Shown piece after piece: positions 1-64,000 of a stretch of DNA of 64,000 nucleotides. Position 1 is the stretch's first letter, and every line of letters begins with the position of its first letter. Source of the stretch: Bacillota bacterium. Its GTDB lineage: Bacteria > Bacillota > SHA-98 > UBA4971. The stretch is from the NCBI GenBank assembly GCA_030024085.1, contig JASEJE010000010.1, forward strand, positions 1-64,000, written 5' to 3'. Below the pieces are notes generated by a model. That model worked only from the letters and a program-made list of their open reading frames with translations, ran no database searches and was not told where the DNA came from. Both the position numbers and the translations under genes were made by a program.

Positions 1-2
1 CC

Positions 3-197
3 GCCTACTTCGCAACAAGGGATCTCACAGATACGGCGCGGAATCTCCAGGGGATGCTGGGCCTGCCATTCACACGGACTGACCATATGGTTATTGCGCT
101 AATCGTCACCGGCGGTCCAGCTCTCATTGTTGCTCAGCATTGGTTGACGAAAAAGTCCGCTCTCTGGGCATATCGGCTTGGCCGGGCCGTCTCATGA
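3..197 (+). CDS. C-terminal end of an unidentified membrane protein (partial)
   Basis: An open frame enters from the left edge and stops at TGA 195-197, giving the last 64 residues of a protein whose start lies outside the window. The middle contains a hydrophobic stretch (MVIALIVTGGPALIVA) that could be a final membrane helix, followed by a basic tail ending RLGRAVS. I do not recognise the family. Coding character is inferred only from the uninterrupted frame and its composition. Confidence 0.45.
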   Translation, partial: AYFATRDLTDTARNLQGMLGLPFTRTDHMVIALIVTGGPALIVAQHWLTKKSALWAYRLGRAVS

Positions 198-283
198 AGA
201 AGCGGCTTGCGAATGGGCGGCTTGCGAATGGGTTCTGCCAGTGACGGAGGAGCCGGGAGAGGCGGCAGATGGGGGGAGTCAAT

Positions 284-733
284 GTGAATCTGGAGGAGGT
301 CGCGTATTGCGGGTTGTATTGCGGCCTATGCGCGAGTCGGCGGCGCATTCCAAGGCAGGCTGCCACGCTGCGCGAGACGCTGCGCAAGGAGGGATACGAT
401 CGCGGTTACTTCGACGTCCCCGGTCTCGAGAAGGTATTCTCCGCGTTCTGGGAGGGGCTCGGGCTCCTGGCCGACGTGCCCTGCCCGGGATGCCGGGCGG
501 GCGCGGGGTTTCCCGGGTGTAGCGTCCGGGCGTGCGCGCAGGAACGGGAGGTGACCGCTTGTCCCCTCTGTCCCGATTTCCCCTGCGACAGACTGGCGAT
601 GTTGAATCACTACCCGCTTCTCGTGGCTGACGGCAAGAGGATGCGGCAGCTCGGTCTCGAGAAGTGGGTCGCGGAGCAGGAGGCTCGGGAAGCGGCCGGG
701 TTCGCGTACGCCGACGTGCGGTATCCGGAATAG
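284..733 (+). CDS. DUF3795-type cysteine-rich protein
   Basis: A small soluble protein of 149 residues with the layout of DUF3795 proteins: an N-terminal YCGLYCGLC cysteine cluster, then a second cluster around CPGC, GFPGC, RAC and ACPLCPDFPC. The cysteines probably bind a metal or Fe-S cluster; the function of the family is not established. GTG at 284 is preferred as start because GGGGGAG lies 5 nt upstream; an ATG at 269 would add five residues. It stands alone, with decayed gene fragments downstream. Confidence 0.75.
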   Translation: MNLEEVAYCGLYCGLCASRRRIPRQAATLRETLRKEGYDRGYFDVPGLEKVFSAFWEGLGLLADVPCPGCRAGAGFPGCSVRACAQEREVTACPLCPDFPCDRLAMLNHYPLLVADGKRMRQLGLEKWVAEQEAREAAGFAYADVRYPE

Positions 734-824
734 CCACGGGCGGCTTGTCGAGGTGGCTGCGTCCGTCCTTGCGTCCATCCTCCGATTTCCCGCTGTCGGC
801 CGGCGCCCCGGCCCAGGCCAGGCC

Positions 825-1001
825 AGGGAATTGCCGGGCGGCGAGATGGCCTGTGTCGTGTACCAGCGCCCTTATGAAGGGATCGGCGAGGCGTACAACG
901 CCATCATGGCGTGGTGGGAGCCCAACGGTTACCGTATCGCCGGCCCGGTCCGCGAAAGCTACCTCCGCAGCCCCGGCAACACCGACGACCCGGCCCAGCC
1001 G
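825..1001 (+). pseudogene. Remnant of a GyrI-like/AraC effector-binding domain
   Basis: The plus frame reads YQRPYEGIGEAYNAIMAWW and then a YLRSPGN-type segment, the typical C-terminal half of GyrI-like small-molecule-binding domains (usually about 150 residues). The N-terminal half is missing, and the frame runs into an unrelated sequence after about residue 55, where the opposite-strand nucleotidyltransferase remnant begins. I read it as a decayed fragment, not a functional gene. Confidence 0.5.
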
Positions 1002-1013
1002 AGAAGGACTCAC

Positions 1014-1180
1014 TCACCTGCGGTCATACAGCATCAGCCCTTCCCTTTGCACCTTCTCAAGCATGGATCCGCCGGCGGTCCGCAGATCGACCAGATCAAA
1101 TGGGAGGCCCGTCAGCTCTTCGACTGCGGCCATGGCTTCCCAGTAACGGCGAGGGTCGAGTCCCCGCACAGCCAGGCCGA
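1014..1180 (-). pseudogene. C-terminal remnant of an MNT-type nucleotidyltransferase
   Basis: The minus frame ending at 1014 encodes about 55 residues, including RRYWEAMAAVEELTG, LPFDLVDL and the ending EGLMLYDRR. This is the usual C-terminus of small minimal nucleotidyltransferases (partners of HEPN proteins). The catalytic N-terminal GSxxxG/DxD half is absent, so it cannot be functional. It abuts a GyrI-like remnant and a methyltransferase remnant. Confidence 0.5.
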
Positions 1181-1314
1181 GAGGTGGCCCCGACTCCCAC
1201 CCCTGCCCCTGCCGCGTCGAGCGCCCGCACAGCCAGGCCTAGATCCTCGGGAAGCCTCGTGCATCCATATAACCTCCACAATGGCGTACGTTGTCGGGTA
1301 CAACAACAGAAGCG

Positions 1315-1530
1315 ATGGTCGCAAACAGGTCCTTCTCCAGCGTTGTGCGCGTTCAGAAGGATCGTGGCCGTGCGGTTGTCGCCACAGGTCCCTGTCATCT
1401 GGTGCGTCATCCCGGTTACCTGGGGTGGATCCTTTTCAATGCCGCTACGCCGGTTGAGCTGGACTCGCTTTGGGCTCTCGTCCCCGCAATGTTGACGATG
1501 GGCGCCATTATCCTGCGTACGGCCCCAAGT
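1315..1530 (+). pseudogene. Remnant of an ICMT/PEMT-family membrane methyltransferase
   Basis: The frame contains VATGPCHLVRHPGYLGW followed by a hydrophobic segment (LWALVPAMLTMGAIIL) and RTA. This is the core of isoprenylcysteine carboxyl methyltransferase-like proteins. The N-terminal membrane segments are missing, and the usual ALEDR continuation is lost where sequence leading into a dispersed repeat begins. It is therefore a fragment truncated on both sides. Confidence 0.5.
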
Positions 1531-1569
1531 GTGAGTTCAGAAATCCATGCCGGTTTGGGAGAAGATTCC

Positions 1570-1690
1570 GGATTGCCGGTGCTTGCTAGGGCGGGGCGTC
1601 GAGAATTCGGCTAGCCTTAAGCGCCAAATTCGAACGAGGCTCACCGCACGCGCCGTCCCCGGAGGGCAACACCGGCAACCCTGGAAAAGT
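1570..1690 (-). repeat. Dispersed intergenic repeat, copy 1
   Basis: About 115 bp closely match 8716-8833, including TTGCCGGTGCTTGCTAGG at one end, AAATTCGAACGAGGCTCACC in the middle and ACCGGCAACCCTGGA at the other. The ends are short inverted repeats (TTGCCGGT/ACCGGCAA). Shorter related copies occur at 22251, 27188 and 57279. It carries no open frame and lies between a methyltransferase remnant and the next gene. Confidence 0.75.
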
Positions 1691-1836
1691 GGCGGTGATT
1701 TCTGAACCCACACTTAGGAGGATGAGACACTGCAACGAGAGCTTGATGGTTATCCTGACCATGCATGACGGGTGCGTTAACGCCTTTTCCCGGGGTTGTG
1801 GTAGGGACGTCTTACGTTCCAGAGAGGAGGTACCCT

Positions 1837-2421
1837 ATGACGAAGAGATCGATTGCGCCGCAGCGTGGCTTTTTCCCCCAGCCTGTATACTTGATCGGCT
1901 GCTTCAAGGAGGACGGCAGGCCAAACTTCACCTTGAAGACCTGGATCACCTGTGCCTCGACGAAGCCCCCGATCATCATGTTCACGGCCGGGGATGCTCA
2001 TCAAGGCACGAAAAAGACGGCCAAGCGCGTTCTCGAAACCGGAGTGTTTTCGGCCAGTCTCGCGACTATATCCATGATTGAACTTGCCGATTACTGCGGC
2101 ATCACGTCAGGCTATCAAACGGACAAATGCGCTGATACAGGCATGGCATGGAGCAGGGGAGCCGTTCTCGATGTGCCTGTTCTCGATGATTCGCCGTGGG
2201 TTTACGAGTGCGCAGTGGTCAAGACGCTGGATATCGGCAATGGAACCGTCTACTTCGGTGAAATCAAGAACATCCTGGTCGACGATGGGATTCCCGATGC
2301 CACCCGCGGCAAGGTCGACGTTTCATCCCTCAGCCCGGCGATCTACGCTCCGATGAAGTATTTCTCCCTGGGGCCGCAGGTTTATGCCGTCGGGGACTCT
2401 CTGCTGTTGTCTCTTCGGTGA
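1837..2421 (+). CDS. Flavin reductase-like domain protein
   Basis: A 194-residue protein resembling the flavin reductase/FMN-binding split-barrel family, which binds FMN and often reduces flavin with NAD(P)H. Supporting features are the VYLIGCFKEDGRPNF opening, PPIIMFTAGDAHQGTKKT, the TGVFSASLAT segment and the later VYFGEIKNILVDD strand. Start ATG 1837 is chosen because AGGAGGT lies just upstream; the longer open frame from 1765 lacks a ribosome site. No neighbour indicates its partner or substrate. Confidence 0.75.
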   Translation: MTKRSIAPQRGFFPQPVYLIGCFKEDGRPNFTLKTWITCASTKPPIIMFTAGDAHQGTKKTAKRVLETGVFSASLATISMIELADYCGITSGYQTDKCADTGMAWSRGAVLDVPVLDDSPWVYECAVVKTLDIGNGTVYFGEIKNILVDDGIPDATRGKVDVSSLSPAIYAPMKYFSLGPQVYAVGDSLLLSLR

Positions 2422-2722
2422 CGGATTTCGCCGGTGGCTACGGGCATTTAGTTGTCCGGCGGGGAATGGTACAACTGACTCGGCATAGTCCCTCCCCAAT
2501 CTTGCCAGCGACGGCTCGTGCGCCGCGGCCACGAGTTCGGCGCTGGAAGGCCTCTTCCACACTCGGCACAGCGAGAAGCTTTGTCGGGCCACTCCTGCCG
2601 AGGACTGAGGATGCGCACGTCGGTCGCCACCGCAGGATCAGTGGCTTACCGAGGCGAATGCCCGGGATGCCTTTACATCCCGATGACGAACATGTATTCT
2701 ATAGAAGGGTGAGCGATGTGGG
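2422..2722 (+). other. Intergenic stretch without a recognised feature
   Basis: About 300 bases between the flavin reductase-like gene and the radical SAM gene. Short open frames exist on both strands, but none shows a recognisable domain or a convincing ribosome binding site. No terminator hairpin with a T-run was seen. Confidence 0.5.
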
Positions 2723-3637
2723 GTGACCGTTCGCGAGACCGTCTGCAAGTCCGCTCTGGTCAAGTCGGGCATTGCCGACTATGCCCTGAACCCGTACACC
2801 GGCTGCGCCCATAGTTGCGCCTACTGCTACGCCTCGTTCATGGCGAGGTTCTCCCGGCACGACCGGCCGTGGGGCCAGTGGGTGGACGCGAAGATCAACA
2901 TCGCGGCCGTGCTGGCCCGGGACCTGCGGCGCTTGCAGCGCCTGCAGCGGGAGGCGCGCGGTGGCCCGGTGGAAGTGGTCATCTCCAGCGTCACCGATGC
3001 CTACCAGCCGCTGGAACGTGGTTACCGGTTGACCCGGGCCTGTCTAGAGGCTATCGCTGAGTCAGTCAGCCAGGGCTCGCTAGAACGCCCGCTCTTGGGT
3101 CTTCCTGTGGATCCTTCGCTGGGTCTTTCCCCCTCGCGGCCTGGGCCTGAGACTTGGCTCAGGGTCTCCATCCTGACGAAGTCCGATCTCGTCGTGCGGG
3201 ACCTGGACGTGCTACAGGATATCCCCAGTCTCGAGGCTGGCATGACCATCACAACCGTAGATGACACGGTGAGCAGGCTCTATGAGCCGGCGGCGCCACC
3301 CGCGACGAAGAGGCTGTCAGCCCTCAAGCGATTGTCGGACGCGGGCATCCGCACCTGGGCCTTTCTCAGCCCGCTCTTGCCTTATCATTCTGACTCCGAG
3401 CGGGCCGTGCGATCGATCTTGGTAGCAGTCCGGGACGCCGGGGTTGCCCGAGTGATGGTGGACCGCTTCAATCCGTATCCTGCTTCTGTGAGCCGGTTTC
3501 TGAAAGCCGCTCCCGCTGAGGCAGCCCAGGCGCTGCGCGGATACGTTGCCGGGCCGCTCGGCTACCTCGGGCGGCTCAGGGAAACGGTCACCGAGGCTGC
3601 GGCAGACCTGAAGCTGGACCTGAAGGTGTTGTTTTGA
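2723..3637 (+). CDS. Radical SAM protein, spore photoproduct lyase-like (SPL) family
   Basis: A 304-residue cytosolic enzyme with the radical SAM motif C28-x3-C32-x2-C35 in the context NPYTGCAHSCAYCY, as in the SPL/Rv2578c-like group. These use a [4Fe-4S] cluster to cleave S-adenosylmethionine; the substrate of this subgroup is generally unknown. The TDAYQPLE and LTKSDLVVRD segments also fit the barrel. The start is GTG 2723 after a weak AAGGGTGAG. It is too divergent and too isolated from sporulation genes to be called SplB. Confidence 0.8.
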   Translation: MTVRETVCKSALVKSGIADYALNPYTGCAHSCAYCYASFMARFSRHDRPWGQWVDAKINIAAVLARDLRRLQRLQREARGGPVEVVISSVTDAYQPLERGYRLTRACLEAIAESVSQGSLERPLLGLPVDPSLGLSPSRPGPETWLRVSILTKSDLVVRDLDVLQDIPSLEAGMTITTVDDTVSRLYEPAAPPATKRLSALKRLSDAGIRTWAFLSPLLPYHSDSERAVRSILVAVRDAGVARVMVDRFNPYPASVSRFLKAAPAEAAQALRGYVAGPLGYLGRLRETVTEAAADLKLDLKVLF

Positions 3638-3743
3638 AAGCCGACCACGGCAGGGCCGGTGTCGTAATTCCTGACCTTCGGATCTTGCGCATGCGCCTTG
3701 AGGGCGAAGTTCTCGGCACCGCCATGAGCGGGGGAGCAGACAG

Positions 3744-5030
3744 ATGGAAAAACAAGCGGGGTGCGCTACGTGGAATTCCACCATGAATGATCGGGACGAC
3801 CTCGGAAGACCGGGCGCGGCAAGCGTTGGCGTGGTCAACCAGCGCGGGACGATGTTGACGTCAGTTGCGGGCATCGTTGGCATTGCTACTGTGCGGCGTT
3901 ATCTCGTCCAGCGTCTGGGCCTGGATGTCCGTTCCGACCAGCCGCCCCAGGCATTGGTCCGACGTTTGGAGGCAGTCCAGGTCGACCCGGTCAACCTGCT
4001 GGCCAGGAATCACGAGTTAGTCTTCCACTGCCGCCTGAGCGGGCGCCGCGCCGGCCGGGCCGACTACTACCAGGGGCCGGATGGCCTCTTTGAATACATC
4101 GCAGGGAACCGCGTCCTTCTACCCCTGGCCGACTTTCCGCTCTTCGTCCCGTTCATGCGTCTCCGCGAGGAAGCCCACCGGGAAACCCTTCGTCGCCTGG
4201 CCGGCCCGGTCCGGCAGGTGCGCGAGGAGATCGAGCGGGCGGGTCCCCTCACTTCCCGCCAGATCGTCTGCGCTGAGAAGGTTTCCGGCTACTGGGATCC
4301 CGCGGCGACTCCGCAGACCAAGGCGACCACCCTGGCCCTACAACTGCTCTGGGAAAGCGGGCTGGTGACCGTCGTCGGTCGTAGCGGGGGAGAGAGTATG
4401 TACGATCTGACCGAGCGCGCCCTGCCGGCCGATCTCCTGGCGCAGGGACAGGAAACGCCACTTGCGGAAGCCCGCCGCCTGCTGCGAGAGAAGTACTACC
4501 GCGCCATGGGTGTGTTCGATGCCGGGCACGTCTTCTTCGGCTGGCAGCACCTGACCGCGCGGGAACGAGTCGCGGCGCTGGCAGAGGACGAGCGGCGCGG
4601 CGTGGTCGAACGGCTGCCGATTGAGGGCGTGGAACGAGCCTACTGGACCGTAGCGGGCATGGGAGAGACGCTGGCTGCGTGCCGGGGAACGGCCGCACCT
4701 GACGGGGTGCGTTTCCTGCCGCCTCTGGACAACCTGCTTTGGCGGCGGGAGCGCCTGGTCGACCTCTTCGACTTTGATTACAAGTGGGAGATCTACACCC
4801 CGGCAGCGAAACGCAAGGGCGGGCCCTACACCATGCCCATCCTCCGCGGGGCGGACTTGGTGGGCCGGCTCGACGCCCACCTGGACCGGGCCGCCTCCAT
4901 GCTGGTGATCGACGGGCTTCGCTACGAGCCGGGGATCAGGGTGACGCAAGCATTGCGGGGGGAGGTGGAGGATGAGATCGAGCGGCTACGGGGATTCTGC
5001 GGAGTGGAGGGGGTGGTTCGCGATTCATGA
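3744..5030 (+). CDS. AlkX/YcaQ-type DNA glycosylase (HTH_42 family)
   Basis: A 428-residue winged-helix protein of the HTH_42 (YcaQ/AlkZ) family, which excises alkylated or crosslinked bases. The family signature EAVQVDPVNLLARNHELVF is present. The catalytic triplet reads Q79-V80-D81, the QxD form of YcaQ/AlkX rather than the QxQ form of AlkZ self-resistance enzymes. A C-terminal FLPPLDNLLWRRER segment is also typical. GGGGGAG precedes ATG 3744, but the first 45 or so residues look non-homologous, so ATG 3852 (MLTSVAG) is an alternative start. Confidence 0.75.
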   Translation: MEKQAGCATWNSTMNDRDDLGRPGAASVGVVNQRGTMLTSVAGIVGIATVRRYLVQRLGLDVRSDQPPQALVRRLEAVQVDPVNLLARNHELVFHCRLSGRRAGRADYYQGPDGLFEYIAGNRVLLPLADFPLFVPFMRLREEAHRETLRRLAGPVRQVREEIERAGPLTSRQIVCAEKVSGYWDPAATPQTKATTLALQLLWESGLVTVVGRSGGESMYDLTERALPADLLAQGQETPLAEARRLLREKYYRAMGVFDAGHVFFGWQHLTARERVAALAEDERRGVVERLPIEGVERAYWTVAGMGETLAACRGTAAPDGVRFLPPLDNLLWRRERLVDLFDFDYKWEIYTPAAKRKGGPYTMPILRGADLVGRLDAHLDRAASMLVIDGLRYEPGIRVTQALRGEVEDEIERLRGFCGVEGVVRDS

Positions 5031-5079
5031 CAATCTGCGCAGACCCGGCGCGTCTGCAGCTATGCAAGGAGGGAGAAGA

Positions 5080-5472
5080 GTGCACGGGGAGGTTGCGTTT
5101 GTAACGGGCTCAAGCAGGGGGATCGGGCGTGCCATTGCTCTTGAACTGGCAAGGCGAGGGGCGGACGTAGCGATAAACTGCCGGACCTCCTTGGAGCAAG
5201 CGCAAACGGTATGCGCAGAAGTGGAGCGTCTGGGGAGGCGAGCCGTCCTTGTAACCGGGGATACGCGGGTGCCGGAGGACGTGGAACGCATGATGGCCAC
5301 AGTGCCCTCCACCTTAGGGGATGTATACATCCTCGTGAAGAACGCGGCCTATGCGAACAACGCGGCCTATGCGCTGCTCAAACCGTTTCTCGAATTCACC
5401 GTCGAGGAATGGAGATCCCAGCTTGAGCACAAGGCGCTGGTATTCTCGTTCTTCACGCTTGGTGGGATCTGA
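5080..5472 (+). pseudogene. Truncated short-chain dehydrogenase/reductase
   Basis: The N-terminal half of an SDR-family Rossmann protein: the TGSSRGIG cofactor loop lies at residues 9-16 and an NAA-type motif around VKNAAYANNAAYA. It stops after 130 residues, half the usual 250, before the catalytic YxxxK. A short duplication (NAAYA twice) and the lost C-terminus indicate decay. The start is GTG 5080, with AAGGAGG 8 nt upstream. Confidence 0.6.
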
Positions 5473-5587
5473 GTGATTTCTTTAAGGATTTCTGCCAGCG
5501 TTTGGCATGTGAGAGGAAAGACGCGGATGCGTTGAAACAGCGTTCGAAGAGATAGAACGGACTGCCCCAGGTGCATCGGCAATACTG

Positions 5588-5806
5588 TCATATCGCGAGC
5601 AGTGCCAATCGGTACTGATAGCTAATTCCTCGGGGACGTGCATCTTTGATATCCGCCACAATGTCTTTTGCCCTGTCGTATGCCGGTATCGCGCCAGTGA
5701 CGGTGAAGTCCATGGGTGACATTCTAAACTCAGCATTTCCAACTAAAGCCGCAAGACTCTGGAAGCCTGGACCAATAGTCGATAACCTTGCGGCGGCAGC
5801 CTCGGG
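5588..5806 (-). other. Coding-like frame directly after the Phd-Uma2 stop, unrecognised
   Basis: Immediately after the stop of the Phd-Uma2 gene, the same minus frame stays open for 72 codons. It reads AALVGNAEFRMSPMDF, then TGAIPAYDRAKDIV. The composition looks like protein rather than noise, but no start with a ribosome site precedes it. It may be the tail of a lost gene; I do not recognise the family. Confidence 0.3.
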
Positions 5807-6526
5807 TCAGGCAAAAACCTCCTTGAGCTCAATACTCAACCCCTGAAAAACGAGCGACTCCACTCTATCTTCTCTTACGAAGAGCTTCATGTCTGCAATG
5901 TCTCTGTTTTCAAATCGGTATACAATTACCTCCTGGTTGAGGTGATTTACAACCCAGTATTCCTGGATACCGGTCTGCATGTAGAGGTCAAGTTTCTTGA
6001 TAAGGTCCATGCGCGCTGATTCACTGGAAAGCACTTCAACAACGAGGGGGGGAATCCCGGTATATCTGTCCTTCTCATTTCTGTTCTCTGGGTCACATAT
6101 CACCACGAGATCGGGCTGCACCACATTCACATCATGCTCTCCTCGTTTCAGCGTAACATCAAAGGGGGAAAGATAGGGCGCACATTTCTTGGCGTCGAAC
6201 CATAGACGAAATGAAGCATAAAGGTTACCAATGACCTTCTGGTGCGTCATTCCTGGTGAGGCAAGCAGATATGCTGTCCCGTCAATATACTCATACCTTT
6301 CGTTAGCCTCTTCAGACATCACAGTAAAATCTTCATAGCTCATCTTTTTCTCGTTATAACCATACTTGGCGGCCTGCTCATGCACCATGCCCGTGTCGTC
6401 CCAATCCTTGTGCCTGGTTATCTTGGCTATTGGCGTTCCGTTTCTTGTCACGATGATATCTTCTTCATCGAGCAGCTTAAGGTATTTCCCAAAGTTGTTC
6501 TTGATGTCAGTGGCCTTTACTATCAT
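5807..6526 (-). CDS. Phd/YefM antitoxin-like domain fused to a Uma2 endonuclease-like domain
   Basis: A 239-residue two-domain protein. Residues 1-45 resemble a Phd/YefM antitoxin DNA-binding domain (KATDIKNNFGKYLKLL, IIVTRNGTPIAKI). From about residue 65 it is a Uma2/DUF820 PD-(D/E)xK-like domain with E79, QPDLVV (D139), PPLVVEVLSSES (E164) and a GIQEYWVV strand. Uma2 proteins are predicted nucleases of unknown role. The gene is visibly lower in GC than its neighbours, suggesting transfer. The fusion argues against a simple toxin-antitoxin pair, since no separate toxin lies next to it. Confidence 0.8.
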   Translation of the reverse strand: MIVKATDIKNNFGKYLKLLDEEDIIVTRNGTPIAKITRHKDWDDTGMVHEQAAKYGYNEKKMSYEDFTVMSEEANERYEYIDGTAYLLASPGMTHQKVIGNLYASFRLWFDAKKCAPYLSPFDVTLKRGEHDVNVVQPDLVVICDPENRNEKDRYTGIPPLVVEVLSSESARMDLIKKLDLYMQTGIQEYWVVNHLNQEVIVYRFENRDIADMKLFVREDRVESLVFQGLSIELKEVFA

Positions 6527-6825
6527 GTTCCCACCCCGTTGGCTAATACTTTAGCTAACTTATTGTAGCATGTGGGAGACATGTGGTCAATGGGATCTTG
6601 TTTGCCATCAAGAACCCTCCATCCTACGGGTTACGGGTAACCGGGCTCGAAGCCATACCATCTCACCCATTAGGTTTGCCCGGCGCGCCCTGGTTCATGA
6701 GGTCTCATCGGCGCGAAGACCCTGGTCCCTGGCCCTGGCCCTGGCCCTGGGGCGGGGCAGTTGACGCTGCCCGATACCGGCAGGGAAAACGGGTATGCCA
6801 TGCGTACCTGGATTCCAGACGACGG

Positions 6826-6915
6826 GCGCATGTGATACAAAGACCGTACAAGGGGTATAGCCAGCGGCTGGCGAGTAGCGATCCTGAGGACTACATCGAA
6901 AGCCCAAGGAATCCT
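6826..6915 (+). pseudogene. Degenerate second GyrI-like fragment
   Basis: The plus frame gives VIQRPYKGY and then YIESPRNPR, a degraded version of the same GyrI-like C-terminal segment seen near 860-1000. The rest of 6527-6949 shows only a short CCCTGG hexamer repeat near 6725 and no gene. Confidence 0.3.
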
Positions 6916-6949
6916 CGGAAATCCGCAGCTATCCTGTCTGTAATCGCCC

Positions 6950-6979
6950 TTGACAGGCGCTGGGACACGGCACTATACT
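6950..6979 (+). promoter_or_regulatory. Promoter of the uracil permease gene
   Basis: TTGACA (6950-6955), an 18-bp spacer and TATACT (6974-6979) form a strong vegetative promoter. Transcription would start near 6986 and first read through the PyrR attenuator. Confidence 0.75.
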
Positions 6980-7005
6980 GCTCAATAAGGCAAGGGTTAC
7001 CCTTT

Positions 7006-7032
7006 AAGACGGTCCAGAGAGGCCGGCAAGGG
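7006..7032 (+). promoter_or_regulatory. PyrR-binding site of the permease attenuator
   Basis: GGTCCAGAGAGGCC (7011-7024), followed by GGCAAGGG, fits the PyrR RNA-binding consensus ARUCCNGNGAGGYU. In such leaders PyrR with UMP stabilises this anti-antiterminator so that the terminator downstream can form. It lies between the promoter and a terminator hairpin, in the expected order. pyrR itself is not in the window. Confidence 0.8.
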
Positions 7033-7058
7033 AGTATAAGCTGATACGCTTGATTGTG

Positions 7059-7095
7059 AGGCACTTCCTGTCCGGCGGACAGGAGTGCCTTTTTG
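7059..7095 (+). terminator. Attenuator terminator before the uracil permease gene
   Basis: AGGCACTTCCTGTCC, a GGC loop and GGACAGGAGTGCCT (one bulged T), followed by TTTTT, form an intrinsic terminator 54 nt before the permease start. Together with the PyrR site it makes a pyrimidine-responsive attenuator. Confidence 0.85.
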
Positions 7096-7148
7096 CGTGT
7101 CGTGCTCCGGGGGTAACCGGTCAAATTACATGGAGGAGGTCGAGCAAC

Positions 7149-8495
7149 ATGTCCGCCCAATCCGTCCAGACAAACGCGCAACCAGTCGGTTATCTTCCCG
7201 ACGACACACCACCAGCGTGGAAACTGGTGTTCTTCGCCTTGCAACAGGTGGTCGTCATGTTTCCGGCTACCGTGATGGTAGCGCTGCTGACCGGGTTCCA
7301 TGTTTCCACCACGCTATTCGCGAGCGGTCTTGCAACCCTCGGTTTCATCCTGATCACCCGTGGCCGGATCCCGCTCTACTACGGTTCGAGCTTCTCGTAT
7401 ATCGCCGCGGTGGCTGCTATCACTGGCGTCAAGGCGCTCGGGACCGTTGCTCCCGATTCCCTCATCTCCCAGGCGCAATGCGGCATCGTGGCCTCAGGCC
7501 TCGTCTCCATCCTGGCGGGCGTCATTATAAACCGGTTCGGCAGGGACAAGGTGGAGAGGGTGCTGCCACCAGTGGTCACGGGCAGCGTGGCGATTGTCAT
7601 CGGGATAGCCCTCGCCGGCGCAGCCATGGGCAGCGCCTCGAGCAACTGGACGGCCGGGCTAATCACACTCCTTGCGACCATCCTCTTTTCGGTCTATCTC
7701 CGCGGAACGCTCGGGCAGCTTCCGGTTCTCCTCGGGGTGGCGGTAGGGTACCTCGCAAGCGTACCGATGGGCCTTGTCGATTTCGCCAGGATCGGCGCGG
7801 CCGCCGCGCTCACCGCGCCGCACTTTACCTTCCCCTCGTGGAGCCCTATGGCCCTCCTGGCGATCATGCCCATTGCTATCGCCACCATCCCTGAGTCCAC
7901 GGCGCACCTGTACCAGATCGACCTCTACGTCAACAACCTTGCGAGGCGGCTCGGGCGCAAGAAGACCTACCCAATCGCCAGCTTGCTCGGCACCAACCTC
8001 ATCGGCGACGGCATCGGCGACATGATCGCCGGGATGATCGGTGGGCCGGCGGGAACCAACTACGGTGAGAACAACAGCTTGATGGCGATTACCCGCAACT
8101 TCTCCGTGTCCGTCCTGGCGCTCGCAGCGGTCATAGCCATAGGCCTGTCCTTCCTCGGGAAACTCGCCGCTGCGGTGAGCAGCGTCCCCGGGGCCGTCAT
8201 CGGCGGCGCGTCCATCTACCTATTTGGAGTCATAGGCGTGCAGGGAGTGGCCCTCATGATCTCGGAGAAGGTGGACCTCTTCTCCGCGAAAAACCTTGCC
8301 ATCGCCTCGACTATCCTGGTGATCGGCATAGGCGGCAGCTTCGCCTTCCCGAACGGGATGATCCCCGCGTTCGGGATGAAGCTGCCCGCAATAGCGACCG
8401 CCGCCATCTTCGGGATCATCCTGAACCTTGTTTTCGAGATCTTCCCGGCAGGCGCCAGCGCGGCGGCGCCGGCGAAACCGTCGGGGACCGCATAG
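7149..8495 (+). CDS. pyrP: Uracil permease (NCS2 nucleobase:cation symporter)
   Basis: A 448-residue inner-membrane protein of the NCS2/UraA family that imports uracil with a cation. About 12-14 hydrophobic segments are visible, with the family motifs YYGSSFSYIAA, PPVVTGSVAIVIGIALA, IPESTAHLYQID and NYGENNSLMAITRN. ATG 7149 follows GGAGGAGGT with good spacing. The PyrR-type attenuator upstream supports uracil over xanthine as substrate. A strong hairpin follows the stop, so it is monocistronic. Confidence 0.9.
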   Translation: MSAQSVQTNAQPVGYLPDDTPPAWKLVFFALQQVVVMFPATVMVALLTGFHVSTTLFASGLATLGFILITRGRIPLYYGSSFSYIAAVAAITGVKALGTVAPDSLISQAQCGIVASGLVSILAGVIINRFGRDKVERVLPPVVTGSVAIVIGIALAGAAMGSASSNWTAGLITLLATILFSVYLRGTLGQLPVLLGVAVGYLASVPMGLVDFARIGAAAALTAPHFTFPSWSPMALLAIMPIAIATIPESTAHLYQIDLYVNNLARRLGRKKTYPIASLLGTNLIGDGIGDMIAGMIGGPAGTNYGENNSLMAITRNFSVSVLALAAVIAIGLSFLGKLAAAVSSVPGAVIGGASIYLFGVIGVQGVALMISEKVDLFSAKNLAIASTILVIGIGGSFAFPNGMIPAFGMKLPAIATAAIFGIILNLVFEIFPAGASAAAPAKPSGTA

Positions 8496-8505
8496 CTACA
8501 CGGAC

Positions 8506-8540
8506 GCCTGCCCCGCGGGATGCCGAATCGCGGGGCAGGC
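8506..8540 (+). terminator. Hairpin terminator after the uracil permease gene
   Basis: GCCTGCCCCGCG and CGCGGGGCAGGC pair perfectly over 12 bp across an 11-nt loop, 10 nt after the stop codon. Only a weak T-rich tail follows (CCATATCTTG), so it may end transcription or protect the message. Confidence 0.7.
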
Positions 8541-8715
8541 CCATATCTTGTCCTCTGATTCTGGATCAGGCTGACATCGCATGGATTCCGACGGAGGAAC
8601 TCTTGTCACAAGTCCGGCAGGGATTAAGGGACTGAGCCATTGGTTGAAGGAGAGGCCACTTTCCGGTGTGATCTAAGTATGGCGCCATAAGTTTGCGCCA
8701 TCTTCCCTGACGGTG

Positions 8716-8860
8716 TTGGGGTTGCCGGTGCTTGCTAGGGCGGGGCGCCTGGAATTTGGCTAGCCCGCGCGCCAAATTCGAACGAGGCTCACCGCACGCG
8801 CCGTCCCCGGAGGGCAGTACCGGCAACCCTGGACAGGACTCACCCGCTGAAAAGTAGCGC
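8716..8860 (-). repeat. Dispersed intergenic repeat, copy 2
   Basis: About 118 bp (8716-8833) match copy 1 at 1570-1690 with few differences. Read on the minus strand it continues outward as GGGTGAGTCCTGTCCAGGG, which matches the 5' part of the copies at 22251, 27188 and 57279. It therefore joins the two shorter repeat forms into one family. Confidence 0.75.
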
Positions 8861-8886
8861 GAACTTGTGGCGACCTACTTAGCCCA

Positions 8887-9022
8887 TTTTCCGCAGTAGG
8901 AGCGCGGCCCGATTGAGAAATGGCCTGCTAAAAGGCCGATTGCCGGGATCCTCCAACTGTCTTGCGGCACGCGACCATTGCGCCCTTTAGCTGGGAAGAC
9001 GTTTCTACTGCGGAAAACGAGC
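8887..9022. repeat. 13-bp inverted repeat pair in a gene-free stretch
   Basis: TTTTCCGCAGTAG near 8888 and its reverse complement CTACTGCGGAAAA near 9009 face each other about 108 bp apart. This could be a small decayed mobile element or chance. The rest of 8541-9149 outside the dispersed repeat holds no recognisable gene. Confidence 0.4.
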
Positions 9023-9149
9023 TTAGGTGCCAAGAAGGAACGTGTTCGGGTGAGACTGTGTTGTAGGAGTGGCTGATACCTTTGCCTGACCTCGCTAGAG
9101 TAGATATCGCTGCTTTAGAGAAGGCTATCGGCGCCGCTTTCATCACCGT

Positions 9150-9563
9150 CTATTTGCCGGCGCTGGCCAGCGCATTCTCGATTGCTTTCAAGATGACTTT
9201 ACTACTGTATGTAGCGCCGGAGATCGTGTCTACGTCCAGCGTCTGAGCTTCTACGACTCTGCCTGGAATTGCCTCAGCGGGGGCCCCCTGGCCATTTCTG
9301 TGTTTTACCAGCTCGATCTCCGCTATCCTATGATTCCTTAAAGTCACCCTCACCTCGGCAGCTACCGGAAATACTTGGTAACTACCACTGTAGGTGCCGT
9401 CCGCTATTGCGGAAATATCGACGTCGGATACAGGCAGCTCCGCCAGGCGTTTCAGATTTGCATCAAGCGTTCTTATGTATGACTTAACGCCTGACACTGC
9501 GATGTAGGCTCCAATCACGACCGCCGCCAGGATAGTCAGGATCACGACACGTTTCCTTCTCAT
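9150..9563 (-). CDS. Membrane-anchored FMN-binding domain protein
   Basis: A 137-residue protein with an N-terminal membrane anchor (VVILTILAAVVIGAYIAV) and an FMN-binding domain ending in SGATYSS. S115-G-A-T118 is the site where FMN is attached covalently to threonine in the NqrC/RnfG-type domain. The bulk should face the outside and carry electrons. It lies directly downstream of a flavodoxin on the same strand, suggesting one flavin-based electron transfer operon. The start has a GGAGG-like site. Confidence 0.85.
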   Translation of the reverse strand: MRRKRVVILTILAAVVIGAYIAVSGVKSYIRTLDANLKRLAELPVSDVDISAIADGTYSGSYQVFPVAAEVRVTLRNHRIAEIELVKHRNGQGAPAEAIPGRVVEAQTLDVDTISGATYSSKVILKAIENALASAGK

Positions 9564-9609
9564 GCAATCCGCCTCCCTTCAGCTGTGAGGAGTCCGCCTC
9601 GTACGAGGG

Positions 9610-10101
9610 TCACAGTGCCCCCGTAACCTGCCTTGCCCACTTTGCGGCCCGTTCGAGCTCACCCTCTTTCAGTGGGCCCTCGGAATCCTTTACGAAAAAC
9701 CCTTCAGGCGGAGCTATCAGCGATCCTCCCTTTTTCCCGAGTTTGTCGGCTATGGGTTTGGCAGCATATCCAAACAGTCTCACCATTACGCTCAGGACTG
9801 CCCTCAAGAAGCTCGAACGCACGTCGGCCGTGGAAATCCTGGTGTCAAAGGCCGCCACCTTGACGCCTTTCAGGCCGTTTGAAGGGATGCCGTTCAAGAA
9901 GTCGTCAACTGCCTTTGTTGGCCTAAATGCCCGGGTAGGGGAGCCAACGATCAATAACTCCAATGCATTCAGGTGGTCCGGCTTTACGTCACCTACACGG
10001 AGCGTAGCGATATTCTCCTTGGGACCAAGCGAATTGCCAACTGCCAGGGCGATTTTCTCTGTGTTGCCGAATACGGAATCGTATACGACCAAAGCCTTCA
10101 T
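9610..10101 (-). CDS. Flavodoxin family protein
   Basis: A 163-residue cytosolic FMN protein with the phosphate-binding loop SVFGNTEK at residues 9-16, as in flavodoxins that carry low-potential electrons. The GSPTRAFRPTKAV and AAFDTRI segments follow. ATG at 10101 is preceded by AAGGAGG with good spacing. It is co-oriented with the FMN-binding protein 46 nt downstream. The partner reductase is not nearby. Confidence 0.85.
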   Translation of the reverse strand: MKALVVYDSVFGNTEKIALAVGNSLGPKENIATLRVGDVKPDHLNALELLIVGSPTRAFRPTKAVDDFLNGIPSNGLKGVKVAAFDTRISTADVRSSFLRAVLSVMVRLFGYAAKPIADKLGKKGGSLIAPPEGFFVKDSEGPLKEGELERAAKWARQVTGAL

Positions 10102-10292
10102 TTCGGTTAACTACCTCCTTCATACCAATTGATACAGCGGGCCAGTTGATCGTCAGCGCTGACGCGAAAACATCCTGAGTGACTGCCTCCTGCACGACGT
10201 TTGATGCCGAGCATGATTATCGCACTGCACCCGACTCTTCGGACACGACCCCGAGTCCACGTTCGACGTCGGTTGGTCTGACTCCTCTCGGC

Positions 10293-10579
10293 TTGACGTA
10301 CATCACGGGTTCCTCCTGAGCCGTTCCCTGAGTCATCATTGAGAGCGGTCCACTGATGTACATCACTGCTCCCGCTTCGACGGGCGACGTACAGAGCACT
10401 TCACGGAGGACCCGTGACGTGGGGAACGGGTCAAGCGGCAATGGTGACGTACATCACCGGTCGGGGGCGAAAACGCGACCTACGGGACGGTCCGTGGAGG
10501 CTTCGCGACGGAGGGAACGGATGAAGCGGTGGTGATGACGTACGTCACCGATCAGCCACGAATGCGTGACGAACGGGAC
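10293..10579. repeat. Phased palindromic repeat array 1 (10 motifs, 30/30/31-bp steps)
   Basis: Ten 14-bp motifs begin at 10293, 10323, 10353, 10384, 10414, 10444, 10475, 10505, 10535 and 10566, so the steps are 30,30,31 repeated three times. Each motif is two 5-bp half-sites around 4 bp; the best are GTGACGTACATCAC (10444) and ATGACGTACGTCAC (10535). From 10414 some right half-sites change from GTCAC type to GGAAC/GGGAC type while the phase is kept. The array lies between the flavodoxin gene and the promoter of the AbrB-type gene. No ORF explains it, since 91 bp is not a multiple of three. Confidence 0.85.
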
Positions 10580-10628
10580 TTCGGGGAGTTCGGGAACCGA
10601 CGACAGGCTCCGGCTCTGGGACCGGCTC

Positions 10629-10677
10629 TTGCCTCGCTCTCAGGTATGTGTTATCATACTAATCATGTATACATGAT
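10629..10677 (+). promoter_or_regulatory. Promoter with a 16-bp palindromic operator upstream of the AbrB-type gene
   Basis: TTGCCT (10629-10634), a 17-bp spacer and TATCAT (10652-10657) form a promoter. The perfect palindrome ATCATGTATACATGAT (10662-10677) covers the expected transcription start. It is a likely operator, perhaps for the adjacent AbrB-type regulator itself. Confidence 0.65.
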
Positions 10678-10702
10678 AGCGCTGCTGACGACTCCACCGT
10701 GT

Positions 10703-10760
10703 GCGAGGGAAAGCGCGAGGGAAAGCGCGAGGGAAAGCGCGAGGGAAAGCGCGAGGGAAG
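10703..10760 (+). repeat. 12-bp tandem repeat
   Basis: The unit GCGCGAGGGAAA is repeated about five times in the untranslated region between the promoter and the AbrB-type start codon. Copy-number change would alter the 5' leader and the spacing to the ribosome site. Confidence 0.85.
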
Positions 10761-10770
10761 GCGGTAGATC

Positions 10771-11082
10771 ATGACCGGACATGAACCGATTTTCTATGGG
10801 GCTGTAACGGTAGGCGAGCGCGGTCAGGTGGTCATCCCCCAACAGGCCAGGGAAGCTCAGGGGATCAAGCCCGGCGACAAGATGTTGGTGCTGGGCGGAG
10901 GCTTTGGCGGCCATGGCCTGGTGATGATCAAGGCCGAGGCGGTCAGCGGTCTGCTGGCGAGGCTGAGCGAGCGCGTGAGTGCGCTCGAGAAGGTGTTTCG
11001 AATGTCTGCGGAGCACAAGGAGCAGGAGCAGAAACGGGACCCTGATGGGGACGGGGACCAGGACCGGGGCCAGGGCAGGTAG
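10771..11082 (+). CDS. AbrB/SpoVT/MazE-type transcriptional regulator
   Basis: A 103-residue DNA-binding protein. Residues 8-50 match the swapped-hairpin AbrB fold (VTVGERGQVVIPQQAREAQG, IKPGDKMLVL), followed by a short helix (LLARLSERVSALEKVF) and a low-complexity Asp/Gln/Gly tail. Such proteins bind DNA as dimers. It precedes the two ABC exporter genes on the same strand, so it probably regulates them and itself through the palindrome at 10662. The ribosome site is weak (GGAAGGCGG). Confidence 0.85.
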   Translation: MTGHEPIFYGAVTVGERGQVVIPQQAREAQGIKPGDKMLVLGGGFGGHGLVMIKAEAVSGLLARLSERVSALEKVFRMSAEHKEQEQKRDPDGDGDQDRGQGR

Positions 11083-11159
11083 CAGGGGCAGGGCCGGGGC
11101 CGGGAGCCGGGGCAACATGAGTGAGCCTCGGTCTCGCCGTCAGCGCCGGGGTCAGCGCC

Positions 11160-11275
11160 AGCCCTGACGTTAGCGTTGCCATCAGCAATGGCGCCAGCGT
11201 CGGCATTGGCGTCAGCGTCAGCATCAGCATCAGCATCAGGATCAAGATCAGCATCAGCATCAGCATGGACAGTGG
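11160..11275 (+). repeat. Hexameric microsatellite (AGCGTC/AGCATC)
   Basis: Imperfect copies of AGCRTC run through the gap between the regulator and the exporter (for example AGCATCAGCATCAGCATC). The rest of this 310-bp gap shows no gene and no clear promoter. Confidence 0.7.
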
Positions 11276-11392
11276 ACAGCGGCATCGACAACAGATTGGC
11301 AGCGGGGTCGCCGAGCGGGGTCTGCGGCACGGCCGGTGGGAGGGTCGGCGGCGAGGCATGGAAAATGACGCCGGGGAGAGGCACGGTGGACT

Positions 11393-13285
11393 ATGGTCAA
11401 GTTGTTCAGATTCCTTAAACCGTATCGAGTCCAGATCGCGTTCGTCGTAGGTCTCGTATTCCTTCAAACGCTCTCTGAGCTATACCTCCCGACATTGATG
11501 TCGGATATCGTCAATACCGGGATTATGAGGAGCGACGTGGACTACATCTGGAAGGTCGGCCGGCTGATGCTGCTGGTCGCCCTGGGTGGGACAACGTGCT
11601 CAATCGCGGCGGCCTTCTTGTCTGCAAGGACAGCCATGGGCTTTGGCAAGGCATTGCGCGCCAGGATTTTCGCCCACGTGGAGAAGTTCTCGTTGCACGA
11701 GTTCGACAAGATCGGTACCCCCTCCCTCATCACCAGGAACACCAACGATGTAACTCAGGTCCAGATGGTCACAATGGTCATGATGCGGATGATGATCAGT
11801 GCGCCCATCATGTGCATCGGCGGCATCATCATGGCCCTGTCGAAGGATAGGGGTCTGGCCTGGGTTCTGGCTGTTGTGTTGCCTGTCCTTGCGGTCATAG
11901 TCGCCTTCGTCGCCAACAGGGGGCTGCCGCTTTTCAGAACCATTCAGGAGAAGATCGACCGGATAAACCTGATCGTCCGCGAGAACCTCGAGGGAATCAG
12001 GGTTATCCGGGCCTTCAACCGCACCGACTACGAGAGGAAGCGTTTTCACGACGCGAACCTCGACCTGACCGAAACCTCTGTCAGGGTCAACAGGCTGATG
12101 GCCCTCCTGATGCCGGTGATGATGCTGATCATGAATTCCACTACAGTCGCCATCATCTGGTTCGGAGCCGTCCGCATCGACCGCGGGACCCTGGAGATCG
12201 GCAACATGATGGCGTTCTTCCAGTATTCCATGCAGATCATGATGTCCCTCCTCATGGCCTCGATGCTGTTTGTCATGATTCCCCGTGCTCAGGCTTCGGC
12301 GGACAGGATTAACGAGGTGCTTGCCGTCGAGCCGGAGATCAACGATCCGGAGATGCCTCGTCACGAGACATCTGATCCGGCGGCTACCGATCCGGCGATG
12401 GCAGAGAGCGAGAGCGAGAGCGAGAGCGAGGGCAAGATCAACACGAAGAGCGATGGCGAGCGCGGGAGCGAGAGTGAGAGCAGGAGCGGGAGCGGGAGCG
12501 GGGGCAGAAGCATCAGCACGGGCCTCGGCGCAGACGGCGAGAAGGGCCATGTTGAGTTTCGCGATGTGACTTTCAGGTACCATGGTGCGGAAGAACCCGC
12601 GCTCAGGGATGTGTCGTTCTGCGCCTGTCCGGGCGAGGTGGTCGCCATAATTGGTGGCACAGGCTCGGGTAAGTCGACGCTGGTGAGCCTGATCCCGCGC
12701 TTCTACGATGTCGGCGACGGCTGCGTCCTGGTGGATGGGGTGGACGTCCGGGAGATGACCCAGGAGCAATTGAGGGCGAAGATCGGCTTCGTGCCCCAGA
12801 AGGCCGTGCTCTTCTCCGGCACGGTTGCCGACAACATCAGGTACGGCAAGGAAGATGCGACTGACGACGAAATCAGGCGTGCCGCGGAGATCGCTCAGGC
12901 CCTGGATTTCATCTCCGAGATGAAAGATGGATTCGACTCTGAGATTGCGCAGGGTGGGACCAACGTCTCGGGCGGGCAGAGGCAGCGCCTTGCCATCGCC
13001 CGCGCGCTGGTCAGGAGGCCCGAGATTTACGTCTTCGATGACAGTTTCTCCGCCCTTGACTTCAAGACCGACGCCAGGCTGCGCGCAGCGTTGAAGAAGG
13101 AGACGGCCGGCGCCACGGTGCTAATCGTGGCCCAGAGAGTCAGCACGGTCATGAGCGCAGATCGGATAGTGGTCCTAGATCAAGGCAGGGTCGTCGGCAT
13201 CGGCACTCATAGAGACCTCCTGAAAACCTGCGAGGTCTACCGTGAGATCGTTTCCTCGCAGCTTCCCGAGGAGGAGATCGCATGA
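11393..13285 (+). CDS. ABC exporter half-transporter with degenerate catalytic site (TM287-like)
   Basis: A 630-residue type IV ABC exporter subunit: six membrane segments in residues 1-310, then an ATPase domain from about 385. Walker A GGTGSGKST starts at 421 and the signature VSGGQRQR at 525. Walker B is VFDD with D550 where catalytic glutamate is normal, as in the degenerate-site subunit of heterodimeric exporters such as TM287/288. An unusual low-complexity Ser/Glu/Gly linker (about residues 335-380) joins the domains and is encoded by a GAGAGC-type microsatellite. The canonical partner gene follows. Substrate unknown; drug or lipid export is typical. Confidence 0.9.
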   Translation: MVKLFRFLKPYRVQIAFVVGLVFLQTLSELYLPTLMSDIVNTGIMRSDVDYIWKVGRLMLLVALGGTTCSIAAAFLSARTAMGFGKALRARIFAHVEKFSLHEFDKIGTPSLITRNTNDVTQVQMVTMVMMRMMISAPIMCIGGIIMALSKDRGLAWVLAVVLPVLAVIVAFVANRGLPLFRTIQEKIDRINLIVRENLEGIRVIRAFNRTDYERKRFHDANLDLTETSVRVNRLMALLMPVMMLIMNSTTVAIIWFGAVRIDRGTLEIGNMMAFFQYSMQIMMSLLMASMLFVMIPRAQASADRINEVLAVEPEINDPEMPRHETSDPAATDPAMAESESESESEGKINTKSDGERGSESESRSGSGSGGRSISTGLGADGEKGHVEFRDVTFRYHGAEEPALRDVSFCACPGEVVAIIGGTGSGKSTLVSLIPRFYDVGDGCVLVDGVDVREMTQEQLRAKIGFVPQKAVLFSGTVADNIRYGKEDATDDEIRRAAEIAQALDFISEMKDGFDSEIAQGGTNVSGGQRQRLAIARALVRRPEIYVFDDSFSALDFKTDARLRAALKKETAGATVLIVAQRVSTVMSADRIVVLDQGRVVGIGTHRDLLKTCEVYREIVSSQLPEEEIA

Positions 13286-13379
13286 GGGAGGGCAACACAG
13301 GCCGCACAAGCCACACAATCCTCACCGGCTGTTCGGGCCGCGTCCGGTCCCGCCTGGCCGTGCAGGCTGGAGAGATCAT

Positions 13380-13498
13380 ATGAGCAAGGACAGCGTGAGC
13401 AGAGATAGCATGAGCGGAGATAGCGAGGGATAGCGTGAGCAGGGATATTATGAGCAGAGACAGCGTGAGCAGAGATGGCGTAAGCAGGGATCGCATGA
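13380..13498 (+). repeat. 15-bp tandem repeat at the 5' end of the second exporter gene
   Basis: About eight imperfect copies of a 15-bp unit (AGCAGAGATAGCGTG) encode repeated MSRD/VSRD. Reading from ATG 13380, the tract hits TAG at 13431 after 17 codons. The exporter frame begins in a different frame at GTG 13435 within the same tract. An indel in the tract has therefore separated an upstream start from the gene. Confidence 0.8.
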
Positions 13499-15405
13499 GC
13501 GGGGGCCCTCTGGCACAGCAACGGCCGGCCGGCCCGGCGCTGCCTGGCGGCTTCAGACCCGGCAGGGGAGGCTTCGGCGGCGGCGGGCACGGATTCGGCC
13601 GGCCGGTTGAAAAGGCCAGGGATTTCAAGGGTACGCTGAAAAGGCTGGCGATCTACCTCAAGCCCATGTGGCCGCGGTTGGCAGTCGTGGTTCTCGCCGC
13701 CGTCGCCAGCACTGCGCTCGGCGTCATCAGCCCCAAGGTCATGGGGAAGGCCATCACCAACCTGGGGCGGACATTCGGGATGAGGCTCATAGGCCTCCCC
13801 GCCGGCGTGGATTTTCGATACATCGGGCATATCGTCCTGTGGCTCGCCGGGCTCTACATCGCAAGCTCGCTCTTCAACTATGTGATGCAGTACACCATGG
13901 CGGGCGTGGCTCAGAAGACCGTCTTCGCCATGCGCCGGGACATGAACGACAAACTCGCCCGCCTGCCGCTAAGGTTCTTTGACGGACGCACGCACGGCGA
14001 GATCATGAGCCGGATGACCAACGACATCGACAACATCAGCATGACATTGCAGCAGAGCCTGGGACAGCTTATCACTTCGTTTGTCGGCATCATCGGCGCC
14101 ATCATCATGATGTTCACCATCAGTTGGCTATTGACGCTGATCTGCCTTCTGACATTGCCGCTTTCATTCTTCGTGACGGCCACGATCGCGAGACTCTCCC
14201 AGAGAAACTTCGCGGCGCAGCAGATGGAGCTCGGTCTACTCAACGGCCACGTGGAGGAGATGTATACCGGCCACAAGATAGTCAAGGCCTTTGGTCACGA
14301 GGGCAAGGCCATTGATCAATTCAGCCAGATCAACGAACGACTTTATAACGCGGCCTGGCGGGCACAATTCATCTCCGGTATCATCTTCCCGCTGATGAAT
14401 TTCATGAACAACATCGGGTACGTGCTCATCTGCGTCATCGGCGGGATCATGGTCACCAAGCGAAGGATTGAACTCGGCGACATCACGGCATTCATCCAGT
14501 ACCAGAGGATGTTCACCATGCCCATAGCACAGACGGCCAATATCGTGAACATCCTCCAGTCCACGGTGGCTTCCGCCGAGCGTGTATTTGAGTTGCTGGA
14601 CGAACCGGAGGAGATTCCCGACACCGCCGCTGCCGCAACCATTGCGTCACCGCGAGGTGAGGTCAAGTTCCAGAATGTCAGGTTCAGCTATAAGAAAGGC
14701 GTCCCATTGATCGAGAACCTCAACATGCAGGTTAGGCCGGGACAGACAATCGCCATCGTGGGCCCGACCGGCGCCGGCAAGACCACCCTCGTCAACCTGC
14801 TCATGCGTTTCTACGAGATAGACGGAGGCAGTATCACCATCGACGGCGTCGACATCAGGGATTTGAAGCGCGGAGAGCTGCGCAGGCTCTTCGGCATGGT
14901 GCTGCAGGATACCTGGCTCTTCAACGGCACCATCCGGGACAATATCGCCTACGGCCGCGAAGGCGCCACTGACGAGGAGATCGTGCGGGCCGCCAGGGCT
15001 GCGCAGGCCGACCACTTCATCAGGGCTCTCCCCGATGGCTACAACACCATTTTGAATGAAGAGGCCTCCAACATCTCCCAGGGCGAGAGGCAGCTGCTGA
15101 CCATCGCGCGGGCATTCCTGGCTGATCCGGCTATTCTCATTCTCGACGAAGCGACCAGTAGCGTCGACACGAGGACTGAGATCTACATCCAAAAGGCCAT
15201 GGCAGAACTGATGAAAGGCCGGACGAGTTTCGTCATCGCCCACCGGCTCTCCACAATTCGAAACGCGGAATCGATCCTGGTGATGAATAACGGCAGCATC
15301 ATCGAGACCGGCACCCACGGGCAATTGCTCGCCAAGGGCAGCCTCTACGCCGATCTTTACAATAGCCAGTTTGCCAAGGCCCATGTTGACGACCAGGCGG
15401 TCTGA
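13435..15405 (+). CDS. ABC exporter half-transporter with canonical catalytic site (TM288-like)
   Basis: A 656-residue partner of the preceding exporter subunit. An N-terminal repetitive MSRD tract and a Gly/Arg-rich region (GRGGFGGGGHGFGRP) come before six membrane segments. The ATPase domain has Walker A GPTGAGKTT at 443-451, signature ISQGERQ at 547-553 and Walker B ILILDE with catalytic E572. One intact and one degenerate site imply a heterodimer. The start is uncertain: GTG 13435 or an internal ATG such as 13495 (MSGGPLAQ). It begins about 150 nt after the partner's stop. Confidence 0.9.
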   Translation: MSRDIMSRDSVSRDGVSRDRMSGGPLAQQRPAGPALPGGFRPGRGGFGGGGHGFGRPVEKARDFKGTLKRLAIYLKPMWPRLAVVVLAAVASTALGVISPKVMGKAITNLGRTFGMRLIGLPAGVDFRYIGHIVLWLAGLYIASSLFNYVMQYTMAGVAQKTVFAMRRDMNDKLARLPLRFFDGRTHGEIMSRMTNDIDNISMTLQQSLGQLITSFVGIIGAIIMMFTISWLLTLICLLTLPLSFFVTATIARLSQRNFAAQQMELGLLNGHVEEMYTGHKIVKAFGHEGKAIDQFSQINERLYNAAWRAQFISGIIFPLMNFMNNIGYVLICVIGGIMVTKRRIELGDITAFIQYQRMFTMPIAQTANIVNILQSTVASAERVFELLDEPEEIPDTAAAATIASPRGEVKFQNVRFSYKKGVPLIENLNMQVRPGQTIAIVGPTGAGKTTLVNLLMRFYEIDGGSITIDGVDIRDLKRGELRRLFGMVLQDTWLFNGTIRDNIAYGREGATDEEIVRAARAAQADHFIRALPDGYNTILNEEASNISQGERQLLTIARAFLADPAILILDEATSSVDTRTEIYIQKAMAELMKGRTSFVIAHRLSTIRNAESILVMNNGSIIETGTHGQLLAKGSLYADLYNSQFAKAHVDDQAV

Positions 15406-15961
15406 GACCCGAACGTGGCCGGCCCCGCCGCGCCGCCCGGCATTGGTGACGAGTATCGGTTTCTCGCCAATTGGGGCGAATTCCTTCTCACACCCACGCT
15501 CACACCCACGCTCACACCCACGCTCACACCCACGGCAAACTCAACAGTCATTGAACCACTGGCAGCTGTATGCATCGAAGCCGCCGTCTGGCGGAGCCGG
15601 CTGGCGGGGGCGTGCAACAGAACCATCCGGCAGAGGCGTCCCACAGAGCCGTCCAACGGAAAAGAAAAGCAATCGTCAACCGTGCAGGGATCAAGGCGGT
15701 TCACAGCGAATAACTCCGGCAACAGCTTTTGGGGGTTGCCGCAGTCTGAGTCAAGTCAGGTAAGGGCCGGGGAATGAGAGCCGGCGAAGGCTCAGGGGGA
15801 GGAGGTGAACGGTAGGCGCTCGGTAAACTCAAGGTCTCAAGATGCTCAAGATGCTCAAGATGCTCAAGACGCTCAGGAGGATAAGTGGAGGAGTAGGAGA
15901 TAGTAGTTTGCGAACGAGGCGGTGACGTCAGCCGGCCGCTACAAAGGAGGTAATCCCAAAG
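15406..15961 (+). repeat. Intergenic region with two microsatellites before the peptide transporter
   Basis: A 12-bp repeat CACACCCACGCT (about four copies, 15488-15535) and a 9-bp repeat AAGATGCTC (about four copies, 15838-15875) lie in this 556-bp gap. No gene, clear promoter or T-run terminator was seen. The last bases hold AAAGGAGGT, the ribosome site of the next gene. Confidence 0.7.
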
Positions 15962-17566
15962 ATGAAACTCGGAAGGATTGTGTCCACGATCCTGGGTACA
16001 ATGCTGGTTCTGAGTTTGATGCTCGCGTGGGGCGGCTCCGCGACGCTTGCGAGCGCCAAGACGGGTGGCATCCTCAACGACTACTTTGGCGAGGACCCGG
16101 GGACTTTCGACGTGCAGGCGGACACCACACTGGCTGTTTATGGTCTCGCCAGGGAGATCTTCAATACCCTCGTCAGGTACAAGGAAGCGACCCTGGAACT
16201 CGAGCCGGAGCTTCTGGCCAAGATGCCCGAGATATCCAAAGACGGACTCGTGTATTCCTTCGAGTTGAAAAAGGGAGTCAAGTTCCACGACGGCAAGACT
16301 GAGCTCACTTCCGAGGACGTGAAGTTCACCATCGAACGGATGCTCGGTCCGGTCGGCCTCAGCAAGTGGCTCTTTGACCCCATCAAGGGCGCAAAGGAGT
16401 TCATAAACGGAAAGGCCACCTCTGTATCGGGTATCACGATCGTCGACAAGTACCACTTCAAGCTCACACTGGAGAAACCGTACGCGCCGTTCCTCGCCAA
16501 CCTCGCGGTGCCCTCGGCTTCGATTTACTCCAAGAAGCTCGTGACCGAGGCAGGTGACAAGTGGGCGCACAGCCCGGTCGGTACAGGGCCGTTCAAGCTC
16601 AAGAGCTACATCCCCAACACCGAGATCGTCCTCGCAAAGAACCCTGACTACTTCGAGAAAGGGCTTCCTTACCTCGATGGCATCAACTACCGGGTTATCG
16701 GGGACTACACCACTGCGCTCATGGAGTTCGAGTCGGGTAATCTTGACGTCATAGGTGTGCCGTCCGAGGCGGAAGAGCGACAGAGGCTCCTCAATACCGG
16801 CAAGTACGAGCTTTTGAAGTCAACCCCTCTTGCCACGTACTACTTCTCGTTCAACATGAGCGACCCGGCGTGGAAAGACGTAAGGCTGCGCAAGGCGTTT
16901 GCCATGTGCATCGACAAACAGGCCATCATCGACTCCATCTGGGGAGGCGACGCGGTGGTGGCCACGAGTTTCGTGACTCCGGGCATTCCCGGTGCCTTCG
17001 AGATGGGCAAAGGACCGGCTCTGCCTTATGATCCCGAGAAGGCCAAGAAGCTTGTCCAGGAACTCAAGGCCGGAGGCAAACCCGTAAAATGCGAAGCATG
17101 GCAGCGGGGAGGAACCGGCCTCTCGGATACGAACATCGCGATGCAGGAGATGGCGAAGCAAGTCGGTATAGAGCTGAACGTGGTCCTTACCGAGAGAGCG
17201 GCTTTCGGTGAGGCAAGGTCCAAAGGAACGGTCCCGGCGAACTACGGGAACTGGTGGGCTGACATCCCGGACCCCGACAACTATCTGTACACCTACTTCC
17301 ATCCCACTGAAATGATGTCCACACAGTATCGGAACGACAAGGTCACCAAACTCCTCGAGGAGGCAAAGGTGGAGACGGATCCCAAGGTCAGGGCCCGGAA
17401 ATACCAGGAGGCGGAGACCATCATCATCAGGGACGACTGCGCCATCGTTCCGCTGCTCCATCCCATCGACCTGCTTCTGGTTCAGAAGAACGTGCATGGA
17501 GTCATCATGCATCCCACGGGAGTCAACAGCTACAAACACACCTGGAAGGACGCTCCTGGGAAGTAA
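15962..17566 (+). CDS. Peptide/solute ABC transporter substrate-binding protein (SBP family 5)
   Basis: A 534-residue lipid- or membrane-exported binding protein of the DppA/OppA family. A signal peptide (ILGTMLVLSLMLAWG) spans about residues 8-30. Family motifs include GVKFHDGKTELTSEDVKFT, HSPVGTGPFKLKSY and a C-terminal NYGNWWADIPDPDNYLY. It should capture an oligopeptide or similar solute outside the cell. ATG 15962 is set by AAAGGAGGT. It heads a five-gene operon with two permeases and two ATPases. Sequence alone does not give the ligand. Confidence 0.9.
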   Translation: MKLGRIVSTILGTMLVLSLMLAWGGSATLASAKTGGILNDYFGEDPGTFDVQADTTLAVYGLAREIFNTLVRYKEATLELEPELLAKMPEISKDGLVYSFELKKGVKFHDGKTELTSEDVKFTIERMLGPVGLSKWLFDPIKGAKEFINGKATSVSGITIVDKYHFKLTLEKPYAPFLANLAVPSASIYSKKLVTEAGDKWAHSPVGTGPFKLKSYIPNTEIVLAKNPDYFEKGLPYLDGINYRVIGDYTTALMEFESGNLDVIGVPSEAEERQRLLNTGKYELLKSTPLATYYFSFNMSDPAWKDVRLRKAFAMCIDKQAIIDSIWGGDAVVATSFVTPGIPGAFEMGKGPALPYDPEKAKKLVQELKAGGKPVKCEAWQRGGTGLSDTNIAMQEMAKQVGIELNVVLTERAAFGEARSKGTVPANYGNWWADIPDPDNYLYTYFHPTEMMSTQYRNDKVTKLLEEAKVETDPKVRARKYQEAETIIIRDDCAIVPLLHPIDLLLVQKNVHGVIMHPTGVNSYKHTWKDAPGK

Positions 17567-17578
17567 GAAAGACGTACC

Positions 17579-17606
17579 GGGGTACGCTCGGAAACGGGCG
17601 TACCCC
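17579..17606 (+). other. Intercistronic hairpin after the binding-protein gene
   Basis: GGGGTACGCTCG, a GAAA tetraloop and CGGGCGTACCCC form a stable 12-bp stem (one G-U pair) with no T-run. Its place between the binding protein and permease genes suggests mRNA protection or partial termination that yields excess binding protein. Confidence 0.7.
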
Positions 17607-17637
17607 CATTCGCATCGTTGCGGGGTGAGGGGCTTTG

Positions 17638-18555
17638 GTGCAGTATGTCACACGGCGGGTTCTCATGATGATACCCGTTCTCATCGGAGTTACCCTGGTC
17701 ACGTTCATCCTGATGAACGTGGTGCCTGGCGACCCCGTCATTGAAATGCTGGGCAAGCGGACGGACCCGGAAACCGTTGCGATGGTGAGGAAGGAGCTCG
17801 GCCTGGACGCTCCGCTTCACATCCAATACCTGCGGTTTGTCGCGGGTGCCCTCCGGGGGGATCTCGGCAAGTCATACAAGCTCCGGCAGCCGGTGACCGC
17901 GCTCATAATGAGGACGTTCCCGACCACCGCGAAGCTGGCTCTGTCTGCTGCAGTGGTGGCGATAACACTGGGCATCACCGTGGGCATCATCTCAGCGGTG
18001 AAGCAATACTCCTTTCTCGACCACACCACCATGGTCGCGACTCTCACCGCAATATCGGCGCCGGTTTTCTGGGTCGCAATGATCGCTCAGCTCGTGTTCG
18101 GGTACTACCTCAGGTGGTTTCCGATTTCCGGGTATTACAGCCCGTGGCACATGGTTTTGCCGGCAATTGTGTTAGGGACGCGCTTCTCGGCGTCGATAGC
18201 TCGTCTTACGCGCACTACGATGCTGGATGTCATCAGGCAGGACTACATCAGGACCGCCAGGGCCAAGGGGCTTGCCGAGAGAATGGTTACCTACTCGCAT
18301 GCATTGAGGAACGCGATGATACCCATTGTGACCATAATCGGCATGCAGATTTCGGGGCTTCTCACCGGGTCGTTCTTCACTGAAACGGTGTTTGCCATAC
18401 CCGGTCTTGGAAGCCTGGCCGTAAAGGCGATGCAGCAAAGGGACTTCCCTCTCATGCAGGGGACGGTTCTCTTCGGTGCGGTCGTGCTCTGCGTTGGCAT
18501 CTTGATCGTGGATATCTCTTACGCCTACCTTGATCCCAGGATCCGCCTGGAGTGA
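17638..18555 (+). CDS. dppB: Peptide ABC transporter permease, DppB type
   Basis: A 305-residue inner-membrane permease with about six hydrophobic helices. It opens YVTRRVLMMIPVLIGVTLVT, typical of DppB, and has the EAA-loop region DYIRTARAKGLAERMV that docks the ATPase. GTG 17638 is preferred over the TTG one codon earlier; GGGGTGAGG precedes it. It pairs with the DppC-type permease downstream. Confidence 0.9.
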   Translation: MQYVTRRVLMMIPVLIGVTLVTFILMNVVPGDPVIEMLGKRTDPETVAMVRKELGLDAPLHIQYLRFVAGALRGDLGKSYKLRQPVTALIMRTFPTTAKLALSAAVVAITLGITVGIISAVKQYSFLDHTTMVATLTAISAPVFWVAMIAQLVFGYYLRWFPISGYYSPWHMVLPAIVLGTRFSASIARLTRTTMLDVIRQDYIRTARAKGLAERMVTYSHALRNAMIPIVTIIGMQISGLLTGSFFTETVFAIPGLGSLAVKAMQQRDFPLMQGTVLFGAVVLCVGILIVDISYAYLDPRIRLE

Positions 18556-18586
18556 ACCCTGTAGTAAGGAGGCAAGAAGATAGGAG

Positions 18587-19489
18587 ATGCGGCTACTCAC
18601 ACGCGAAAGCAAAATCCCTGCCGGTAGCACTCTATGGGCGGATTCCTGGAGAAGACTCAAGCGGAACAAACCTGCTGTGGTGGGCCTTGTTTTCGTCCTG
18701 ATGATCCTGTTCGTCGGCATCTTCGCGGATGTCCTTGCGCCGGCAAGTCCCACGGATCAAGATTTGCGGGCGCGGTTTGCGAAACCTGGTTCACCTTCAA
18801 AGATAACGAGAAATGGCACGTACATCCTCGGAGCCGACCAGTTTGGGCGCGATATCCTTTCAAGGATAATCTATGGGGCAAGGGTTTCGCTGACCCTCGC
18901 CGTGGTGGTTGAGGCGATCACGAGGGTCATCGGTATCACCGTGGGGTCTTGCGCCGGGTACTACGGCGGTTGGATAGACATGGCCATATCCCGGGTGCTC
19001 GAGGTTCTGATGGCCTTTCCCGATCTCCTCTTCTATATCGGGATAAGGTTTGCCCTGGGCTCCAGCCTGCCCGTCCTCATACTGGCGTTTTCAGCTTTTG
19101 GCTGGGCCGGGACATCAAGATTCGTCCGCGGGCTCGTGATGCAGCTGAAGGAGTCGGAGTACGTGGAAGCCGCGCGTGCCCAGGGTTTCTCCGATGCCCG
19201 GGTCATCGCGCGGCACATCCTTCCCAACTGCCTCGGGCCCTTGATTGTCTCGATTACCCTGAGCATTCCCGGGACCATCATGGGCGAGGCGGGGCTCGCT
19301 TTCCTCGGTCTCGGCATTCAGCCGCCCGCCCCAAGCTGGGGAAACATGATATACGACTCTAGAGCATATCTCCGGGTTGCTCCCTTCTTCGGGATCTGGC
19401 CCGGCGTCGCCCTCATAGTGACGGTGCTTGCCTTCAACCTCTTTGGTGACGGTTTACGAGATGCTCTGGACCCGAGGCTCAAGAGATGA
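18587..19489 (+). CDS. dppC: Peptide ABC transporter permease, DppC type
   Basis: A 300-residue permease with the N-terminal OppC-type cytosolic stretch and first helix (VVGLVFVLMILFVGIFA), GADQFGRDILSRIIYGARVS, and the EAA loop YVEAARAQGFSDARVI. It forms the membrane channel with the DppB-type protein. AAGGAGG lies upstream of ATG 18587. It is co-oriented and closely spaced within the operon. Confidence 0.9.
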   Translation: MRLLTRESKIPAGSTLWADSWRRLKRNKPAVVGLVFVLMILFVGIFADVLAPASPTDQDLRARFAKPGSPSKITRNGTYILGADQFGRDILSRIIYGARVSLTLAVVVEAITRVIGITVGSCAGYYGGWIDMAISRVLEVLMAFPDLLFYIGIRFALGSSLPVLILAFSAFGWAGTSRFVRGLVMQLKESEYVEAARAQGFSDARVIARHILPNCLGPLIVSITLSIPGTIMGEAGLAFLGLGIQPPAPSWGNMIYDSRAYLRVAPFFGIWPGVALIVTVLAFNLFGDGLRDALDPRLKR

Positions 19490-19565
19490 GGAATGGCGGT
19501 CCGAAAGTGTACCGGGGCCCGGCGAGGGATCGAGACGAATACAGTAGACCGGGGGTGACTCCTGG

Positions 19566-20555
19566 GTGCCAAACGATTTGGTTCAAGTGAAAGAACTCAC
19601 CACGAAGTTCTTTACCGATGACGGAGTCGTCACCGCCGCGGACAGAGTGTCCTTTTGCATCGGTGAAGGGGAAACCCTGGGCATGGTAGGGGAATCCGGT
19701 TGCGGTAAGTCGGTGACCTCTCTTTCGATGATGCGACTCATCCAGTCTCCCCCCGGTAAGATAACCTCGGGAGAGATCTGGTTTCAGGGTCAGGACCTCC
19801 TGAAACTGTCCCACGACGAGATGCGGGCCATACGCGGGAACAAGATCTCTATGATATTCCAGGAGCCAATGACCTCGCTGAACCCGGTGTTCACCATCGG
19901 CAGGCAGATCTCCGAAGCGATAATCCTGCACCAGAAGGTTTCGGCACGGGAAGCCAGGGAGAAGACCATTGAGATGCTGCGTCTCGTCGGGATTCCCCTT
20001 CCGGATAGACGGTTCGACGAGTTTCCGCACCAGCTGTCCGGGGGGATGCGCCAGAGGGCGATGATTGCCATGGCGCTTTCATGCAACCCCAGGCTTCTCA
20101 TAGCGGACGAGCCCACGACCGCCCTCGACGTGACCATCCAGGCCCAGATTCTCGATCTCATACGGCGCCTGAAAGACGAGGTCGGAATGAGCGTGCTCCT
20201 CATTACTCACGACCTGGGCGTCATAGCGGAGATGGCCCAGAGGGTCGTGGTGATGTATGCTGGACAGATCGTGGAGGAAGCTTGCTGTGACGATCTGTTC
20301 TCCGACCCGCGACACCCGTACACCGCCGCCCTGCTGAGATCTATACCAAGGCTCGAAGCGGGCAAAGTGCGGCTTCACGTCATCGAGGGGTCTGTTCCCA
20401 ACCTCCTCGAGCTTCCTCCCGGCTGCAGGTTTCATCCGAGATGCACCGAGGCTCAGGACATCTGCCGGGTCAGGACACCTGCGCTCAGCGTGATCGATGG
20501 CCGCAGGGTGAGATGTTTCCGCCGCGATTCGCCCCCCGAGGAGGTGGCCTCCTAA
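19566..20555 (+). CDS. dppD: Peptide ABC transporter ATPase, DppD type
   Basis: A 329-residue cytosolic ATPase with Walker A GESGCGKS (residues 42-49), signature LSGGMRQR, Walker [13 protein letters not shown] and a C-terminal oligopeptide-type extension with [14 protein letters not shown]. Several members of this family carry an Fe-S cluster there. The GTG start at 19566 is followed by the domain opening [13 protein letters not shown]. Its TAA directly abuts the GTG of the next gene, indicating translational coupling. Confidence 0.9.
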
Positions 20556-21563
20556 GTGAGCGTTGCGTTGAAAGAGGTGGATACACTCGAGGCCTCGCCG
20601 AACCTGGTCGAGGTGGAGGGTCTTGTCAAGTGGTTTCCAGTCCGTGCGGGAGTCTTCCGAGCGGTCGTGGGCTGGATCAAGGCCGTGGATGACGTGAGCT
20701 TCACGATACGTCGCGGTGAGACGCTTGGCCTCGTCGGCGAAAGCGGTTGCGGCAAGACCACGACGGCTCGGGCCATACTGAGACTGATAGAGCCCACGAG
20801 AGGCCGGATCTTGTTTGACGGGATAGATCTCATGAAGCTCGATTCGCGGCAACTTGCCCGCATGCGCCCTCAAATGCAGGTGATCTTCCAGGACCCGTAC
20901 GGCTCGCTGAACCCGCGCCACACCGTCATGGAGATAGTGGGGGAGGCTCTCGCTTACCATGGAATCGTAAGAAAGGGGAAGGCCCTCGAAGAGAGGGTCG
21001 CGGAGCTGCTGGACATGGTGGGGCTTTCCGCGCAGCACATGCGCCGGTACCCCCACGAGTTCTCCGGCGGACAGAGGCAGAGGATCGGCATAGCGAGGGC
21101 CCTTGCCACCTCGCCCAAGCTCATCGTGTGTGATGAGCCTGTTTCAGCACTGGACGTCTCGATTCAGAGCCAGATCTTGAACCTCCTCGAAGACCTTCAG
21201 GCCAAGTTCGGGGTCACGTATCTCTTCATCGCACACGGGCTGCACGTGGTGAAGCACATCTCCGACAGGGTCGGCGTGATGTACCTGGGGAAGCTCATCG
21301 AGGTGGCTGATAGCGAGGAGATCTACGCGGAGCCGCTGCATCCATACACCCAGGCCCTCATATCGGCGATCCCCATACCAGACCCGCGGCGCAAGCAGCA
21401 GAGGCTGATTCTCCAGGGTGACGTGCCAAGCCCCCTGAACCCGCCTCCGGGCTGCAGGTTCTGGACGAGGTGCCCCGTGATGACCGACGCCTGCAAGAAG
21501 ACCCAGCCTGTCCTCAAGGACGTCGGCAGGGGCCATCAGGTGGCTTGCCTGAGGTATTCCTGA
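20556..21563 (+). CDS. dppF: Peptide ABC transporter ATPase, DppF type
   Basis: A 335-residue second ATPase of the importer: Walker A GESGCGKT (61-68), signature FSGGQRQR, Walker [13 protein letters not shown] and the C-terminal [14 protein letters not shown] cysteine motif. It begins at GTG 20556 immediately after the DppD stop. One deviation: the H-loop region reads [13 protein letters not shown] where most relatives have SHDLxVVxHI. It closes the operon; convergent aroQ follows 144 nt later. Confidence 0.9.
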
Positions 21564-21704
21564 GGACACAGCGAAGATCCCGGCCGCATTCCCGGGTTAT
21601 CTGCTCTGGTAACGATCGTCAGCGGACGCTGGTATCATGGTTCCTGCGATCTCCTGAGCGGCCGCAAATCGCGATATCGCGCCATCCGTTACGCCTTCCG
21701 TCAG

Positions 21705-21733
21705 GTCCTAAAGGCAGGAAGCCGGTTCCTGCC
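21705..21733 (-). terminator. Terminator of the shikimate operon overlapping the aroQ stop
   Basis: On the minus strand GGCAGGAA and TTCCTGCC pair across a 5-nt loop, followed by TTTAGG. The stem overlaps the last codons of aroQ, whose TAG is at 21710-21708. The T-run is short but the position fits the operon end. Confidence 0.6.
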
Positions 21734-22169
21734 TTGGTAGAGCGGCGAGGGCTCGAAGCGCCAGGGCGTAACCGAGAGGGCCGAGGCCCGAGATCTGTCC
21801 GCGCGCCACGGGGGCGATCACCGAGTGGCGGCGGAACTCCTCGCGGGCGTAGATGTTTGAGAGATGGACTTCGATGGTTGGGAGCCCGCTGCCGCCGACG
21901 GCGTCGCGGATGGCGATGCTGTAATGGGTGTACGCTGCAGGATTGATGACGAGGCCGTCGCAGCGGTCCGCGGCGTCCCATATGAGGCTCACGATCTCGC
22001 CCTCGTGGTTCGTCTGGTGGATCTCGACCGTCACGCCGAGGGCCCGGGCTTCCTGTTCGATGAGAGCGTTGATGCTGTCAAGGGTTTGAGACCCATAGAT
22101 ACCTGGCTCCCGCACGCCCAACCGGTCCAGGTTCGGGCCATGAATTACCATGATAGTAGTGTCCGCCAT
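21708..22169 (-). CDS. aroQ: 3-dehydroquinate dehydratase, type II
   Basis: A 153-residue cytosolic enzyme that removes water from 3-dehydroquinate to give 3-dehydroshikimate. Type II hallmarks are GPNLDRLGVREPGIYG with catalytic Tyr25, INPAAYTHYSIAIRDA, and EVHLSNIYAREEFR with the catalytic His and Arg. ATG 22169 is preferred because AGGAGGGG lies just upstream; a longer frame adds 11 residues. It is the last gene of the minus-strand aro cluster, separated from aroKB by a 760-bp repeat-filled gap, so it may also have its own promoter. Confidence 0.93.
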   Translation of the reverse strand: MADTTIMVIHGPNLDRLGVREPGIYGSQTLDSINALIEQEARALGVTVEIHQTNHEGEIVSLIWDAADRCDGLVINPAAYTHYSIAIRDAVGGSGLPTIEVHLSNIYAREEFRRHSVIAPVARGQISGLGPLGYALALRALAALPRQEPASCL

Positions 22170-22250
22170 GTTTTCCCCTCCTGTCTCGTGGGCATCTTCC
22201 AAAGGTGCTCATCTCGGTATCACGCTTGCACACATCGCGGTCGTCTAAGC

Positions 22251-22300
22251 CAGGGTGCGTTAGTTCTTGTCTGTTTGCCAGCAGTTGCCGGAAGCGTTCG
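22251..22300 (+). repeat. Dispersed repeat, copy 3 (5' part)
   Basis: CAGGGTGCGTTAGTTCTTG, then CAGCAGTTGCCGG, match the 5' part of the copies at 27188 and 57279. The copy runs directly into the first motif of the phased array at 22296. Confidence 0.65.
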
Positions 22301-22794
22301 CCACGTCACTATTAGCGGCTATCGGGCGACGCACATCACTGGTCACGGCCCTACCCGTTCCCAACGTCACATGTGCCAGGGGACGCGTGACGTGCGTCAC
22401 TCGTTAGGCTCTTCCCGTTCAGTACGTCACGGATCAGGACCCGATCCGTGAGGTACGTCATCGTTCCCGCCTTACCCGTTCCCTCCGTCGCACGTTCCTC
22501 ATGAAGAGTTCCATACGTCACCCATTCGCGCCTGATCCGTGACGAGCGTCATTACTGCCGCCGTATTCGTTCCCTGCGTCACGGATCCCCCACGAAGTGT
22601 TCCATACGTCACTCGTCGAAACTGGACAGGGGACGGACGTCACGGGTCCTTCCGCAACCGTTCCGCACATCCCGCTTGAGAGCCGTCCACTGACGTACAT
22701 CACCGGTCCGGTCCTGACCCGTTCCCCGTGTCACGCATGCAAGGGGACCGGTGCTACGCGTCACTCTTTCCGCCCCACCCGTTCCGTACATCAC
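22296..22794. repeat. Phased palindromic repeat array 2 (17 motifs, 30/30/31-bp steps)
   Basis: Seventeen 14-bp motifs start at 22296, 22326, 22357, 22387, 22417, 22448, 22478, 22508, 22539, 22569, 22599, 22630, 22660, 22690, 22721, 22751 and 22781. Every third start is exactly 91 bp apart. The motif forms are GTTCCATACGTCAC and GTGACGTGCGTCAC, two half-sites around 4 bp. Motif groups at 22448-22521 and 22539-22612 are clearly related 91-bp duplicates. It fills the gap between aroQ and aroKB and is the same family as the array at 10293-10579. Confidence 0.88.
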
Positions 22795-22928
22795 GGGTCT
22801 TCCGGGAACGGTTTTCCGGGAACCGCGAGGTCAACTCTAGGGCCATCGGGGCCGGGGGTCGCCCTCCTAGACAAGCCCGCCAGGCCCACGAGGCCGCGCC
22901 GCGGCACTTCGTGTCTGGGAAAGTGGCA

Positions 22929-24905
22929 TTAGTTAGTGGCCAGATCGCCCTGAGGGCCAGCGAGGGCGATCCCGCTGGGACCAGCCCGCGCGATCTGGCC
23001 AGGCATGACTATCTCCTCCGCCAGTGCTTCCGCGGCCGGATCCTCGCAGACGGAGCATCTTCCTATGGAGAGCGGCAGCACGACGCGAAGCTTGCCCCCA
23101 CGGGCTTTCTTGTCAAGGGCCATAGCGGCCAGGATGGATTTGCGGAGGGCGTCACCGTCCGTGAGTGGGACCGACGTTGGCAACCCAAGGCCTGCGAGCA
23201 GTCGGATCACCCGCGCCGAGGCGTCCTCCTGAAGGTAGCCCAGGCGCGCGGATGCGCGACAAGCTGCGGCAAGACCTATCGCCACGGCTTCTCCGTGGGT
23301 CCAGCGCCGAAAGCCGCCAGCCCGCTCGATGGCGTGGCCGAGCGTGTGGCCGAGGTTGAGGAGCAGGCGGTCTCCCGTGTCGCGCTCGTCCGTGGCCACG
23401 ATCTTGGCCTTAACCATGACCGCCCTGCGGACGATGTCCTGCCACAAGGCAGGTTCCTGCTGGAGGGTCCGGGCTGCGGCGAACCTGGCGGCGCGCGGAC
23501 GCCGGAGGCCGGCGGTGCGGCACCCATCGGTCGAACGGGTGTCGGCGCCGCCCGCTACCCGGGCCACGTGCTCCAGGGTTTCGAAGAGATCTGGGTCCCC
23601 GATGACCGCGGCCTTGACTACTTCTGCGAGCCCGCTCGTGAGATCGCGCAGTGGCAACGTCCCCAGAGTGGTGATGTCTGCTATCACGGCCGCGGGCTGC
23701 CAGAACGTGCCGGCGAGGTTCTTGGCGGCCCGGAGGTTGATCGCGGTCTTCCCGCCGACGGCGCTGTCCACCATTGCCAGCAGCGTGGTGGGCACGTGGA
23801 CCAGCCTGACCCCGCGCATGTATGTGGCGGCGAAGAACCCCGCCACGTCGCCGACGGTGCCGCCTCCAAGGGCGATCACCAGCGAGTCGCGGCCGGCGCC
23901 GGAGGCCGCGGCGAGGTCGTACAGCTTCGCCAGGGTCGCAAGGCTTTTCGCTCTCTCGCCCTCGGCGACCATGGCCCACGCGATGGGCGGGGCGCAGCCA
24001 AGCCAGCTGCGAAGGCCTTCTTCGAGTCGCCCGCCGAAGAGCGACCGGAGCAGGGGGGTGGTGACCACGATGATCCTGCCGGGAGGCCGCCCGCCGTCGG
24101 GGCTTCGATGGCCAAGGGCCGTGTCGTACGTGCCTGGACGGGGGAGGAGGCCGCAGCCAGCGAGGTACGGGTACACTGCGGTTCCCGCGGTGATCTCGAG
24201 CAGGTACGGTTCACCGCGATCCGGCTGCGCTTCGTCCCGATGCTCGCACACACCGCGTGAACTCCGAACCGGGACAGCCTGCTCTCCGGCCGTACCACAG
24301 GTTTCCGAACCGTCCGCGAGGGGCGGGCACGCCGCCGTCCACGCGATCTTGCGGACTATCTCGCGGGCGATGTCCTCGGGGCGTTTGCCGTCGGTATCGA
24401 TGGCGACGTGCGCTTGCCGGTATCCTTGCTCCCGCGCGCTCATCAGGGAACGTACCTGCTCTATGTCGGCCTTTCCTTGGAGCACCGGCCTTGAATCCAT
24501 CCCAGGCGCGTGTTCGGAGGAGCCGTCTTCGGAGCTGTCCGGCCGCGGCCGCAGGCGGGCGAGGACGCTCTCAGGGGACGCGCGCAGCCATACGAGAAGG
24601 CCCGCGCGCTTCAGGGCCTTGACGTTTCGCTGGTCCATGAGCGCTCCGCCGCCCACGGAGATGACGGTGCTGTTGAGCCTCGAGGCCTGCCTCACCGCGC
24701 GGGCTTCCAGGCGTCTGAACCAGGCTTCCCCGCGCGTCCGGAAGATCTCGCTGATAGTGGCGCCTGCCTCTGATTCGATGAGGGCGTCGGTATCGAGAAA
24801 CGCCATCCCGAGCAGCGCGGCAAGGCACCCGCCGACGGAGGACTTGCCCGCCCCCATGAAGCCCGTCAGTATGATGTTGGTAGCTGTAGTCGGTACGGCC
24901 GTCAT
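22929..24905 (-). CDS. aroKB: Shikimate kinase / 3-dehydroquinate synthase fusion
   Basis: A 658-residue bifunctional enzyme. The N-terminal shikimate kinase (about 1-195) has Walker A GFMGAGKS at 15-22, DTDALIE, FRRLEARAV and VISVGGGA. The 3-dehydroquinate synthase part (about 250-620) has GGGTVGDVAGFFAATYMRG, VPTTLLAMVDSAVGGKTAIN and LLNLGHTLGHAIE for NAD, substrate and metal binding. A linker rich in Cys, Ser and Glu joins them, and a variable insert lies inside each half. It catalyses steps 2 and 5 of the pathway. ATG 24905 has GAGGGAGA upstream. Confidence 0.93.
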   Translation of the reverse strand: MTAVPTTATNIILTGFMGAGKSSVGGCLAALLGMAFLDTDALIESEAGATISEIFRTRGEAWFRRLEARAVRQASRLNSTVISVGGGALMDQRNVKALKRAGLLVWLRASPESVLARLRPRPDSSEDGSSEHAPGMDSRPVLQGKADIEQVRSLMSAREQGYRQAHVAIDTDGKRPEDIAREIVRKIAWTAACPPLADGSETCGTAGEQAVPVRSSRGVCEHRDEAQPDRGEPYLLEITAGTAVYPYLAGCGLLPRPGTYDTALGHRSPDGGRPPGRIIVVTTPLLRSLFGGRLEEGLRSWLGCAPPIAWAMVAEGERAKSLATLAKLYDLAAASGAGRDSLVIALGGGTVGDVAGFFAATYMRGVRLVHVPTTLLAMVDSAVGGKTAINLRAAKNLAGTFWQPAAVIADITTLGTLPLRDLTSGLAEVVKAAVIGDPDLFETLEHVARVAGGADTRSTDGCRTAGLRRPRAARFAAARTLQQEPALWQDIVRRAVMVKAKIVATDERDTGDRLLLNLGHTLGHAIERAGGFRRWTHGEAVAIGLAAACRASARLGYLQEDASARVIRLLAGLGLPTSVPLTDGDALRKSILAAMALDKKARGGKLRVVLPLSIGRCSVCEDPAAEALAEEIVMPGQIARAGPSGIALAGPQGDLATN

Positions 24906-25041
24906 GTATGCTCTCCCTCGAGTCCCTCCAATGGCTGCGTGGGTGGGTGGGTGGGGGTTCCTCGGCTCCTTTCGCCTTTCCAGCGGCTGCGCGGCTCGCG
25001 GTGTTGTACTCTCTCAGGGTCACCAGGGCCGGGAGCCGCCC

Positions 25042-26232
25042 TCAGGTCCGGGGGGCCCCGCATCTTTGTGCCACTTCGTCGAGGTACACGCGCAGGCGAG
25101 CCGCCATCTCGCCTACACTATCGCCCCCGAACTTGGCCAGGAAAGCGTCGGCCAGCACAAGGGCCACCATGGCCTCGGCCACCACGGCGCAGGCCGGGAC
25201 GGCGCAGGTGTCGGTACGTTCATAGTGGGCGACGCCTTCACGCCCGGTGCCCAGCTCAACTGAGCGTAGCGGCGCTCTCATCGTGTTTATCGGCTTCATA
25301 GCCGCGTCCAGCCACAGAGGCATTCCGTTCGTCATGCCGCCTTCGAGGCCGCCGCCGTGGTTTGAGAGTCGCCGGATCCCCGGCCCCGAGGCCGTCATCT
25401 CGTCCGCGGCGGCGCCGCCCGTTAGCTCCGCCAGCCGGAAACCGTCGCCGATACCGACGCCTTTGACCCCTGGAATGCTCATGACCGCTTGAGCGAGCCG
25501 CCCGTCGAGACGCAGGTCCCATTGGGTGTAAGTGCCGAGACCGGGAGGAAGCCCCCACGCGATGACCTGGAACACGCCTCCGACGCTCTGCCCAGTGGAT
25601 GCCGCCTCGTCGATGCGCCGCATCATCCTTGCAGCCGCCTCGTCATCCGCGCATCGCACCGGGGACGACTCTATGGCTTCCAAGAGTCCCGGGCTCGGCG
25701 GGCCCATCAGGAGGGACTCCTGGGTGGGAGCCCACTCGCCCCCGATGCAGAGGACGTGCGAAGCGACGGCGATCCCGAACTCCGCAAGCAGGCGTCTTGC
25801 AATCGCGCCGGCCGCCACCCTGGCGGCGGTCTCTCTCGCACTCGCCCGCTCGAGGACGTTTCTCATATCGTCATGCCCGAACTTGAGGGCGCCTGCCAAG
25901 TCCGCATGTCCCGGCCTCGGCATCGTGACAGGATCGCGCCGCACGTCGCCCCATGGGCTCATCACCTCGACCCAGTTTGGGTGATCCAGGTTCGGGATCT
26001 CCATCACAATGGGCGAACCAATGGTTAGCCCGCCCCTGATCCCGGCGGCGACGCGTGCGCGGTCGCGCTCGATTTCCATGCGGCGCCCGCGCCCGTAGCC
26101 GGTTTGCCGCCGGGCGAGGTCGCGCTCGATGTCCTCGGGTCTGACGTGAAGACCTGCAGGGATGCCGTCCAGCACCACGGTGAGCGCAGGGCCGTGCGAC
26201 TCACCGCCCGTCATGAACCGGAGCGCGCTCAA
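25042..26232 (-). CDS. aroC: Chorismate synthase
   Basis: A 396-residue enzyme that converts EPSP to chorismate with reduced FMN. Hallmarks are RFMTGGESHGPAL near the start, RRQTGYGRGRRM, RPGHADLAGALKFGHDD, ERASARETAARVAAGAI and SNHGGGLEGGMTNG. TTG 26232 is preferred because GGAGGTGA precedes it by 5 nt; GTG 26241 is the alternative. The start overlaps the aroE end by about 30 nt, so translation is probably coupled. Confidence 0.93.
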   Translation of the reverse strand: MSALRFMTGGESHGPALTVVLDGIPAGLHVRPEDIERDLARRQTGYGRGRRMEIERDRARVAAGIRGGLTIGSPIVMEIPNLDHPNWVEVMSPWGDVRRDPVTMPRPGHADLAGALKFGHDDMRNVLERASARETAARVAAGAIARRLLAEFGIAVASHVLCIGGEWAPTQESLLMGPPSPGLLEAIESSPVRCADDEAAARMMRRIDEAASTGQSVGGVFQVIAWGLPPGLGTYTQWDLRLDGRLAQAVMSIPGVKGVGIGDGFRLAELTGGAAADEMTASGPGIRRLSNHGGGLEGGMTNGMPLWLDAAMKPINTMRAPLRSVELGTGREGVAHYERTDTCAVPACAVVAEAMVALVLADAFLAKFGGDSVGEMAARLRVYLDEVAQRCGAPRT

Positions 26233-27157
26233 GCCGTTCACCTCCTAGCTGGTCCGTCGCGGCCGCCGCGGCGCGGAGCGCAAGCTCCATCGCCTCGGAC
26301 GGCGCACCCCGACCCGTCCACGCTTCGAAGGCTGGGATCGCCTGGTGAAACAGTATCTCGAGCCCTGACACAACGCGAAGACCCAGGGCCTGCCCCTGCA
26401 GAAGGAGCCTGGTCGCGGCTGGTCTGTACACCATGTCGCAGACAGCGCAGTCCCGGGAGGGGCAGAGCATTTCAAGGACCTCGTCGGGGATCGGGCTGGA
26501 CGCGGGATCGCGCGTCACAGGGGTGGCGTTCACCACAATACTGGCGCCGTTCATGGCATCCGCAAGGATGCACGGGTCATCGTCTTCCTGAAACCATGGG
26601 CGCGCTTCCGTCCGAATCCGTCCGCCGCTTGCCGCGAGCGCAACGTCCGCCAAGCGGACGGCCCGGTCGCGGCTGCGGTTGAGGATCAAGAGTTCCTTCG
26701 CTCCGGCCTGAGCCAGCGCGGCGGCGGCGCCCCTCGCTGCCCCTCCGGCCCCGAACAGCACCACTTTGCGGCCCTCGGGAGTTTGTCCTTTCGCGGCAAG
26801 GGCGCGGACGAGGCCCACACCGTCTGTGTTGTCGCCGAGGAGGCCGCCGCCGGTCTTGATAATGGTATTGAGTGCCCCGGCCGCGCGCGCTCTGGGGGTC
26901 AGAGCGTCGACCAGGGCGATGGCGTTCTCTTTGTGTGGTATGGTGACGTTCGCACCGGCAACAGAAGGCGATCTGAGCAAGGTCTGCACAGCGTCGAGGC
27001 TGCCTGGAGGGATGTCCAGTGGAACGTAACGCCAATCAAGCCCCACAGCTCTGAAACCCGCTTCGTGCATGGGAGGAGAGAGGCTGGACCGCGCGGGCCA
27101 GCCCAGAAGGAGTACGACCTTCGCCTTAGTTGCTCCCGCCTCTTCCACTTCCCTCAA
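26201..27157 (-). CDS. aroE: Shikimate dehydrogenase
   Basis: A 318-residue NADPH-dependent enzyme reducing 3-dehydroshikimate to shikimate. Motifs: SLSPPMH (substrate serines), NVTIPHKE with the catalytic lysine, GALNTI, GDNTDG with the catalytic aspartate, and the Rossmann loop GAGGAARGAAAAL. TTG 27157 is preferred with AGGAGGT about 10 nt upstream. The longer frame to 27214 would take its first residues from the dispersed repeat at 27188, which argues against it. Confidence 0.92.
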   Translation of the reverse strand: MREVEEAGATKAKVVLLLGWPARSSLSPPMHEAGFRAVGLDWRYVPLDIPPGSLDAVQTLLRSPSVAGANVTIPHKENAIALVDALTPRARAAGALNTIIKTGGGLLGDNTDGVGLVRALAAKGQTPEGRKVVLFGAGGAARGAAAALAQAGAKELLILNRSRDRAVRLADVALAASGGRIRTEARPWFQEDDDPCILADAMNGASIVVNATPVTRDPASSPIPDEVLEMLCPSRDCAVCDMVYRPAATRLLLQGQALGLRVVSGLEILFHQAIPAFEAWTGRGAPSEAMELALRAAAAATDQLGGERLERAPVHDGR

Positions 27158-27187
27158 AGGAACCAGACCTCCTTGCCCGAACACTGT

Positions 27188-27260
27188 GTGAGGGTGCGTA
27201 AGTCCTTGCCTCATTACCAGCGGTTGCCAGGCTGCCTGTGTTGCGCTCGGGGACTCGGGG
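27188..27260 (+). repeat. Dispersed repeat, copy 4
   Basis: GAGGGTGCGTAAGTCCTTG, then CAGCGGTTGCCAGG and GTGTTGCGCTCGGGGAC, match the copy at 57279 in the same order. It sits in the aroA-aroE gap. Part of it reads as an open frame upstream of aroE and could mislead start calling. Confidence 0.7.
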
Positions 27261-27340
27261 GGCTGCGCCCCACGCGGGCCGCCGCATCGCCGCGCGTTCG
27301 GGGTTCAGCCTCGGACGTTTGACCGCGGCCCGCTCAGGGA

Positions 27341-28924
27341 TCAATATGGACCTGCGCTGGAACCCGCGCCGCGCGGCTCGCGAGCACCCGATGGCGCCAT
27401 GCAGCCCCCGGCTGGTTCTTCCGACGCCGCGCTCCTCGCGTTGAGGGCGTGGAGGGCGGTGAGAAAACCAGGGTACGAAACGGACGCCGAGTCCCAACCC
27501 TCCACGACCGTCGTGCCGCTGGCGATGAGCCCCGCCACGGCGAGCGCCAGCGCCATTCGGTGGTCGCCGCGAGCCGACACGCGCGCCCCGTGGAGGCGCG
27601 AGGGGTAGATGCGGAGCGAGTCCTCACCTTCGCTGATGTGAGCGCCCATTTTCGAAAGCTCCTCGACCACGGCGGCGACCCTGTCCGTTTCTTTGACCTT
27701 CAGCTCGGCGATGCCGCTGATAGAAGATGGGGTGCTGGCTGCGCAAGCCAGAACGGCAAAGATCGGGACCTCGTCGATCATGCTCGGTACGGTGAAATGC
27801 GGAATGTCCACTCCCACGAGGCGGCCGCTGTGCTTGACCCGGATGTCCGCACGAGGTTCAGGTCCGTCGAAGCGCAGTGGTTCGACGCTCACTGACGCGC
27901 CCATGTCGGCCAGAACCCGGATGAACCCGAGGCGGGTCGGGTTTGCGCAGACGCTCATTGCCGTAACGCTCGACCCCGGGAGCGCCGCTGCAGCGGCTAG
28001 GAGAAACGCCGCAGACGACGGGTCGCCGGGGATGGTCAGCTCGAACGGGTGGGGAGGCTGTCCGCCGCACACGGAGACCTCTCCGGCCCCACGACCGCCA
28101 CCACTTCCGTCACCGCCGCGGCCGCGGCGGCCGCGGCGGCCGCCGCCAGCACCGGCCGACCTTTCCCACTCCTTGACAGGGACGCCCGCAAACCGCAAGA
28201 GCCGCTCGGTGTGGTCGCGCGACCCGGCGGGCTCGACCACGGTGGTCTCACCGTCGGCGTAAAGGCCCGCGAGCAGTATGCACGATTTCACCTGCGCGCT
28301 TGCGACCGGCAAGACGTGCCTGAGCGCGCGCAGGTCGGCGCCTCCCGCACCCCTTATGACGAGCGGCGCCAGAGTGCCTCCCGCGCGCCCATCCACCCAC
28401 GCGCCCATGGCGCGAAGCGGGCCTGCGATCCTTGCCATGGGTCGCCGCCTGAGAGACTCATCGCCGGTCAGAGCGAAGAGGCCATCCTGGCCCGCAAGGA
28501 TACCTGCGAGAAGTCTCATGGTGGTGCCGGAGTTGCCGGCGTCGAGGACTTCCCCAGGTTCTTCCAAACCCCGGAGGCCGCGCCCGGACACGATGAGCGA
28601 GTCGCCGTCCCGGCGCACGCTTACACCTAGTGATTGCAGGCACTTTAGCGTGGAGGCGCAATCTTGGCCGGAAGGGTAGTTGCGCACCTGCGAATCGCCG
28701 ACGCAAATGGCGGCCAACATGGCGGCGCGATGGGCGATTGACTTGTCGCCGGGAGGCTCGAAGGAGCCGCGCAGGACAACGCCTCCTCCTGAGACACGAA
28801 GCCACCGCGGCGATGGCCGGGTATCCGGGCCGGCGGGCGGCCCGCCGCACTGCTCAGTTCCTGCGACCACCGCTCCCTCCGGTTGCGTCCGCGTCACTTT
28901 CTCCTGTCCTGCTCCTGTTTCCAC
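27341..28924 (-). CDS. aroA: 3-phosphoshikimate 1-carboxyvinyltransferase (EPSP synthase)
   Basis: A 527-residue enzyme joining PEP and shikimate 3-phosphate; the family norm is about 430. Motifs: PPGDKSIAHRAAMLAA, LDAGNSGTTMRLLAGIL, RRRPMARI, SAQVKSCILLAGL, SRDHTERLL, KVKETDR and GDHRMALALAVAG. The extra length is a roughly 40-residue N-terminal extension, a Gly/Arg-rich insert (GGGRRGRRGRGGDGSGGG) before the middle domain, and a loose C-terminal tail. The start is uncertain (GTG 28924, or GTG 28894 after AGGAG). The insert is encoded by a GC-rich simple repeat and probably forms a surface loop. Confidence 0.92.
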   Translation of the reverse strand: METGAGQEKVTRTQPEGAVVAGTEQCGGPPAGPDTRPSPRWLRVSGGGVVLRGSFEPPGDKSIAHRAAMLAAICVGDSQVRNYPSGQDCASTLKCLQSLGVSVRRDGDSLIVSGRGLRGLEEPGEVLDAGNSGTTMRLLAGILAGQDGLFALTGDESLRRRPMARIAGPLRAMGAWVDGRAGGTLAPLVIRGAGGADLRALRHVLPVASAQVKSCILLAGLYADGETTVVEPAGSRDHTERLLRFAGVPVKEWERSAGAGGGRRGRRGRGGDGSGGGRGAGEVSVCGGQPPHPFELTIPGDPSSAAFLLAAAAALPGSSVTAMSVCANPTRLGFIRVLADMGASVSVEPLRFDGPEPRADIRVKHSGRLVGVDIPHFTVPSMIDEVPIFAVLACAASTPSSISGIAELKVKETDRVAAVVEELSKMGAHISEGEDSLRIYPSRLHGARVSARGDHRMALALAVAGLIASGTTVVEGWDSASVSYPGFLTALHALNARSAASEEPAGGCMAPSGAREPRGAGSSAGPY

Positions 28925-29017
28925 TCCCGCTTCTCCTCCTGCCCACGCTTCTTTCCCTGCTCTTGCCCCTGCCCGTGTCGGAGCCCTTTCATGTCCTCGT
29001 GTCGCGATCTTCGGCCT

Positions 29018-30148
29018 TCAGCCCTCAGACTTTGACCGGCTCCTTCTCTCCGGTGCCGCACCGGTTCTATCAGTGTATCGGGCTCGTCCACGGACACGTG
29101 TGTCCCGCTGCCCGGCTTCCCCTGTCTCTGGAGCCCCGCCTTCATTCTGTGCGTTCGCGCTGCCCGGAGCGTACGTCCGGTCGATCCAAGCCTGCCGGCT
29201 CGCCTGCGCCTCCGCGAGGAATTGCCTCACCCGTTCAGCCCCTGCTGGACCCGCCTCCGGCTGGGCGGAGGCGGCCTCGGCCGCAGCGAGGAGCGCGCGC
29301 GCATCGTCGAGTTCGCGTTGGAATTCGTCCAGCGCCTCGAGCACCCGGCTCGCGTTCGCCGCGAGCATGCCGGCGCCCATGTCCGGGTCACCGGATGATA
29401 CGCGCGTCGTGTCCCGGAAGCCGCCGGCCGCGAGATCCCAGATGGACGGGTGGACTGTGGAACGTTCTCCCACGACCCTGGCCAGGCACGCCGCCACGAC
29501 GAGCGGGAGGTGGCTCGTGGCGGCCACCATCGCGTCATGGTCGCCGGATGCCACGACCTGCGGGACGGCCCCGGCCGCTTCACACACTTTGATGACCACC
29601 CTGATATCGGCGTCCCGCGCCCACTTGGCCGGGGTTAGCACGTAGCGGCACCCTCTCAGCAAACCCGATGAAGCGTGCTCCACGCCGCTTTGCTCGCTCC
29701 CGGCCATGGGATGGCCGCCCACGAACGGGACCTCCGGAGCAAGGTGCTCTCGCGCGAGCGCGAGTACGTAACCCTTGGCGCTTCCGACATCAGTCACAAC
29801 CGGCCCGCCCGCTCTGCAGGCGCCTTTCAAGCAACGCCCCAGTTCGGCGAAGACAGACGGCATTGCGAGGAGCGGCGTCGCGACCACGACCAGATCCGCA
29901 TCCACTGCCTCGTCGAGCGATCTCGCCGCGCGGTCCAAAGCTCCGAGCGCGACCGCGCGGTCGAGAGACCGTCCGTCGATGTCGAAGCCCTCCACGACGT
30001 AACGCCCCGAGGCCCGGAGCGCCATTGCGAGCGACCCGCCGATGAGACCGAGACCGGCCACGAACACTCTCTTTCTTGCGTTGCTCGGGAGGCGCGCCGG
30101 GTCCACTCCACGAGAATCCGCTGAAGCCGTCGAACGTGACTGGCTCAC
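29018..30148 (-). CDS. tyrA: Prephenate dehydrogenase
   Basis: A 376-residue NAD(P)-dependent enzyme oxidising prephenate to 4-hydroxyphenylpyruvate for tyrosine synthesis. It has the Rossmann loop GLGLIGGSLAMAL, VVVATPL, TDVGSAKG, the substrate loop GGHPMAGSEQSGVEHA and ATSHLPLVVAACLA. GTG 30148 is preferred with GGGAGGAG upstream; ATG 30190 is possible. The last 60 or so residues are low-complexity Ala/Gly/Arg without an ACT domain. It lies between aroF and aroA, tying the operon to tyrosine. Confidence 0.92.
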   Translation of the reverse strand: MSQSRSTASADSRGVDPARLPSNARKRVFVAGLGLIGGSLAMALRASGRYVVEGFDIDGRSLDRAVALGALDRAARSLDEAVDADLVVVATPLLAMPSVFAELGRCLKGACRAGGPVVTDVGSAKGYVLALAREHLAPEVPFVGGHPMAGSEQSGVEHASSGLLRGCRYVLTPAKWARDADIRVVIKVCEAAGAVPQVVASGDHDAMVAATSHLPLVVAACLARVVGERSTVHPSIWDLAAGGFRDTTRVSSGDPDMGAGMLAANASRVLEALDEFQRELDDARALLAAAEAASAQPEAGPAGAERVRQFLAEAQASRQAWIDRTYAPGSANAQNEGGAPETGEAGQRDTRVRGRARYTDRTGAAPERRSRSKSEG

Positions 30149-30321
30149 GGATACCACTCCTCCCACCAGCCCTCGATTTGTGCTCCTCATCCACGTCCCC
30201 CGCCGACAACCGCCATACCCATCTCAACATGTCCGCCGCATAGACCCGCCACGACTCTGTCGGCGTCACCCGCGCCGCACCCAAGGACCGCGCACCACCG
30301 AACCGGCAGAGATGCGCGACC

Positions 30322-31437
30322 TCACTCCGAGCAGTCGAGCCGGGACCGTCCGGAAAGCCCTTCTTCATGCCGGTTCTCCCGCTTGTAAGCGCCTGCGGCT
30401 TCGCGCCGGAGCGGTGCGGCGATTCTCCGCCCGACCGCCTCCGCAACCGGCTGGAGCCTGCGCATCATGTCTGCGAATATCTCAGGCCGCACCGACTGCG
30501 GGCCGTCCGACAAGGCGGAGGCCGGATCGTCGTGCACCTCGACCATCAGCCCGTCCGCGCCGCACGCCACGGCCGCGAGCGCCATCGGGACCACCATGTC
30601 CGCGCGTCCCGTGCCGTGGCTCGGGTCCACTATGACCGGAAGATGGCTCAGTTTCTTGACGACTGCAACGGCTGACAGGTCCAGCGTGTTCCGGGTGGAC
30701 GTTTCGAAAGTCCTTATGCCGCGCTCACAGAGGATCACGTTGTCGTTCCCCGCGGACAGGACGTACTCGGCCGCCATGAGCCACTCGTCGATGGAGGACA
30801 TCATCCCTCTCTTGAGTATCACGGGCTTCGGCTGGAGGCCGACTTCGTGAAGGAGGGCGTAGTTGTGCATGTTCCTGGACCCTATCTGAAGGGCGTCCGC
30901 ATAGGTGCAGACGAGCTCAACGTCCTGCGGCGACACCACCTCGGTGACGACGGGCATGCCGGTTGCCTCGCGCGCTTTCGCGAGGATGCAAAGACCCGGC
31001 TCGCCGAGACCCTGAAAGGAATAGGGGGAGGTGCGCGGCTTGAACGCCCCGCCCCGGAGAACGGAGGCACCTGCGCCGGAGACGAGGCGCGCGATGCGCA
31101 TCATCGAGTCCTCGCTTTCAACGGCGCAAGGGCCCGCGATCACCGGGACTTCGTCACTGTCGCCACCGAAGGGGACGCCTCCGACGGAGACGGGGCTGCG
31201 GCTCGGCATGAACTCCCTGCTCGCGAGCTTGAAAGGCTGCAGGATGCGCACCACCCGCTCCACGCCAGGTAGGAAGGCGATTGTGTCCGGATCGAGGCGG
31301 CGCACGTCTCCGATGAGACCCACGACTGTGCGCTCCTCGCCCCTGGATACGTGAACGTTTAGGTGCGCATTCTCGGCTACTCGCATTACGCCACGGATTT
31401 CGTCGTCTGTTGCCTTTTGTCTCATGATGACAATCAT
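30322..31437 (-). CDS. aroF: DAHP synthase, type I-beta with N-terminal regulatory domain
   Basis: A 371-residue first enzyme of the pathway, condensing PEP with erythrose 4-phosphate. Residues 1-75 form the ferredoxin-like regulatory domain seen in Thermotoga-type DAHP synthases (VIMRQKATDDEIRGVM). The catalytic barrel has AGPCAVES with metal ligand C104, GGAFKPRTSPYSFQG, LQIGSRNMHN, VDPSHGTGRADMV and VEVHDDPASALSDGPQ. ATG 31437 (MIVIMRQ) is chosen as the family start, with a GGGGGG-AAAG ribosome site. The N-terminal domain implies feedback inhibition by an aromatic amino acid. Confidence 0.93.
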   Translation of the reverse strand: MIVIMRQKATDDEIRGVMRVAENAHLNVHVSRGEERTVVGLIGDVRRLDPDTIAFLPGVERVVRILQPFKLASREFMPSRSPVSVGGVPFGGDSDEVPVIAGPCAVESEDSMMRIARLVSGAGASVLRGGAFKPRTSPYSFQGLGEPGLCILAKAREATGMPVVTEVVSPQDVELVCTYADALQIGSRNMHNYALLHEVGLQPKPVILKRGMMSSIDEWLMAAEYVLSAGNDNVILCERGIRTFETSTRNTLDLSAVAVVKKLSHLPVIVDPSHGTGRADMVVPMALAAVACGADGLMVEVHDDPASALSDGPQSVRPEIFADMMRRLQPVAEAVGRRIAAPLRREAAGAYKRENRHEEGLSGRSRLDCSE

Positions 31438-31603
31438 GTGTCTTTCCCCCCAGCTGCTCGGGTCAGCAAAAGCTCTTGAAAGCCGTCTCTCCTGCACCTT
31501 GCCCCCAGACCGCGGGTCCGCCCTCTGGACCTGGAGCTCCACTCGACTCGCGTGGCCGAACGAGCCGGCATGGCCCGTCCGCGATACGCTCCGGCGGGGC
31601 GCC

Positions 31604-32137
31604 TCACTCGGCGGAGCCACCCGCCTCGTCTGCCTCCTCCACGTTCGTGTCCGCGCACGCAAGGTCCGGGCGAAGGACGGCGGCCTCTCCCAGGTAGACG
31701 TGAACGGGCCGGGCCGGCGCCGCACTGTGCCGCGACGGCCTTTGGTGATGAAGACGGCGCCGGCGCGCGGCTGCAAGCCTTCCCGCCAGGCAATGCCGGC
31801 GCTGAGGGCGCTGAGGGCATAGGGCCGCCCGGTCCGTCTCCGGCCGCCGGCACAGCAGGAGCACTCTTACGCAAGCTGGAAGCGCTCCCTCCACGGGGAT
31901 CTCGAGGGCGCACATCATGGGCACCGAATTCCAACCTGCAGCCCTCGCAGCTGCGGCGGGAAAGGCGGCGTTGAGGTCCGCGGTCACCGTGAAGAATGCA
32001 AGCACGACGCTTTCGACATCGAGACGATTCCGGCTGAGGATGGCGGTGAGCAGTTCGCTCGTGGCTTTGAACACGCCATCCCTGGTGTTTACGACCGGGG
32101 CGATCGCGCCTCGTATTGCGAAAATGTCGCCGTCCAC
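31604..32137 (-). CDS. aroH: Chorismate mutase, AroH type, with an insertion
   Basis: A 177-residue enzyme converting chorismate to prephenate; the AroH norm is about 120-127. Active-site residues of the Bacillus enzyme are matched by R9 (IRGAI), E79 (ALEIPVEG), R91 (CVRVLLL) and Y148 (VHVYLGEAAVLRPDL). About 39 extra residues rich in Arg, Ala and His lie between R91 and Y148, where the usual spacing is about 18. The frame is open throughout. GTG 32137 with GGGGGG 8 nt upstream is the start. It is first in the aro operon. Confidence 0.88.
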   Translation of the reverse strand: MDGDIFAIRGAIAPVVNTRDGVFKATSELLTAILSRNRLDVESVVLAFFTVTADLNAAFPAAAARAAGWNSVPMMCALEIPVEGALPACVRVLLLCRRPETDRAALCPQRPQRRHCLAGRLAAARRRRLHHQRPSRHSAAPARPVHVYLGEAAVLRPDLACADTNVEEADEAGGSAE

Positions 32138-32289
32138 GATGCCATCCCCCCTGTACGAGCGGACACGACTGCGATTCCGGCGCGCGACGCAAGCGGGAGA
32201 GAGAGAATCAGGAGCAGACAGGGGACGCCCATCGCAGAGCGGTGGAACGAAGTCGAGCGATGGTAGAGCGATGAATGATGAAGGATGCG

Positions 32290-32318
32290 AAAAGGGCTAC
32301 CCCGTGAGGGGTAGCCCT
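32290..32318 (-). terminator. Attenuator-like terminator in the shikimate operon leader
   Basis: On the minus strand AGGGCTACCCC, a 4-nt loop and GGGGTAGCCCT pair over 11 bp, followed by TTTTCGC. It lies about 150 nt before the aroH start and well after a promoter at 32784-32756. Premature termination of the operon is therefore likely, with some antitermination mechanism. Confidence 0.75.
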
Positions 32319-32755
32319 CGCACCTATCCGGCTGACCAAGCCCTGGCCCCCAGCATGCCGAGTCCCCGGGTGTCACCGGTCGATCCGGGCCGGGCCGGTT
32401 CGCGGCTTTTGGCACCGGTGCCCAAGCGGCGTCCGCCCGAACCGAATGAGTCCGGTCCCGAAAACCCCGGTCCCGAGGAGCTGCAGGACCCGCTTTCCGG
32501 AGGCGACCTGCGGCCGCGACAGGTACGACACGGTCGCGGCACATGCGCCGCCGGTGCCAACTTACATGCGATGATCTCCCCTACCGTACTACCGTCCTGC
32601 TCAAAGGCTTCTACTTGTTGTCACACGCGCGTCTCGCGATCTTGCCTTGGTGCAAAGCAGGCGCCGCGGGCTTCCACCTGAGCGGGCTTGGACCTACGCG
32701 GGTTTCCGACTGCCCGCCCGGACCTACCGTTCTGCCTGCCTGCCTATTACCACGA

Positions 32756-32784
32756 AGTATAGCATCTCCCGGTTACCTGCGCAA
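32756..32784 (-). promoter_or_regulatory. Promoter of the shikimate operon
   Basis: On the minus strand TTGCGC, a 17-bp spacer and TATACT. It lies about 620 nt upstream of aroH and leaves a long untranslated leader. I looked for the T-box motif (TGGNACCGCG) and did not find it. Tandem copies of CTCATCCATAC lie just upstream (32875-32930). No gene is seen in 32319-33087. Confidence 0.6.
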
Positions 32785-33087
32785 GACCCCGACTTGCCGT
32801 ACCGTGAGACTGCTTGAGGAGGCGGATGGGCGGATGACGCTTGCGGCACCGACACCACTCGTGACCGCCGCCTTCCTCGGCTCATCCATACCTCGGCTCA
32901 TCCGTAGTCTTCCTCAGCTCATCCATACCTGCCCACACGCGCCGGGACACTCCTGTGCCTGTGCGCGCGCCCGTTGCGCGCGCCCGTTCAGGCACGGGCA
33001 ACCACGGGCTGGCCGCCATGGGCCGCGCGCACGCCGGCCACACGCATGCCAGCCACCCGCACGCCGGCCGCCTGCGCGCCCTTGGCG

Positions 33088-33528
33088 TCAGTCCGCCGGG
33101 ACGGCCCTATGTGCCACCGCGAGGCCCACGTCGTCCAGGTGCAGGAGTCCGACCTGCAGGAACACCGCCACCGACAAGTGTTCTCCGCAGCGGGCGACGC
33201 CCACCTTGCCGCCGACATTGAAGCCCGCCGCCCTCGGCATGAGCTGCGCAAGGGCTTCGCGTGCCGCGCCTGTTACGGCCCCTTCGTGAGGATGCGACGG
33301 CGCGATGACGCCCTCGCGCTTCGCCGCCACGAGGATGTTCTCCACAGCACGCGCGATTGACTGCACGAAAGGCCCGCCGATGTCCACCGCCGCGGTCTTG
33401 ATCCCAGCTTCGGTGAACGCGCGCTTCAGCTCGCGCTCGTGGTCGCGCGATGTGGACATCGCCATCTGTACCGCCGCCCTCGCCGCTGCGGCGCTCGGTC
33501 TCTCACAATGCGCGTCCGATGCCTGCAT
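33088..33528 (-). CDS. HutP-family RNA-binding regulator (putative)
   Basis: A 146-residue protein resembling the HutP family of ligand-dependent RNA-binding antiterminators: RAVENILVAAKREGVI, HEGAVTGAAREALAQ, GFNVGGKVGVAR and HLSVAVFLQVGLLHLDDV. In Bacillus HutP senses histidine. I could not align its metal/histidine-binding histidines here, so the ligand may differ. It lies just upstream of the aro operon on the same strand, and its 3' end is about 300 nt before that promoter. ATG 33528 follows AGGTGGTGC. A fair alternative is an uncharacterised HutP-like subfamily. Confidence 0.6.
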   Translation of the reverse strand: MQASDAHCERPSAAAARAAVQMAMSTSRDHERELKRAFTEAGIKTAAVDIGGPFVQSIARAVENILVAAKREGVIAPSHPHEGAVTGAAREALAQLMPRAAGFNVGGKVGVARCGEHLSVAVFLQVGLLHLDDVGLAVAHRAVPAD

Positions 33529-33671
33529 CCTGCAAGCACCACCTTTCAGGCGCAGGAGGCGCCGTCGCAGGACGGGACACGGCGCGCCGAGTCAGTCGCG
33601 TCGAGTCGTGCCGTGCTGCCGTCATTCTGCCATCCAAGAGCATTCTAGTGCGCACAAGCCTGCCTGTCCAC

Positions 33672-33700
33672 ATTCTATACTTGTGGGCTCCAGATGTCAC
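33672..33700 (-). promoter_or_regulatory. Promoter of the HutP-like gene
   Basis: On the minus strand GTGACA, a 17-bp spacer and TAGAAT, about 145 nt upstream of the start codon. The remainder of 33529-34117 has no gene. A short stem TCCTCC/GGAGGA followed by TTTT near 33920-33945 could be a weak terminator. Confidence 0.6.
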
Positions 33701-33993
33701 GCTTGCCCGCGGCCGGCCTCACGCGTCCTGTTCGGGTGACGTATACCGCCGCGAGCCTTGTGTTCAACTGCCGCCCTGCGCGTGCGCGGCAGGAAGGACC
33801 CGGACGCCCGTTGATACTGTGGTCTTGGCTTTGTCAGACTGCAGATACTCGCATGGACGGCAGGTGACGGCGAGATAGGCTCTTGAGCTGGCAGACGGTT
33901 TGAGGGTGAACTCTGATCATTTTCCTCCACAATCAGGAGGATTTTCCGTGGGGGGCGCGAATAGTGATCACAGAACAGATGCTCATGTGACGT

Positions 33994-34005
33994 GCACATA
34001 TGTGC
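33994..34005. promoter_or_regulatory. 12-bp palindrome, possible operator
   Basis: GCACATATGTGC is a perfect palindrome 113 nt before the first gene of the sugar/polyol module. A related near-palindrome GTGCGCATATGGGCAC lies at 46330 before the third SorC gene. Both could be regulator sites; no binding protein is assigned. Confidence 0.4.
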
Positions 34006-34117
34006 TGACAACTGTGCGGCGCTTCTCATAGAGGACGGCACGGTTCCTGCTTCGAGCTGGGGATAACACTCTGCTACAACACATTGCCAAGTCGACGGAT
34101 TCAGAGGGGGCACGACA

Positions 34118-35185
34118 GTGATTCCAAAGACCATGTTAGCAGCACGCTTGTATGCTCCTGGGGACATTCGCGTGGAGGAGGTTCCTATCCCGGAAGTCGG
34201 GGAGAGTGAAGTACTAATTAAGGTCATGGCTGCAGGCATATGTGGGTCTGATCCCCCACGCGCCATGTCCACCGGAACCTACTCCTACCCCCTCACTATC
34301 GGGCACGAGTTCGCTGGAGAAATCGCGGCCATAGGAGGAGCGGTATGGGACTTGGCTCCTGGAGACCGGGTCACTGCGATTCCGCTGATCCCATGCGGTG
34401 CATGTGTGTACTGCAAGGCTGGGCAGTACAACCTGTGCGATCATTACGACTACATCGGCTCCAGAACCGATGGGGCGTTCGCGCAGTACATGAAGACTCG
34501 GGCTGAGAACGTGCTCCGGATTCCCGATGGCGTCGATTTCGAGACCGCAGCTACCACCGATCCTGCTGCGGTGGCCCTTCACTCCATCAGAAAGGCGCGA
34601 ATAGCGGTAGGAGATACCGTGGCGGTCTTGGGAACGGGTCCCATCGGACTGTTTGCGGTTCAGTGGGCAAAGATAGTCGGCGCGGTCATGGTAGCCGCGG
34701 TTGACGTGTATGACGAGAAGCTGCGAGTCGCCAGGGAGTTGGGGGCTGACCTGTGTATCAACGCTTCCAGAGACGACCCTGTCGAGGCCATTAACCAAGT
34801 AACCTTCGGGAAAGGCATCAACCGAGTAATCGAGACCGCCGGGGCCTCCCAGACGCAGCACCAGGCGTGTCTGATTGCGTCGAAGCTGGGCTCGGTAGTG
34901 TTTTGCGGCATCTCCCACGCTGGCCTCGACCTTTCAGAAGTCGCAGTTGACAGGGTGATGCGCCGGGAGATCTCAGTCGTCGGTTCGTGGAATTCAGGCG
35001 ACGTTACGGTACCGCACGAAGATGACTGGAGAACGACGTTGTGCTTCATGGGTCAAGGCAAGCTCGTCGCGAAACCTTTCATAACGCATCGACATCCACT
35101 GTCTGAAGTGCCCAAGGTGTTTGCCGACATCTGGAACCGACATCTCGTGCATGGAAAGGTCTTGTTCCTGCCACAGCAGAGATAG
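34118..35185 (+). CDS. Zn-dependent polyol dehydrogenase (galactitol-1-phosphate dehydrogenase-like)
   Basis: A 355-residue medium-chain dehydrogenase with catalytic Zn ligands in GICGSD and GHEFAGE, structural Zn cysteines in CGACVYCKAGQYNLC, and the cofactor loop GTGPIGLFAVQWAK. Overall it resembles GatD-type enzymes that oxidise sugar alcohols or their phosphates to ketoses with NAD+. GTG 34118 follows a GAGGGGG site. It opens the sugar/polyol module next to an Rbs-type importer. The exact substrate cannot be read from the sequence. Confidence 0.8.
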   Translation: MIPKTMLAARLYAPGDIRVEEVPIPEVGESEVLIKVMAAGICGSDPPRAMSTGTYSYPLTIGHEFAGEIAAIGGAVWDLAPGDRVTAIPLIPCGACVYCKAGQYNLCDHYDYIGSRTDGAFAQYMKTRAENVLRIPDGVDFETAATTDPAAVALHSIRKARIAVGDTVAVLGTGPIGLFAVQWAKIVGAVMVAAVDVYDEKLRVARELGADLCINASRDDPVEAINQVTFGKGINRVIETAGASQTQHQACLIASKLGSVVFCGISHAGLDLSEVAVDRVMRREISVVGSWNSGDVTVPHEDDWRTTLCFMGQGKLVAKPFITHRHPLSEVPKVFADIWNRHLVHGKVLFLPQQR

Positions 35186-35320
35186 CTAGTATGCCTCAAT
35201 GGGGGTCGGGAGGAGGCCTAGAGTGGTAGTCCGATAGTCTCTATCAGATGTGTACCAACGAGAGGAACCCATGTCAGACGAGAACGCGCTATACGGCGTG
35301 AGCCTTCTCGCCACGGGGGG

Positions 35321-36814
35321 ATGGGCTTGAGCTACGTTGAAATGAGGGGCATCTACAAGAGTTTCCCTGGAGTCTCTGCGTTACGCGGTGTGAATCTGGA
35401 GATCCGCAAGGGTGAGATCTTGGCTATCGTTGGTGAGAATGGGGCAGGGAAGACTACCCTAATGAGGATCCTGTGCGGGGCAGACACACCGGACAAGGGA
35501 GAAATAGCTGTCGATGGCAAACTCGTGAACGTCCGCAGTCCGAGGCAGGCGCAAGAACTTGGCATATTCATGGTTCAACAGGAACTCAGCTTGGTACCAT
35601 CTATGTCAGTCATGGAAAACATTGTTCTCGGGCGCGAGGCAAGAGTGGGTCCAGGCGGCATTCTTGACGCTCGGCGGAACAGCCAGCAAGCCATAGCTGC
35701 TCTTGAGTTGCTTGGCCTAGACATTGATCTGCAAACTCGTGTCCGAGGCCTTGATGTGGCAACACAACAGATGGTGGAAATCGCGAGAAACCTCGCTCGA
35801 AGCCCGAAGGTTCTCATAATGGACGAACCGACGGCTGCGCTCAGTGCTCCTGAGATTGAGAAGCTATTTCTGGTGCTGAAGAACCTACGACGAAGTGGAG
35901 TCAGCGTGGTGTTCATCTCTCACAAACTAGAGGAAATTCTTCGTCTGTCTGACAGGGTGATGGTCCTGAGGGACGGCCAGACTGTTGGAACTCTTCAGAC
36001 CGAGCAAACAACGCGACAGGATCTCATTTCCATGATGGTGGGCAGGAGCATTACAGAACAGGTGCGAACGCCTTCGCGGTTGGGCCGAGGTGCGGACGCC
36101 CTCAGGGTGGAGGGGATCAGCAGGAAGGGCAAGTTCCGTGATATCTCCTTTGCTGTCCAAGATGGGGAGGTATTGGGTCTATTTGGACTGAAAGGTTCAG
36201 GCAGAACTGAGGTTGCTCGTGCCATCTTCGGCGCTGACTCAATCGACACAGGACGTGTGTTGGTGCGCGGACAGGAAGTTAGGTTGCACTCTCCTGTTGA
36301 TGCAGCAAACCGAGGTCTGGGATTTCTTACCGAAGACAGGAAATCACAAGGCCTGTTCCTAAACCTCTCTGTCAAGGACAACATAACGATCGCCAACCTC
36401 AGCTGCGTCTGTTCGCAGGCAGGCATCATTAATGAGAGACGTGAGGCAGGGGTGGCCCATGAGTACATCCGCCGGCTGGGCATAAAGGCTCCGTCGATAT
36501 TCCAAAGGGTGAAGTACCTCAGCGGTGGGAATCAACAGAAAGTCCTGCTGGCTAGGTGGGTATTCCGAGGAAGCCACGTTCTGATACTTGACGAACCGAC
36601 GAAGGGTATCGATGTAGGAGCCAAACGGGAGGTGTATCTGTTAATAGATGAGCTTGCCCGTCGGGGACTCGCTGTTATAGTGATTTCCTCAGAGATAGAG
36701 GAGATCCTTGCTGTCAGTGATACCATTGTAGTCATGAGAGCCGGGACAGTCTCAGCTGTACTGCCCAGAGATCAGGCGGAGACAGAAGTAATCATGCATT
36801 ACGCTGCAGGCTAG
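35321..36814 (+). CDS. Sugar ABC transporter ATPase, RbsA/MglA type
   Basis: A 497-residue tandem ATPase that powers sugar import. The first half has Walker A GENGAGKT (38-45), a VATQQMVEIAR signature and Walker B VLIMDEPTAALS. The second half has a degenerate GLKGSGRTE loop, signature YLSGGNQQKVLLA and LILDEPTKGIDVG. This two-domain form is typical of ribose/xylose/polyol (CUT2) importers. ATG 35321 overlaps the GGGGGG site, so TTG 35327 may be the true start. The permease follows 13 nt downstream. Confidence 0.92.
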   Translation: MGLSYVEMRGIYKSFPGVSALRGVNLEIRKGEILAIVGENGAGKTTLMRILCGADTPDKGEIAVDGKLVNVRSPRQAQELGIFMVQQELSLVPSMSVMENIVLGREARVGPGGILDARRNSQQAIAALELLGLDIDLQTRVRGLDVATQQMVEIARNLARSPKVLIMDEPTAALSAPEIEKLFLVLKNLRRSGVSVVFISHKLEEILRLSDRVMVLRDGQTVGTLQTEQTTRQDLISMMVGRSITEQVRTPSRLGRGADALRVEGISRKGKFRDISFAVQDGEVLGLFGLKGSGRTEVARAIFGADSIDTGRVLVRGQEVRLHSPVDAANRGLGFLTEDRKSQGLFLNLSVKDNITIANLSCVCSQAGIINERREAGVAHEYIRRLGIKAPSIFQRVKYLSGGNQQKVLLARWVFRGSHVLILDEPTKGIDVGAKREVYLLIDELARRGLAVIVISSEIEEILAVSDTIVVMRAGTVSAVLPRDQAETEVIMHYAAG

Positions 36815-36827
36815 AGAGAAAAGGAAT

Positions 36828-37841
36828 GTGAGGCTGGTTGTCATGGCACACAACGGACGTTTTCTTGCCGGAGACTTGGTATCTCGTCGGAGACTAAGGG
36901 TAAGCGGTGTCTCGCTCGTGGGCAATATAAGAGGCTACGGGCTACTTTTGGGGCTGTTGGTGCTTGGGGGAATCCTATCAATCTTGTCCCCTGTATTCCC
37001 TACCCCGGCGAACCTGCTCGACATTGTTGTGCAGTCGTCTGTCAACGGCTCGATAGCCCTAGGAATGACGTTTGTGATTGCAACCGGCGGCATTGATCTC
37101 TCGGTCGGGTCAATATGGGCACTAACTAGCATAGCAGTGGGGCTTCTTGTCAAGCACGGGTTGCCGTGGACACTAGCGATTGTATTTGGTCTCGCAGCAG
37201 GGGTAGTCTGCGGGTCAGTTACAGGGCTGCTCGTCACCAAGGGCGGAGTACCTCCCTTCATAGCGACTCTCGGGACGATGAGTATCTACAGGGGCCTAGC
37301 GTTGATTATCAGCCAGGGCTATACGATATACGGCTTCCCTCGAGGCCTCCAGTTCATTGGGTCTGGTAAGGTGTTGATGATACCAATGCCTGCAATCGTG
37401 TTAGCTATAGCGTTTCTTATTACGCGGTTCTTGTTCAGTCGCTGTGCCTTTGGGCGGCACGTAGTAGCTATAGGGGGCAACAAGGAAGCAGCTAGGCTGT
37501 GTGGCATTAACGTGAACAAGTGCGTTATGGGGGCATATGTAGTTGGCGCAGTATTGGCCACGGTGGGCGGGATAATTGCGACTGCCCGTCTTGATGCTGC
37601 AGAGCCAATTGCAGGCAATGGGGCTGAGCTTGATGCTATTGCTGCGGTCGTCATGGGGGGCACATCTCTCTCGGGTGGCGAGGCGAACATCGTAGGCACT
37701 CTCGTCGGGGCGCTTGTGATTGGTACAGTCAGGAACGGGCTAACACTCATGAATGTCCCGACTTTCTACCAGATAGCCACAGTCGGCCTGATCATAATCG
37801 CGGCTGTACTAGCGGAAAGGGCAGGCCGTTCCAGACAGTAA
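36828..37841 (+). CDS. Sugar ABC transporter permease, RbsC type
   Basis: A 337-residue inner-membrane permease of CUT2 importers, with about 8-10 hydrophobic helices. Family segments include ALGMTFVIATGGIDLSVGSI, GVPPFIATLGTMSIYRGLA and AVVMGGTSLSGGEANIVGTL. GTG 36828 or ATG 36843 may start translation; AAGGA lies just before the first. It forms the channel for the adjacent RbsA-type ATPase and binding protein. Confidence 0.92.
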   Translation: MRLVVMAHNGRFLAGDLVSRRRLRVSGVSLVGNIRGYGLLLGLLVLGGILSILSPVFPTPANLLDIVVQSSVNGSIALGMTFVIATGGIDLSVGSIWALTSIAVGLLVKHGLPWTLAIVFGLAAGVVCGSVTGLLVTKGGVPPFIATLGTMSIYRGLALIISQGYTIYGFPRGLQFIGSGKVLMIPMPAIVLAIAFLITRFLFSRCAFGRHVVAIGGNKEAARLCGINVNKCVMGAYVVGAVLATVGGIIATARLDAAEPIAGNGAELDAIAAVVMGGTSLSGGEANIVGTLVGALVIGTVRNGLTLMNVPTFYQIATVGLIIIAAVLAERAGRSRQ

Positions 37842-37962
37842 TCCGGGTTTGCGGAAGGGGGTGTGCGAGGAGCTGAGGAGATAAACCCTCTTATGGGAGA
37901 CAGTGGGAGAGGACAAATGGCGGACTAATCAGAGAACGGAGGAAAAGGAGGTCTACCAAATC

Positions 37963-39021
37963 ATGAGAACGAAGTTGTATGCCGTGTGTCTCATAGCTGC
38001 GGTGCTTGCACTTGTGGCTGGAAGTGTTCCGACTTCTTCGCAGGGTGTACCCTTCCTTTCGAAAGAGGCGTTCCTCAAGAACGGGGCTTTTCTCGAAAAC
38101 GTGCCGAAACCGAGCCGGCAATACAGAATAGCAAACATATCACGTACCTTGCTGAATGAACACTGGGTCATGAACAAAGAAGGGTTTATGGCTGCGCTTG
38201 AACATTACGGTCTTGATGGGCAGGTGTTCGCGGTCCAATCCGAACAAGACGTCATAGAGCAGGCCAACATCCTCGATACAGTGGTACGCAAAGGGTACGA
38301 TGCGGTGGTAGTATCACCAATTAGTGAGAAGAACCTACTCCCTGGTCTTGCCGAAGCTACCAAGAAGGGTATCGTGATAATCAACGTCGACACTGCAGCC
38401 ATCCTGGAAGCGGATGCAAAGGAAAAGGGCATTAAGATCGGCACTTTCATTGGGTCAGACAACTATGACGCAGGCGTAGAGGCAGCAAACTTCATTGCTG
38501 GGTGTTTGGGAGGAAAGCCGGGCAAGGTAGCAGTTGTGCGCGGCCGGCCGGGCGACACGTGTGCGATAGATAGGTCATCCGGGTTCATCGACACAGTTCG
38601 CAGGTACAATAACCTACAACTCGTGGGCGATCAATCGGGCATGTGGGACCGGATGCAAGCGCTAGATGTAACGACGAATATGTTGCGCGCGAACCCCGAT
38701 ATCGTTGGCATCTACTACAACAACGACACGATGGTCCTGGGGGGACTCCAGGCGGCGAAGAACCTCGGATATAGGGTGTTGACCGGCGCTGATGCGCACA
38801 AGTATGCAGGGCAGGCCAAGACACTTATCATCATCGGAAATGACGGAATACCAGAGGCGCTTGAGAAAGTCAAGGCGGGGGAACTAACCGGGACTATTGC
38901 GCAGAAACCCTACTTGATGGGGTATGCAGCCGTTGAGGCGGCGATTATAGCTCTCGAAGGCGGGTCGCTTCCGAAAGTGATACATACGCCAATCAAGTTG
39001 GTCACACAGTCGGACCTATAG
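37963..39021 (+). CDS. Sugar ABC transporter substrate-binding protein (periplasmic-binding-protein 4 type)
   Basis: A 352-residue exported binding protein of the RbsB/XylF-like group. A signal peptide (LYAVCLIAAVLALVAG) spans about residues 5-22, followed by the two-lobe fold with EQDVIEQANILDTVVRKGYD, VVSPISEK, GTFIGSDNYDAG and IVGIYYNNDTM. ATG 37963 has AAGGAGGT upstream, excluding the longer frame from 37903. The order ATPase-permease-binding protein is conserved for these importers. Ligand unknown; the neighbours suggest a sugar alcohol or aldopentose. Confidence 0.9.
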   Translation: MRTKLYAVCLIAAVLALVAGSVPTSSQGVPFLSKEAFLKNGAFLENVPKPSRQYRIANISRTLLNEHWVMNKEGFMAALEHYGLDGQVFAVQSEQDVIEQANILDTVVRKGYDAVVVSPISEKNLLPGLAEATKKGIVIINVDTAAILEADAKEKGIKIGTFIGSDNYDAGVEAANFIAGCLGGKPGKVAVVRGRPGDTCAIDRSSGFIDTVRRYNNLQLVGDQSGMWDRMQALDVTTNMLRANPDIVGIYYNNDTMVLGGLQAAKNLGYRVLTGADAHKYAGQAKTLIIIGNDGIPEALEKVKAGELTGTIAQKPYLMGYAAVEAAIIALEGGSLPKVIHTPIKLVTQSDL

Positions 39022-39258
39022 GTCAGGACTCGTGGGGAAGGCGCTGACATCGGTGGTTGCACTGGCACTTCCTGAAGAATGGGAAACGACAACGCGTCAC
39101 CGACCGCGGCTGGGGGCTAAGGTACGGGACCTCTAGAGGCTTTACAAGTGGCGTTCGTGGGTGGTGCCGCAGAGCTACTACGCCAGGTACCCCGGCACGG
39201 CTCCAGGAAAGCGCAGCCTTCAGGAGAAACAGAAACACCCAGCTGTGAGCGAACGTAG

Positions 39259-39305
39259 CCGAGGAGCTGGCCACGGTGGCGCGGGCCCGGCGGCTAGCTC
39301 CTCGG
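39259..39305 (+). terminator. Stem-loop after the sugar importer genes
   Basis: CCGAGGAGCTGGCC pairs with GGCTAGCTCCTCGG (one G-U pair) across an 18-nt GC-rich loop in the 319-bp gap before the epimerase gene. No T-run follows, so it could reduce read-through or protect the upstream mRNA. The rest of the gap has no recognisable gene. Confidence 0.5.
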
Positions 39306-39340
39306 CAGGAGCATAACAACTAACCCAAGGGGGTTTGAAA

Positions 39341-40177
39341 ATGAAGTACGCGGTGAGCAACTGGATTTACGGAGAAGAACCGTTGCATATTACGGCGGCG
39401 AGACTTGCGAAGCTCGGCTATGACGGGGTCGAGCTGACCGGTGAGCCATCGAGGTACAGCGTGCGGGAGACTGCCAGATTGCTTGCGGACCATGGTCTAG
39501 AGGTATCATCTGTATGCGGAATTTACACCAAGGAAAGAGACTTGACGAACCCCGAACCGAGGGCACACCAGGCCGCGGTGGACTACGTAAAGTCATGCAT
39601 CGAGTTCGCACACAAACTTAGGGCTCGCACCCTGATCCTAGTTCCTACCCCTGTAGGGAAGACCAATCCTTCAATCAATGTGAGTGAGGACTGGAAGCGG
39701 TCGGTTGAGTCGGTGCGACAAGCTGCTGAGTTTGCCTGCCAGGCTGGTGTAGTTATTGCAGTCGAGCCGATCAATAGGTATGAGACGTACCTGGTGAACA
39801 ACTGCGAGCAGGCGCTTCGGTACGCGGATGAGGTCGGGTCACCATGCGTTAAGGTGATGCTTGACACATTTCACATGAACATAGAGGAAAGGGACCTCGC
39901 GGAAGCTGTCCGAAAAGCAGGGAAAAGGCTCGTGCATGTGCATGTGGCTGACAGCAACCGCCAGTCGACTGGGCGCGGTCATACGGATTTTCAGGGGCTA
40001 GTGAGGTCCCTAGACGGGATAGGCTACTCAGGGTACCTTGTCATGGAACCGCTGCCACCAGTCGCAGATGTGTATTCAGCAGCTAGCGTTCTAGTTCCGG
40101 AAGCGACCATAGAGGGCTACGCGAGGGAGTGCATTGACTACCTTAAACTGCTGGAAGGTGGTCTACGCGGGCTCTGA
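39341..40177 (+). CDS. Sugar (phosphate) isomerase/epimerase, TIM-barrel family
   Basis: A 278-residue cytosolic enzyme of the AP endonuclease 2-like barrel family, related to ketose 3-epimerases and hydroxypyruvate isomerases. Metal and acid/base residues are visible in VIAVEPINRYE (Glu), VMLDTFHMNIEE (Asp, His), VHVADSNR (His) and LVMEPLPP (Glu). ATG 39341 follows AAGGGGG. Its place among dehydrogenases and a kinase suggests it interconverts the ketose made by them. Confidence 0.85.
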   Translation: MKYAVSNWIYGEEPLHITAARLAKLGYDGVELTGEPSRYSVRETARLLADHGLEVSSVCGIYTKERDLTNPEPRAHQAAVDYVKSCIEFAHKLRARTLILVPTPVGKTNPSINVSEDWKRSVESVRQAAEFACQAGVVIAVEPINRYETYLVNNCEQALRYADEVGSPCVKVMLDTFHMNIEERDLAEAVRKAGKRLVHVHVADSNRQSTGRGHTDFQGLVRSLDGIGYSGYLVMEPLPPVADVYSAASVLVPEATIEGYARECIDYLKLLEGGLRGL

Positions 40178-40223
40178 CGCAAGTAGTACGATATAGCGGT
40201 TGCTCTTGACTGGAGGGATTGAA

Positions 40224-41303
40224 GTGCCTAGAACTATGAGGGCAGTAGTATGTAGAGGACCTAGAGACTACGTCCTTGAAGACCGTCAGGTTCCGAGCGT
40301 GGGCAAGGGCGACGTGCTCCTTGCTGTAGAAGCGTGCGGCATCTGTGCCGGGGATGTCAAGGCGCGAGACGGGGCGGCCATGTTCTGGGGTGACGATGTC
40401 CAACCCGCGTGGATGACAGCTCCTGTGATCCCGGGGCACGAGTTTATTGGTCGCGTAGTGGAAATCGGCGCCGAAGCCCGAAGTCGGCGGCAGCTCACGG
40501 AGGGTGACAGAGTCGTCGTTGAACAGATAGTCCCATGTGGGGAGTGTAGGTATTGCAGACGGGGCCAGTACTGGATGTGTCAGGTGCATGACATATACGG
40601 GTTCAAGTCTCATCTTGACGGCGGAATGGCTGAGTTCGTGAGGGTGCCCGAGAAGGCTCTTACGTACAAGGTTCCGAGGGATTTCCCGACTGTATCAGGG
40701 GTAATGGTCGAGCCGTTAGCGTGTGCGATTCATGCGGTGGAGCGAGCGGATATTGAGCTGGGGCAAGTAGTGGTCATAGCAGGGTTGGGTGCTCTCGGGC
40801 TGTGTATGATTCAGGTCGCTCGCCTGAAGACACCCGCGCTCCTGATCGGGATCGACACAAACCCTTTCCGGCTGCACAGAGCACAGGCACTGGGTGCACA
40901 AGTCGTGTTGAACCCACGGGAACAGGACGTCGTAGCCGAGGTGATGAGCCTGACGGGCGGCTACGGTTGCGATAGGTACATTGAGGCAACGGGGGCCCCC
41001 GCTGGTGTCGTACAAGGGCTGAAAATGATAAGGAAGCTAGGCGTGATGGTTGAGTTCAGTGTCTTTGAGGTACCAACTACCGTGGATTGGAGCATCATCG
41101 GCGACCGAAAGGAGCTGGATATTCACGGAGCCCACTTAAGCCCATACACTTTTCAGTTGGCGATCGACTATCTAGCATCTGGTGTTGTCAAGGCAGAACC
41201 GTTGGTGACGCACAAGTTGCCTCTTGAGCAGTTCGAACAGGGATTCGACCTGGTTCACCGAGCTCAGGATTCCATTAAGGTAACTCTCTGGCCCACTAGC
41301 TGA
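40224..41303 (+). CDS. Zn-dependent alcohol dehydrogenase (erythritol/threitol dehydrogenase-like)
   Basis: A 359-residue medium-chain dehydrogenase with Zn motifs ACGICAGD and GHEFIGR, structural cysteines CGECRYCRRGQYWMC and the cofactor loop GLGALGLCMIQVAR. The pattern VVEQIVPC plus YWMCQVHDIYGF is most like tetritol (erythritol/L-threitol) dehydrogenases; this is recognition from memory, not a search. GTG 40224 has TGGAGGG upstream. It lies directly after the epimerase gene. Confidence 0.8.
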   Translation: MPRTMRAVVCRGPRDYVLEDRQVPSVGKGDVLLAVEACGICAGDVKARDGAAMFWGDDVQPAWMTAPVIPGHEFIGRVVEIGAEARSRRQLTEGDRVVVEQIVPCGECRYCRRGQYWMCQVHDIYGFKSHLDGGMAEFVRVPEKALTYKVPRDFPTVSGVMVEPLACAIHAVERADIELGQVVVIAGLGALGLCMIQVARLKTPALLIGIDTNPFRLHRAQALGAQVVLNPREQDVVAEVMSLTGGYGCDRYIEATGAPAGVVQGLKMIRKLGVMVEFSVFEVPTTVDWSIIGDRKELDIHGAHLSPYTFQLAIDYLASGVVKAEPLVTHKLPLEQFEQGFDLVHRAQDSIKVTLWPTS

Positions 41304-41377
41304 GTACGCGGAGGCTGATCTTGGAATCCTCAAGAACGCGACTTGCTGTGCGGGATGGTTGCGAGGAGGCGTACCAC

Positions 41378-42412
41378 GTGAAAGCAGCTGTGTACCGTGG
41401 AGTACGCGACATTCGTATAGAAGAACGGCCCGTGCCACGGGTTGGCGGGGACGGCATCTTGCTACAGGTGGAGGCGTGCGCGATCTGCGGGACGGACGTC
41501 CGAACGTTTCTCAACGGTAGCACTACGGTGACCCCTCCTCGGGTCCTAGGGCACGAGGTGTGCGGAGTGCTTCGTAGTATCCCGTCTGGAGGAAGCGACG
41601 GTCTGAGCGTCGGCGATAGAGTCACTATCGCTCCGGCGATTGGTTGCGGTTGTTGCAGGGAGTGTCAGTCGGGAGCGCCGAACATGTGCGCGAACCTGCG
41701 AACGCTCGGGTTGGACTATGATGGCGGATTCGAGGAATTCATGGTTGTTCCGGCCCAGGCACGGTTCAACCTGGTCAAGGTCCCGGATGGACTGTCTAGT
41801 GAGTACGCGACTTTGGCGGAGCCGCTTGCATGCTGCATAAACGGGCAGGAACAAGTTGGCGTTGCGTTGGGCGACGCGGTCGTTGTGATAGGGGCGGGGC
41901 CGATCGGGTGCGTGCACGTGCTGCTTGCCAAGCTTCAAGGAGCACTCAAGACAATCGTTGTCGACAAAGTGCCAGAACGCCTTGCCGTCGCCAGTGAGCT
42001 GGGGGCCACCGAAGTAGTGTGTTCGGCAGACGACGAACCTGTGGGCGCCGTTCTCAAGCTCACGGGCCAAGCGGGAGCAGACGTAGTCATAGTGGCCTGC
42101 GCATCCTCTGAGGCCCAAGCCCAAGCCTTGCAAATGTGCGGGCGGCGCGGGCGTGTGCTTCTATTCGGGGGGCTCCCTCCTGGAAGAATAGCTTCCATAG
42201 ACACCAATTTGATCCACTACAAACAGATAAGAGTGACGGGTTCTCATGCGTCGACGCCGCTACAGAACCGGCTGTCGGTAGAGCTTCTTGCGTCGAAGGT
42301 AATCCCCGCGGAAAGGCTGCTCACGCACGTTGAACCCCTTGACCGGATAAACGAGGCGTTTGACGCGGCGGTTGCGGCCACAGAGATGAAGATCGCGGTA
42401 CGAGTGAGCTAG
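41378..42412 (+). CDS. Zn-dependent dehydrogenase (sorbitol/threonine dehydrogenase-like)
   Basis: A 344-residue medium-chain dehydrogenase, the third in this module. Zn motifs: CAICGTD and GHEVCG, structural cysteines CGCCRECQSGAPNMC, and the cofactor loop GAGPIGCVHVLLAK. GTG 41378 is chosen because GAGGAGG lies 7 nt upstream; the frame from 41321 is longer but has no site. Substrate is unknown. Polyol or sugar-alcohol oxidation fits the context. Confidence 0.82.
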   Translation: MKAAVYRGVRDIRIEERPVPRVGGDGILLQVEACAICGTDVRTFLNGSTTVTPPRVLGHEVCGVLRSIPSGGSDGLSVGDRVTIAPAIGCGCCRECQSGAPNMCANLRTLGLDYDGGFEEFMVVPAQARFNLVKVPDGLSSEYATLAEPLACCINGQEQVGVALGDAVVVIGAGPIGCVHVLLAKLQGALKTIVVDKVPERLAVASELGATEVVCSADDEPVGAVLKLTGQAGADVVIVACASSEAQAQALQMCGRRGRVLLFGGLPPGRIASIDTNLIHYKQIRVTGSHASTPLQNRLSVELLASKVIPAERLLTHVEPLDRINEAFDAAVAATEMKIAVRVS

Positions 42413-42445
42413 GTTGAGGATGAGTCTCGAGCGGAGGGAAGGACT

Positions 42446-43945
42446 ATGCCACAGAAGGCCATCCTGGCCATCGACCAGGGGACGACGGGAAGTAGGGCGG
42501 TCGTCTTTGACGAAGAAGGCAAGGTAAGGGCAAAGGCGTATAAGGAGATAAACCAGATCTTCCCGCATCCGGGATGGGTGGAGCACGACCCGGAGGAGTA
42601 CATCTCTTCGGCAAGAGAGTGCGTGCTCGCTGTGCTTGACAGCTGCGGCACGGATTTGCGTATTGAAGGGGTAGGTATCACCAACCAGCGGGAGACGACT
42701 ATCGCGTGGGATAAGCGGACCGGGGAACCGATCTGCAATGCAATAGTATGGCAATGCAGACGAACTGCCCCATATTGCGAGCGCTTGATTGCGCAAGGCG
42801 CCACCGAGACTGTGCTGGAGAAGACAGGCTTGCCCATTGATGCATACTTCTCTGCGACGAAAATCCGGTGGATTCTGGACAACGTGCCCGATGCCCGGAA
42901 CCTGATCGCCCAGGGGCGCCTCGCGGTCGGCAACGTGGACTCCTGGCTCATGTGGAATCTCAGCGGAGGGAAGATACACGCAACCGACGTATCAAACGCG
43001 TCAAGAACGATGCTGTTTAACATTCACACGCTTCAATGGGACAAAGACCTCCTTCACCTTATGGATATACCGGAGGAGATACTCCCGGCCGTGTACAGCT
43101 CAAGCCACGTTTTCGGTGAGGTTTCAAGAGAATGGGGGCATTTAGCGGGCATTCCCATATGCGGAGTTGCGGGGGACCAACAGGCTGCGCTTTTCGGCCA
43201 GACCTGCTTCGAACCTGGAATGGTCAAGAACACGTACGGCACGGCACTCGCCGTCATGATGAGCACCGGTGCCGACTTGGTGAAATCCAGGAGCGGGCTG
43301 ACGACCGATCTAGCGTGGTCGATTGACGGAAGGACCGAGTACTCGCTTGAGGGAGTTGTCTTCATCGGCGGCGCGGCCGTTCAATGGCTGAGAGACGGAT
43401 TGAAGATAATCAGGGACGCGTCTGAAACGGAAGCGCTCGCGCGAGCCGTTGGGGATACCGGCGGGGTATATTTCGTACCGGCTTTCGTGGGACTCTGCGC
43501 ACCATACTGGGACATGTACGCACGGGGAACGATAGTCGGCCTAACAAGAGGCACCACGGCCCACCACCTTGCCCGCGCAACACTCGAGGCAATCGCTTAT
43601 CAGACCCGGGACTGCGTAGACGCCATGGCAAGAGATCTGGGACGGCCGGTTCGTTCGCTGAGGGTGGACGGCGGAGCCACGAAGAACGAGTTCCTGATGC
43701 AGTTCCAGGCTGACATATTGGGGATCCCGGTGGAGAGAGCGGCCAACATGGAAATGGCGGCGCAAGGGGCAGCTTACCTGGCGGGGCTGGCCGCCGGGGT
43801 ATGGGGGTCGAAGGACACGATCTCGAAGCTTTGGAAGTGCGATAAGGTTTTCACCCCCTCGATGGCGGAGGCGCAGCGCGAGGAGCTGTACGCCGGCTGG
43901 CAACGCGCTGTGAGCAGAGCCAGAGAATGGGTTCAGAAAGCGTAG
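42446..43945 (+). CDS. FGGY-family carbohydrate kinase, glycerol kinase-like
   Basis: A 499-residue ATP-dependent kinase highly similar in pattern to GlpK: AIDQGTTGSRAVVFDEEG, FPHPGWVEHDPEE, GITNQRETTIAWD, NASRTMLFNIHTLQWD, GVAGDQQAALFGQTCF and LRVDGGATKNEFLMQ. It phosphorylates glycerol or a related polyol/ketose. ATG 42446 follows GGAGGGAAGG. The neighbours (polyol dehydrogenases, epimerase, importer) make a C4-C6 polyol or ketose as likely as glycerol. No glycerol-3-phosphate dehydrogenase is present. Confidence 0.88.
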   Translation: MPQKAILAIDQGTTGSRAVVFDEEGKVRAKAYKEINQIFPHPGWVEHDPEEYISSARECVLAVLDSCGTDLRIEGVGITNQRETTIAWDKRTGEPICNAIVWQCRRTAPYCERLIAQGATETVLEKTGLPIDAYFSATKIRWILDNVPDARNLIAQGRLAVGNVDSWLMWNLSGGKIHATDVSNASRTMLFNIHTLQWDKDLLHLMDIPEEILPAVYSSSHVFGEVSREWGHLAGIPICGVAGDQQAALFGQTCFEPGMVKNTYGTALAVMMSTGADLVKSRSGLTTDLAWSIDGRTEYSLEGVVFIGGAAVQWLRDGLKIIRDASETEALARAVGDTGGVYFVPAFVGLCAPYWDMYARGTIVGLTRGTTAHHLARATLEAIAYQTRDCVDAMARDLGRPVRSLRVDGGATKNEFLMQFQADILGIPVERAANMEMAAQGAAYLAGLAAGVWGSKDTISKLWKCDKVFTPSMAEAQREELYAGWQRAVSRAREWVQKA

Positions 43946-44114
43946 CTTTCTCAGGGGTTGCAGTCCGGGGATCTCCGATAGAGGCTACAAGACGGATCCA
44001 GCCGGGTTTGCTGCATTCGCGGATTGTGGTAAATTCGTACTGGCCAGAACTGGTGGTCAAAGATAGGCCTCTTCTATCGAATCCTAGACATCCGTCGTTG
44101 GCGGTGCATCAGCG

Positions 44115-45143
44115 TTGAGCGATCTCAGACGTCTTCGTGACCTCGTCCGTGTGGCAAAACTGTACTATGAGGCCAACATGTCTGAGCAAGAAATCGCGTC
44201 GTCTTGCGGTGTGTCACGATCGAGCGTGTCCCGCATGCTTGCGGAAGCGAAGCGCAGAGGAATCGTCACCATATCGTTCACTGGCTGGAACCGGCAGGGT
44301 ACCACTGAGGCCAAGGAACTGCGATTCACGTACGGGCTCAAAGAGGTCGTTCTCGTTCCCAAGATCGGTGGCGGCTCCGATGTGAGGCTAAAAGAGAGAC
44401 TTGGCGCCGCCGCCGCGGCTTACGTGTCTGAGATAATCCGGCCAGGACAGATGGTAGGGGTATCCTGGGGAACCACGCTGCTCGAAGTGGCTCTGAAGTT
44501 GCGGGCTCGCAGGATACCCGGGTTGTCAGTGGTGCAACTCAACGGCAGTGTGGGTAAAGGCGGGGCTTCCTATTTGGGAGCACAAGTGCTCCAAATGATC
44601 GCGGCGAAACTCGGTGCGAAGGCGGTCCTGTTCCCCGCGCCGGCCATTGTTGGGGACCCATCCTTGAGTGAGGCGCTCATGAACGATGTGTCCATCACCG
44701 AGACGCTGGAAGCCGCAAGGGGATGCGACGTGGCTATCTTCACAGTGGGTGTTGTGGATCCCGGGTGTGTACTCGTGGCGGCGGGTTATCTGACGGCGAA
44801 TGACATAAGGCGGCTCCAGGAGCGCGGAGCGGTAGGGGACATCTGTTCGCGGTTCTTCGACAGCCAAGGCAGGATTTGTGATGCAGAGCTCGACAGGCGC
44901 ACTCTTGGTCTGTGCCTTTCAGACCTTGCGGCGATCCCCCTCAAGATACTCGTCGCGGGCGGAAGACATAAGATCGCGGGCATACTAGCGGCTCTTCGTG
45001 CTGGGTATGCCGATGTCTTGATAACGGACGAGACGACGGCTTCGGGCCTAAGAGACCTGGCTGAAGGCGAACTGTCCGGTGCGGAGAGCGCCAGGCCGAG
45101 TGTTGGTTGTGATGGCGGGTTGCTCCGCAACGAAGGGGCTTGA
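44115..45143 (+). CDS. SorC-family transcriptional regulator 1
   Basis: A 342-residue regulator. The N-terminal helix-turn-helix (MSEQEIASSCGVSRSSVSRM) is followed by a SorC sugar-phosphate-binding domain with VGVSWGTTLLEVA, VGDICSRFFDSQG and VAGGRHKIAGILAALRAGY. Such proteins respond to a phosphorylated sugar. The TTG start at 44115 lacks a clear ribosome site. It is the first of three SorC paralogues in a row between the polyol module and the BMC operon. Confidence 0.88.
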   Translation: MSDLRRLRDLVRVAKLYYEANMSEQEIASSCGVSRSSVSRMLAEAKRRGIVTISFTGWNRQGTTEAKELRFTYGLKEVVLVPKIGGGSDVRLKERLGAAAAAYVSEIIRPGQMVGVSWGTTLLEVALKLRARRIPGLSVVQLNGSVGKGGASYLGAQVLQMIAAKLGAKAVLFPAPAIVGDPSLSEALMNDVSITETLEAARGCDVAIFTVGVVDPGCVLVAAGYLTANDIRRLQERGAVGDICSRFFDSQGRICDAELDRRTLGLCLSDLAAIPLKILVAGGRHKIAGILAALRAGYADVLITDETTASGLRDLAEGELSGAESARPSVGCDGGLLRNEGA

Positions 45144-45145
45144 AC

Positions 45146-46096
45146 ATGGGCATAGTGGATAACGACGAGCTGTGCGGGAGAGTGGCCAGGCTATACTACG
45201 GGGACGAACTGACTCAGGCAGAGATCGCTCAGCTGCTGGGGGTTTCTCGGTCCGTGGTCTCCAGATGTCTCTCTAGAGCTCTGGCGAGGCGCCTCGTTCA
45301 AATCGAGGTGCTTGACCCTGAGGAGGTCTGCAGGGAGCGGGCTGAGATCATCAGACAGCTATTCGGGCTACGGAAGGTGATAGTCGTACCGAACTCCGAG
45401 GACGACGACGATCAAGAAGCGAAACAGGCCCTGAGCGATGCAGCGACGGCATATCTCGATGGCATAGTCCGCGATGGCAGCGTGATAGCGGTTTCCTGGG
45501 GCACGACCATGTACGAGGTGGCCAAGCGCCTCGTCCCGCGACGCCTCTCCGGGGTCAGGGTCGTTCAATTGAACGGGAACGCTAGAGCAAGCCGGACTCA
45601 CGAAAACGCCGCGACCATATTGATGAACTTCGCCCAGGCCTACTCCGCGGAGTCGTATTCGCTGCCGGTTCCCGCCGTCACCCGCAGCAGGGCCTTGTCC
45701 GCTCAGCTGCTCGCCGACCCGACCATCAGCTTTACCATCGACCTGGCGAGACAGGCGGACATTGCCATCTTCAGCATTGGCTTCCCCGACGCGCGCTCGA
45801 TCTTGGTGGAAGCCGGGTACGTCACTGTCCAGGAAATAGCGGAGCTCGTTGCCCACGGGGCGGTGGGCGACGTCTGCTCGAGGTACTTCGGCATGAACGG
45901 GGAAGTCATCGATCCCGACCTCGACGCGCGGACGATAGGGATCGGCCTCGACGATCTCCGGAACAAGGAACACTCCATCGGGGTCGCTGCCGGCGCCCAC
46001 AAGGCGCGAGGGATTGTGGGTGCTGCCAGGGGCGGGTATGTGAACACGCTCATCATAGACGAACTCGCGGCCCTCGAGATGATGCGCCTCGTCTGA
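45146..46096 (+). CDS. SorC-family transcriptional regulator 2
   Basis: A 316-residue SorC regulator: HTH LTQAEIAQLLGVSRSVVSRC, effector domain with IAVSWGTTMYEVAKRL, VGDVCSRYFGMNGE and GAHKARGIVGAARGGYV. ATG 45146 starts two bases after the stop codon of SorC 1 (45141-45143), so translation is likely coupled. The two probably form a co-expressed pair with different effectors or operators. Confidence 0.88.
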   Translation: MGIVDNDELCGRVARLYYGDELTQAEIAQLLGVSRSVVSRCLSRALARRLVQIEVLDPEEVCRERAEIIRQLFGLRKVIVVPNSEDDDDQEAKQALSDAATAYLDGIVRDGSVIAVSWGTTMYEVAKRLVPRRLSGVRVVQLNGNARASRTHENAATILMNFAQAYSAESYSLPVPAVTRSRALSAQLLADPTISFTIDLARQADIAIFSIGFPDARSILVEAGYVTVQEIAELVAHGAVGDVCSRYFGMNGEVIDPDLDARTIGIGLDDLRNKEHSIGVAAGAHKARGIVGAARGGYVNTLIIDELAALEMMRLV

Positions 46097-46553
46097 GAGC
46101 CTCTTGAGCTCTGCTTCCAAGAGTCCTTGGTGCCGCTCTGGTCTGGGGACAATCCTACGACATCGCAGAGGTGACCCTCCAAGGGGCGTGGTTGGGTTCA
46201 GAGCGGGTGCGGTTGGGTTCAGAGCCCCCGCGACCCGCCGGGGACACCTCCGAAAAAAGTCTCAGGGAAGTACGGTCTCGTTGAAGGATTTCGGGGCAGA
46301 GCGAAGAATATACGACATCGAGCACAGATGTGCGCATATGGGCACGCATGTGCGCGAGCGCAAGGCCGTGGGGTCATGTAGTGGGTTGCGGCTCACCGGG
46401 CACTCGTGAGCGCTGGGCCGGGTCATCTTCGCCAGCGTTGCGCGGCGTGTCGAGCGCGGCCTGCGAGCCGGCGGTCAAGCGGGATCCCATCACCATCAAG
46501 ATCAAGCGCGCTCCGGGCGCGCGGCACTGAAGGCAACGCCCGGAAGTGAGGGT
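46097..46553 (+). promoter_or_regulatory. Control region before SorC 3 and the BMC operon
   Basis: This 457-bp gap has no gene. It holds two perfect copies of GGTTGGGTTCAGAGC at 46190 and 46211, spaced 21 bp (two helical turns), and a near-palindrome GTGCGCATATGGGCAC at 46330 overlapping repeats of ATGTGCGC. These look like operator sites for one of the SorC proteins. No clear -35/-10 pair was identified. Confidence 0.5.
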
Positions 46554-47510
46554 ATGCACGCTACTGCGGACCGAAAAGATGTCGAGCTCCTTGTGGAGAT
46601 CGCGCGCATGTACTACGAATACGGCCTCGACCAGCAAGAGATCGCCGAGAGGGTGGGCTTGTCGCGCAGCCGCATCTCCAGGATGCTGACAAGGGCGAGA
46701 GAGGCGGGCATTGTACAGGTCACCATTGCTGACCCGTTCAGAGAGGAATCCTTGCTTGCCCAGGAGCTCCAGGCGAGGTACGGGTTGAAGAGGGTCGTTG
46801 TCTGCCCCGTTCCCCGGTCGAGCCGGGCGCCCCTGGCGTGGCACCTGGCGCAAGCTGCGGCGAGGCTGCTGAGAGAGCTGGTCCGGGACGGCTCCGTGAT
46901 CGGCGTGTGTGGCGGGACGACGATGCTGGAAGTGGCGCGGGCGCTCCGGCCGCTGAAACGAAAGGACGTGAGCGTTGTCCAGCTCGAAGGGACGCTGTCC
47001 GGGAAAGGCGAAGCGCTCATCCACGGTAACGAGATAGCCCTTCTGTTCGCGAGAGCGTTCGCGGCCACGCCTTTCTTCCTGAGCGTGCCGGCGATTGTCG
47101 CCCACGAACAGGTGAGAGAGGCGCTCCTGAGCGACCGCAATGTCGCCAGGGTCCTCGACATGGGCAAGTCGGCCTCCGTCGCGGTCTTCTCCATCGGGCG
47201 CCCCGACAGATCCTCCCTGCTCGTTCAGGCAGGCTATTTCTCGCCCGAGGAGATGGATTCGCTCGTGGCCGCGGGGGCCGTCGGGGACCTCTGCTCCCGG
47301 TTCTTCGCAGAGGACGGGTCCGTTTGCGACGAGTCGCTGAACAGGAGAACGATCGGATTGGAACTCCAGGACTTCATGCAGAAGGATTTCGCAGTGGCAG
47401 TGGCGGGCGGCCCACAGAAAGTCGCAGGAGTAAGAGGGGCCCTGCGCGGCCGGTTCGCCAACGTGCTCGTCACTGACGAGGCAACGGCAAAGCAGTTGCT
47501 GGACGTATAG
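46554..47510 (+). CDS. SorC-family transcriptional regulator 3
   Basis: A 318-residue SorC regulator: HTH LDQQEIAERVGLSRSRISRM, effector domain with IGVCGGTTMLEVARAL, VGDLCSRFFAEDGS and AGGPQKVAGVRGALRGRF. ATG 46554 follows GGAAGTGAGG. It sits 49 nt before the aldehyde dehydrogenase gene and is probably the direct regulator of the BMC operon, being co-transcribed with it. Confidence 0.88.
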   Translation: MHATADRKDVELLVEIARMYYEYGLDQQEIAERVGLSRSRISRMLTRAREAGIVQVTIADPFREESLLAQELQARYGLKRVVVCPVPRSSRAPLAWHLAQAAARLLRELVRDGSVIGVCGGTTMLEVARALRPLKRKDVSVVQLEGTLSGKGEALIHGNEIALLFARAFAATPFFLSVPAIVAHEQVREALLSDRNVARVLDMGKSASVAVFSIGRPDRSSLLVQAGYFSPEEMDSLVAAGAVGDLCSRFFAEDGSVCDESLNRRTIGLELQDFMQKDFAVAVAGGPQKVAGVRGALRGRFANVLVTDEATAKQLLDV

Positions 47511-47559
47511 TGCTCGCGAGGCGGAGACTCACTTGCTTGAAGGGCGAGGTGAGACGGGA

Positions 47560-49398
47560 ATGGCGCTTGACACGGACCTTGAGTCGATTCAAGAGGCGAG
47601 AGACGCGGTGCGTCGCGCTGCCGAGGCCCGCGTGAAGCTGGCGTCTTTCTCTCAGGAGCAGGTCGATCGCATCGTCGCGAAGATGGCGGATGCGGGGCGC
47701 GCACACGCGCGCGCCCTCGCGAAAATGGCGGTCGAAGAGACGGGTTTTGGGGTATATGAAGACAAGATCACGAAGAACCTCTTCGCGTCCGAACGCGTGT
47801 ACGAGGCCATTCGCGATCTCAGGACGGTAGGCGTCATCCGGTGCGACCGGTCGCGCAGGGTCGCCGAGATAGCCGAGCCGGTGGGCGTGGTCGTCGCCCT
47901 CGTTCCGTCCACGAACCCGACGTCCACGGTCATATACAAGAGCATGATAAGCCTCAAAGCCCGGAATCCCATCGTGTTCAGCCCGCATCCTTCTGCATGC
48001 AGGTGTAGTTGCCAGGCGGCGCAGGTGATGGCCGACGCGGCCGCCGCCGCTGGAGCGCCCAGGGGGGCGATCCAGTGTCTCGTTCATCCGACCAAGCAAG
48101 CCACGGACGAACTCATGCGCCATCCCGATACAGCCCTCATACTCGCCACCGGCGGATCGGCCATGGTGAGGGCGGCGTACAGCGCGGGTAAGCCCGCCTA
48201 CGGGGTGGGCCCGGGCAACGTGCCGGCGTTCATCGAGCGCACGGCCGACATAAAGAGGGCCGTATCAGACATCTTCTCGAGCAAGACCTTTGACAACGGC
48301 ACGATTTGCGCGTCCGAGCAAGCGATAGTGACAGAGTCGGTCATCGAGGACAAAGTCGTGGAGGAGGTCAAAGCCCAAGGGGGACACTTCTTGACCGACG
48401 CGGAGGCCGCCGCGCTTTCGAAGACCGTGGTGACGTCCGGAGGCAACATCAACCCGTCCATCGTGGGAAGAAGCGCGGTGACCATAGCCAAAATGGCCGG
48501 GCTCTCTGTGCCGGACGGGACGTGCGTTCTTGTGGCCCGCCTTTCGGGAGTCGGGCCCCAGCACCCGCTTTCCAAGGAAAAGCTCAGTCCCATACTGGCT
48601 TTCTACGTCGAGCCCGACTGGCAGGCGGCCTGCGAACGGTGCATCGAGATCTTGGAGTTCGGCGGCATCGGCCACACCTTGGTCATTCACTCGCGAAATC
48701 CCGTTGTCATCAGGGAGTTTGCCATGAAGAAGCCGGTCTTCAGGATACTGGTCAACACCCCCTCCTCGCAAGGGGCCATCGGCGCGACGACCGGCCTGGA
48801 TCCGGCGTTGACGCTCGGTTGCGGAACATGGGGCGGCAGCATCACCGCAGATAATGTCGGACCGTTGCACCTCGTCAACGTGAAACGTGTGGCGTACGGT
48901 CTGGATTTCGACGGTGCCGAACGGCTGTATGAGGAGATGTTGGAAGGAGCCGCAGGGGCGGACGTGACCTGCAGGCTTCCCGGCGCATCCGCTCGCCCCG
49001 CCGATGCGTTGCGTTGGGCGGGCGCGGGAGGGCCCAAGTCGGACGGACCCGGGGCTCCACCCGGTTCCGGCCAGCGCAGGTCGGTTCCTGCCATCATCGG
49101 TCCGGCGGCCGCCGTTGACAAGCCGGTCACAACTCCCTTCCCTATCCCCGCGAGGGGCGGGAGCGCAGGCCGGGGCCGCGCGGGAGGGGCCGAGTCCGGC
49201 GGGAAGCCGGGCGCGACAGGCGCAGTTAGCACAGCAAGCATGGCAACCATGGCGCGAGCGGCAGACGGGGGAGGACAGGCCGCCAAGGACTTGGCTTCCA
49301 GCAGGCAACCCCATCAGACCAGGCTTGTCACGGATGAGGACATCCGGGCGGTCGTCGACAGGTTCCTTTCTGAGTTGAATCGTGCGAAGGGCGGCTGA
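47560..49398 (+). CDS. BMC-associated CoA-acylating aldehyde dehydrogenase
   Basis: A 612-residue enzyme of the EutE/PduP class, oxidising an aldehyde to acyl-CoA inside the microcompartment. Segments include VGVVVALVPSTNPTSTVIYK, SPHPSA, ATGGSAMVRAAYSAGKPAYG, and the catalytic C250 in DNGTICASEQ. The catalytic domain ends near residue 465. A long disordered Gly/Ala/Pro/Ser linker then leads to a C-terminal amphipathic helix (DEDIRAVVDRFLSELNR), the expected encapsulation peptide. ATG 47560 has a GCGAGGTGAG site. It is first in the BMC operon. Confidence 0.92.
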   Translation: MALDTDLESIQEARDAVRRAAEARVKLASFSQEQVDRIVAKMADAGRAHARALAKMAVEETGFGVYEDKITKNLFASERVYEAIRDLRTVGVIRCDRSRRVAEIAEPVGVVVALVPSTNPTSTVIYKSMISLKARNPIVFSPHPSACRCSCQAAQVMADAAAAAGAPRGAIQCLVHPTKQATDELMRHPDTALILATGGSAMVRAAYSAGKPAYGVGPGNVPAFIERTADIKRAVSDIFSSKTFDNGTICASEQAIVTESVIEDKVVEEVKAQGGHFLTDAEAAALSKTVVTSGGNINPSIVGRSAVTIAKMAGLSVPDGTCVLVARLSGVGPQHPLSKEKLSPILAFYVEPDWQAACERCIEILEFGGIGHTLVIHSRNPVVIREFAMKKPVFRILVNTPSSQGAIGATTGLDPALTLGCGTWGGSITADNVGPLHLVNVKRVAYGLDFDGAERLYEEMLEGAAGADVTCRLPGASARPADALRWAGAGGPKSDGPGAPPGSGQRRSVPAIIGPAAAVDKPVTTPFPIPARGGSAGRGRAGGAESGGKPGATGAVSTASMATMARAADGGGQAAKDLASSRQPHQTRLVTDEDIRAVVDRFLSELNRAKGG

Positions 49399-49531
49399 AG
49401 TAGCGTAGGTAACGACCACGAGGTAACGACCACAAGGTGGCATGAGGCGTACGTGGGCTGGCATCCGGGATGGGCGGGGTTGGGGCGGGACCGCACGCGA
49501 AAACGCACATTGTGACAGGGAGGCAGGACCG

Positions 49532-49807
49532 GTGGTTCAGGATGCACTGGGGATGGTTGAGACCAAAGGACTCGTGGGGGCCATCGAGGCGGCCGACGCG
49601 ATGGTCAAGGCGGCGAACGTCGTGCTCATCGGCAAGGAGTACATCGGCGGCGGCTATGTGACGGTCATGGTCCGGGGCGACGTGGGGGCGGTGAAAGCCG
49701 CGACAGACGCGGGGGCGGCCGCCGCTGCGAGGGTCGGGGAGCTCGTGAGCGTGCACGTCATCCCGAGACCCCATACAGATGTCGATGGAATCCTGCCGAA
49801 AGCGTAA
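49532..49807 (+). CDS. BMC shell hexamer protein (BMC-H) 1
   Basis: A 91-residue single BMC-domain shell protein (PduA/EutM type) that forms flat hexamers: [20 protein letters not shown] at the N-terminus, [20 protein letters not shown] with a GGG-type pore region, and [11 protein letters not shown] at the end. GTG 49532 is chosen with GGAGG upstream. Close in sequence to the second BMC-H at 51796. Confidence 0.95.
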
Positions 49808-49873
49808 GGCCCGACCCATCGCCGGCCGAGAGACGGGCCCGGCGCCGCTATCGCGCGGCGGAGGCAGGTGGAG

Positions 49874-50638
49874 ATGGACTACAGCTCTATTGAGGATCTC
49901 ATAGCAAAGTGTGTGAGAGAGCTCGAAGCGAGGGGCCTTGCGGTCCCGGGGGTCAAGCCGCCGCCTTCTGTTCCGGCTCCTGACCCGAGCGGCGGCCGGC
50001 TTTCGGCCCAAGAAGGCGGCAGCCCGGAATGGCGGGCGGGCGGGCCGATGGTGCCGGTGGGCGTCTCCAATCGCCACGTGCACCTGTGCGCGCGGGATTT
50101 CGAGGCGCTGTTCGGGGCCGAAAGCGCCAAGAGCGGTCTGGCGAGGCTGCGGGACCTTTCGCAGCCCGGGCAGTTCGTTGCGAAAGAGATGGTCGCCCTC
50201 GTCGGCCCCAAAGGGGACATACCTGGCGTCAGAGTGCTGGGGCCGCTGCGGTCGAGAACCCAGGTCGAGATAAGCCGCACGGATGGATTTGCGCTGGGCA
50301 TCTCTCCGCCGGTTCGTGATTCGGGCGACCTCGACGGTTCCGCCCCCATCACTCTCGTGGGGCCGGCTGGTGCCGTAAACCTGAAGGAGGGCGCCATCAT
50401 CGCGACCCGCCACATCCATATGAGGCCGCAGGAGGCGTCTTCTTGGGGCCTTCGGGACGGCGACCGCGTGGAGGTGGAGGCTGCGGGGGCGCGGGGCCTG
50501 GTGTTCCGCGGCGTGCTCGTGAGGGTGAGGGAAGACTTTCAGCTCGAGATGCACGTCGATACCGACGAAGCCAACGCGGCGCTCTTGCGAAACGGCGACA
50601 TGGTGAGAGTCGTCGGCAGGAGCTCGGCGTCGAGGTAA
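49874..50638 (+). CDS. pduL: Phosphate acyltransferase, PduL type
   Basis: A 254-residue Zn-dependent enzyme converting acyl-CoA plus phosphate to acyl phosphate, recycling CoA inside the BMC. Zn-ligand motifs are SNRHVHL (H68, H70) and TRHIHM (H180, H182). GPLRSRTQVEISRTDGF and AGAVNLKEGAIIA are also typical. Residues 5-20 (SIEDLIAKCVRELEAR) form an amphipathic N-terminal encapsulation helix followed by a Pro-rich linker. ATG 49874 follows AGGTGGAG. Confidence 0.93.
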   Translation: MDYSSIEDLIAKCVRELEARGLAVPGVKPPPSVPAPDPSGGRLSAQEGGSPEWRAGGPMVPVGVSNRHVHLCARDFEALFGAESAKSGLARLRDLSQPGQFVAKEMVALVGPKGDIPGVRVLGPLRSRTQVEISRTDGFALGISPPVRDSGDLDGSAPITLVGPAGAVNLKEGAIIATRHIHMRPQEASSWGLRDGDRVEVEAAGARGLVFRGVLVRVREDFQLEMHVDTDEANAALLRNGDMVRVVGRSSASR

Positions 50639-50720
50639 CCGCAAGACGGTGGCAGGCAGGGCCGCCGTGAGAGAGACGAGACGATTGGAGCCTCGAAACG
50701 GCTCTGGAGGGGTAAGCCCT

Positions 50721-51269
50721 GTGGGTCTGGCGATAGGTCTCGTGGAGTTTGCAAACGTGACCAAAGGTATAGAGGGAACTGACGCCATGGTCAAAGCGGC
50801 CGATGTTGAGCTTCTGCTGGCGCGACCCACCTGTCCGGGAAAGTTCACGACCCTCGTGTCCGGAGACGTGGGCGCCGTGAAAAGCTCGATTGCCGCAGGG
50901 ACCGTGGTAGGCGCCGACGCCGTGGTGGACGAGTTCGTCTTGCCCAACGTGCATCCAGGGGTGTTTCCAGCGATAACCGCGACGTCCGACGTGCGGGAGG
51001 TGAAGGCGCTCGGCGTGATCGAGACCTTTACGGTCGCGTCCGCCATAGTTGCGGCTGACGCCGCTCTCAAGGCCGCGGCGGTCGAGGCCATCGAGCTGAG
51101 GCTCGCCATCGGGCTCGGCGGCAAGTGCTTCGTCACTCTTACAGGAGACGTGGGCGCAGTGCAGGCGGCAGTGAGCGCGGGTAGCGCCGACGCAAGCGCG
51201 AGGGGGCTTCTGGTCTCCCGCGTAGTGATCCCGTCACCGGCGAAGGAGCTTGTCGCGGCTCTCTTGTGA
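50721..51269 (+). CDS. pduT: Trimeric shell protein BMC-T, PduT type with Fe-S cysteine
   Basis: A 182-residue tandem BMC-domain shell protein. It parallels PduT closely: IGLVEFANVTKGIEGTDAMV, then RPTCPGKFTTLVSGDVGAV, VLPNVHPGVFPAI and GLGGKCFVTLTGDVGAV. Cys38, counted from GTG 50721, coincides with the PduT Cys that binds a [4Fe-4S] cluster at the trimer axis. GGAGGGG precedes this GTG; the frame from 50649 is longer but not homologous. Likely an electron conduit across the shell with PduS. Confidence 0.93.
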   Translation: MGLAIGLVEFANVTKGIEGTDAMVKAADVELLLARPTCPGKFTTLVSGDVGAVKSSIAAGTVVGADAVVDEFVLPNVHPGVFPAITATSDVREVKALGVIETFTVASAIVAADAALKAAAVEAIELRLAIGLGGKCFVTLTGDVGAVQAAVSAGSADASARGLLVSRVVIPSPAKELVAALL

Positions 51270-51284
51270 GATGGGGGTGCTCGA

Positions 51285-51779
51285 GTGCGTGCGGTGATCA
51301 CCGAGGCTGAACTGAAAAGGCTTGCGCCAGCCTCGAGGGTCCTGGTGCCGCGTGGCGCGATTGTAACTCCCGCAGCCAGAGACTACGCCAGGGATAATGG
51401 AATCGCGCTCATCGAGATAGCCGGCGAGGGCGTCTTCGGGGTCTCGCGCGGCGGGAACGAAGAAGATGCGCGTGCCTTCGTCTTCGCCGCGGTCGCAGGC
51501 ACGCTGCCAGGCACGCTGTCCCGTGCCGGCAGGTGTCCTCCCGGTGCGGAAGGCCGTTTCCTAGTGTGTGGTGCGCACCCAAGCGCCGAAACGAACGCCG
51601 GGGCGCGCTTGCAGCCGGACATGGGCGTTCAGGAGGTCATGGAGCGAATAGTCCGGGCTGCCATCGCGAATCTGGGACCACATGCCACCAGAGAGACTCT
51701 TGTCAAGGTATTGATTACCGTATTGATCCGCCTGGGTTACGCGGTTGGAGTGTCAGGCATTACGTCGCAGGACCGGTGA
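51285..51779 (+). CDS. BMC-associated protein with EutQ/EutT-like N-terminal motif, function unknown
   Basis: A 164-residue protein not recognised as an enzyme. Residues 1-45 (VITEAELKRLAPASRVLV, then PRGAIVTPAARDYARDNGI) match the short N-terminal segment shared by several BMC accessory proteins such as EutQ and EutT. A variable middle and a C-terminal helical region (QEVMERIVRAAIANLG, LVKVLITVLIRLGYAV) follow. GTG 51285 has GGGGGTG upstream. It lies between PduT and a BMC-H gene, so a role in BMC assembly or cofactor supply is inferred. Confidence 0.7.
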   Translation: MRAVITEAELKRLAPASRVLVPRGAIVTPAARDYARDNGIALIEIAGEGVFGVSRGGNEEDARAFVFAAVAGTLPGTLSRAGRCPPGAEGRFLVCGAHPSAETNAGARLQPDMGVQEVMERIVRAAIANLGPHATRETLVKVLITVLIRLGYAVGVSGITSQDR

Positions 51780-51795
51780 AAGGGGGTGAACCCAA

Positions 51796-52101
51796 GTGGC
51801 CATGGAAGCGCTGGGAATGATTGAGACCAGAGGGCTCGTCGCGATGATAGAGGCTGCTGACGCCATGGTTAAGGCGGCCAACGTGAGGCTCGTGGGCTGG
51901 GAGAAGATCGGCGGCGGGTATGTGACTGTCCTGGTGAGAGGAGAAGTGGCGGCGTGCAAGTCGGCCTGCGAGGCCGGTGCGGCTGCGGCTGCGAAGATCG
52001 GCGAGGTTGTGTCGGTGCACGTCATTCCGAGACCGCACTTCGACCTTGAGGGCAAGCTGCCCATTTCCCTGCCGGAGACGAAGAAGGAGAAGGGCCAGTA
52101 G
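51796..52101 (+). CDS. BMC shell hexamer protein (BMC-H) 2
   Basis: A 101-residue single BMC-domain shell protein: [52 protein letters not shown], then a short charged tail (PETKKEKGQ). GTG 51796 follows AAGGGGGTGA. A paralogue of the BMC-H at 49532; two hexamer types probably form mixed facets with different pores. Confidence 0.95.
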
Positions 52102-52249
52102 CGCACTGCTCACCCCCGGACCGGGCGCGGCGACGGCCGCCGGTTCTACGACAGGACTGCGACTGTGCGGTCGCGCCCGGTGACGGTGAGGGCATACGAG
52201 CCCACACCCACATGAGTGTACCCCGGTTGAGCGAAGAGGGGGGATCTCC

Positions 52250-52543
52250 TTGATCGCGTGCAGAGTGGTGGGCACCGTGGTTTGCACGAGAAAGGACGAG
52301 AAACTCGTAGGTTCGAAGCTCCAGATCGTGGAGCCTATATCCCTGGTTGACCAGTCTCCCGATGGAAAACCCCTGGTGGCGATAGATACGGTTGGAGCGG
52401 GCGAGGGGGAAATCGTGCTCGTCGTGAGCGGAAGTTCGGCCCGCCAGACGTCGAGGACTCAGAATACGCCAGTGGACGCGGTCATAATGGCGATCGTGGA
52501 CTCCATCGAGATGAGCGGCAAGTTGGTGTACCGAAAGAGCTGA
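52250..52543 (+). CDS. BMC shell pentamer protein (BMC-P, EutN/CcmL type) 1
   Basis: A 97-residue pentameric vertex protein: CRVVGTVVCTRKDEKLVGSK, VAIDTVGAGEGEIVLVVSGS and a C-terminal PVDAVIMAIVDSIE. Pentamers close the vertices of the icosahedral shell. The TTG start at 52250 follows GGGGGGATC. First of three BMC-P genes in this operon. Confidence 0.95.
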   Translation: MIACRVVGTVVCTRKDEKLVGSKLQIVEPISLVDQSPDGKPLVAIDTVGAGEGEIVLVVSGSSARQTSRTQNTPVDAVIMAIVDSIEMSGKLVYRKS

Positions 52544-52689
52544 CAAGCGCTGACACGCCCGCAAGCTTGTTCCCTCGTTCCGCGGGTGCGGCTCGGGGAG
52601 TCGGATGACCGGGCGGGCGCGAAAGACGCGGCGAGCGCGGCGGGCGTCGGTTGGTCGGTTGAGTGTTGGATCCTTCAGGTGGTGGAAGG

Positions 52690-54090
52690 ATGGCATCCGC
52701 GGCGGTGACGGACATCGTACATGCCATAGGAGCTGCAGGCGTCGTGGGGGCCGGCGGAGCGGGGTTCCCGACGCACGTCAAGTTGTCCGCGACCGTGGAC
52801 ACCGTGATCGCGAACGGTGCCGAGTGCGAGCCCTTGCTTGAGGCGGACCACGCGGTGATGGTGCTCGAGCCTGCGAGAGTGTTGGCCGGTCTCAAGATCG
52901 CCATGACCGCGACCGGCGCTACCCGGGGTTATGTGGCTGTCAAGGAGAAGCGCGGGACCGCGCTGCGTGTGATGACCGAGCTCATCCAGAGGGAAGAGGG
53001 AATCAGCGTGTTCGCCCTCGACGATGTGTACCCCATCGGCGATGAGCACGTGCTCGTTCACGAAGTGACGGGCAGGCACGTCCCCGAAGGCGGCTTACCT
53101 CTCGAGGCGGGTGTCGTCGTGAGCAACGTGGCCACTCTCGCGAGCGTGGCTGACGCAGTTGAGGGCCGCCCGGTGACCTCGCGCTACGTGACAGTTGCCG
53201 GGGCGGTCGCCCGGCCTGTGACCGCGAGGTTCCCGATAGGCACCTCGGTGGCTGACGCGATCGCCTTCGCGGGCGGACCGCTCACTGAACGGTACAGGGT
53301 CATTCTGGGCGGGCCAATCATGGGCAAGCTGGCGCCTGACACGTCCGCCGTGGTGACGAAGGTGACAGGCGGCATCATCGTGCTTCCCGCGGACCATCCC
53401 CTGGTAAGGACGCGCGAGAGCGATATCGGGGTCATCATCAGGCAGGCGAGGGCCGCGTGCTGCCAGTGCATGAGCTGCACCGAGACCTGCCCCCGGCATC
53501 TCCTGGGGCACAGGATAGCGCCTCATCTCATCATGCGCGCTGTAAGCATGTCGCCGGGGCCGCCGCCCGACACCGTCGCCGGCGCTTGGTTGTGCTCCGA
53601 GTGTGCGGTGTGTGCCACGGTCGGCTGCCCATCGGGTCTTTCGCCGGTCAGGGTGAACCAGGCCCTCAAGCAGTCCATGGCCAGGAAAGGCATGAAGAAT
53701 CCATACCATGAGAAGGACATCTCTTCACACCCGCTGCGAACGGCTAGGCGGGTTCCCTCGTCGCGGATGGTGACGAGGGCGGGGATTGCTTCTTACATGA
53801 CACGCCCGGGAGACGGTTTTGCCGAAGCCGGTGAGACTGCCCGTCACAGTTCACATACAGAGTGCTTGTCCGCGGTGTTCCAGCCCGACAGGGTAAGCAT
53901 CCCCCTGCTTCAGCACGTGGGCGCTCCCGCGGTGCCGTGCGTCAAGGCCGGGGATGAGGTGCACGAGGGGGAACCCATCGCCGAGATCCCCGCGGGGAAA
54001 CTGGGGGCGAGAATCCATGCGAGCATTTCCGGGACAGTCACCGATGTCGGCGATGCTATAACGATCGTGGCCGGGAGGCGCAGACGATGA
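52690..54090 (+). CDS. pduS: BMC electron-transfer flavoprotein, PduS type
   Basis: A 466-residue RnfC/Nqo1-like protein of the PduS family, which couples NADH or flavin oxidation to Fe-S transfer (cobalamin reduction in Pdu systems). Features: GVVGAGGAGFPTHVKL, NGAECEPLLEADH, SLBB-like middle, and two cluster motifs C257/C260/C263/C267 (CCQCMSCTETCP) and C302/C305/C308/C312 (CSECAVCATVGC). The C-terminus is a lipoyl-like hairpin (GDEVHEGEPIAEIP). ATG 52690 follows GGTGGTGGAAGG. It overlaps the next gene by 4 bp. No B12 enzyme is present, so redox recycling is more likely than cobalamin reduction. Confidence 0.92.
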   Translation: MASAAVTDIVHAIGAAGVVGAGGAGFPTHVKLSATVDTVIANGAECEPLLEADHAVMVLEPARVLAGLKIAMTATGATRGYVAVKEKRGTALRVMTELIQREEGISVFALDDVYPIGDEHVLVHEVTGRHVPEGGLPLEAGVVVSNVATLASVADAVEGRPVTSRYVTVAGAVARPVTARFPIGTSVADAIAFAGGPLTERYRVILGGPIMGKLAPDTSAVVTKVTGGIIVLPADHPLVRTRESDIGVIIRQARAACCQCMSCTETCPRHLLGHRIAPHLIMRAVSMSPGPPPDTVAGAWLCSECAVCATVGCPSGLSPVRVNQALKQSMARKGMKNPYHEKDISSHPLRTARRVPSSRMVTRAGIASYMTRPGDGFAEAGETARHSSHTECLSAVFQPDRVSIPLLQHVGAPAVPCVKAGDEVHEGEPIAEIPAGKLGARIHASISGTVTDVGDAITIVAGRRRR

Positions 54091-54545
54091 GGATAGTGAT
54101 AGGCAGCGACCACGGAGGTTTCGACCTGAAAGAGGATATCAAGGCCTACCTGGCCGAGCTTGGCCACGAGTGCGTGGATTACGGCACACACAGCAAGGGG
54201 CCTGTGGACTACCCCGACTTCGCCTTTCTGGTGGCTGAAGCGGTGGCGAGGGGGCTTTTCGAGCGAGGCATCATCGTTGATGGCGCGGGCGTCGGTTCCG
54301 CCATTGCGGCGAACAAGGTGCCGGGCGTGAGATGCGCTCCTTGCCAGGACATATACACGGCCAGGAACAGCCGTGAACACAACGACGCCAACGTTCTCGC
54401 CTTGGGCGACAGGGTCATAGGCAAGGGCGTGGCGAGGGAGATCGTGAAGGTGTGGCTTGCCACTGAGTTCGCAGGGGGAAGACACCTGCGCCGCGTGGAC
54501 AAGATCATGGAGATCGAGCGGAGGTTCCTTTCGAGAGGCGACTAA
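54087..54545 (+). CDS. RpiB/LacA/LacB-family sugar-phosphate isomerase, BMC type
   Basis: A 152-residue protein of the RpiB fold: GSDHGGFDLKEDIKAYL, VDYPDFAF, DGAGVGSAIAANKVPGVRC, and NSREHNDANVLALGDRVIG. The position of the Cys used by E. coli RpiB (in CGTGIG) is Asp65 here (DGAGVG), so the chemistry or substrate may differ from ribose 5-phosphate isomerisation. It overlaps the PduS stop by 4 nt (ATGA), showing tight coupling. RpiB-like proteins are a marker of the SPU class of BMC. Confidence 0.88.
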   Translation: MRIVIGSDHGGFDLKEDIKAYLAELGHECVDYGTHSKGPVDYPDFAFLVAEAVARGLFERGIIVDGAGVGSAIAANKVPGVRCAPCQDIYTARNSREHNDANVLALGDRVIGKGVAREIVKVWLATEFAGGRHLRRVDKIMEIERRFLSRGD

Positions 54546-54742
54546 AGCCAGGCAAGCGTGAGCGGCTGAGCGGGCAACGAGACGGGCGGCCGAAGGGGAA
54601 GCAGGCAAGCGAACGGACGGACCGGGAGGCGGGCAGGCGAGTGAGTGTAGACGGGTGAGGCGCTGTCCCGGACCGAGACCAGCGGGACGATGCCCGGGCG
54701 GGACGCCGCCGGCGGGCGGCGTAGACCGGGGGCTGGTGTGAG

Positions 54743-55036
54743 GTGATTGCCCTGTTCATAGCGAGAGTGGTTGGGAAGGTAGTCGCTACTCGCAAGGACG
54801 AGAAACTGGAAGGCATAAAGCTGCTCATCATCGAGCCGCTGAAACGGGACGGCACCCCCTGTGGCAAGCCGCTGGTTGCCGTGGACAGCGTGGGTGCGGG
54901 CGCAGGTGAGATAGTGCATGCGGTGAAAGGGAGAGAAGCGTCGCTTCCTCTTCCAAGGGCGGGCGCTCCGGTTGATGTGGCGATCGTGGGGATAGTGGAC
55001 CGCCCGGATGCTGGTGAACCCAGGTCCTGTTGCTAG
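54743..55036 (+). CDS. BMC shell pentamer protein (BMC-P) 2
   Basis: A 97-residue EutN/CcmL-type vertex protein: FIARVVGKVVATRKDEKLEG, VAVDSVGAGAGEIVHAVKG, PVDVAIVGIVDRPD, with a Cys-Cys C-terminus. GTG 54743 follows a GTGAGGT site. The 197-bp gap before it is repetitive GGCGGGCAAGCG-like sequence without a gene. Confidence 0.95.
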   Translation: MIALFIARVVGKVVATRKDEKLEGIKLLIIEPLKRDGTPCGKPLVAVDSVGAGAGEIVHAVKGREASLPLPRAGAPVDVAIVGIVDRPDAGEPRSCC

Positions 55037-55128
55037 GCAGGGGGCGCCCGGCGCGGGGCGAGGCGTCATGATGTGGCTTCCCGGTTGACCCGGTGTGGCC
55101 GGGTGGCTGACACGCTTGAGGTGGGGCT

Positions 55129-55416
55129 GTGGTAATCGGCAGGGTAGTCGGGTCGGTTGTGGCGACCCAGAAGAACCAAAGTTTTGTCGGGTCCAAGATG
55201 CTCCTCGTGCAGCCTCTGGATCTCGACGGGAATGATTACGGCCAGGAAATCCTGGCTATCGACACACAGGACGCGGGGCCCGGCGACATCGTTCTGGTCG
55301 TGAGCGAAGGCAATTCCGCACGACAGGCCATGGGGAAGAGCGACGCGCCTGTGGACTCGGTCATCATCGGGGTCGTTGACATCGTTCGCATATCTCGGCG
55401 CTTCGAAGGGAGGTAG
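55129..55416 (+). CDS. BMC shell pentamer protein (BMC-P) 3
   Basis: A 95-residue EutN/CcmL-type vertex protein: VIGRVVGSVVATQKNQSFVG, LAIDTQDAGPGDIVLVVSEG, PVDSVIIGVVDIVR. GTG 55129 follows TTGAGGTGGGG. Three different pentamers in one locus is more than a minimal shell needs and suggests mixed or alternative vertices. Confidence 0.95.
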   Translation: MVIGRVVGSVVATQKNQSFVGSKMLLVQPLDLDGNDYGQEILAIDTQDAGPGDIVLVVSEGNSARQAMGKSDAPVDSVIIGVVDIVRISRRFEGR

Positions 55417-55470
55417 GCCGTATCTCGCTCGGACACACAGCTTTGGCTGAGCGCGATATGGCATGGTCGA

Positions 55471-57111
55471 ATGGGAATTGACGAGTTGATCGAGAGAGTC
55501 ACCGACGATGTGATAGCTGAGATGAAAAGGCGAGGCGAGATCCCAGAGGTGACAGCAAGTCAGCCGGTGGCGTCGCCGGGCCGTGCGGTTTCGTCCGCTC
55601 CGGGGTCCGCGGGTGGCCCGAGAGTGTTGGTGATCCTGGCGGGCGACAGGGCGCCACTCGAGAACGCGCTGGTCCAATTGGGACGAATCGGCGACCGCGG
55701 GCTGTCTGTCGCATGCCTCGTATCAGAGGAAACCAGGGAGTCGTGTGGTGAGAGCACCATAACCGGGGCGCTGGGTCATGTGTCTTTCGTGGATGGGCGC
55801 GATGCCGTGGCTGCGGCCTCGTGTACCGACGTCGCGGTGGTCCCGGTGCTTCCCCTCCACGTGGCGGCGCGGGCGGCGTTGCTCACTGGGGGCGACGCAG
55901 TCACAAAGGCTGTCATCGCAGTGCTTGCGCAAGGCAAGCGAGTCTATGCCGCCGCCGATGTCTTGCAGTCGGCCGGCCAAGCCGACGGAGGAAGCACTGG
56001 GCGGGGTGGGCACAACTTCGCCCTCCGCAGGCAGGTGGACGAGTACCTCAAGAGGCTGCGCGAATACGGCATGATTGTGGTCGACTCCAAGGACCTCGGG
56101 CGTGAACTGGAGCGTGGGCTTCGCATAGTCGGGTTTGGGAACGCGGGTCCCTCGACGGGTTCGACCGCCGCGCCCCAGGTGTCCCGTGGTGCGGAGGCGG
56201 CCGCGCCGCATCGTGTTGAAAGCGGTGGGCCTGCGCTTGCCCGTGCCGAAAGCCTGCAACCCAGAGTCCTTTCTGGCGCCGCAACCGTGGCCGAGGTTCG
56301 GTCAGGGACCGGGACCGGCAGCGCGGACTCAAAGTGCTCGAGATTCTTCGGCGAGTGCTCCGCATGTGGGAAGTGCGTCCAGGAGAACCCTGATGGCACG
56401 GCCAGGATAGTCGAGGCGGGCGCATCCCGGATCGGCGCCGCGCCCGGCGTCGGCGCAATCGCCACCGATGTGGCCGCCATGATAGATCATACGTTGTTGA
56501 AGCCTGACGCCACGAGAGACCAGATCGTCAAGCTGTGCGAAGAGGCGAAGCAATACAGCTTCGCGTCGGTGTGTGTGAACCCCGCCAACGTGAGCCTCGC
56601 CGCCAGCCTCCTCAAAGGCACACCTGTCAAGGTGTGCACTGTCATCGGCTTCCCGCTGGGGGCGACGACTCCGACCGCGAAGGCGATGGAGACACGCGAT
56701 GCCATAGCGAACGGCGCGACCGAAGTGGACATGGTCATCAACGTCGGGGCGCTCAAGTCAGGCGACTATGACCTTGTCAAGCGCGATATCGAAGCTGTGG
56801 TGGACGCGGCTCGCGGCAAGGCCATCGTCAAGGTCATCCTTGAGACGGCGCTCTTGACCGATGAGGAAAAGGTGAAGGCGTGTCTGCTCGCGAAAATCGC
56901 CGGCGCGGACTTTGTGAAGACTTCGACCGGCTTCGGCCCCGGCGGCGCGACAGTCGAAGACATCAGGCTCATGCGCAAAGTCGTCGGCAGCGACATGGGA
57001 GTGAAGGCGTCCGGTGGCATCAGGAACCTCGAGTCCGCACGCAAGATGATTGAGGCGGGAGCTTCGCGCATAGGCGCGAGCGCCAGCGTCGCGATTGTCA
57101 AGGGACAATAG
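55471..57111 (+). CDS. Flavoprotein / Fe-S / deoxyribose-phosphate aldolase fusion
   Basis: A 546-residue multidomain protein. Residues 2-21 ([19 protein letters not shown]) form an encapsulation-type amphipathic helix. About 50-215 resembles the BMC-associated flavoprotein domain ([29 protein letters not shown]). A linker leads to C289, C296, C299 and C302, a CX6CX2CX2C motif likely to bind a [4Fe-4S] cluster. From about 335 it is DERA (DeoC): [12 protein letters not shown]420 ([14 protein letters not shown]), Schiff-base K483 ([11 protein letters not shown]) and K512 (VKASGGIRN). DERA cleaves 2-deoxyribose 5-phosphate to acetaldehyde and glyceraldehyde 3-phosphate. Last gene of the BMC operon. 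Confidence 0.9.
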
Positions 57112-57961
57112 TGAAGGGCGTCCGCGCCGGCTCAACCGCGGTCGCGTTCGACCCGGGTGGCCGCGACTGCGAGACGGACTCGAAACCCGGCACCACTCGG
57201 GACCGGCATGAGTCCTGAGTAGAGCCACACGAAACGGACTTGGGGGCCGCGATTGCCCCAACCCATTCGAACCCATCTGAGGGTGACTCAGTCCTTGCCT
57301 CGTTTTCGACAGTTGCCGTGTTGCCGGTGTTGCACTCGGGGAGAGCGGCCCAAGCGGGCCGCGCTTCGCCAAGACCCTGCCCATCAGGCCAGCGGCCGGG
57401 TGTTGGCACCAGTCGTGCAATCACCGGCGGGCACTCCGAGGGAGCTGCAGCACCTCTACACCAGACTGTTGAACTTCCCCAGAGGCTGCCAGTTTGGCCG
57501 AGCACCGAGATGGTCTGGTGCGACTCAACCAGTGCTCGTCGGCAGGTGAATTACCCGGGGCGTCTCTGAGCGCCGACGCTTGTCAGGGAGCGAAACCTCC
57601 AATGCGCCCGACGGCCAACCCCCATGTTAGCGTTTACAGCTCATAGGATATCCGCTCACCGGTTTCGGAAACCCGCGCTCCTGCTGGATCATGCCTCCCA
57701 ATTTGCGTAACGCCTGTTCGAGGCCGTATGAAGGCCTCGTGTGGCTGTCGTGTGTAATCGTATGCACCAACATGAGGCCGCCAGGTGGCTTCGGGGTGCT
57801 TCCGCAGCCTTGAGGACCCGGGGCAGATGGCAAGCCCGGCTGGGCGACAGAGCGGACCTTCGTGCGGTTGCGTGCGGTTGGCGCAGCTAGAGGCGTTAGC
57901 CGGGTGCCACGGCGTACACGCGCCTACCGCAGGAGCCAATGGAAAATCGTCCGTCTCCTGC
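57112..57961 (+). promoter_or_regulatory. Long intergenic region with repeat copy 5 and a distal operator
   Basis: No gene is supported here. It holds dispersed repeat copy 5 at 57279-57345 (AGGGTGACTCAGTCCTTG, then GTTGCCGGTGTTGC), a 14-bp operator-like site TGTTAGCGTTTACA at 57625, and a perfect stem CGAGGCC/GGCCTCG at 57719-57739. Confidence 0.6.
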
Positions 57962-58003
57962 TTGACAGCATCCATATATGGTTGTATCATGTAGACGTAT
58001 ACA
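57962..58003 (+). promoter_or_regulatory. Promoter with operator for the LacI-family gene
   Basis: TTGACA (57962-57967), a 17-bp spacer and TATCAT (57985-57990) form a strong promoter. TGTAGACGTATACA (57990-58003) overlaps the expected transcription start and matches sites at 57625 and 58254, so the LacI-family protein probably represses itself. Confidence 0.75.
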
Positions 58004-58253
58004 CGCATTGGTCGATTTGGATCAAGGTGCGCCCGCCCCGCACGAGTAGCTGGAGCATCCAGCGGACGCGCTTGTTGACGGGATCGTCACCCGAGCTATG
58101 GGTGGGGCGCGAATGCGGACAAGCGAAAAGCCCATGAACGCTGCGTGAAGACCTCAGGCGCATGTGGGCCCGTATGGGTCTTCGAACGGTGGTGTGCCGT
58201 GGTCAGCACGCTGCGCGCATGGAGCTGGAGGCACTTGGCGGCTTCGGAAGCCA

Positions 58254-58267
58254 TGTAAGCGTATACA
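58254..58267 (+). promoter_or_regulatory. Operator-like site before the LacI-family start
   Basis: TGTAAGCGTATACA is the third copy of a near-palindrome centred on CG, typical of LacI-family operators. It ends 20 nt before the start codon. Confidence 0.65.
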
Positions 58268-58287
58268 ATTGACGGGGGAAATGTGCA

Positions 58288-59301
58288 TTGAATCAGCGAG
58301 ATATCGCGCGCATCGCAGGAGTCTCCACGGCAACGGTGTCGAGAGTGATCAACCAAAAGGGCAACGTCGATCGTGACACGTACGCAAAGGTCCTGAAGGT
58401 CATCGAAGAACAGGGATACGTGCCCAACACCATAGCGAAAAGCCTAAGGGTGCGGCAGACGAAGACGATCGGCTTTGTCATCCCCGACATCGGCAACCCG
58501 TTCTTCCCCGAGGTCCTCAAGGGTGTCGAATCGGTGTGCGTGCAGCACGGGTACAACATTATCCTCGGGAATACGAACGAGGACGTGGAGACGGAGAGGT
58601 CGGTCGTCCGAAACCTGCGTCAGCAGAGAGTTGACGGACTACTCATGATCCTGGTCGATGAGCGGGGAGAAACGCTTCGTTGGGGGCTGAGGGGAGCGGA
58701 AGGGCGGTTTCCCATCGTATTCATCGACCGGCACATCAAAGGCTTCCAGTACGACTCAGTGGTAATCGACAATGAGGGCGGTGCATTCCAAGCCACCGAC
58801 TACCTCCTGCGACTGGGTCACAGAAGAATCGCCATGATACACGGCCCTGTGACCATGACGCCCGGCGGCGGCCGTTTGAGGGGGTACCTTGAGGCGATGC
58901 GTGCATGGGGAGTCGAGGTAGTGGCAGAGTACGTAAGAGAAGGCGACTTCCGAACAAAGTCAGGTTACGAACTGGCCAAGCACCTCATGTCTCTGCCTGT
59001 TCCGCCGACGGCCATCTTCGGCGGGAACAACTTGATGACCATGGGCATCTTTGAAGCCCTTCGCGACATGGGGATCGCCGTTCCTGACCAGGTATCTCTC
59101 GTCGGATTCGATGACTTCCTCTTGGGAGCATACCTCAGTCCACCGCTCACAGTGGTGGACCGTCCGATGTCTGATATGGGGCGGATAGCCGCCGAATTGC
59201 TCATCTCCCGGATAGAGAATCGCGACCAAACCGCAGTCCGCAAGGTTGTCTTGCCGACAGCTTTGAGGATAAGGCAGTCATGTAGAGAGCCTCAATCGTA
59301 G
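58288..59301 (+). CDS. LacI-family transcriptional regulator
   Basis: A 337-residue repressor: HTH with hinge (NQRDIARIAGVSTATVSRVI), PNTIAKSLRVRQTKTIGFVI, a periplasmic-binding-like effector domain (DIGNPFFPEVLKGVE, VDGLLMI, LGHRRIAMIHGP) and a C-terminal SLVGFDDF motif. The TTG start at 58288 follows GGGGGAAATG. Its own control region has three like operators. It is next to the ureidoglycolate lyase-like and sugar importer genes, the likely targets. Confidence 0.92.
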   Translation: MNQRDIARIAGVSTATVSRVINQKGNVDRDTYAKVLKVIEEQGYVPNTIAKSLRVRQTKTIGFVIPDIGNPFFPEVLKGVESVCVQHGYNIILGNTNEDVETERSVVRNLRQQRVDGLLMILVDERGETLRWGLRGAEGRFPIVFIDRHIKGFQYDSVVIDNEGGAFQATDYLLRLGHRRIAMIHGPVTMTPGGGRLRGYLEAMRAWGVEVVAEYVREGDFRTKSGYELAKHLMSLPVPPTAIFGGNNLMTMGIFEALRDMGIAVPDQVSLVGFDDFLLGAYLSPPLTVVDRPMSDMGRIAAELLISRIENRDQTAVRKVVLPTALRIRQSCREPQS

Positions 59302-59410
59302 CAGCACCACGAGATCGAGGGAGGAGGTGTCTTCCGGAGAGCAGACCGCAGTTCGGTAGAACCCGGTAATCCTCTTGAGCGCATGGATTCCGTACGCGTT
59401 GTCTCCATCG

Positions 59411-59422
59411 GGAAACGTTTCC
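59411..59422. promoter_or_regulatory. LacI-type palindrome upstream of the ureidoglycolate lyase-like gene
   Basis: GGAAACGTTTCC is a perfect 12-bp palindrome with the central CG typical of LacI/GalR-family sites. It lies 66 nt before the chosen start. It differs from the three sites near the adjacent LacI gene, so it may bind another family member such as a catabolite regulator. Confidence 0.45.
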
Positions 59423-59487
59423 TGTTGCGATGCTTGAAGGCTTGGGAATGGGTAACGAATCGGTACCATGATTGGAGGCTTGCAGAC

Positions 59488-60012
59488 GTGAATGTGAGAG
59501 AGGTTAGCGTGAGGGTTCTCTATCCCACCGAGCACAACTTCAAGGCGTTTGGCAGACTCATCAAGCTGCCGAGCGCATCACCTTCCGTGTCCGCCAGTGG
59601 AGTGTTGGATTACTGGGATCAAGTCGCAAACCTTGAGCTTGACGGTGGCCAGGCAGAATTGGGATTTCTCGTGACGAAGCGGCGTCCCTTCGAGTTCAAC
59701 ACCATGGAAAGGCACGTCAAGAGCGATGAGGCTTTCATTCCTCTTGAAGGCAAAGCCTGCATATTCGCTCTCGCGCCTGCTTCAGCCCGGTCAAGTCCTC
59801 AGCAACTACCAGATCCTTCTCAGGTGACCGCGTTCATTCTCGACGGCTCGTTCGGTGCGAACCTGAACGCCGGAGTGTGGCATTGGGCTCCATTCCCCCT
59901 TTCGGACAGCATCAGCTTTGTTCTGGCCCTGCGCAGGGGAACTGTTGAAGAAGACATAGACCTGCGCGATTTCACGAAAGAGCTTGGTGTCACGTTCAAA
60001 CTCGCGTTGTAA
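59488..60012 (+). CDS. Ureidoglycolate lyase-like protein (AllA family)
   Basis: A 174-residue cupin-like protein with the family pattern ERHVKSDEAFIPLEGK, AFILDGSFGANLNAGVWHW and APFPLSDSISF. AllA releases urea from ureidoglycolate, but many relatives sit in sugar-catabolic operons with unknown substrates. The first segment (TEHNFKAFGRLIKLP) also fits. GTG 59488 is preferred, with TGGAGG 9 nt upstream; the frame from ATG 59383 would include the operator palindrome. No allantoin genes are nearby, so the classical activity is uncertain. Confidence 0.75.
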   Translation: MNVREVSVRVLYPTEHNFKAFGRLIKLPSASPSVSASGVLDYWDQVANLELDGGQAELGFLVTKRRPFEFNTMERHVKSDEAFIPLEGKACIFALAPASARSSPQQLPDPSQVTAFILDGSFGANLNAGVWHWAPFPLSDSISFVLALRRGTVEEDIDLRDFTKELGVTFKLAL

Positions 60013-60055
60013 CAGGCTTGGGGTGGTGAATCCACTCTGGATAGGAGTTGGGACA

Positions 60056-61150
60056 ATGGCTGAGGTTGTCCTTAAGAACGTCGTCAAGAGGTACGGGGAG
60101 CTCGAGGCCGTCTCGAACGTGTCATTCGAATGCAGGAATGGGGAGTTCCTCGTATTGCTCGGGCCGTCCGGCGCGGGCAAGACCTCAACACTGAAGATGA
60201 TTGCGGGTCTTGAGAAGATCACCTCGGGCCAGGTTTTCATCGGAGGGCGAGAGGTCAATGGCCTGGAACCCCGCCAGCGACGTGTCGCCATGGTGTTTGA
60301 GAACTATGCCTTGTATCCCCATCTATCCGTATTCGACAATATCGCCTCACCTCTCAAAGCTGCCGGTGTGGCTCCTGGAGACATCGAAGCCCGGGTAAAG
60401 CATGTGGCCAAGATGCTGCAGATAGAGCAGTTGTTGGACCGCAGACCAGCTCACCTGAGTGGAGGGCAGCAACAGAGAGTATCCTTCGGCAGGGCGTTGG
60501 CCAAAGAGGCGGACGTGTACCTGATGGATGAACCCCTCTCGCACTTGGATGCGAAACTGAGGCATGAGACGAGAGGGGAGTTGAAGAGACTCCACGGCGA
60601 GCTCGGAACGTCCACGATCTACGTAACGCACGACTTTCGAGAGGCGCTGGCCCTGGCCGACCGGGTGGTCGTCCTGGATAAGGGATCGATCCAGCAAATA
60701 GGAACCCCAGCCGAGGTATACGACCAACCTGCCAATGACTTTGTTGCGGATCTCATCGGAGAGCCGCCCATGAATCTGATCGGCTGCGTGGCCACGCAGC
60801 TTGACGGATCGCTGTGTTTCGCATCAGACGCCTTTTCCCTGCGAGTGCCGTCGCATGCAGTGGACTGCGTTCGGGGAATGACTCTTCCGAGGCAGGTGCG
60901 GATCGGAATCCGGCCGACGCACATAACCGTGGAGCTTCGCCCTGCCGGGGAAGACTCGGTGAGAGCAGAGGTCTACGTTCTTGAGCCGCTTGGCGCACTG
61001 AGCATACTCACTGTGAAGCTCGGAGCCGACCTCGTGAAAATCCGGGTGCCCGAGGACTTCAGTGCCGAGATTGGGGATCAGGTGTGGCTGAGGTTTGCGG
61101 AGGAAAAGATCCGCGTTTTCGATGCGGAATCCGGACACCGGCTCGTGTGA
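60056..61150 (+). CDS. Sugar ABC transporter ATPase, MalK/UgpC type, 1
   Basis: A 364-residue cytosolic ATPase of CUT1 importers: Walker A GPSGAGKTS, LSGGQQQR signature, Walker B YLMDEPLSHLDAKLR and a C-terminal TOBE-type regulatory region (RIGIRPTHITVELRP). ATG 60056 follows AGGAG. A second ATPase gene follows 48 nt later; the pair may form a heterodimer, unlike the usual MalK homodimer. Permease genes are not in the window. Confidence 0.92.
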   Translation: MAEVVLKNVVKRYGELEAVSNVSFECRNGEFLVLLGPSGAGKTSTLKMIAGLEKITSGQVFIGGREVNGLEPRQRRVAMVFENYALYPHLSVFDNIASPLKAAGVAPGDIEARVKHVAKMLQIEQLLDRRPAHLSGGQQQRVSFGRALAKEADVYLMDEPLSHLDAKLRHETRGELKRLHGELGTSTIYVTHDFREALALADRVVVLDKGSIQQIGTPAEVYDQPANDFVADLIGEPPMNLIGCVATQLDGSLCFASDAFSLRVPSHAVDCVRGMTLPRQVRIGIRPTHITVELRPAGEDSVRAEVYVLEPLGALSILTVKLGADLVKIRVPEDFSAEIGDQVWLRFAEEKIRVFDAESGHRLV

Positions 61151-61198
61151 ACATGGGTGCTGAGGGGGCCGACTTGCGCGGATTGTCGTGAGGGAGAG

Positions 61199-62302
61199 AT
61201 GGCAATGGGAGTTGTCGTCCTGCAGAATGTGTGGAAGAAGTACGGGGACGTTGAGGCGGTGAAGAACCTCAACCTCGAGTGCAAGGAGGGCGAGTTCCTA
61301 GCGCTCCTCGGCCCGTCAGGATGTGGAAAGAGTTCGACCTTGAGAATGATAGCAGGCCTCGAAAGGATCACACTAGGGTCGATCTTCATCGACGGACGGG
61401 AAGTCAACGCCTTGGAACCCCGGCAGAGAGACATCGCCATGGCATTTGAAGCGTACGCTCTGTACCCGCACTTGACCGCTTACGAGAACATCGCCTTTCC
61501 CTTGCGCGTGAGAGGGATGAGAGAGCAAGAAGTGGACAGGCGAGTCAGAGAGATCGCTGATACGTTGGACATAGGCAACATCTTGGATCGCCTTCCGAGG
61601 CACCTGAGCGGGGGCCAGCAACAGCGGATTTCGTTCGCTCGAGCCATGGTTCGCCCCGCCCGCGTGTACCTGATGGATGAGCCGCTTTCGCACCTGGACG
61701 CGAAACAGAGAAGCCAACTGAGGAGCGAACTGAAACGCCTCCATCGTTTCAAGGGGCTCACCATAGTGTTTGTGACCCATGACCAGATCGAGGCTATGGC
61801 CATGGCTGACAGGATCGCTGTGATGAACCTGGGTGTCCTGCAGCAGGTCGGAACCCCGCTGGAAGTGTTCAACCATCCCAAGAACCTGTTTGTTGCGAAT
61901 TTCGTTGGCGAGCCGCCGATCAATCTGCTATCCGTCACGGTCCGACAGGAGGGGCAAGACATCTTGTTCACTGGGGACGGTTTCATGATTGCAATGCGTG
62001 ACGGAAGGCTTGCCGCAGCAGCGGCGAAGCTGTCAACGTCAAAGGGCGTCCTCGGTATACGCCCCATGCACATCGCGCTGCATCGCGAGAGTGTGTCACC
62101 ACATTCAATCCCGGGGAATGTCACTTTGTATGAAGGACTGGGGGACACCGCAGTAGTCACCGTTCAGGTGGGCGGGAACGCTGTGCGCGTCGAGACATCC
62201 CCCGACGTATCCGTCAGCATCGGAGAGAGAGTGTTCCTCCAGTTCAGCGCTGCGCACGTGCACTTGTTTGACCAGGATACGGGGGAGAATCTCCTCCATT
62301 AG
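61199..62302 (+). CDS. Sugar ABC transporter ATPase, MalK/UgpC type, 2
   Basis: A 367-residue paralogue of the preceding ATPase: Walker A GPSGCGKSS, LSGGQQQR signature, YLMDEPLSHLDAKQRS, H-loop VTHDQIEAMAMAD and a TOBE-type C-terminus (LGIRPMHIALHRE). ATG 61199 follows GAGGGAGAG. It is in the same operon as the preceding ATPase and the following binding protein. Confidence 0.92.
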   Translation: MAMGVVVLQNVWKKYGDVEAVKNLNLECKEGEFLALLGPSGCGKSSTLRMIAGLERITLGSIFIDGREVNALEPRQRDIAMAFEAYALYPHLTAYENIAFPLRVRGMREQEVDRRVREIADTLDIGNILDRLPRHLSGGQQQRISFARAMVRPARVYLMDEPLSHLDAKQRSQLRSELKRLHRFKGLTIVFVTHDQIEAMAMADRIAVMNLGVLQQVGTPLEVFNHPKNLFVANFVGEPPINLLSVTVRQEGQDILFTGDGFMIAMRDGRLAAAAAKLSTSKGVLGIRPMHIALHRESVSPHSIPGNVTLYEGLGDTAVVTVQVGGNAVRVETSPDVSVSIGERVFLQFSAAHVHLFDQDTGENLLH

Positions 62303-62511
62303 CCGGATGGACCTGGTGTTTCATGGTACCAACCTTGTGTCGCACATCGTCACCCGTAAAGCACCGGGAAGCAGGCTCTCAGTCGTCAAGCGGCTTCAGC
62401 AGGGGAGGTGACAGAGGGGCGCGAGGACAGAAGCGGAGGTACCGCGAGAACGAGGTGTCTGTGACTGGTGGCAAGAACTACCTGAGACTTTCATCTGGGA
62501 GGGTGAGAAGA

Positions 62512-63969
62512 ATGCTGAGGATATCCCGAAGATTTGCGCTTGTTGTCGTGACGATGCTTGCCATTTCCCTCCTATCTCTCGGTGGAATCGCTGCAGGGCA
62601 GTCCCGTAAGCCTTTCGAGGGTATCAAGATCGTGGTCTTCGGCGACGCCGGGCAGAACCTCAAGCCGTTTGAATGGTACAAGGACAAGATAAAGGAAGAA
62701 TCGGGAATTGTCATCGATCAAGTGGTGGGTGTGCCGTTCACAAGCGTATACGAGAAGCTCAAGACCGAATTCGTGGCTCAGACGGGAGCCTACGACGTAG
62801 TCGTTTTCTACCCGGCTTACCTCGGTGAATTTGCGGGTCTCGGGTATCTGATGCCGCTCGATGATTTCGCGAAGAAGTACGATCCCAAGCTCGATGATGT
62901 GTCGACCGGCGTGAGGGAGCTGAACTGCAAGTACGGAGGCAAACTTTATGCACTCCCATATGACGGAGACGTTCTCAACCTATACTACCGCAAGGATCTG
63001 TTCAACAACGCTACCGAGAAAGCCAACTTCAAGAAACAGTTCGGCCGAGACTTGAAGGTTCCGGAAACGTGGGAGGAGTTCCTCGACATAGCCAAGTTCT
63101 TCACCCGTAAGAAAGGCGACAAGCTGGCAGGGGAGACACTGAAGGAAGACTTCTATGGCTCAGCCGAACTGGCGGCCCGGGGTTTCTCATACGCATGGTG
63201 GCTTGCCAGGTTTGGGAGCCTGGGAGGGGTGTACTTCGATGAGGACATGAAACCCCTCATAAACAGCGAGAAGGGAGTAAAGGCCCTTGAGCTGTTCAAG
63301 GAAAGCCTGAAGTACTCTCCGCCTGACGTCATGGCGTACGGTTACGAGGAACTGAAGAACGCCTACCTGGAAGGCAAGGTCGCGATGGTCATCCAGTGGT
63401 CAGACATTCAGAAGAAAGCCCAAGACCCCAGGATCTCCAAGATAGAGAATCGTTCCGGCATCGCGGCTGTCCCGGGCAGCAGGGTGGGGGACAAGATAGT
63501 CCGTTCGGCGCCGATGCCTGTGGGCCGGGTCCTCGCGATACCCAGAACGGCGAGACATCCTGAGGCTGCATATTGGGTGGCCAGGTATCTCTCTGTTGAA
63601 ACCAGCTTGCATGACGTGTCTTCGTCTGAGACTGGCTTGGACCCGTACCGGAAGTCCCACTACGCGAACCCGAAGAGCTTCGCAGCGCTCTTGGGCAACG
63701 AGGAGGCGGCGAAAGAGTACCTGGACATTGTCGCCGTGAACCTCGAGAATGCCTATCCCGAACTCAACATCCCAGGCGCAGGTAACTACCAGGACGTGCT
63801 CGACTTGTATATCAACCGCGCCCTGAGCGGCGAGATGACTCCAAAGGCTGCCCTTGATGCCGTGGCCAAGGAATGGGATCAGATCACGAAGAAACTTGGG
63901 GCGGCAAGGCAGAAGGAGATATACCTGAAAGCTGTTGAGACCTGGAAGGCGCTCGGGATCTGGCAGTAA
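62512..63969 (+). CDS. Sugar ABC transporter substrate-binding protein (family 1)
   Basis: A 485-residue exported binding protein. A signal peptide (FALVVVTMLAISLLSLGG) spans about residues 8-26. The mature part has VVFYPAYLGEFAGLGYLMPL, YALPYDGDVLNLYYRKDLF and VPETWEEFLDIAKFF, as in CUT1 sugar-binding proteins. ATG 62512 is set by GGAGGGTGAG; the frame from 62323 is longer without support. It follows the two ATPases, and the permeases are expected beyond the right edge. Ligand unknown. Confidence 0.9.
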   Translation: MLRISRRFALVVVTMLAISLLSLGGIAAGQSRKPFEGIKIVVFGDAGQNLKPFEWYKDKIKEESGIVIDQVVGVPFTSVYEKLKTEFVAQTGAYDVVVFYPAYLGEFAGLGYLMPLDDFAKKYDPKLDDVSTGVRELNCKYGGKLYALPYDGDVLNLYYRKDLFNNATEKANFKKQFGRDLKVPETWEEFLDIAKFFTRKKGDKLAGETLKEDFYGSAELAARGFSYAWWLARFGSLGGVYFDEDMKPLINSEKGVKALELFKESLKYSPPDVMAYGYEELKNAYLEGKVAMVIQWSDIQKKAQDPRISKIENRSGIAAVPGSRVGDKIVRSAPMPVGRVLAIPRTARHPEAAYWVARYLSVETSLHDVSSSETGLDPYRKSHYANPKSFAALLGNEEAAKEYLDIVAVNLENAYPELNIPGAGNYQDVLDLYINRALSGEMTPKAALDAVAKEWDQITKKLGAARQKEIYLKAVETWKALGIWQ

Positions 63970-64000
63970 CGAGAGACCTTGGTGGGGCCGCTCTCGTTTG

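Follow-up and report, generated by a model that had tools for sequence, protein, structure and literature searches.

Upstream of an abrB-ABC-ABC operon in a Bacillota bacterium lies a row of ten dyad sites set on a regular 30/30/31-bp ladder, and this row belongs to a family of 41 related arrays dispersed in the genome, members of which are carried by a mobile MITE. On balance it is judged probable from the sequence evidence that the row serves some cooperative DNA-binding protein as an operator array, the likeliest ligand being the AbrB-fold protein of the operon, and that it was spread by the MITE. The window, i.e. the whole stretch of DNA that was analysed (64,000 nucleotides of contig JASEJE010000010.1, assembly GCA_030024085.1), holds two arrays, of which array 1 is found at the operon and array 2 within an element (Table 1).

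Table 1. Features of the window discussed in the text
Feature	Position	Strand	Remarks
Array 1	10289..10583	.	ten site positions, 30/30/31 ladder, no MITE ends, upstream of abrB gene
Array 1, plus part (sites A, B, A)	10294..10374	+	91% identity to MITE-borne array
Array 1, minus part	10354..10579	-	overlaps plus part at palindromic A site near 10359
Promoter-like stretch with palindrome	10645..10679	+	conserved before G016 orthologue (alignment); putative role
abrB-type gene	10771..11082	+	PF04014 / TIGR01439; product of 103 aa, proposed ligand of array
ABC exporter half 1	11393..13285	+	ABC_membrane, ABC_tran
ABC exporter half 2	13435..15405	+	ABC_membrane, ABC_tran
MITE-type element around array 2	22260..22932	+	TTAG at both ends; weak inverted ends, placed by eye; arm alignment
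Array 2	22291..22798	+	17 sites, every step 30 or 31

The array at the operon

The ladder of array 1 was evaluated with a site matrix derived from 19 other genomic copies, both window arrays being excluded. When offsets of -1, 0 and +1 were tried, the predicted centres (10299.5 to 10572.5) scored highest at offset 0 in 10/10 cases; three of the ten sites are weak or decayed, with scores of 8.6, 1.7 and -1.5 at 10390, 10481 and 10572. The summed matrix score on the 30/30/31 ladder is 159, against a mean of -329 (sd 19) and a maximum of -250 in 500 dinucleotide shuffles, and no other three-step pattern with steps of 27-34 bp scores as high. All ten motif positions that the initial annotation had placed on this stepping at 10293-10579 do fall on the ladder, and the ladder stands the comparison with shuffled sequence. 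The units of array 1 have little in common beyond their cores, the array is unreported by Tandem Repeats Finder at score 40, and a search for terminal inverted repeats (TIR) found no pair around it.

The initial annotation had also described a change of half-site type from 10414 that left the steps unbroken. Right halves of the GGAAC (10420, 10511) and GGGAC (10481, 10572) form are present there, but they are the same B site on the opposite strand and not a new type: blast of array 1 to the reference copy aligns 10294-10374 on the plus strand, and 10354-10489 and 10415-10579 on the minus strand. From about 10390 array 1 is an opposite-strand reading and the half-site change is a strand flip. 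GTTCC passes to GGAAC without a break of phase because the join is a palindromic A site, and so the unbroken step pattern holds as described.

The array family

A search of the window genome (G000; 3.11 Mb, 65 contigs) with array 1 as query gave 124 matches, and the 35 regions covering the listed match places were scanned together with the window for clusters of four or more sites at 9 bits. Forty clusters were found, to which one at a contig end (L136) is to be added, whereas two further loci in the scan hold no array. Counted genome-wide, as the initial annotation had proposed, there are 41 arrays in a 3.1-Mb genome, dispersed at about one per 75 kb, so the original picture of just two copies has to be given up. 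The matrix for the cluster, relative, single-site, offset and shuffle scans was built from the same 19 copies. For array 2 (22302-22787) the score is 398, while its shuffles reach at most -495. Outside arrays, matrix matches at 9 bits stay at a background of 0.012 per kb and strand, and the sites are seldom single (11 centres at >=7 bits, i.e. at least 7, in 477 kb, 5/11 of them intergenic). Sites of CRP/FNR-like regulators have a TGA-N6-TCA geometry; single promoter sites for such a regulator were searched for and are nearly absent.

The spacing is strict throughout the genome, 484/499 steps being 30 or 31 bp (348 at 30, 136 at 31) and 9/499 being 60 or 61 with a site below threshold in between. 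The remaining six are off the ladder (18, 28, 33, 38, 59, 123), and in L028 and L031 the sequence of 30s and 31s is also shifted. Typically an array counts 15 sites, ordered ABABABABBABABAB. The A site is a palindrome, GTGAYGTACRTCAC, and in the B site its left half is replaced by CGTTCC. In both, position -10 is A or T, -5 and +11 are T, and +4 to +6 read TCA. A higher-order repeat of 273 bp comprises nine sites (offset 50 to 323 of the array). Array size ranges from 6 to 20 sites, and the length changes are mostly whole units of 60, 91 or 273 bp, which can be described as variable tandem modules between fixed ends; in the G002 orthologue of L019 exactly nine sites are missing. The array spectrum has peaks near 15 and 30 bp and no 10-bp A/T periodicity. 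A CRISPR array was considered and rejected, as the spacers are not unique and the linkers are common to the copies (mean pairwise identity.77). As judged with a crude gene caller, divergent, tandem and convergent neighbours of the elements are about as frequent as expected.

The mobile carrier

The element consists of a left arm of ~55 bp, the array and a right arm of ~110 bp (~610 bp in a typical copy), and ends in terminal inverted repeats, TAGTACTGCTCTGTCA and its complement. In this long form, TIR pairs 609-763 bp apart flank the array at 13 loci of G000, with identical 4-bp flanks in 4/13, all of the YTAR type. There is also a short form without array, represented by eight TIR pairs of 125-149 bp in G000 and G002, of which four have identical flanks, one being ATAG/ATAG. 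Where G002 carries the short form at L067, G000 has the empty site, in which CTAA is present once. These features mark the carrier as a mobile MITE, its mobility being evidenced for the short form; since that form has moved (TSDs, empty site) without carrying an array, the array is needless for movement. For the long form no clean empty site was found, L087 being without the L029 element but with flanks whose alignment is not clean.

IS701 elements use YTAR targets. Targets of the same type are reported for IS5 elements in the cited account (PMC10359306). None of the transposase loci found (PF01609, PF05598 and PF13586 in the genus, PF13546 in G000) has matching ends around the gene. A DUF772 transposase remnant lies at L018:5066-5647, with a solitary right end of the MITE on one side and the L018 array element on the other; it is outside the ends of that element, and an autonomous transposase was not found in these searches.

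A second dispersed repeat of ~200 bp (CAAAATCCGGC...TTTTGACACCC...GCACCCTCACTTAG) was seen beside or inside arrays, namely at L029 about 6004-6240, at L070 about 6560-6680 and inside the array of L071, and several MITE copies are apparently inserted at its CACTTAG end. At L063 (G002, position 4776) the left side of the element matches L029 at 99.4% and the right side L009 at 96%, possibly by recombination of copies or by misassembly.

Constraint on bases and spacing

Private mutations were counted in 19 full arrays picked by a span of 424-430 bp, a choice that favours unbroken copies; there are 12 at 121 core positions, 72 at 164 other in-site positions and 73 at 158 linker positions, i.e. 9.9, 43.9 and 46.2 per 100 positions, so that cores have 4-5 times fewer than linkers (Fisher p 7e-9). 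The difference persists outside CpG. Mean pairwise identity in the same arrays is.977 for cores and.766 for linkers. Indels are about ten times rarer in the arrays (4 in 8861 bp, 20 copies) than in the arms of the same elements (20 in 3960 aligned bp, 27 copies), a comparison in which the array total is limited to copies of span 424, favouring intact arrays, and leaves out seven copies with other spans. All four array indels fall in L010 and cancel each other; about seven more phase shifts come from the copies with other spans (in L012, L021, L028, L031 and L040). Substitution levels are alike (arms.125, arrays.106). No covariation was found within sites, the paired fraction being equal to independence at every symmetric pair.

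We read these contrasts as pointing to protein-type DNA sites in which both the bases and the spacing would matter. The constraint may come from selection on each resident copy or from selection during spread. The arrays at orthologous loci of G003 and G004 are broken. Blast tables hinted that the array is more conserved than its flank at orthologous loci; this failed on inspection and was dropped because nearby intergenic DNA is about equally conserved and L070 and L071 are broken.

The initial annotation had seen in the window two loci of one geometry with diverged bases, and had proposed that spacing matters more than exact sequence or that both arrays descend from one 91-bp ancestor. The common geometry is real and the rarity of indels speaks for a strong constraint on spacing, but the divergence is that of the drifting linkers, while the cores (TGA...TCA in A, GTTCC...TCA in B, and T at +11) are kept at 98-100% at most positions. 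A common origin of the two arrays is likewise retained, with the correction that the ancestor was more than a simple 91-bp unit, namely an alternating A/B array with the 273-bp higher-order repeat.

Relatives and the abrB operon

A unit model finds arrays in 7/17 genomes of the class at E 1e-4 (G000-G004, G015 and, more weakly, G016) and, with stricter filters, in 5/299 genomes of the phylum at E 1e-6, all five of the same class. Copy number is very uneven among close relatives, and steps of 30 or 31 make up 103/119 in the relatives (35 loci, one of them from G000). Around the G015 and G016 arrays no TIR pair was found. In the phages and plasmids searched there is no similar DNA, and the pattern is absent from the viral contigs searched. 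Among named genomes it was met only in Firmicutes bacterium UBA6811, plus once, as one B-A match, at the contig end of a Spirochaetales MAG (SLTF01000302.1, L061:10-49) before a transporter-like reading frame, a match possibly due to chance. In G015 a CRISPR-like repeat unit, recognised by eye, stands immediately before the array (L075:5477-5509), and a separate row of TGCCAA...TTGGCA palindromes follows it (5975-6300).

The position of array 1 in front of the AbrB-type gene and exporter, already pointed out in the initial annotation, recurs in another family of the same class. G016 has two arrays, the first of which (six recognised sites, steps 30, 33, 60, 30, 30) precedes the orthologue of the window operon. 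The AbrB protein is 88.6% identical over 88 aa, residues 1-67 being the same in both, and the exporter halves are 78.9% and 87.8% identical. Operon DNA reaches 84-87% identity, a value high enough to suggest that the operon was spread by horizontal transfer; the other genes of both G016 stretches have no match among the G000 loci examined. The second G016 array, with eleven sites, directly precedes another AbrB-fold coding stretch (PF04014, E 2.4e-12) in which no standard start codon was seen. A search of all loci examined, G001-G004 and G015 included, with two AbrB queries revealed no additional AbrB gene next to an array; away from arrays it gave three matches, all weak (E 0.02 to 0.16).

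Two local repeats of the window operon were recorded. Five 12-bp repeats (GCGAGGGAAAGC) at 10703-10763 separate the promoter-like stretch from the start of abrB and are absent in G016. A GAGAGC hexamer array occupies 12404-12500 in exporter half 1, and the stretch around it (~12350-12533) is missing in the G016 orthologue, which has 575 aa as compared to 630.

Possible function

In the operator reading, dyad sites of ~22 bp repeated every 30.33 bp, about three DNA turns, would form a polyvalent operator, where units of one DNA-binding protein, dimeric or tetrameric, could dock side by side to give a regular nucleoprotein row. The array ahead of abrB-ABC-ABC would control that operon, whose AbrB-fold product appears to be the likeliest ligand. 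A 15-site version would have been taken up by a MITE that has inverted ends and targets of the YTAR type, and been brought to about forty intergenic places, where the copies, with cores and spacing still kept, may recruit the same protein. The direction would be from array to MITE, and there may be effects on the operon or on MITE-adjacent genes. AbrB of Bacillus is described in the published passages as tetrameric, with positive cooperativity in its binding to long targets, and is likened to nucleoid proteins (PMC4022651). Its known motif is TGGNA (PMC11135676), whereas the putative sites here are TGA-N6-TCA or GTTCC...TCA at a fixed pitch. This unlikeness to TGGNA, together with the 33-bp step in the G016 operon array, counts against the operator reading. 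Also counting against it are the absence of an AbrB gene beside the G001-G004 and G015 arrays examined and the broken G003 and G004 orthologues.

An unlikely but better surviving alternative is that the array binds a dedicated chromosome-organising protein with a SlmA-, Noc- or MatP-like role, the MITE copies being docking sites and AbrB a mere neighbour. The dispersal of the 41 arrays and the near lack of single sites would suit such a role, and in its arms the A site is similar to matS, GTGACRNYGTCAC, as given in PMC6907758, with a spacer one base longer. Identity with matS and MatP was nevertheless rejected, the spacer being 4 bp against 3 bp and the MatP family protein (PF06303) being absent from G000. 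Moreover, the AbrB neighbourhood would have to be coincidental, and the very uneven copy number in close relatives is odd for an essential system.

The other three readings fit less well. That the array is a neutral minisatellite in a MITE, with order and spacing merely inherited from a recent founder, seems quite improbable: decay or breakage of orthologous copies in relatives agrees with it, and changes by whole units are explicable by unequal recombination, but it is already strained by the 4-5 fold core/linker difference within the same copies and by the indel excess in the arms of the same elements, and arrays without MITE ends in other families mostly stay at 30 or 31. Still more doubtful is a role as transposase-binding sites that aid MITE movement; location inside a mobile element and selection during spread could explain the conserved cores, yet the array-less short form has moved, and MITE ends are lacking at the arrays of G015 and G016. 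A transcribed RNA (attenuator or processed hairpins) has the slightest chance of all, for palindromic A sites, one element that folds modestly better than shuffles (z -2.4) and an antisense orientation to tandem neighbours in 17/22 elements (18 with the L015 orientation read by blast) are opposed by the lack of within-site covariation, by B sites that are not self-complementary and by Rfam, which has no match in the 64-kb window.

Related systems and significance

The closest known systems are BrickBuilt and BOX, relatives in kind as MITEs with an internal array. According to the published passages on it (PMC4596501), BrickBuilt of Porphyromonas gingivalis is a MITE with leader, tandem-repeat array, tail and inverted-repeat ends, present in 19 intergenic copies with 1 to 22.8 copies of a 23-nt repeat without spacers. 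The present family differs from that description: its dyad sites alternate, are spaced 30/30/31, number 15 as a rule, and have conserved cores and another sequence, and a related array that lacks MITE ends stands at an operon. BOX of Streptococcus pneumoniae is likewise a modular mobile repeat with boxA/boxC ends, variable boxB number, TIR and TSD, and is described in the cited account by predicted RNA structure (PMC3049150), while here the lack of covariation and the strict spacing point to DNA sites. The Correia element at mtrCDE is reported in the cited account as a MITE carrying a site for a host protein (IHF) and regulating an efflux operon (PMC10969869), with a single site there as against fifteen phased candidate sites here. 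No published description of the array element was found among the open-licence PMC papers searched; tandem-repeat MITEs are known, and none was found described there with phased dyad protein-type repeats related to an operon control region. New are the strict helical phase, the alternating half-sites, the core conservation and the tie to the operon.

As a tentative and rather unlikely extension, the family may be a transposable operator array, in which the control region of an AbrB-exporter operon was seeded by a MITE and one cooperative AbrB-fold protein, bound in fixed-pitch rows across the chromosome, would link scattered loci in a single network for regulation or nucleoid shaping. With about forty natural copies at differing stages of decay, the family is a data set on the constraint of spacing and sequence in a multi-site operator, and it makes testable whether mobile elements spread the binding platform of a regulator through a genome.

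Follow-up and report, generated by a model that had tools for sequence, protein, structure and literature searches.

A geometry-locked array of predicted DNA-binding sites within a dispersed MITE-like element of a Bacillota genome

Between two genes of the shikimate pathway in a Bacillota bacterium (GenBank assembly GCA_030024085.1, contig JASEJE010000010.1) lies a noncoding stretch in which short motifs recur at even steps. The locus raises the question of what such an array is and what keeps it regular. Positions 1 to 64,000 of the contig (forward strand) were analysed, hereafter called the window. The array was found where a preliminary description of this DNA had placed it, between aroKB and aroQ:

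21708..22202, minus strand: aroQ, type II 3-dehydroquinase, neighbour
22281..22795, plus strand: array, 17 units of 30/30/31 bp with two alternating 12-13-bp site types per 60.7 bp
22929..24905, minus strand: aroKB fusion, shikimate kinase plus 3-dehydroquinate synthase, neighbour

The steps between unit starts ran 30, 31, 30, 30, 31, 30 and so on across all 17 units with zero exceptions. With a comb of 30/30/31 spacing, TCA occupied 15 of the 17 slots in the array, versus a maximum of 4 in 1000 shuffles, and the best comb outside the array in the same 64-kb window reached 5 TCA. Given this score and the exception-free steps, the observation of a 17-motif noncoding array is sound. The autocorrelation proposed as a check showed maxima at lags 91, 182, 273, 303 and 61. 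Inspection of the consensus also upheld the statement that the array is not coding, as the frame shifts each 91 bp and TGA recurs in every frame. A CRISPR array was likewise ruled out, because the units are degenerate (38% alike after shifting by one unit) and the sequence between the cores, far from forming unique spacers, is common to about 41 loci.

The array is not confined to this locus but belongs to a dispersed family. When 22280-22830 was searched against the genome it comes from, 109 matching stretches were returned, which fell into 40 loci. Meanwhile, a core-motif search of the genome gave 219 matches (a reversed control pattern gave 0) and added one locus, which also lies in the window:

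about 10290..10600, strand not assigned: second array of the family, decayed and internally inverted

This second array, whose two halves face opposite ways, has a flavodoxin-like gene on one side and a small AbrB-like ORF on the other. All of the approximately 41 array loci are apparently intergenic, about one per 75 kb. ORFs called over some of the arrays are weak, and the arrays have no consistent orientation to neighbouring genes. As a separate observation, positions 10703-13500 of the window hold a cluster of 6-, 12-, 15- and 24-bp tandem repeats, some of them within an ABC-transporter ORF (11393-13285), where they encode a Ser/Glu-rich insert.

Most copies contain exactly 15 units, which amounts to 455 bp (5 x 91 bp), and others contain 12, 18 or 21; length thus usually changes by 91 bp or its multiples. 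Identity between copies was 80% in register, 51% with an offset of 91 bp and 70% with one of 273 bp, while the 91-bp rows within one copy were only 50% alike. It follows that the array has an old origin and an internally degenerate periodicity, and that its copies across the genome stem from a single ancestral array. One recent 91-bp duplication, named in the preliminary description as an explanation that would refute it, does not agree with rows so dissimilar within a copy and copies so similar in register.

Alignment of the flanks revealed what is copied. In its commonest form the element measures 609 bp end to end and comprises inverted ends, a short leader, 15 units and a tail. Terminal inverted repeats (TIRs) of the form NTAR-TACTRCTCTGTYA occur at both ends; the left end reads NTAR-TACTRCTCTGTYACRTATGGAG and the right end ...CATTTCGTATCTGACARAGYAGTA-YTAR. 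The element is short, multi-copy and dispersed, it is bounded by terminal inverted repeats, and it has no internal transposase gene. By anatomy, it is MITE-like. Exact 4-bp NTAR duplications flank 8 of about 19 elements, which is suggestive of target-site duplication, the NTAR motif itself being partly fixed.

The copy between aroQ and aroKB is a worn member of this family that has lost its left end. Its remaining parts, and the sequence that replaced its left end and leader, are as follows:

22245..22291, strand not assigned: 47-bp fragment of an unrelated high-copy repeat (about 187 bp) with dozens of matches in genomes G001-G005
22796..22909, plus strand: element tail, a conserved non-array segment from the array to the right end, homologous to the tails of other copies
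22910..22932, minus strand: right TIR, degenerate, CTAATGCCACTTTCCCAGACACG on the minus strand versus CTARTACTRCTYTGTCAGATACG in the family, ending in TTAG

The outer TTA of this right TIR doubles as the stop codon of aroKB. The array came to interrupt the aro genes as the cargo of an inserted MITE-like mobile element with inverted ends, a status that the preliminary description had missed. The right end has an orthologous counterpart retained in the congener G003. At this spot in G003, both edges are kept and nearly the whole array is gone (594 bp reduced to about 30 bp), so that the G003 locus is a deletion remnant and was rejected as an empty site. The array is therefore dispensable, at least at the aro locus. 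In G004, only about 50 bp separate the aroQ start from the conserved aroKB end, and no element is present. The repeat that supplied the 47-bp fragment is a separate noncoding dispersed sequence of about 187 bp (L012:3777-3964, GGTTGCCGGTG ... CACCGGCAACC). More than 100 matches to it are listed in G001-G005, most of them at 80-94% identity, and it has no Rfam match. Array elements are often located at its CACTTAG edge.

Has the element moved? An 18-unit version in species G004 is 92% identical to the copy on contig C5 yet lies in unrelated flanks, and thus the element has moved. Furthermore, array-less elements of about 119-153 bp carry the same inverted ends, and several are flanked by CTAG, CTAA or ATAG duplications; they are likely deletion or parent forms:

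L073:1501-1631, L085:1501-1619, L086:1501-1643 and L083:1389-1520: short array-less elements
L099/L103, L092 and L097: further loci of short array-less elements

Arrays of the sister species G002 are rearranged in two places, and one of them lost 273 bp. One G002 array, L047 (G002:C123), has one flank in common with the C22 locus and the other with the C1:83-kb locus of G000 (compared with L034 and L020), which suggests that copies have recombined or that the assembly joined two loci. A clean empty site was found neither at the window locus of G003 nor near C63 in G002 or C11 in G004, and mobility therefore rests on the TIRs, the dispersal and the unrelated flanks. A partner transposase with matching TIRs is usual for a MITE, although not always found. 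In this genome, a draft assembly, no gene for an IS630-type transposase (DDE_3) was present, and DDE_Tnp_1 matches in the genus, likewise in draft assemblies, had no surrounding ends matching the TIRs of the element (DDE_3 and DDE_Tnp_1 being the families searched). IS5/IS1182-type transposases of the genus were rejected as partners since their ends do not match. A frameshifted remnant of an IS1182-type transposase was observed at L185 (G000:C36) 107-1687; it merely adjoins a family TIR that is about 40 bp off and points the other way, and was not accepted as a partner either.

We then examined which parts of the element are kept, by counting changes against the column consensus in 35 aligned copies. 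The substitution profile has a 30-bp period, with changes in 2-6% at positions 17-19 and 26-28, in 6% at T3 and mostly in 15-30% elsewhere. Several of the variable positions nevertheless have the consensus base of a conserved one; T17 and T22, for example, changed in 3.7% and 28.5%, respectively. Core bases of intact copies are under strong purifying constraint. In 21 copies with recognisable TIRs, 36 of 2205 core positions (1.6%) differed versus 1062 of 5982 in the rest (17.7%), a ratio of 0.09 (p ~1e-108). The ratio was 0.38 in 10 copies whose ends are broken, much of the core constraint being lost. Mutual nearest pairs differed at 1.2% of core, 11.7% of remaining and 12.9% of tail positions. 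Conserved columns can show nothing but singletons, so that a singleton-substitution test carries no information, and a tree-based count was used instead. On a tree of 29 copies, terminal branches carried 0.60 changes per core site versus 2.67 per other site, and internal branches 0.06 versus 1.12. TIR columns of intact copies varied by 13-18% (about 10-12% without R/Y columns), that is, roughly seven times more than the array cores.

Spacing is constrained as well. We counted from the alignment about 4 small indels in 10 kb of array (~0.4/kb) versus 20 in 2.5 kb of tail (8/kb; p ~4e-11), a roughly 20-fold difference that is inflated by the slippage-prone GCC-rich runs of the tail. Orthologous arrays of G002 gave 0 of 22 differences at core positions, a weak test in that 15 of the 22 came from the array lacking 273 bp and may reflect paralogous pairing. 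In the recent pair L009/L045, core changes were not depleted (5 of 22).

The motifs had been described as two half-sites, the left one being a loose GTTCC/GTGAC. The left variants instead belong to two distinct site types, a (NTGA-N6-TCAC) and b (GTTC-N6-TCA), which follow the order abababab-b-ababab with one break at units 8-9. The base G16 changed in 0.6% of GTTC units versus 35% of TGA units, and C29 in 2.7% of TGA units versus 10% of GTTC units. Such type-specific profiles are what would be expected of two related but distinct protein-DNA contacts. The core of CRP/FNR-family operators is TGA-N6-TCA, and the TGA type shares this core and spacing. However, CRP/FNR operators require the symmetric TGA-N6-TCA at every site, whereas 8 of the 15 units have the form GTTC-N6-TCA and conserve that form, and TGA units leave G16 unconstrained; the CRP/FNR assignment was rejected. 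Arrays of 15 sites are not known for that family.

It had also been stated that all motifs lie on nearly the same DNA face. The pitch of 30.33 bp corresponds by arithmetic to 2.89 turns (10.5 bp/turn). The sites are therefore not all on one face; the face drifts by about -40 degrees per unit. Nine units (273 bp) make 26.0 turns and regain the face, and a protein might use this nine-unit helical return.

Taken as a whole, we put at about 0.6 the probability that this is a mobile MITE-like element (~609 bp) with a selected, geometry-locked lattice of predicted DNA-binding sites. An array bound by an oligomerising protein, as suggested from the start, is the best-supported functional reading of the putative sites, given the constraint on core bases and spacing. 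In this mechanism, the 15 (12-21) predicted sites at 30.33-bp pitch would be bound cooperatively along the DNA by a sequence-specific protein, which might be supplied by the host or by an autonomous element elsewhere, and the regular nucleoprotein lattice would be what selection preserves. It might serve the host, through local chromatin or by insulating the insertion, or else the element, as a transposition enhancer or recruitment platform. A role continuing after insertion is slightly favoured, because the TIRs have changed far more than the core sites.

A role in transposition only is the first alternative. The sites would then bind a transposase or an accessory factor and be kept by copying success, with neutral decay after insertion. 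This would explain why constraint is relaxed in copies that lack ends and, relative to internal branches, on terminal ones, and the recent pair L009/L045 without core depletion is consistent with it. Elements of the IS21/Tn7 type use several transposase-binding sites per end, and the array resembles such ends in having several regularly spaced putative protein sites within a mobile element; their sites are few and terminal, whereas the present array spreads 15 sites over the whole interior, and the TIR is separate. Against a pure enhancer, the short array-less elements with the same TIRs are also dispersed, TIRs vary about 7x more than cores, which is the opposite of selection for mobility alone, and orthologous intact arrays show no core change. 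We therefore regard this alternative as doubtful.

A passive minisatellite, that is, a functionless 30-bp repeat trapped in a MITE with its geometry inherited, was already disfavoured and appears quite unlikely. The geometry of the copies is indeed inherited by descent, a 273-bp internal duplication accounts for part of the periodicity, and MITEs with minisatellites are known (PMC4596501). A passive repeat, however, would not carry the position-specific constraint seen each 30 bp at T17 and T22, the constraint on spacing, or the conservation of G16 and C29 by site type.

Sites that organise the chromosome in the manner of matS or parS, distributed by a transposon and then recruited by the host, also seem distinctly improbable. 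The matS site GTGACRNYGTCAC, bound by MatP, has the same half-sites GTGAC and GTCAC (PMC6907758), and a density of one apparently intergenic array per 75 kb would suit such a role. However, matS and parS are single sites and not 15-site arrays, matS being 13 bp with a 3-bp centre; the array units, with a 4-bp centre, did not match GTGACRNYGTCAC and were rejected as matS sites. Half of the units are of the GTTC type, and close relatives have few or no copies.

Highly improbable, finally, is a set of transcribed hairpins or a structured noncoding RNA: single-sequence folding of the minus strand beats shuffles (z -5.7) and the consensus energy is better than that of column shuffles, as the inverted half-sites TGA/TCA can explain, but RNAalifold covariation was near zero on both strands, compensatory pairs were no commoner than in slid controls, the arrays lack a consistent orientation to neighbouring genes, Rfam contained no match to the array, and the TTC-type units are unable to pair with TCA, so that the two-type pattern is not that of RNA hairpins.

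The closest known kind to the element is the MITE with internal minisatellites, such as BrickBuilt and the pneumococcal BOX. BrickBuilt of Porphyromonas gingivalis is a MITE with leader, tail, TIRs and internal 23-nt repeats in about 19 intergenic copies (PMC4596501). Both elements are MITE-like and intergenic with leader, tail and TIRs, and both contain a short-repeat array with conserved and variable positions. Unlike the present 30/31-bp units and unrelated TIR, BrickBuilt has 23-nt repeats in variable number and GAGACC-type TIRs; a fixed 30/30/31 pitch and two alternating site types were not reported for it, and no shared sequence was recognised. BOX of Streptococcus pneumoniae is a mobile boxA-(boxB)n-boxC element that an IS with similar TIRs probably mobilises in trans (PMC3049150). 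It is likewise dispersed and has a tandem internal module. However, its boxB number varies widely, it is predicted to fold as RNA and it is transcribed in several cases, whereas the present element has a nearly constant number of units, and its folding as RNA is not supported. Compared with known MITEs with minisatellites, the nearly fixed length and pitch, the two alternating site types and the cores more conserved than the ends are new. No description of this element was found in the literature.

MITEs are usually regarded as decaying passengers. In this family the interior array is the best-conserved part, ahead of the ends, and its spacing is shielded against indels. If the lattice is read by a protein, the element would be a natural, ready-made tool for studying cooperative DNA coating and the selection of a regular site pitch, and a bacterium could gain dozens of similar protein platforms via transposition. 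It is also conceivable, though rather unlikely, that the transposable element seeds the chromosome with two-site lattices whose pitch is selected for a nucleoprotein superhelix, which would make it a mobile, self-spreading chromatin module.

The family has a narrow distribution. Other copies do occur in related genomes, where the preliminary description had proposed to look: arrays are present in 4 of 5 congeners, few and often decayed, and there is none in the fifth. Copy number within the genus drops from about 41 to few or none. A unique centromere-like site, an early suggestion, is not supported by about 41 copies, absence from one congener and deletion at the locus in another. No match was found in other genera among the 40 relatives searched, and the array pattern was not found in viral contigs. 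A four-unit pattern run over the genomes of 84,980 species recovered the genus (Bacillota MAGs UBA6811 and AS02xzSISU_21). Outside the genus, the same scan returned only an Actinophytocola repeat, which is unrelated and was rejected as a family member, and two arrays from rumen Clostridia that differ in sequence. The latter are noncoding and have a different 30-31-bp unit (TTTCAGGGTGTCAC; TCGTTTCAGGGTGTCACTTTTTTCGAGTAA) at L178:4689-4911 and at L180:1888-2080 and 2258-2480. Their half-sites and spacing are strikingly similar to those of the family, and they may be transposon-end site arrays.
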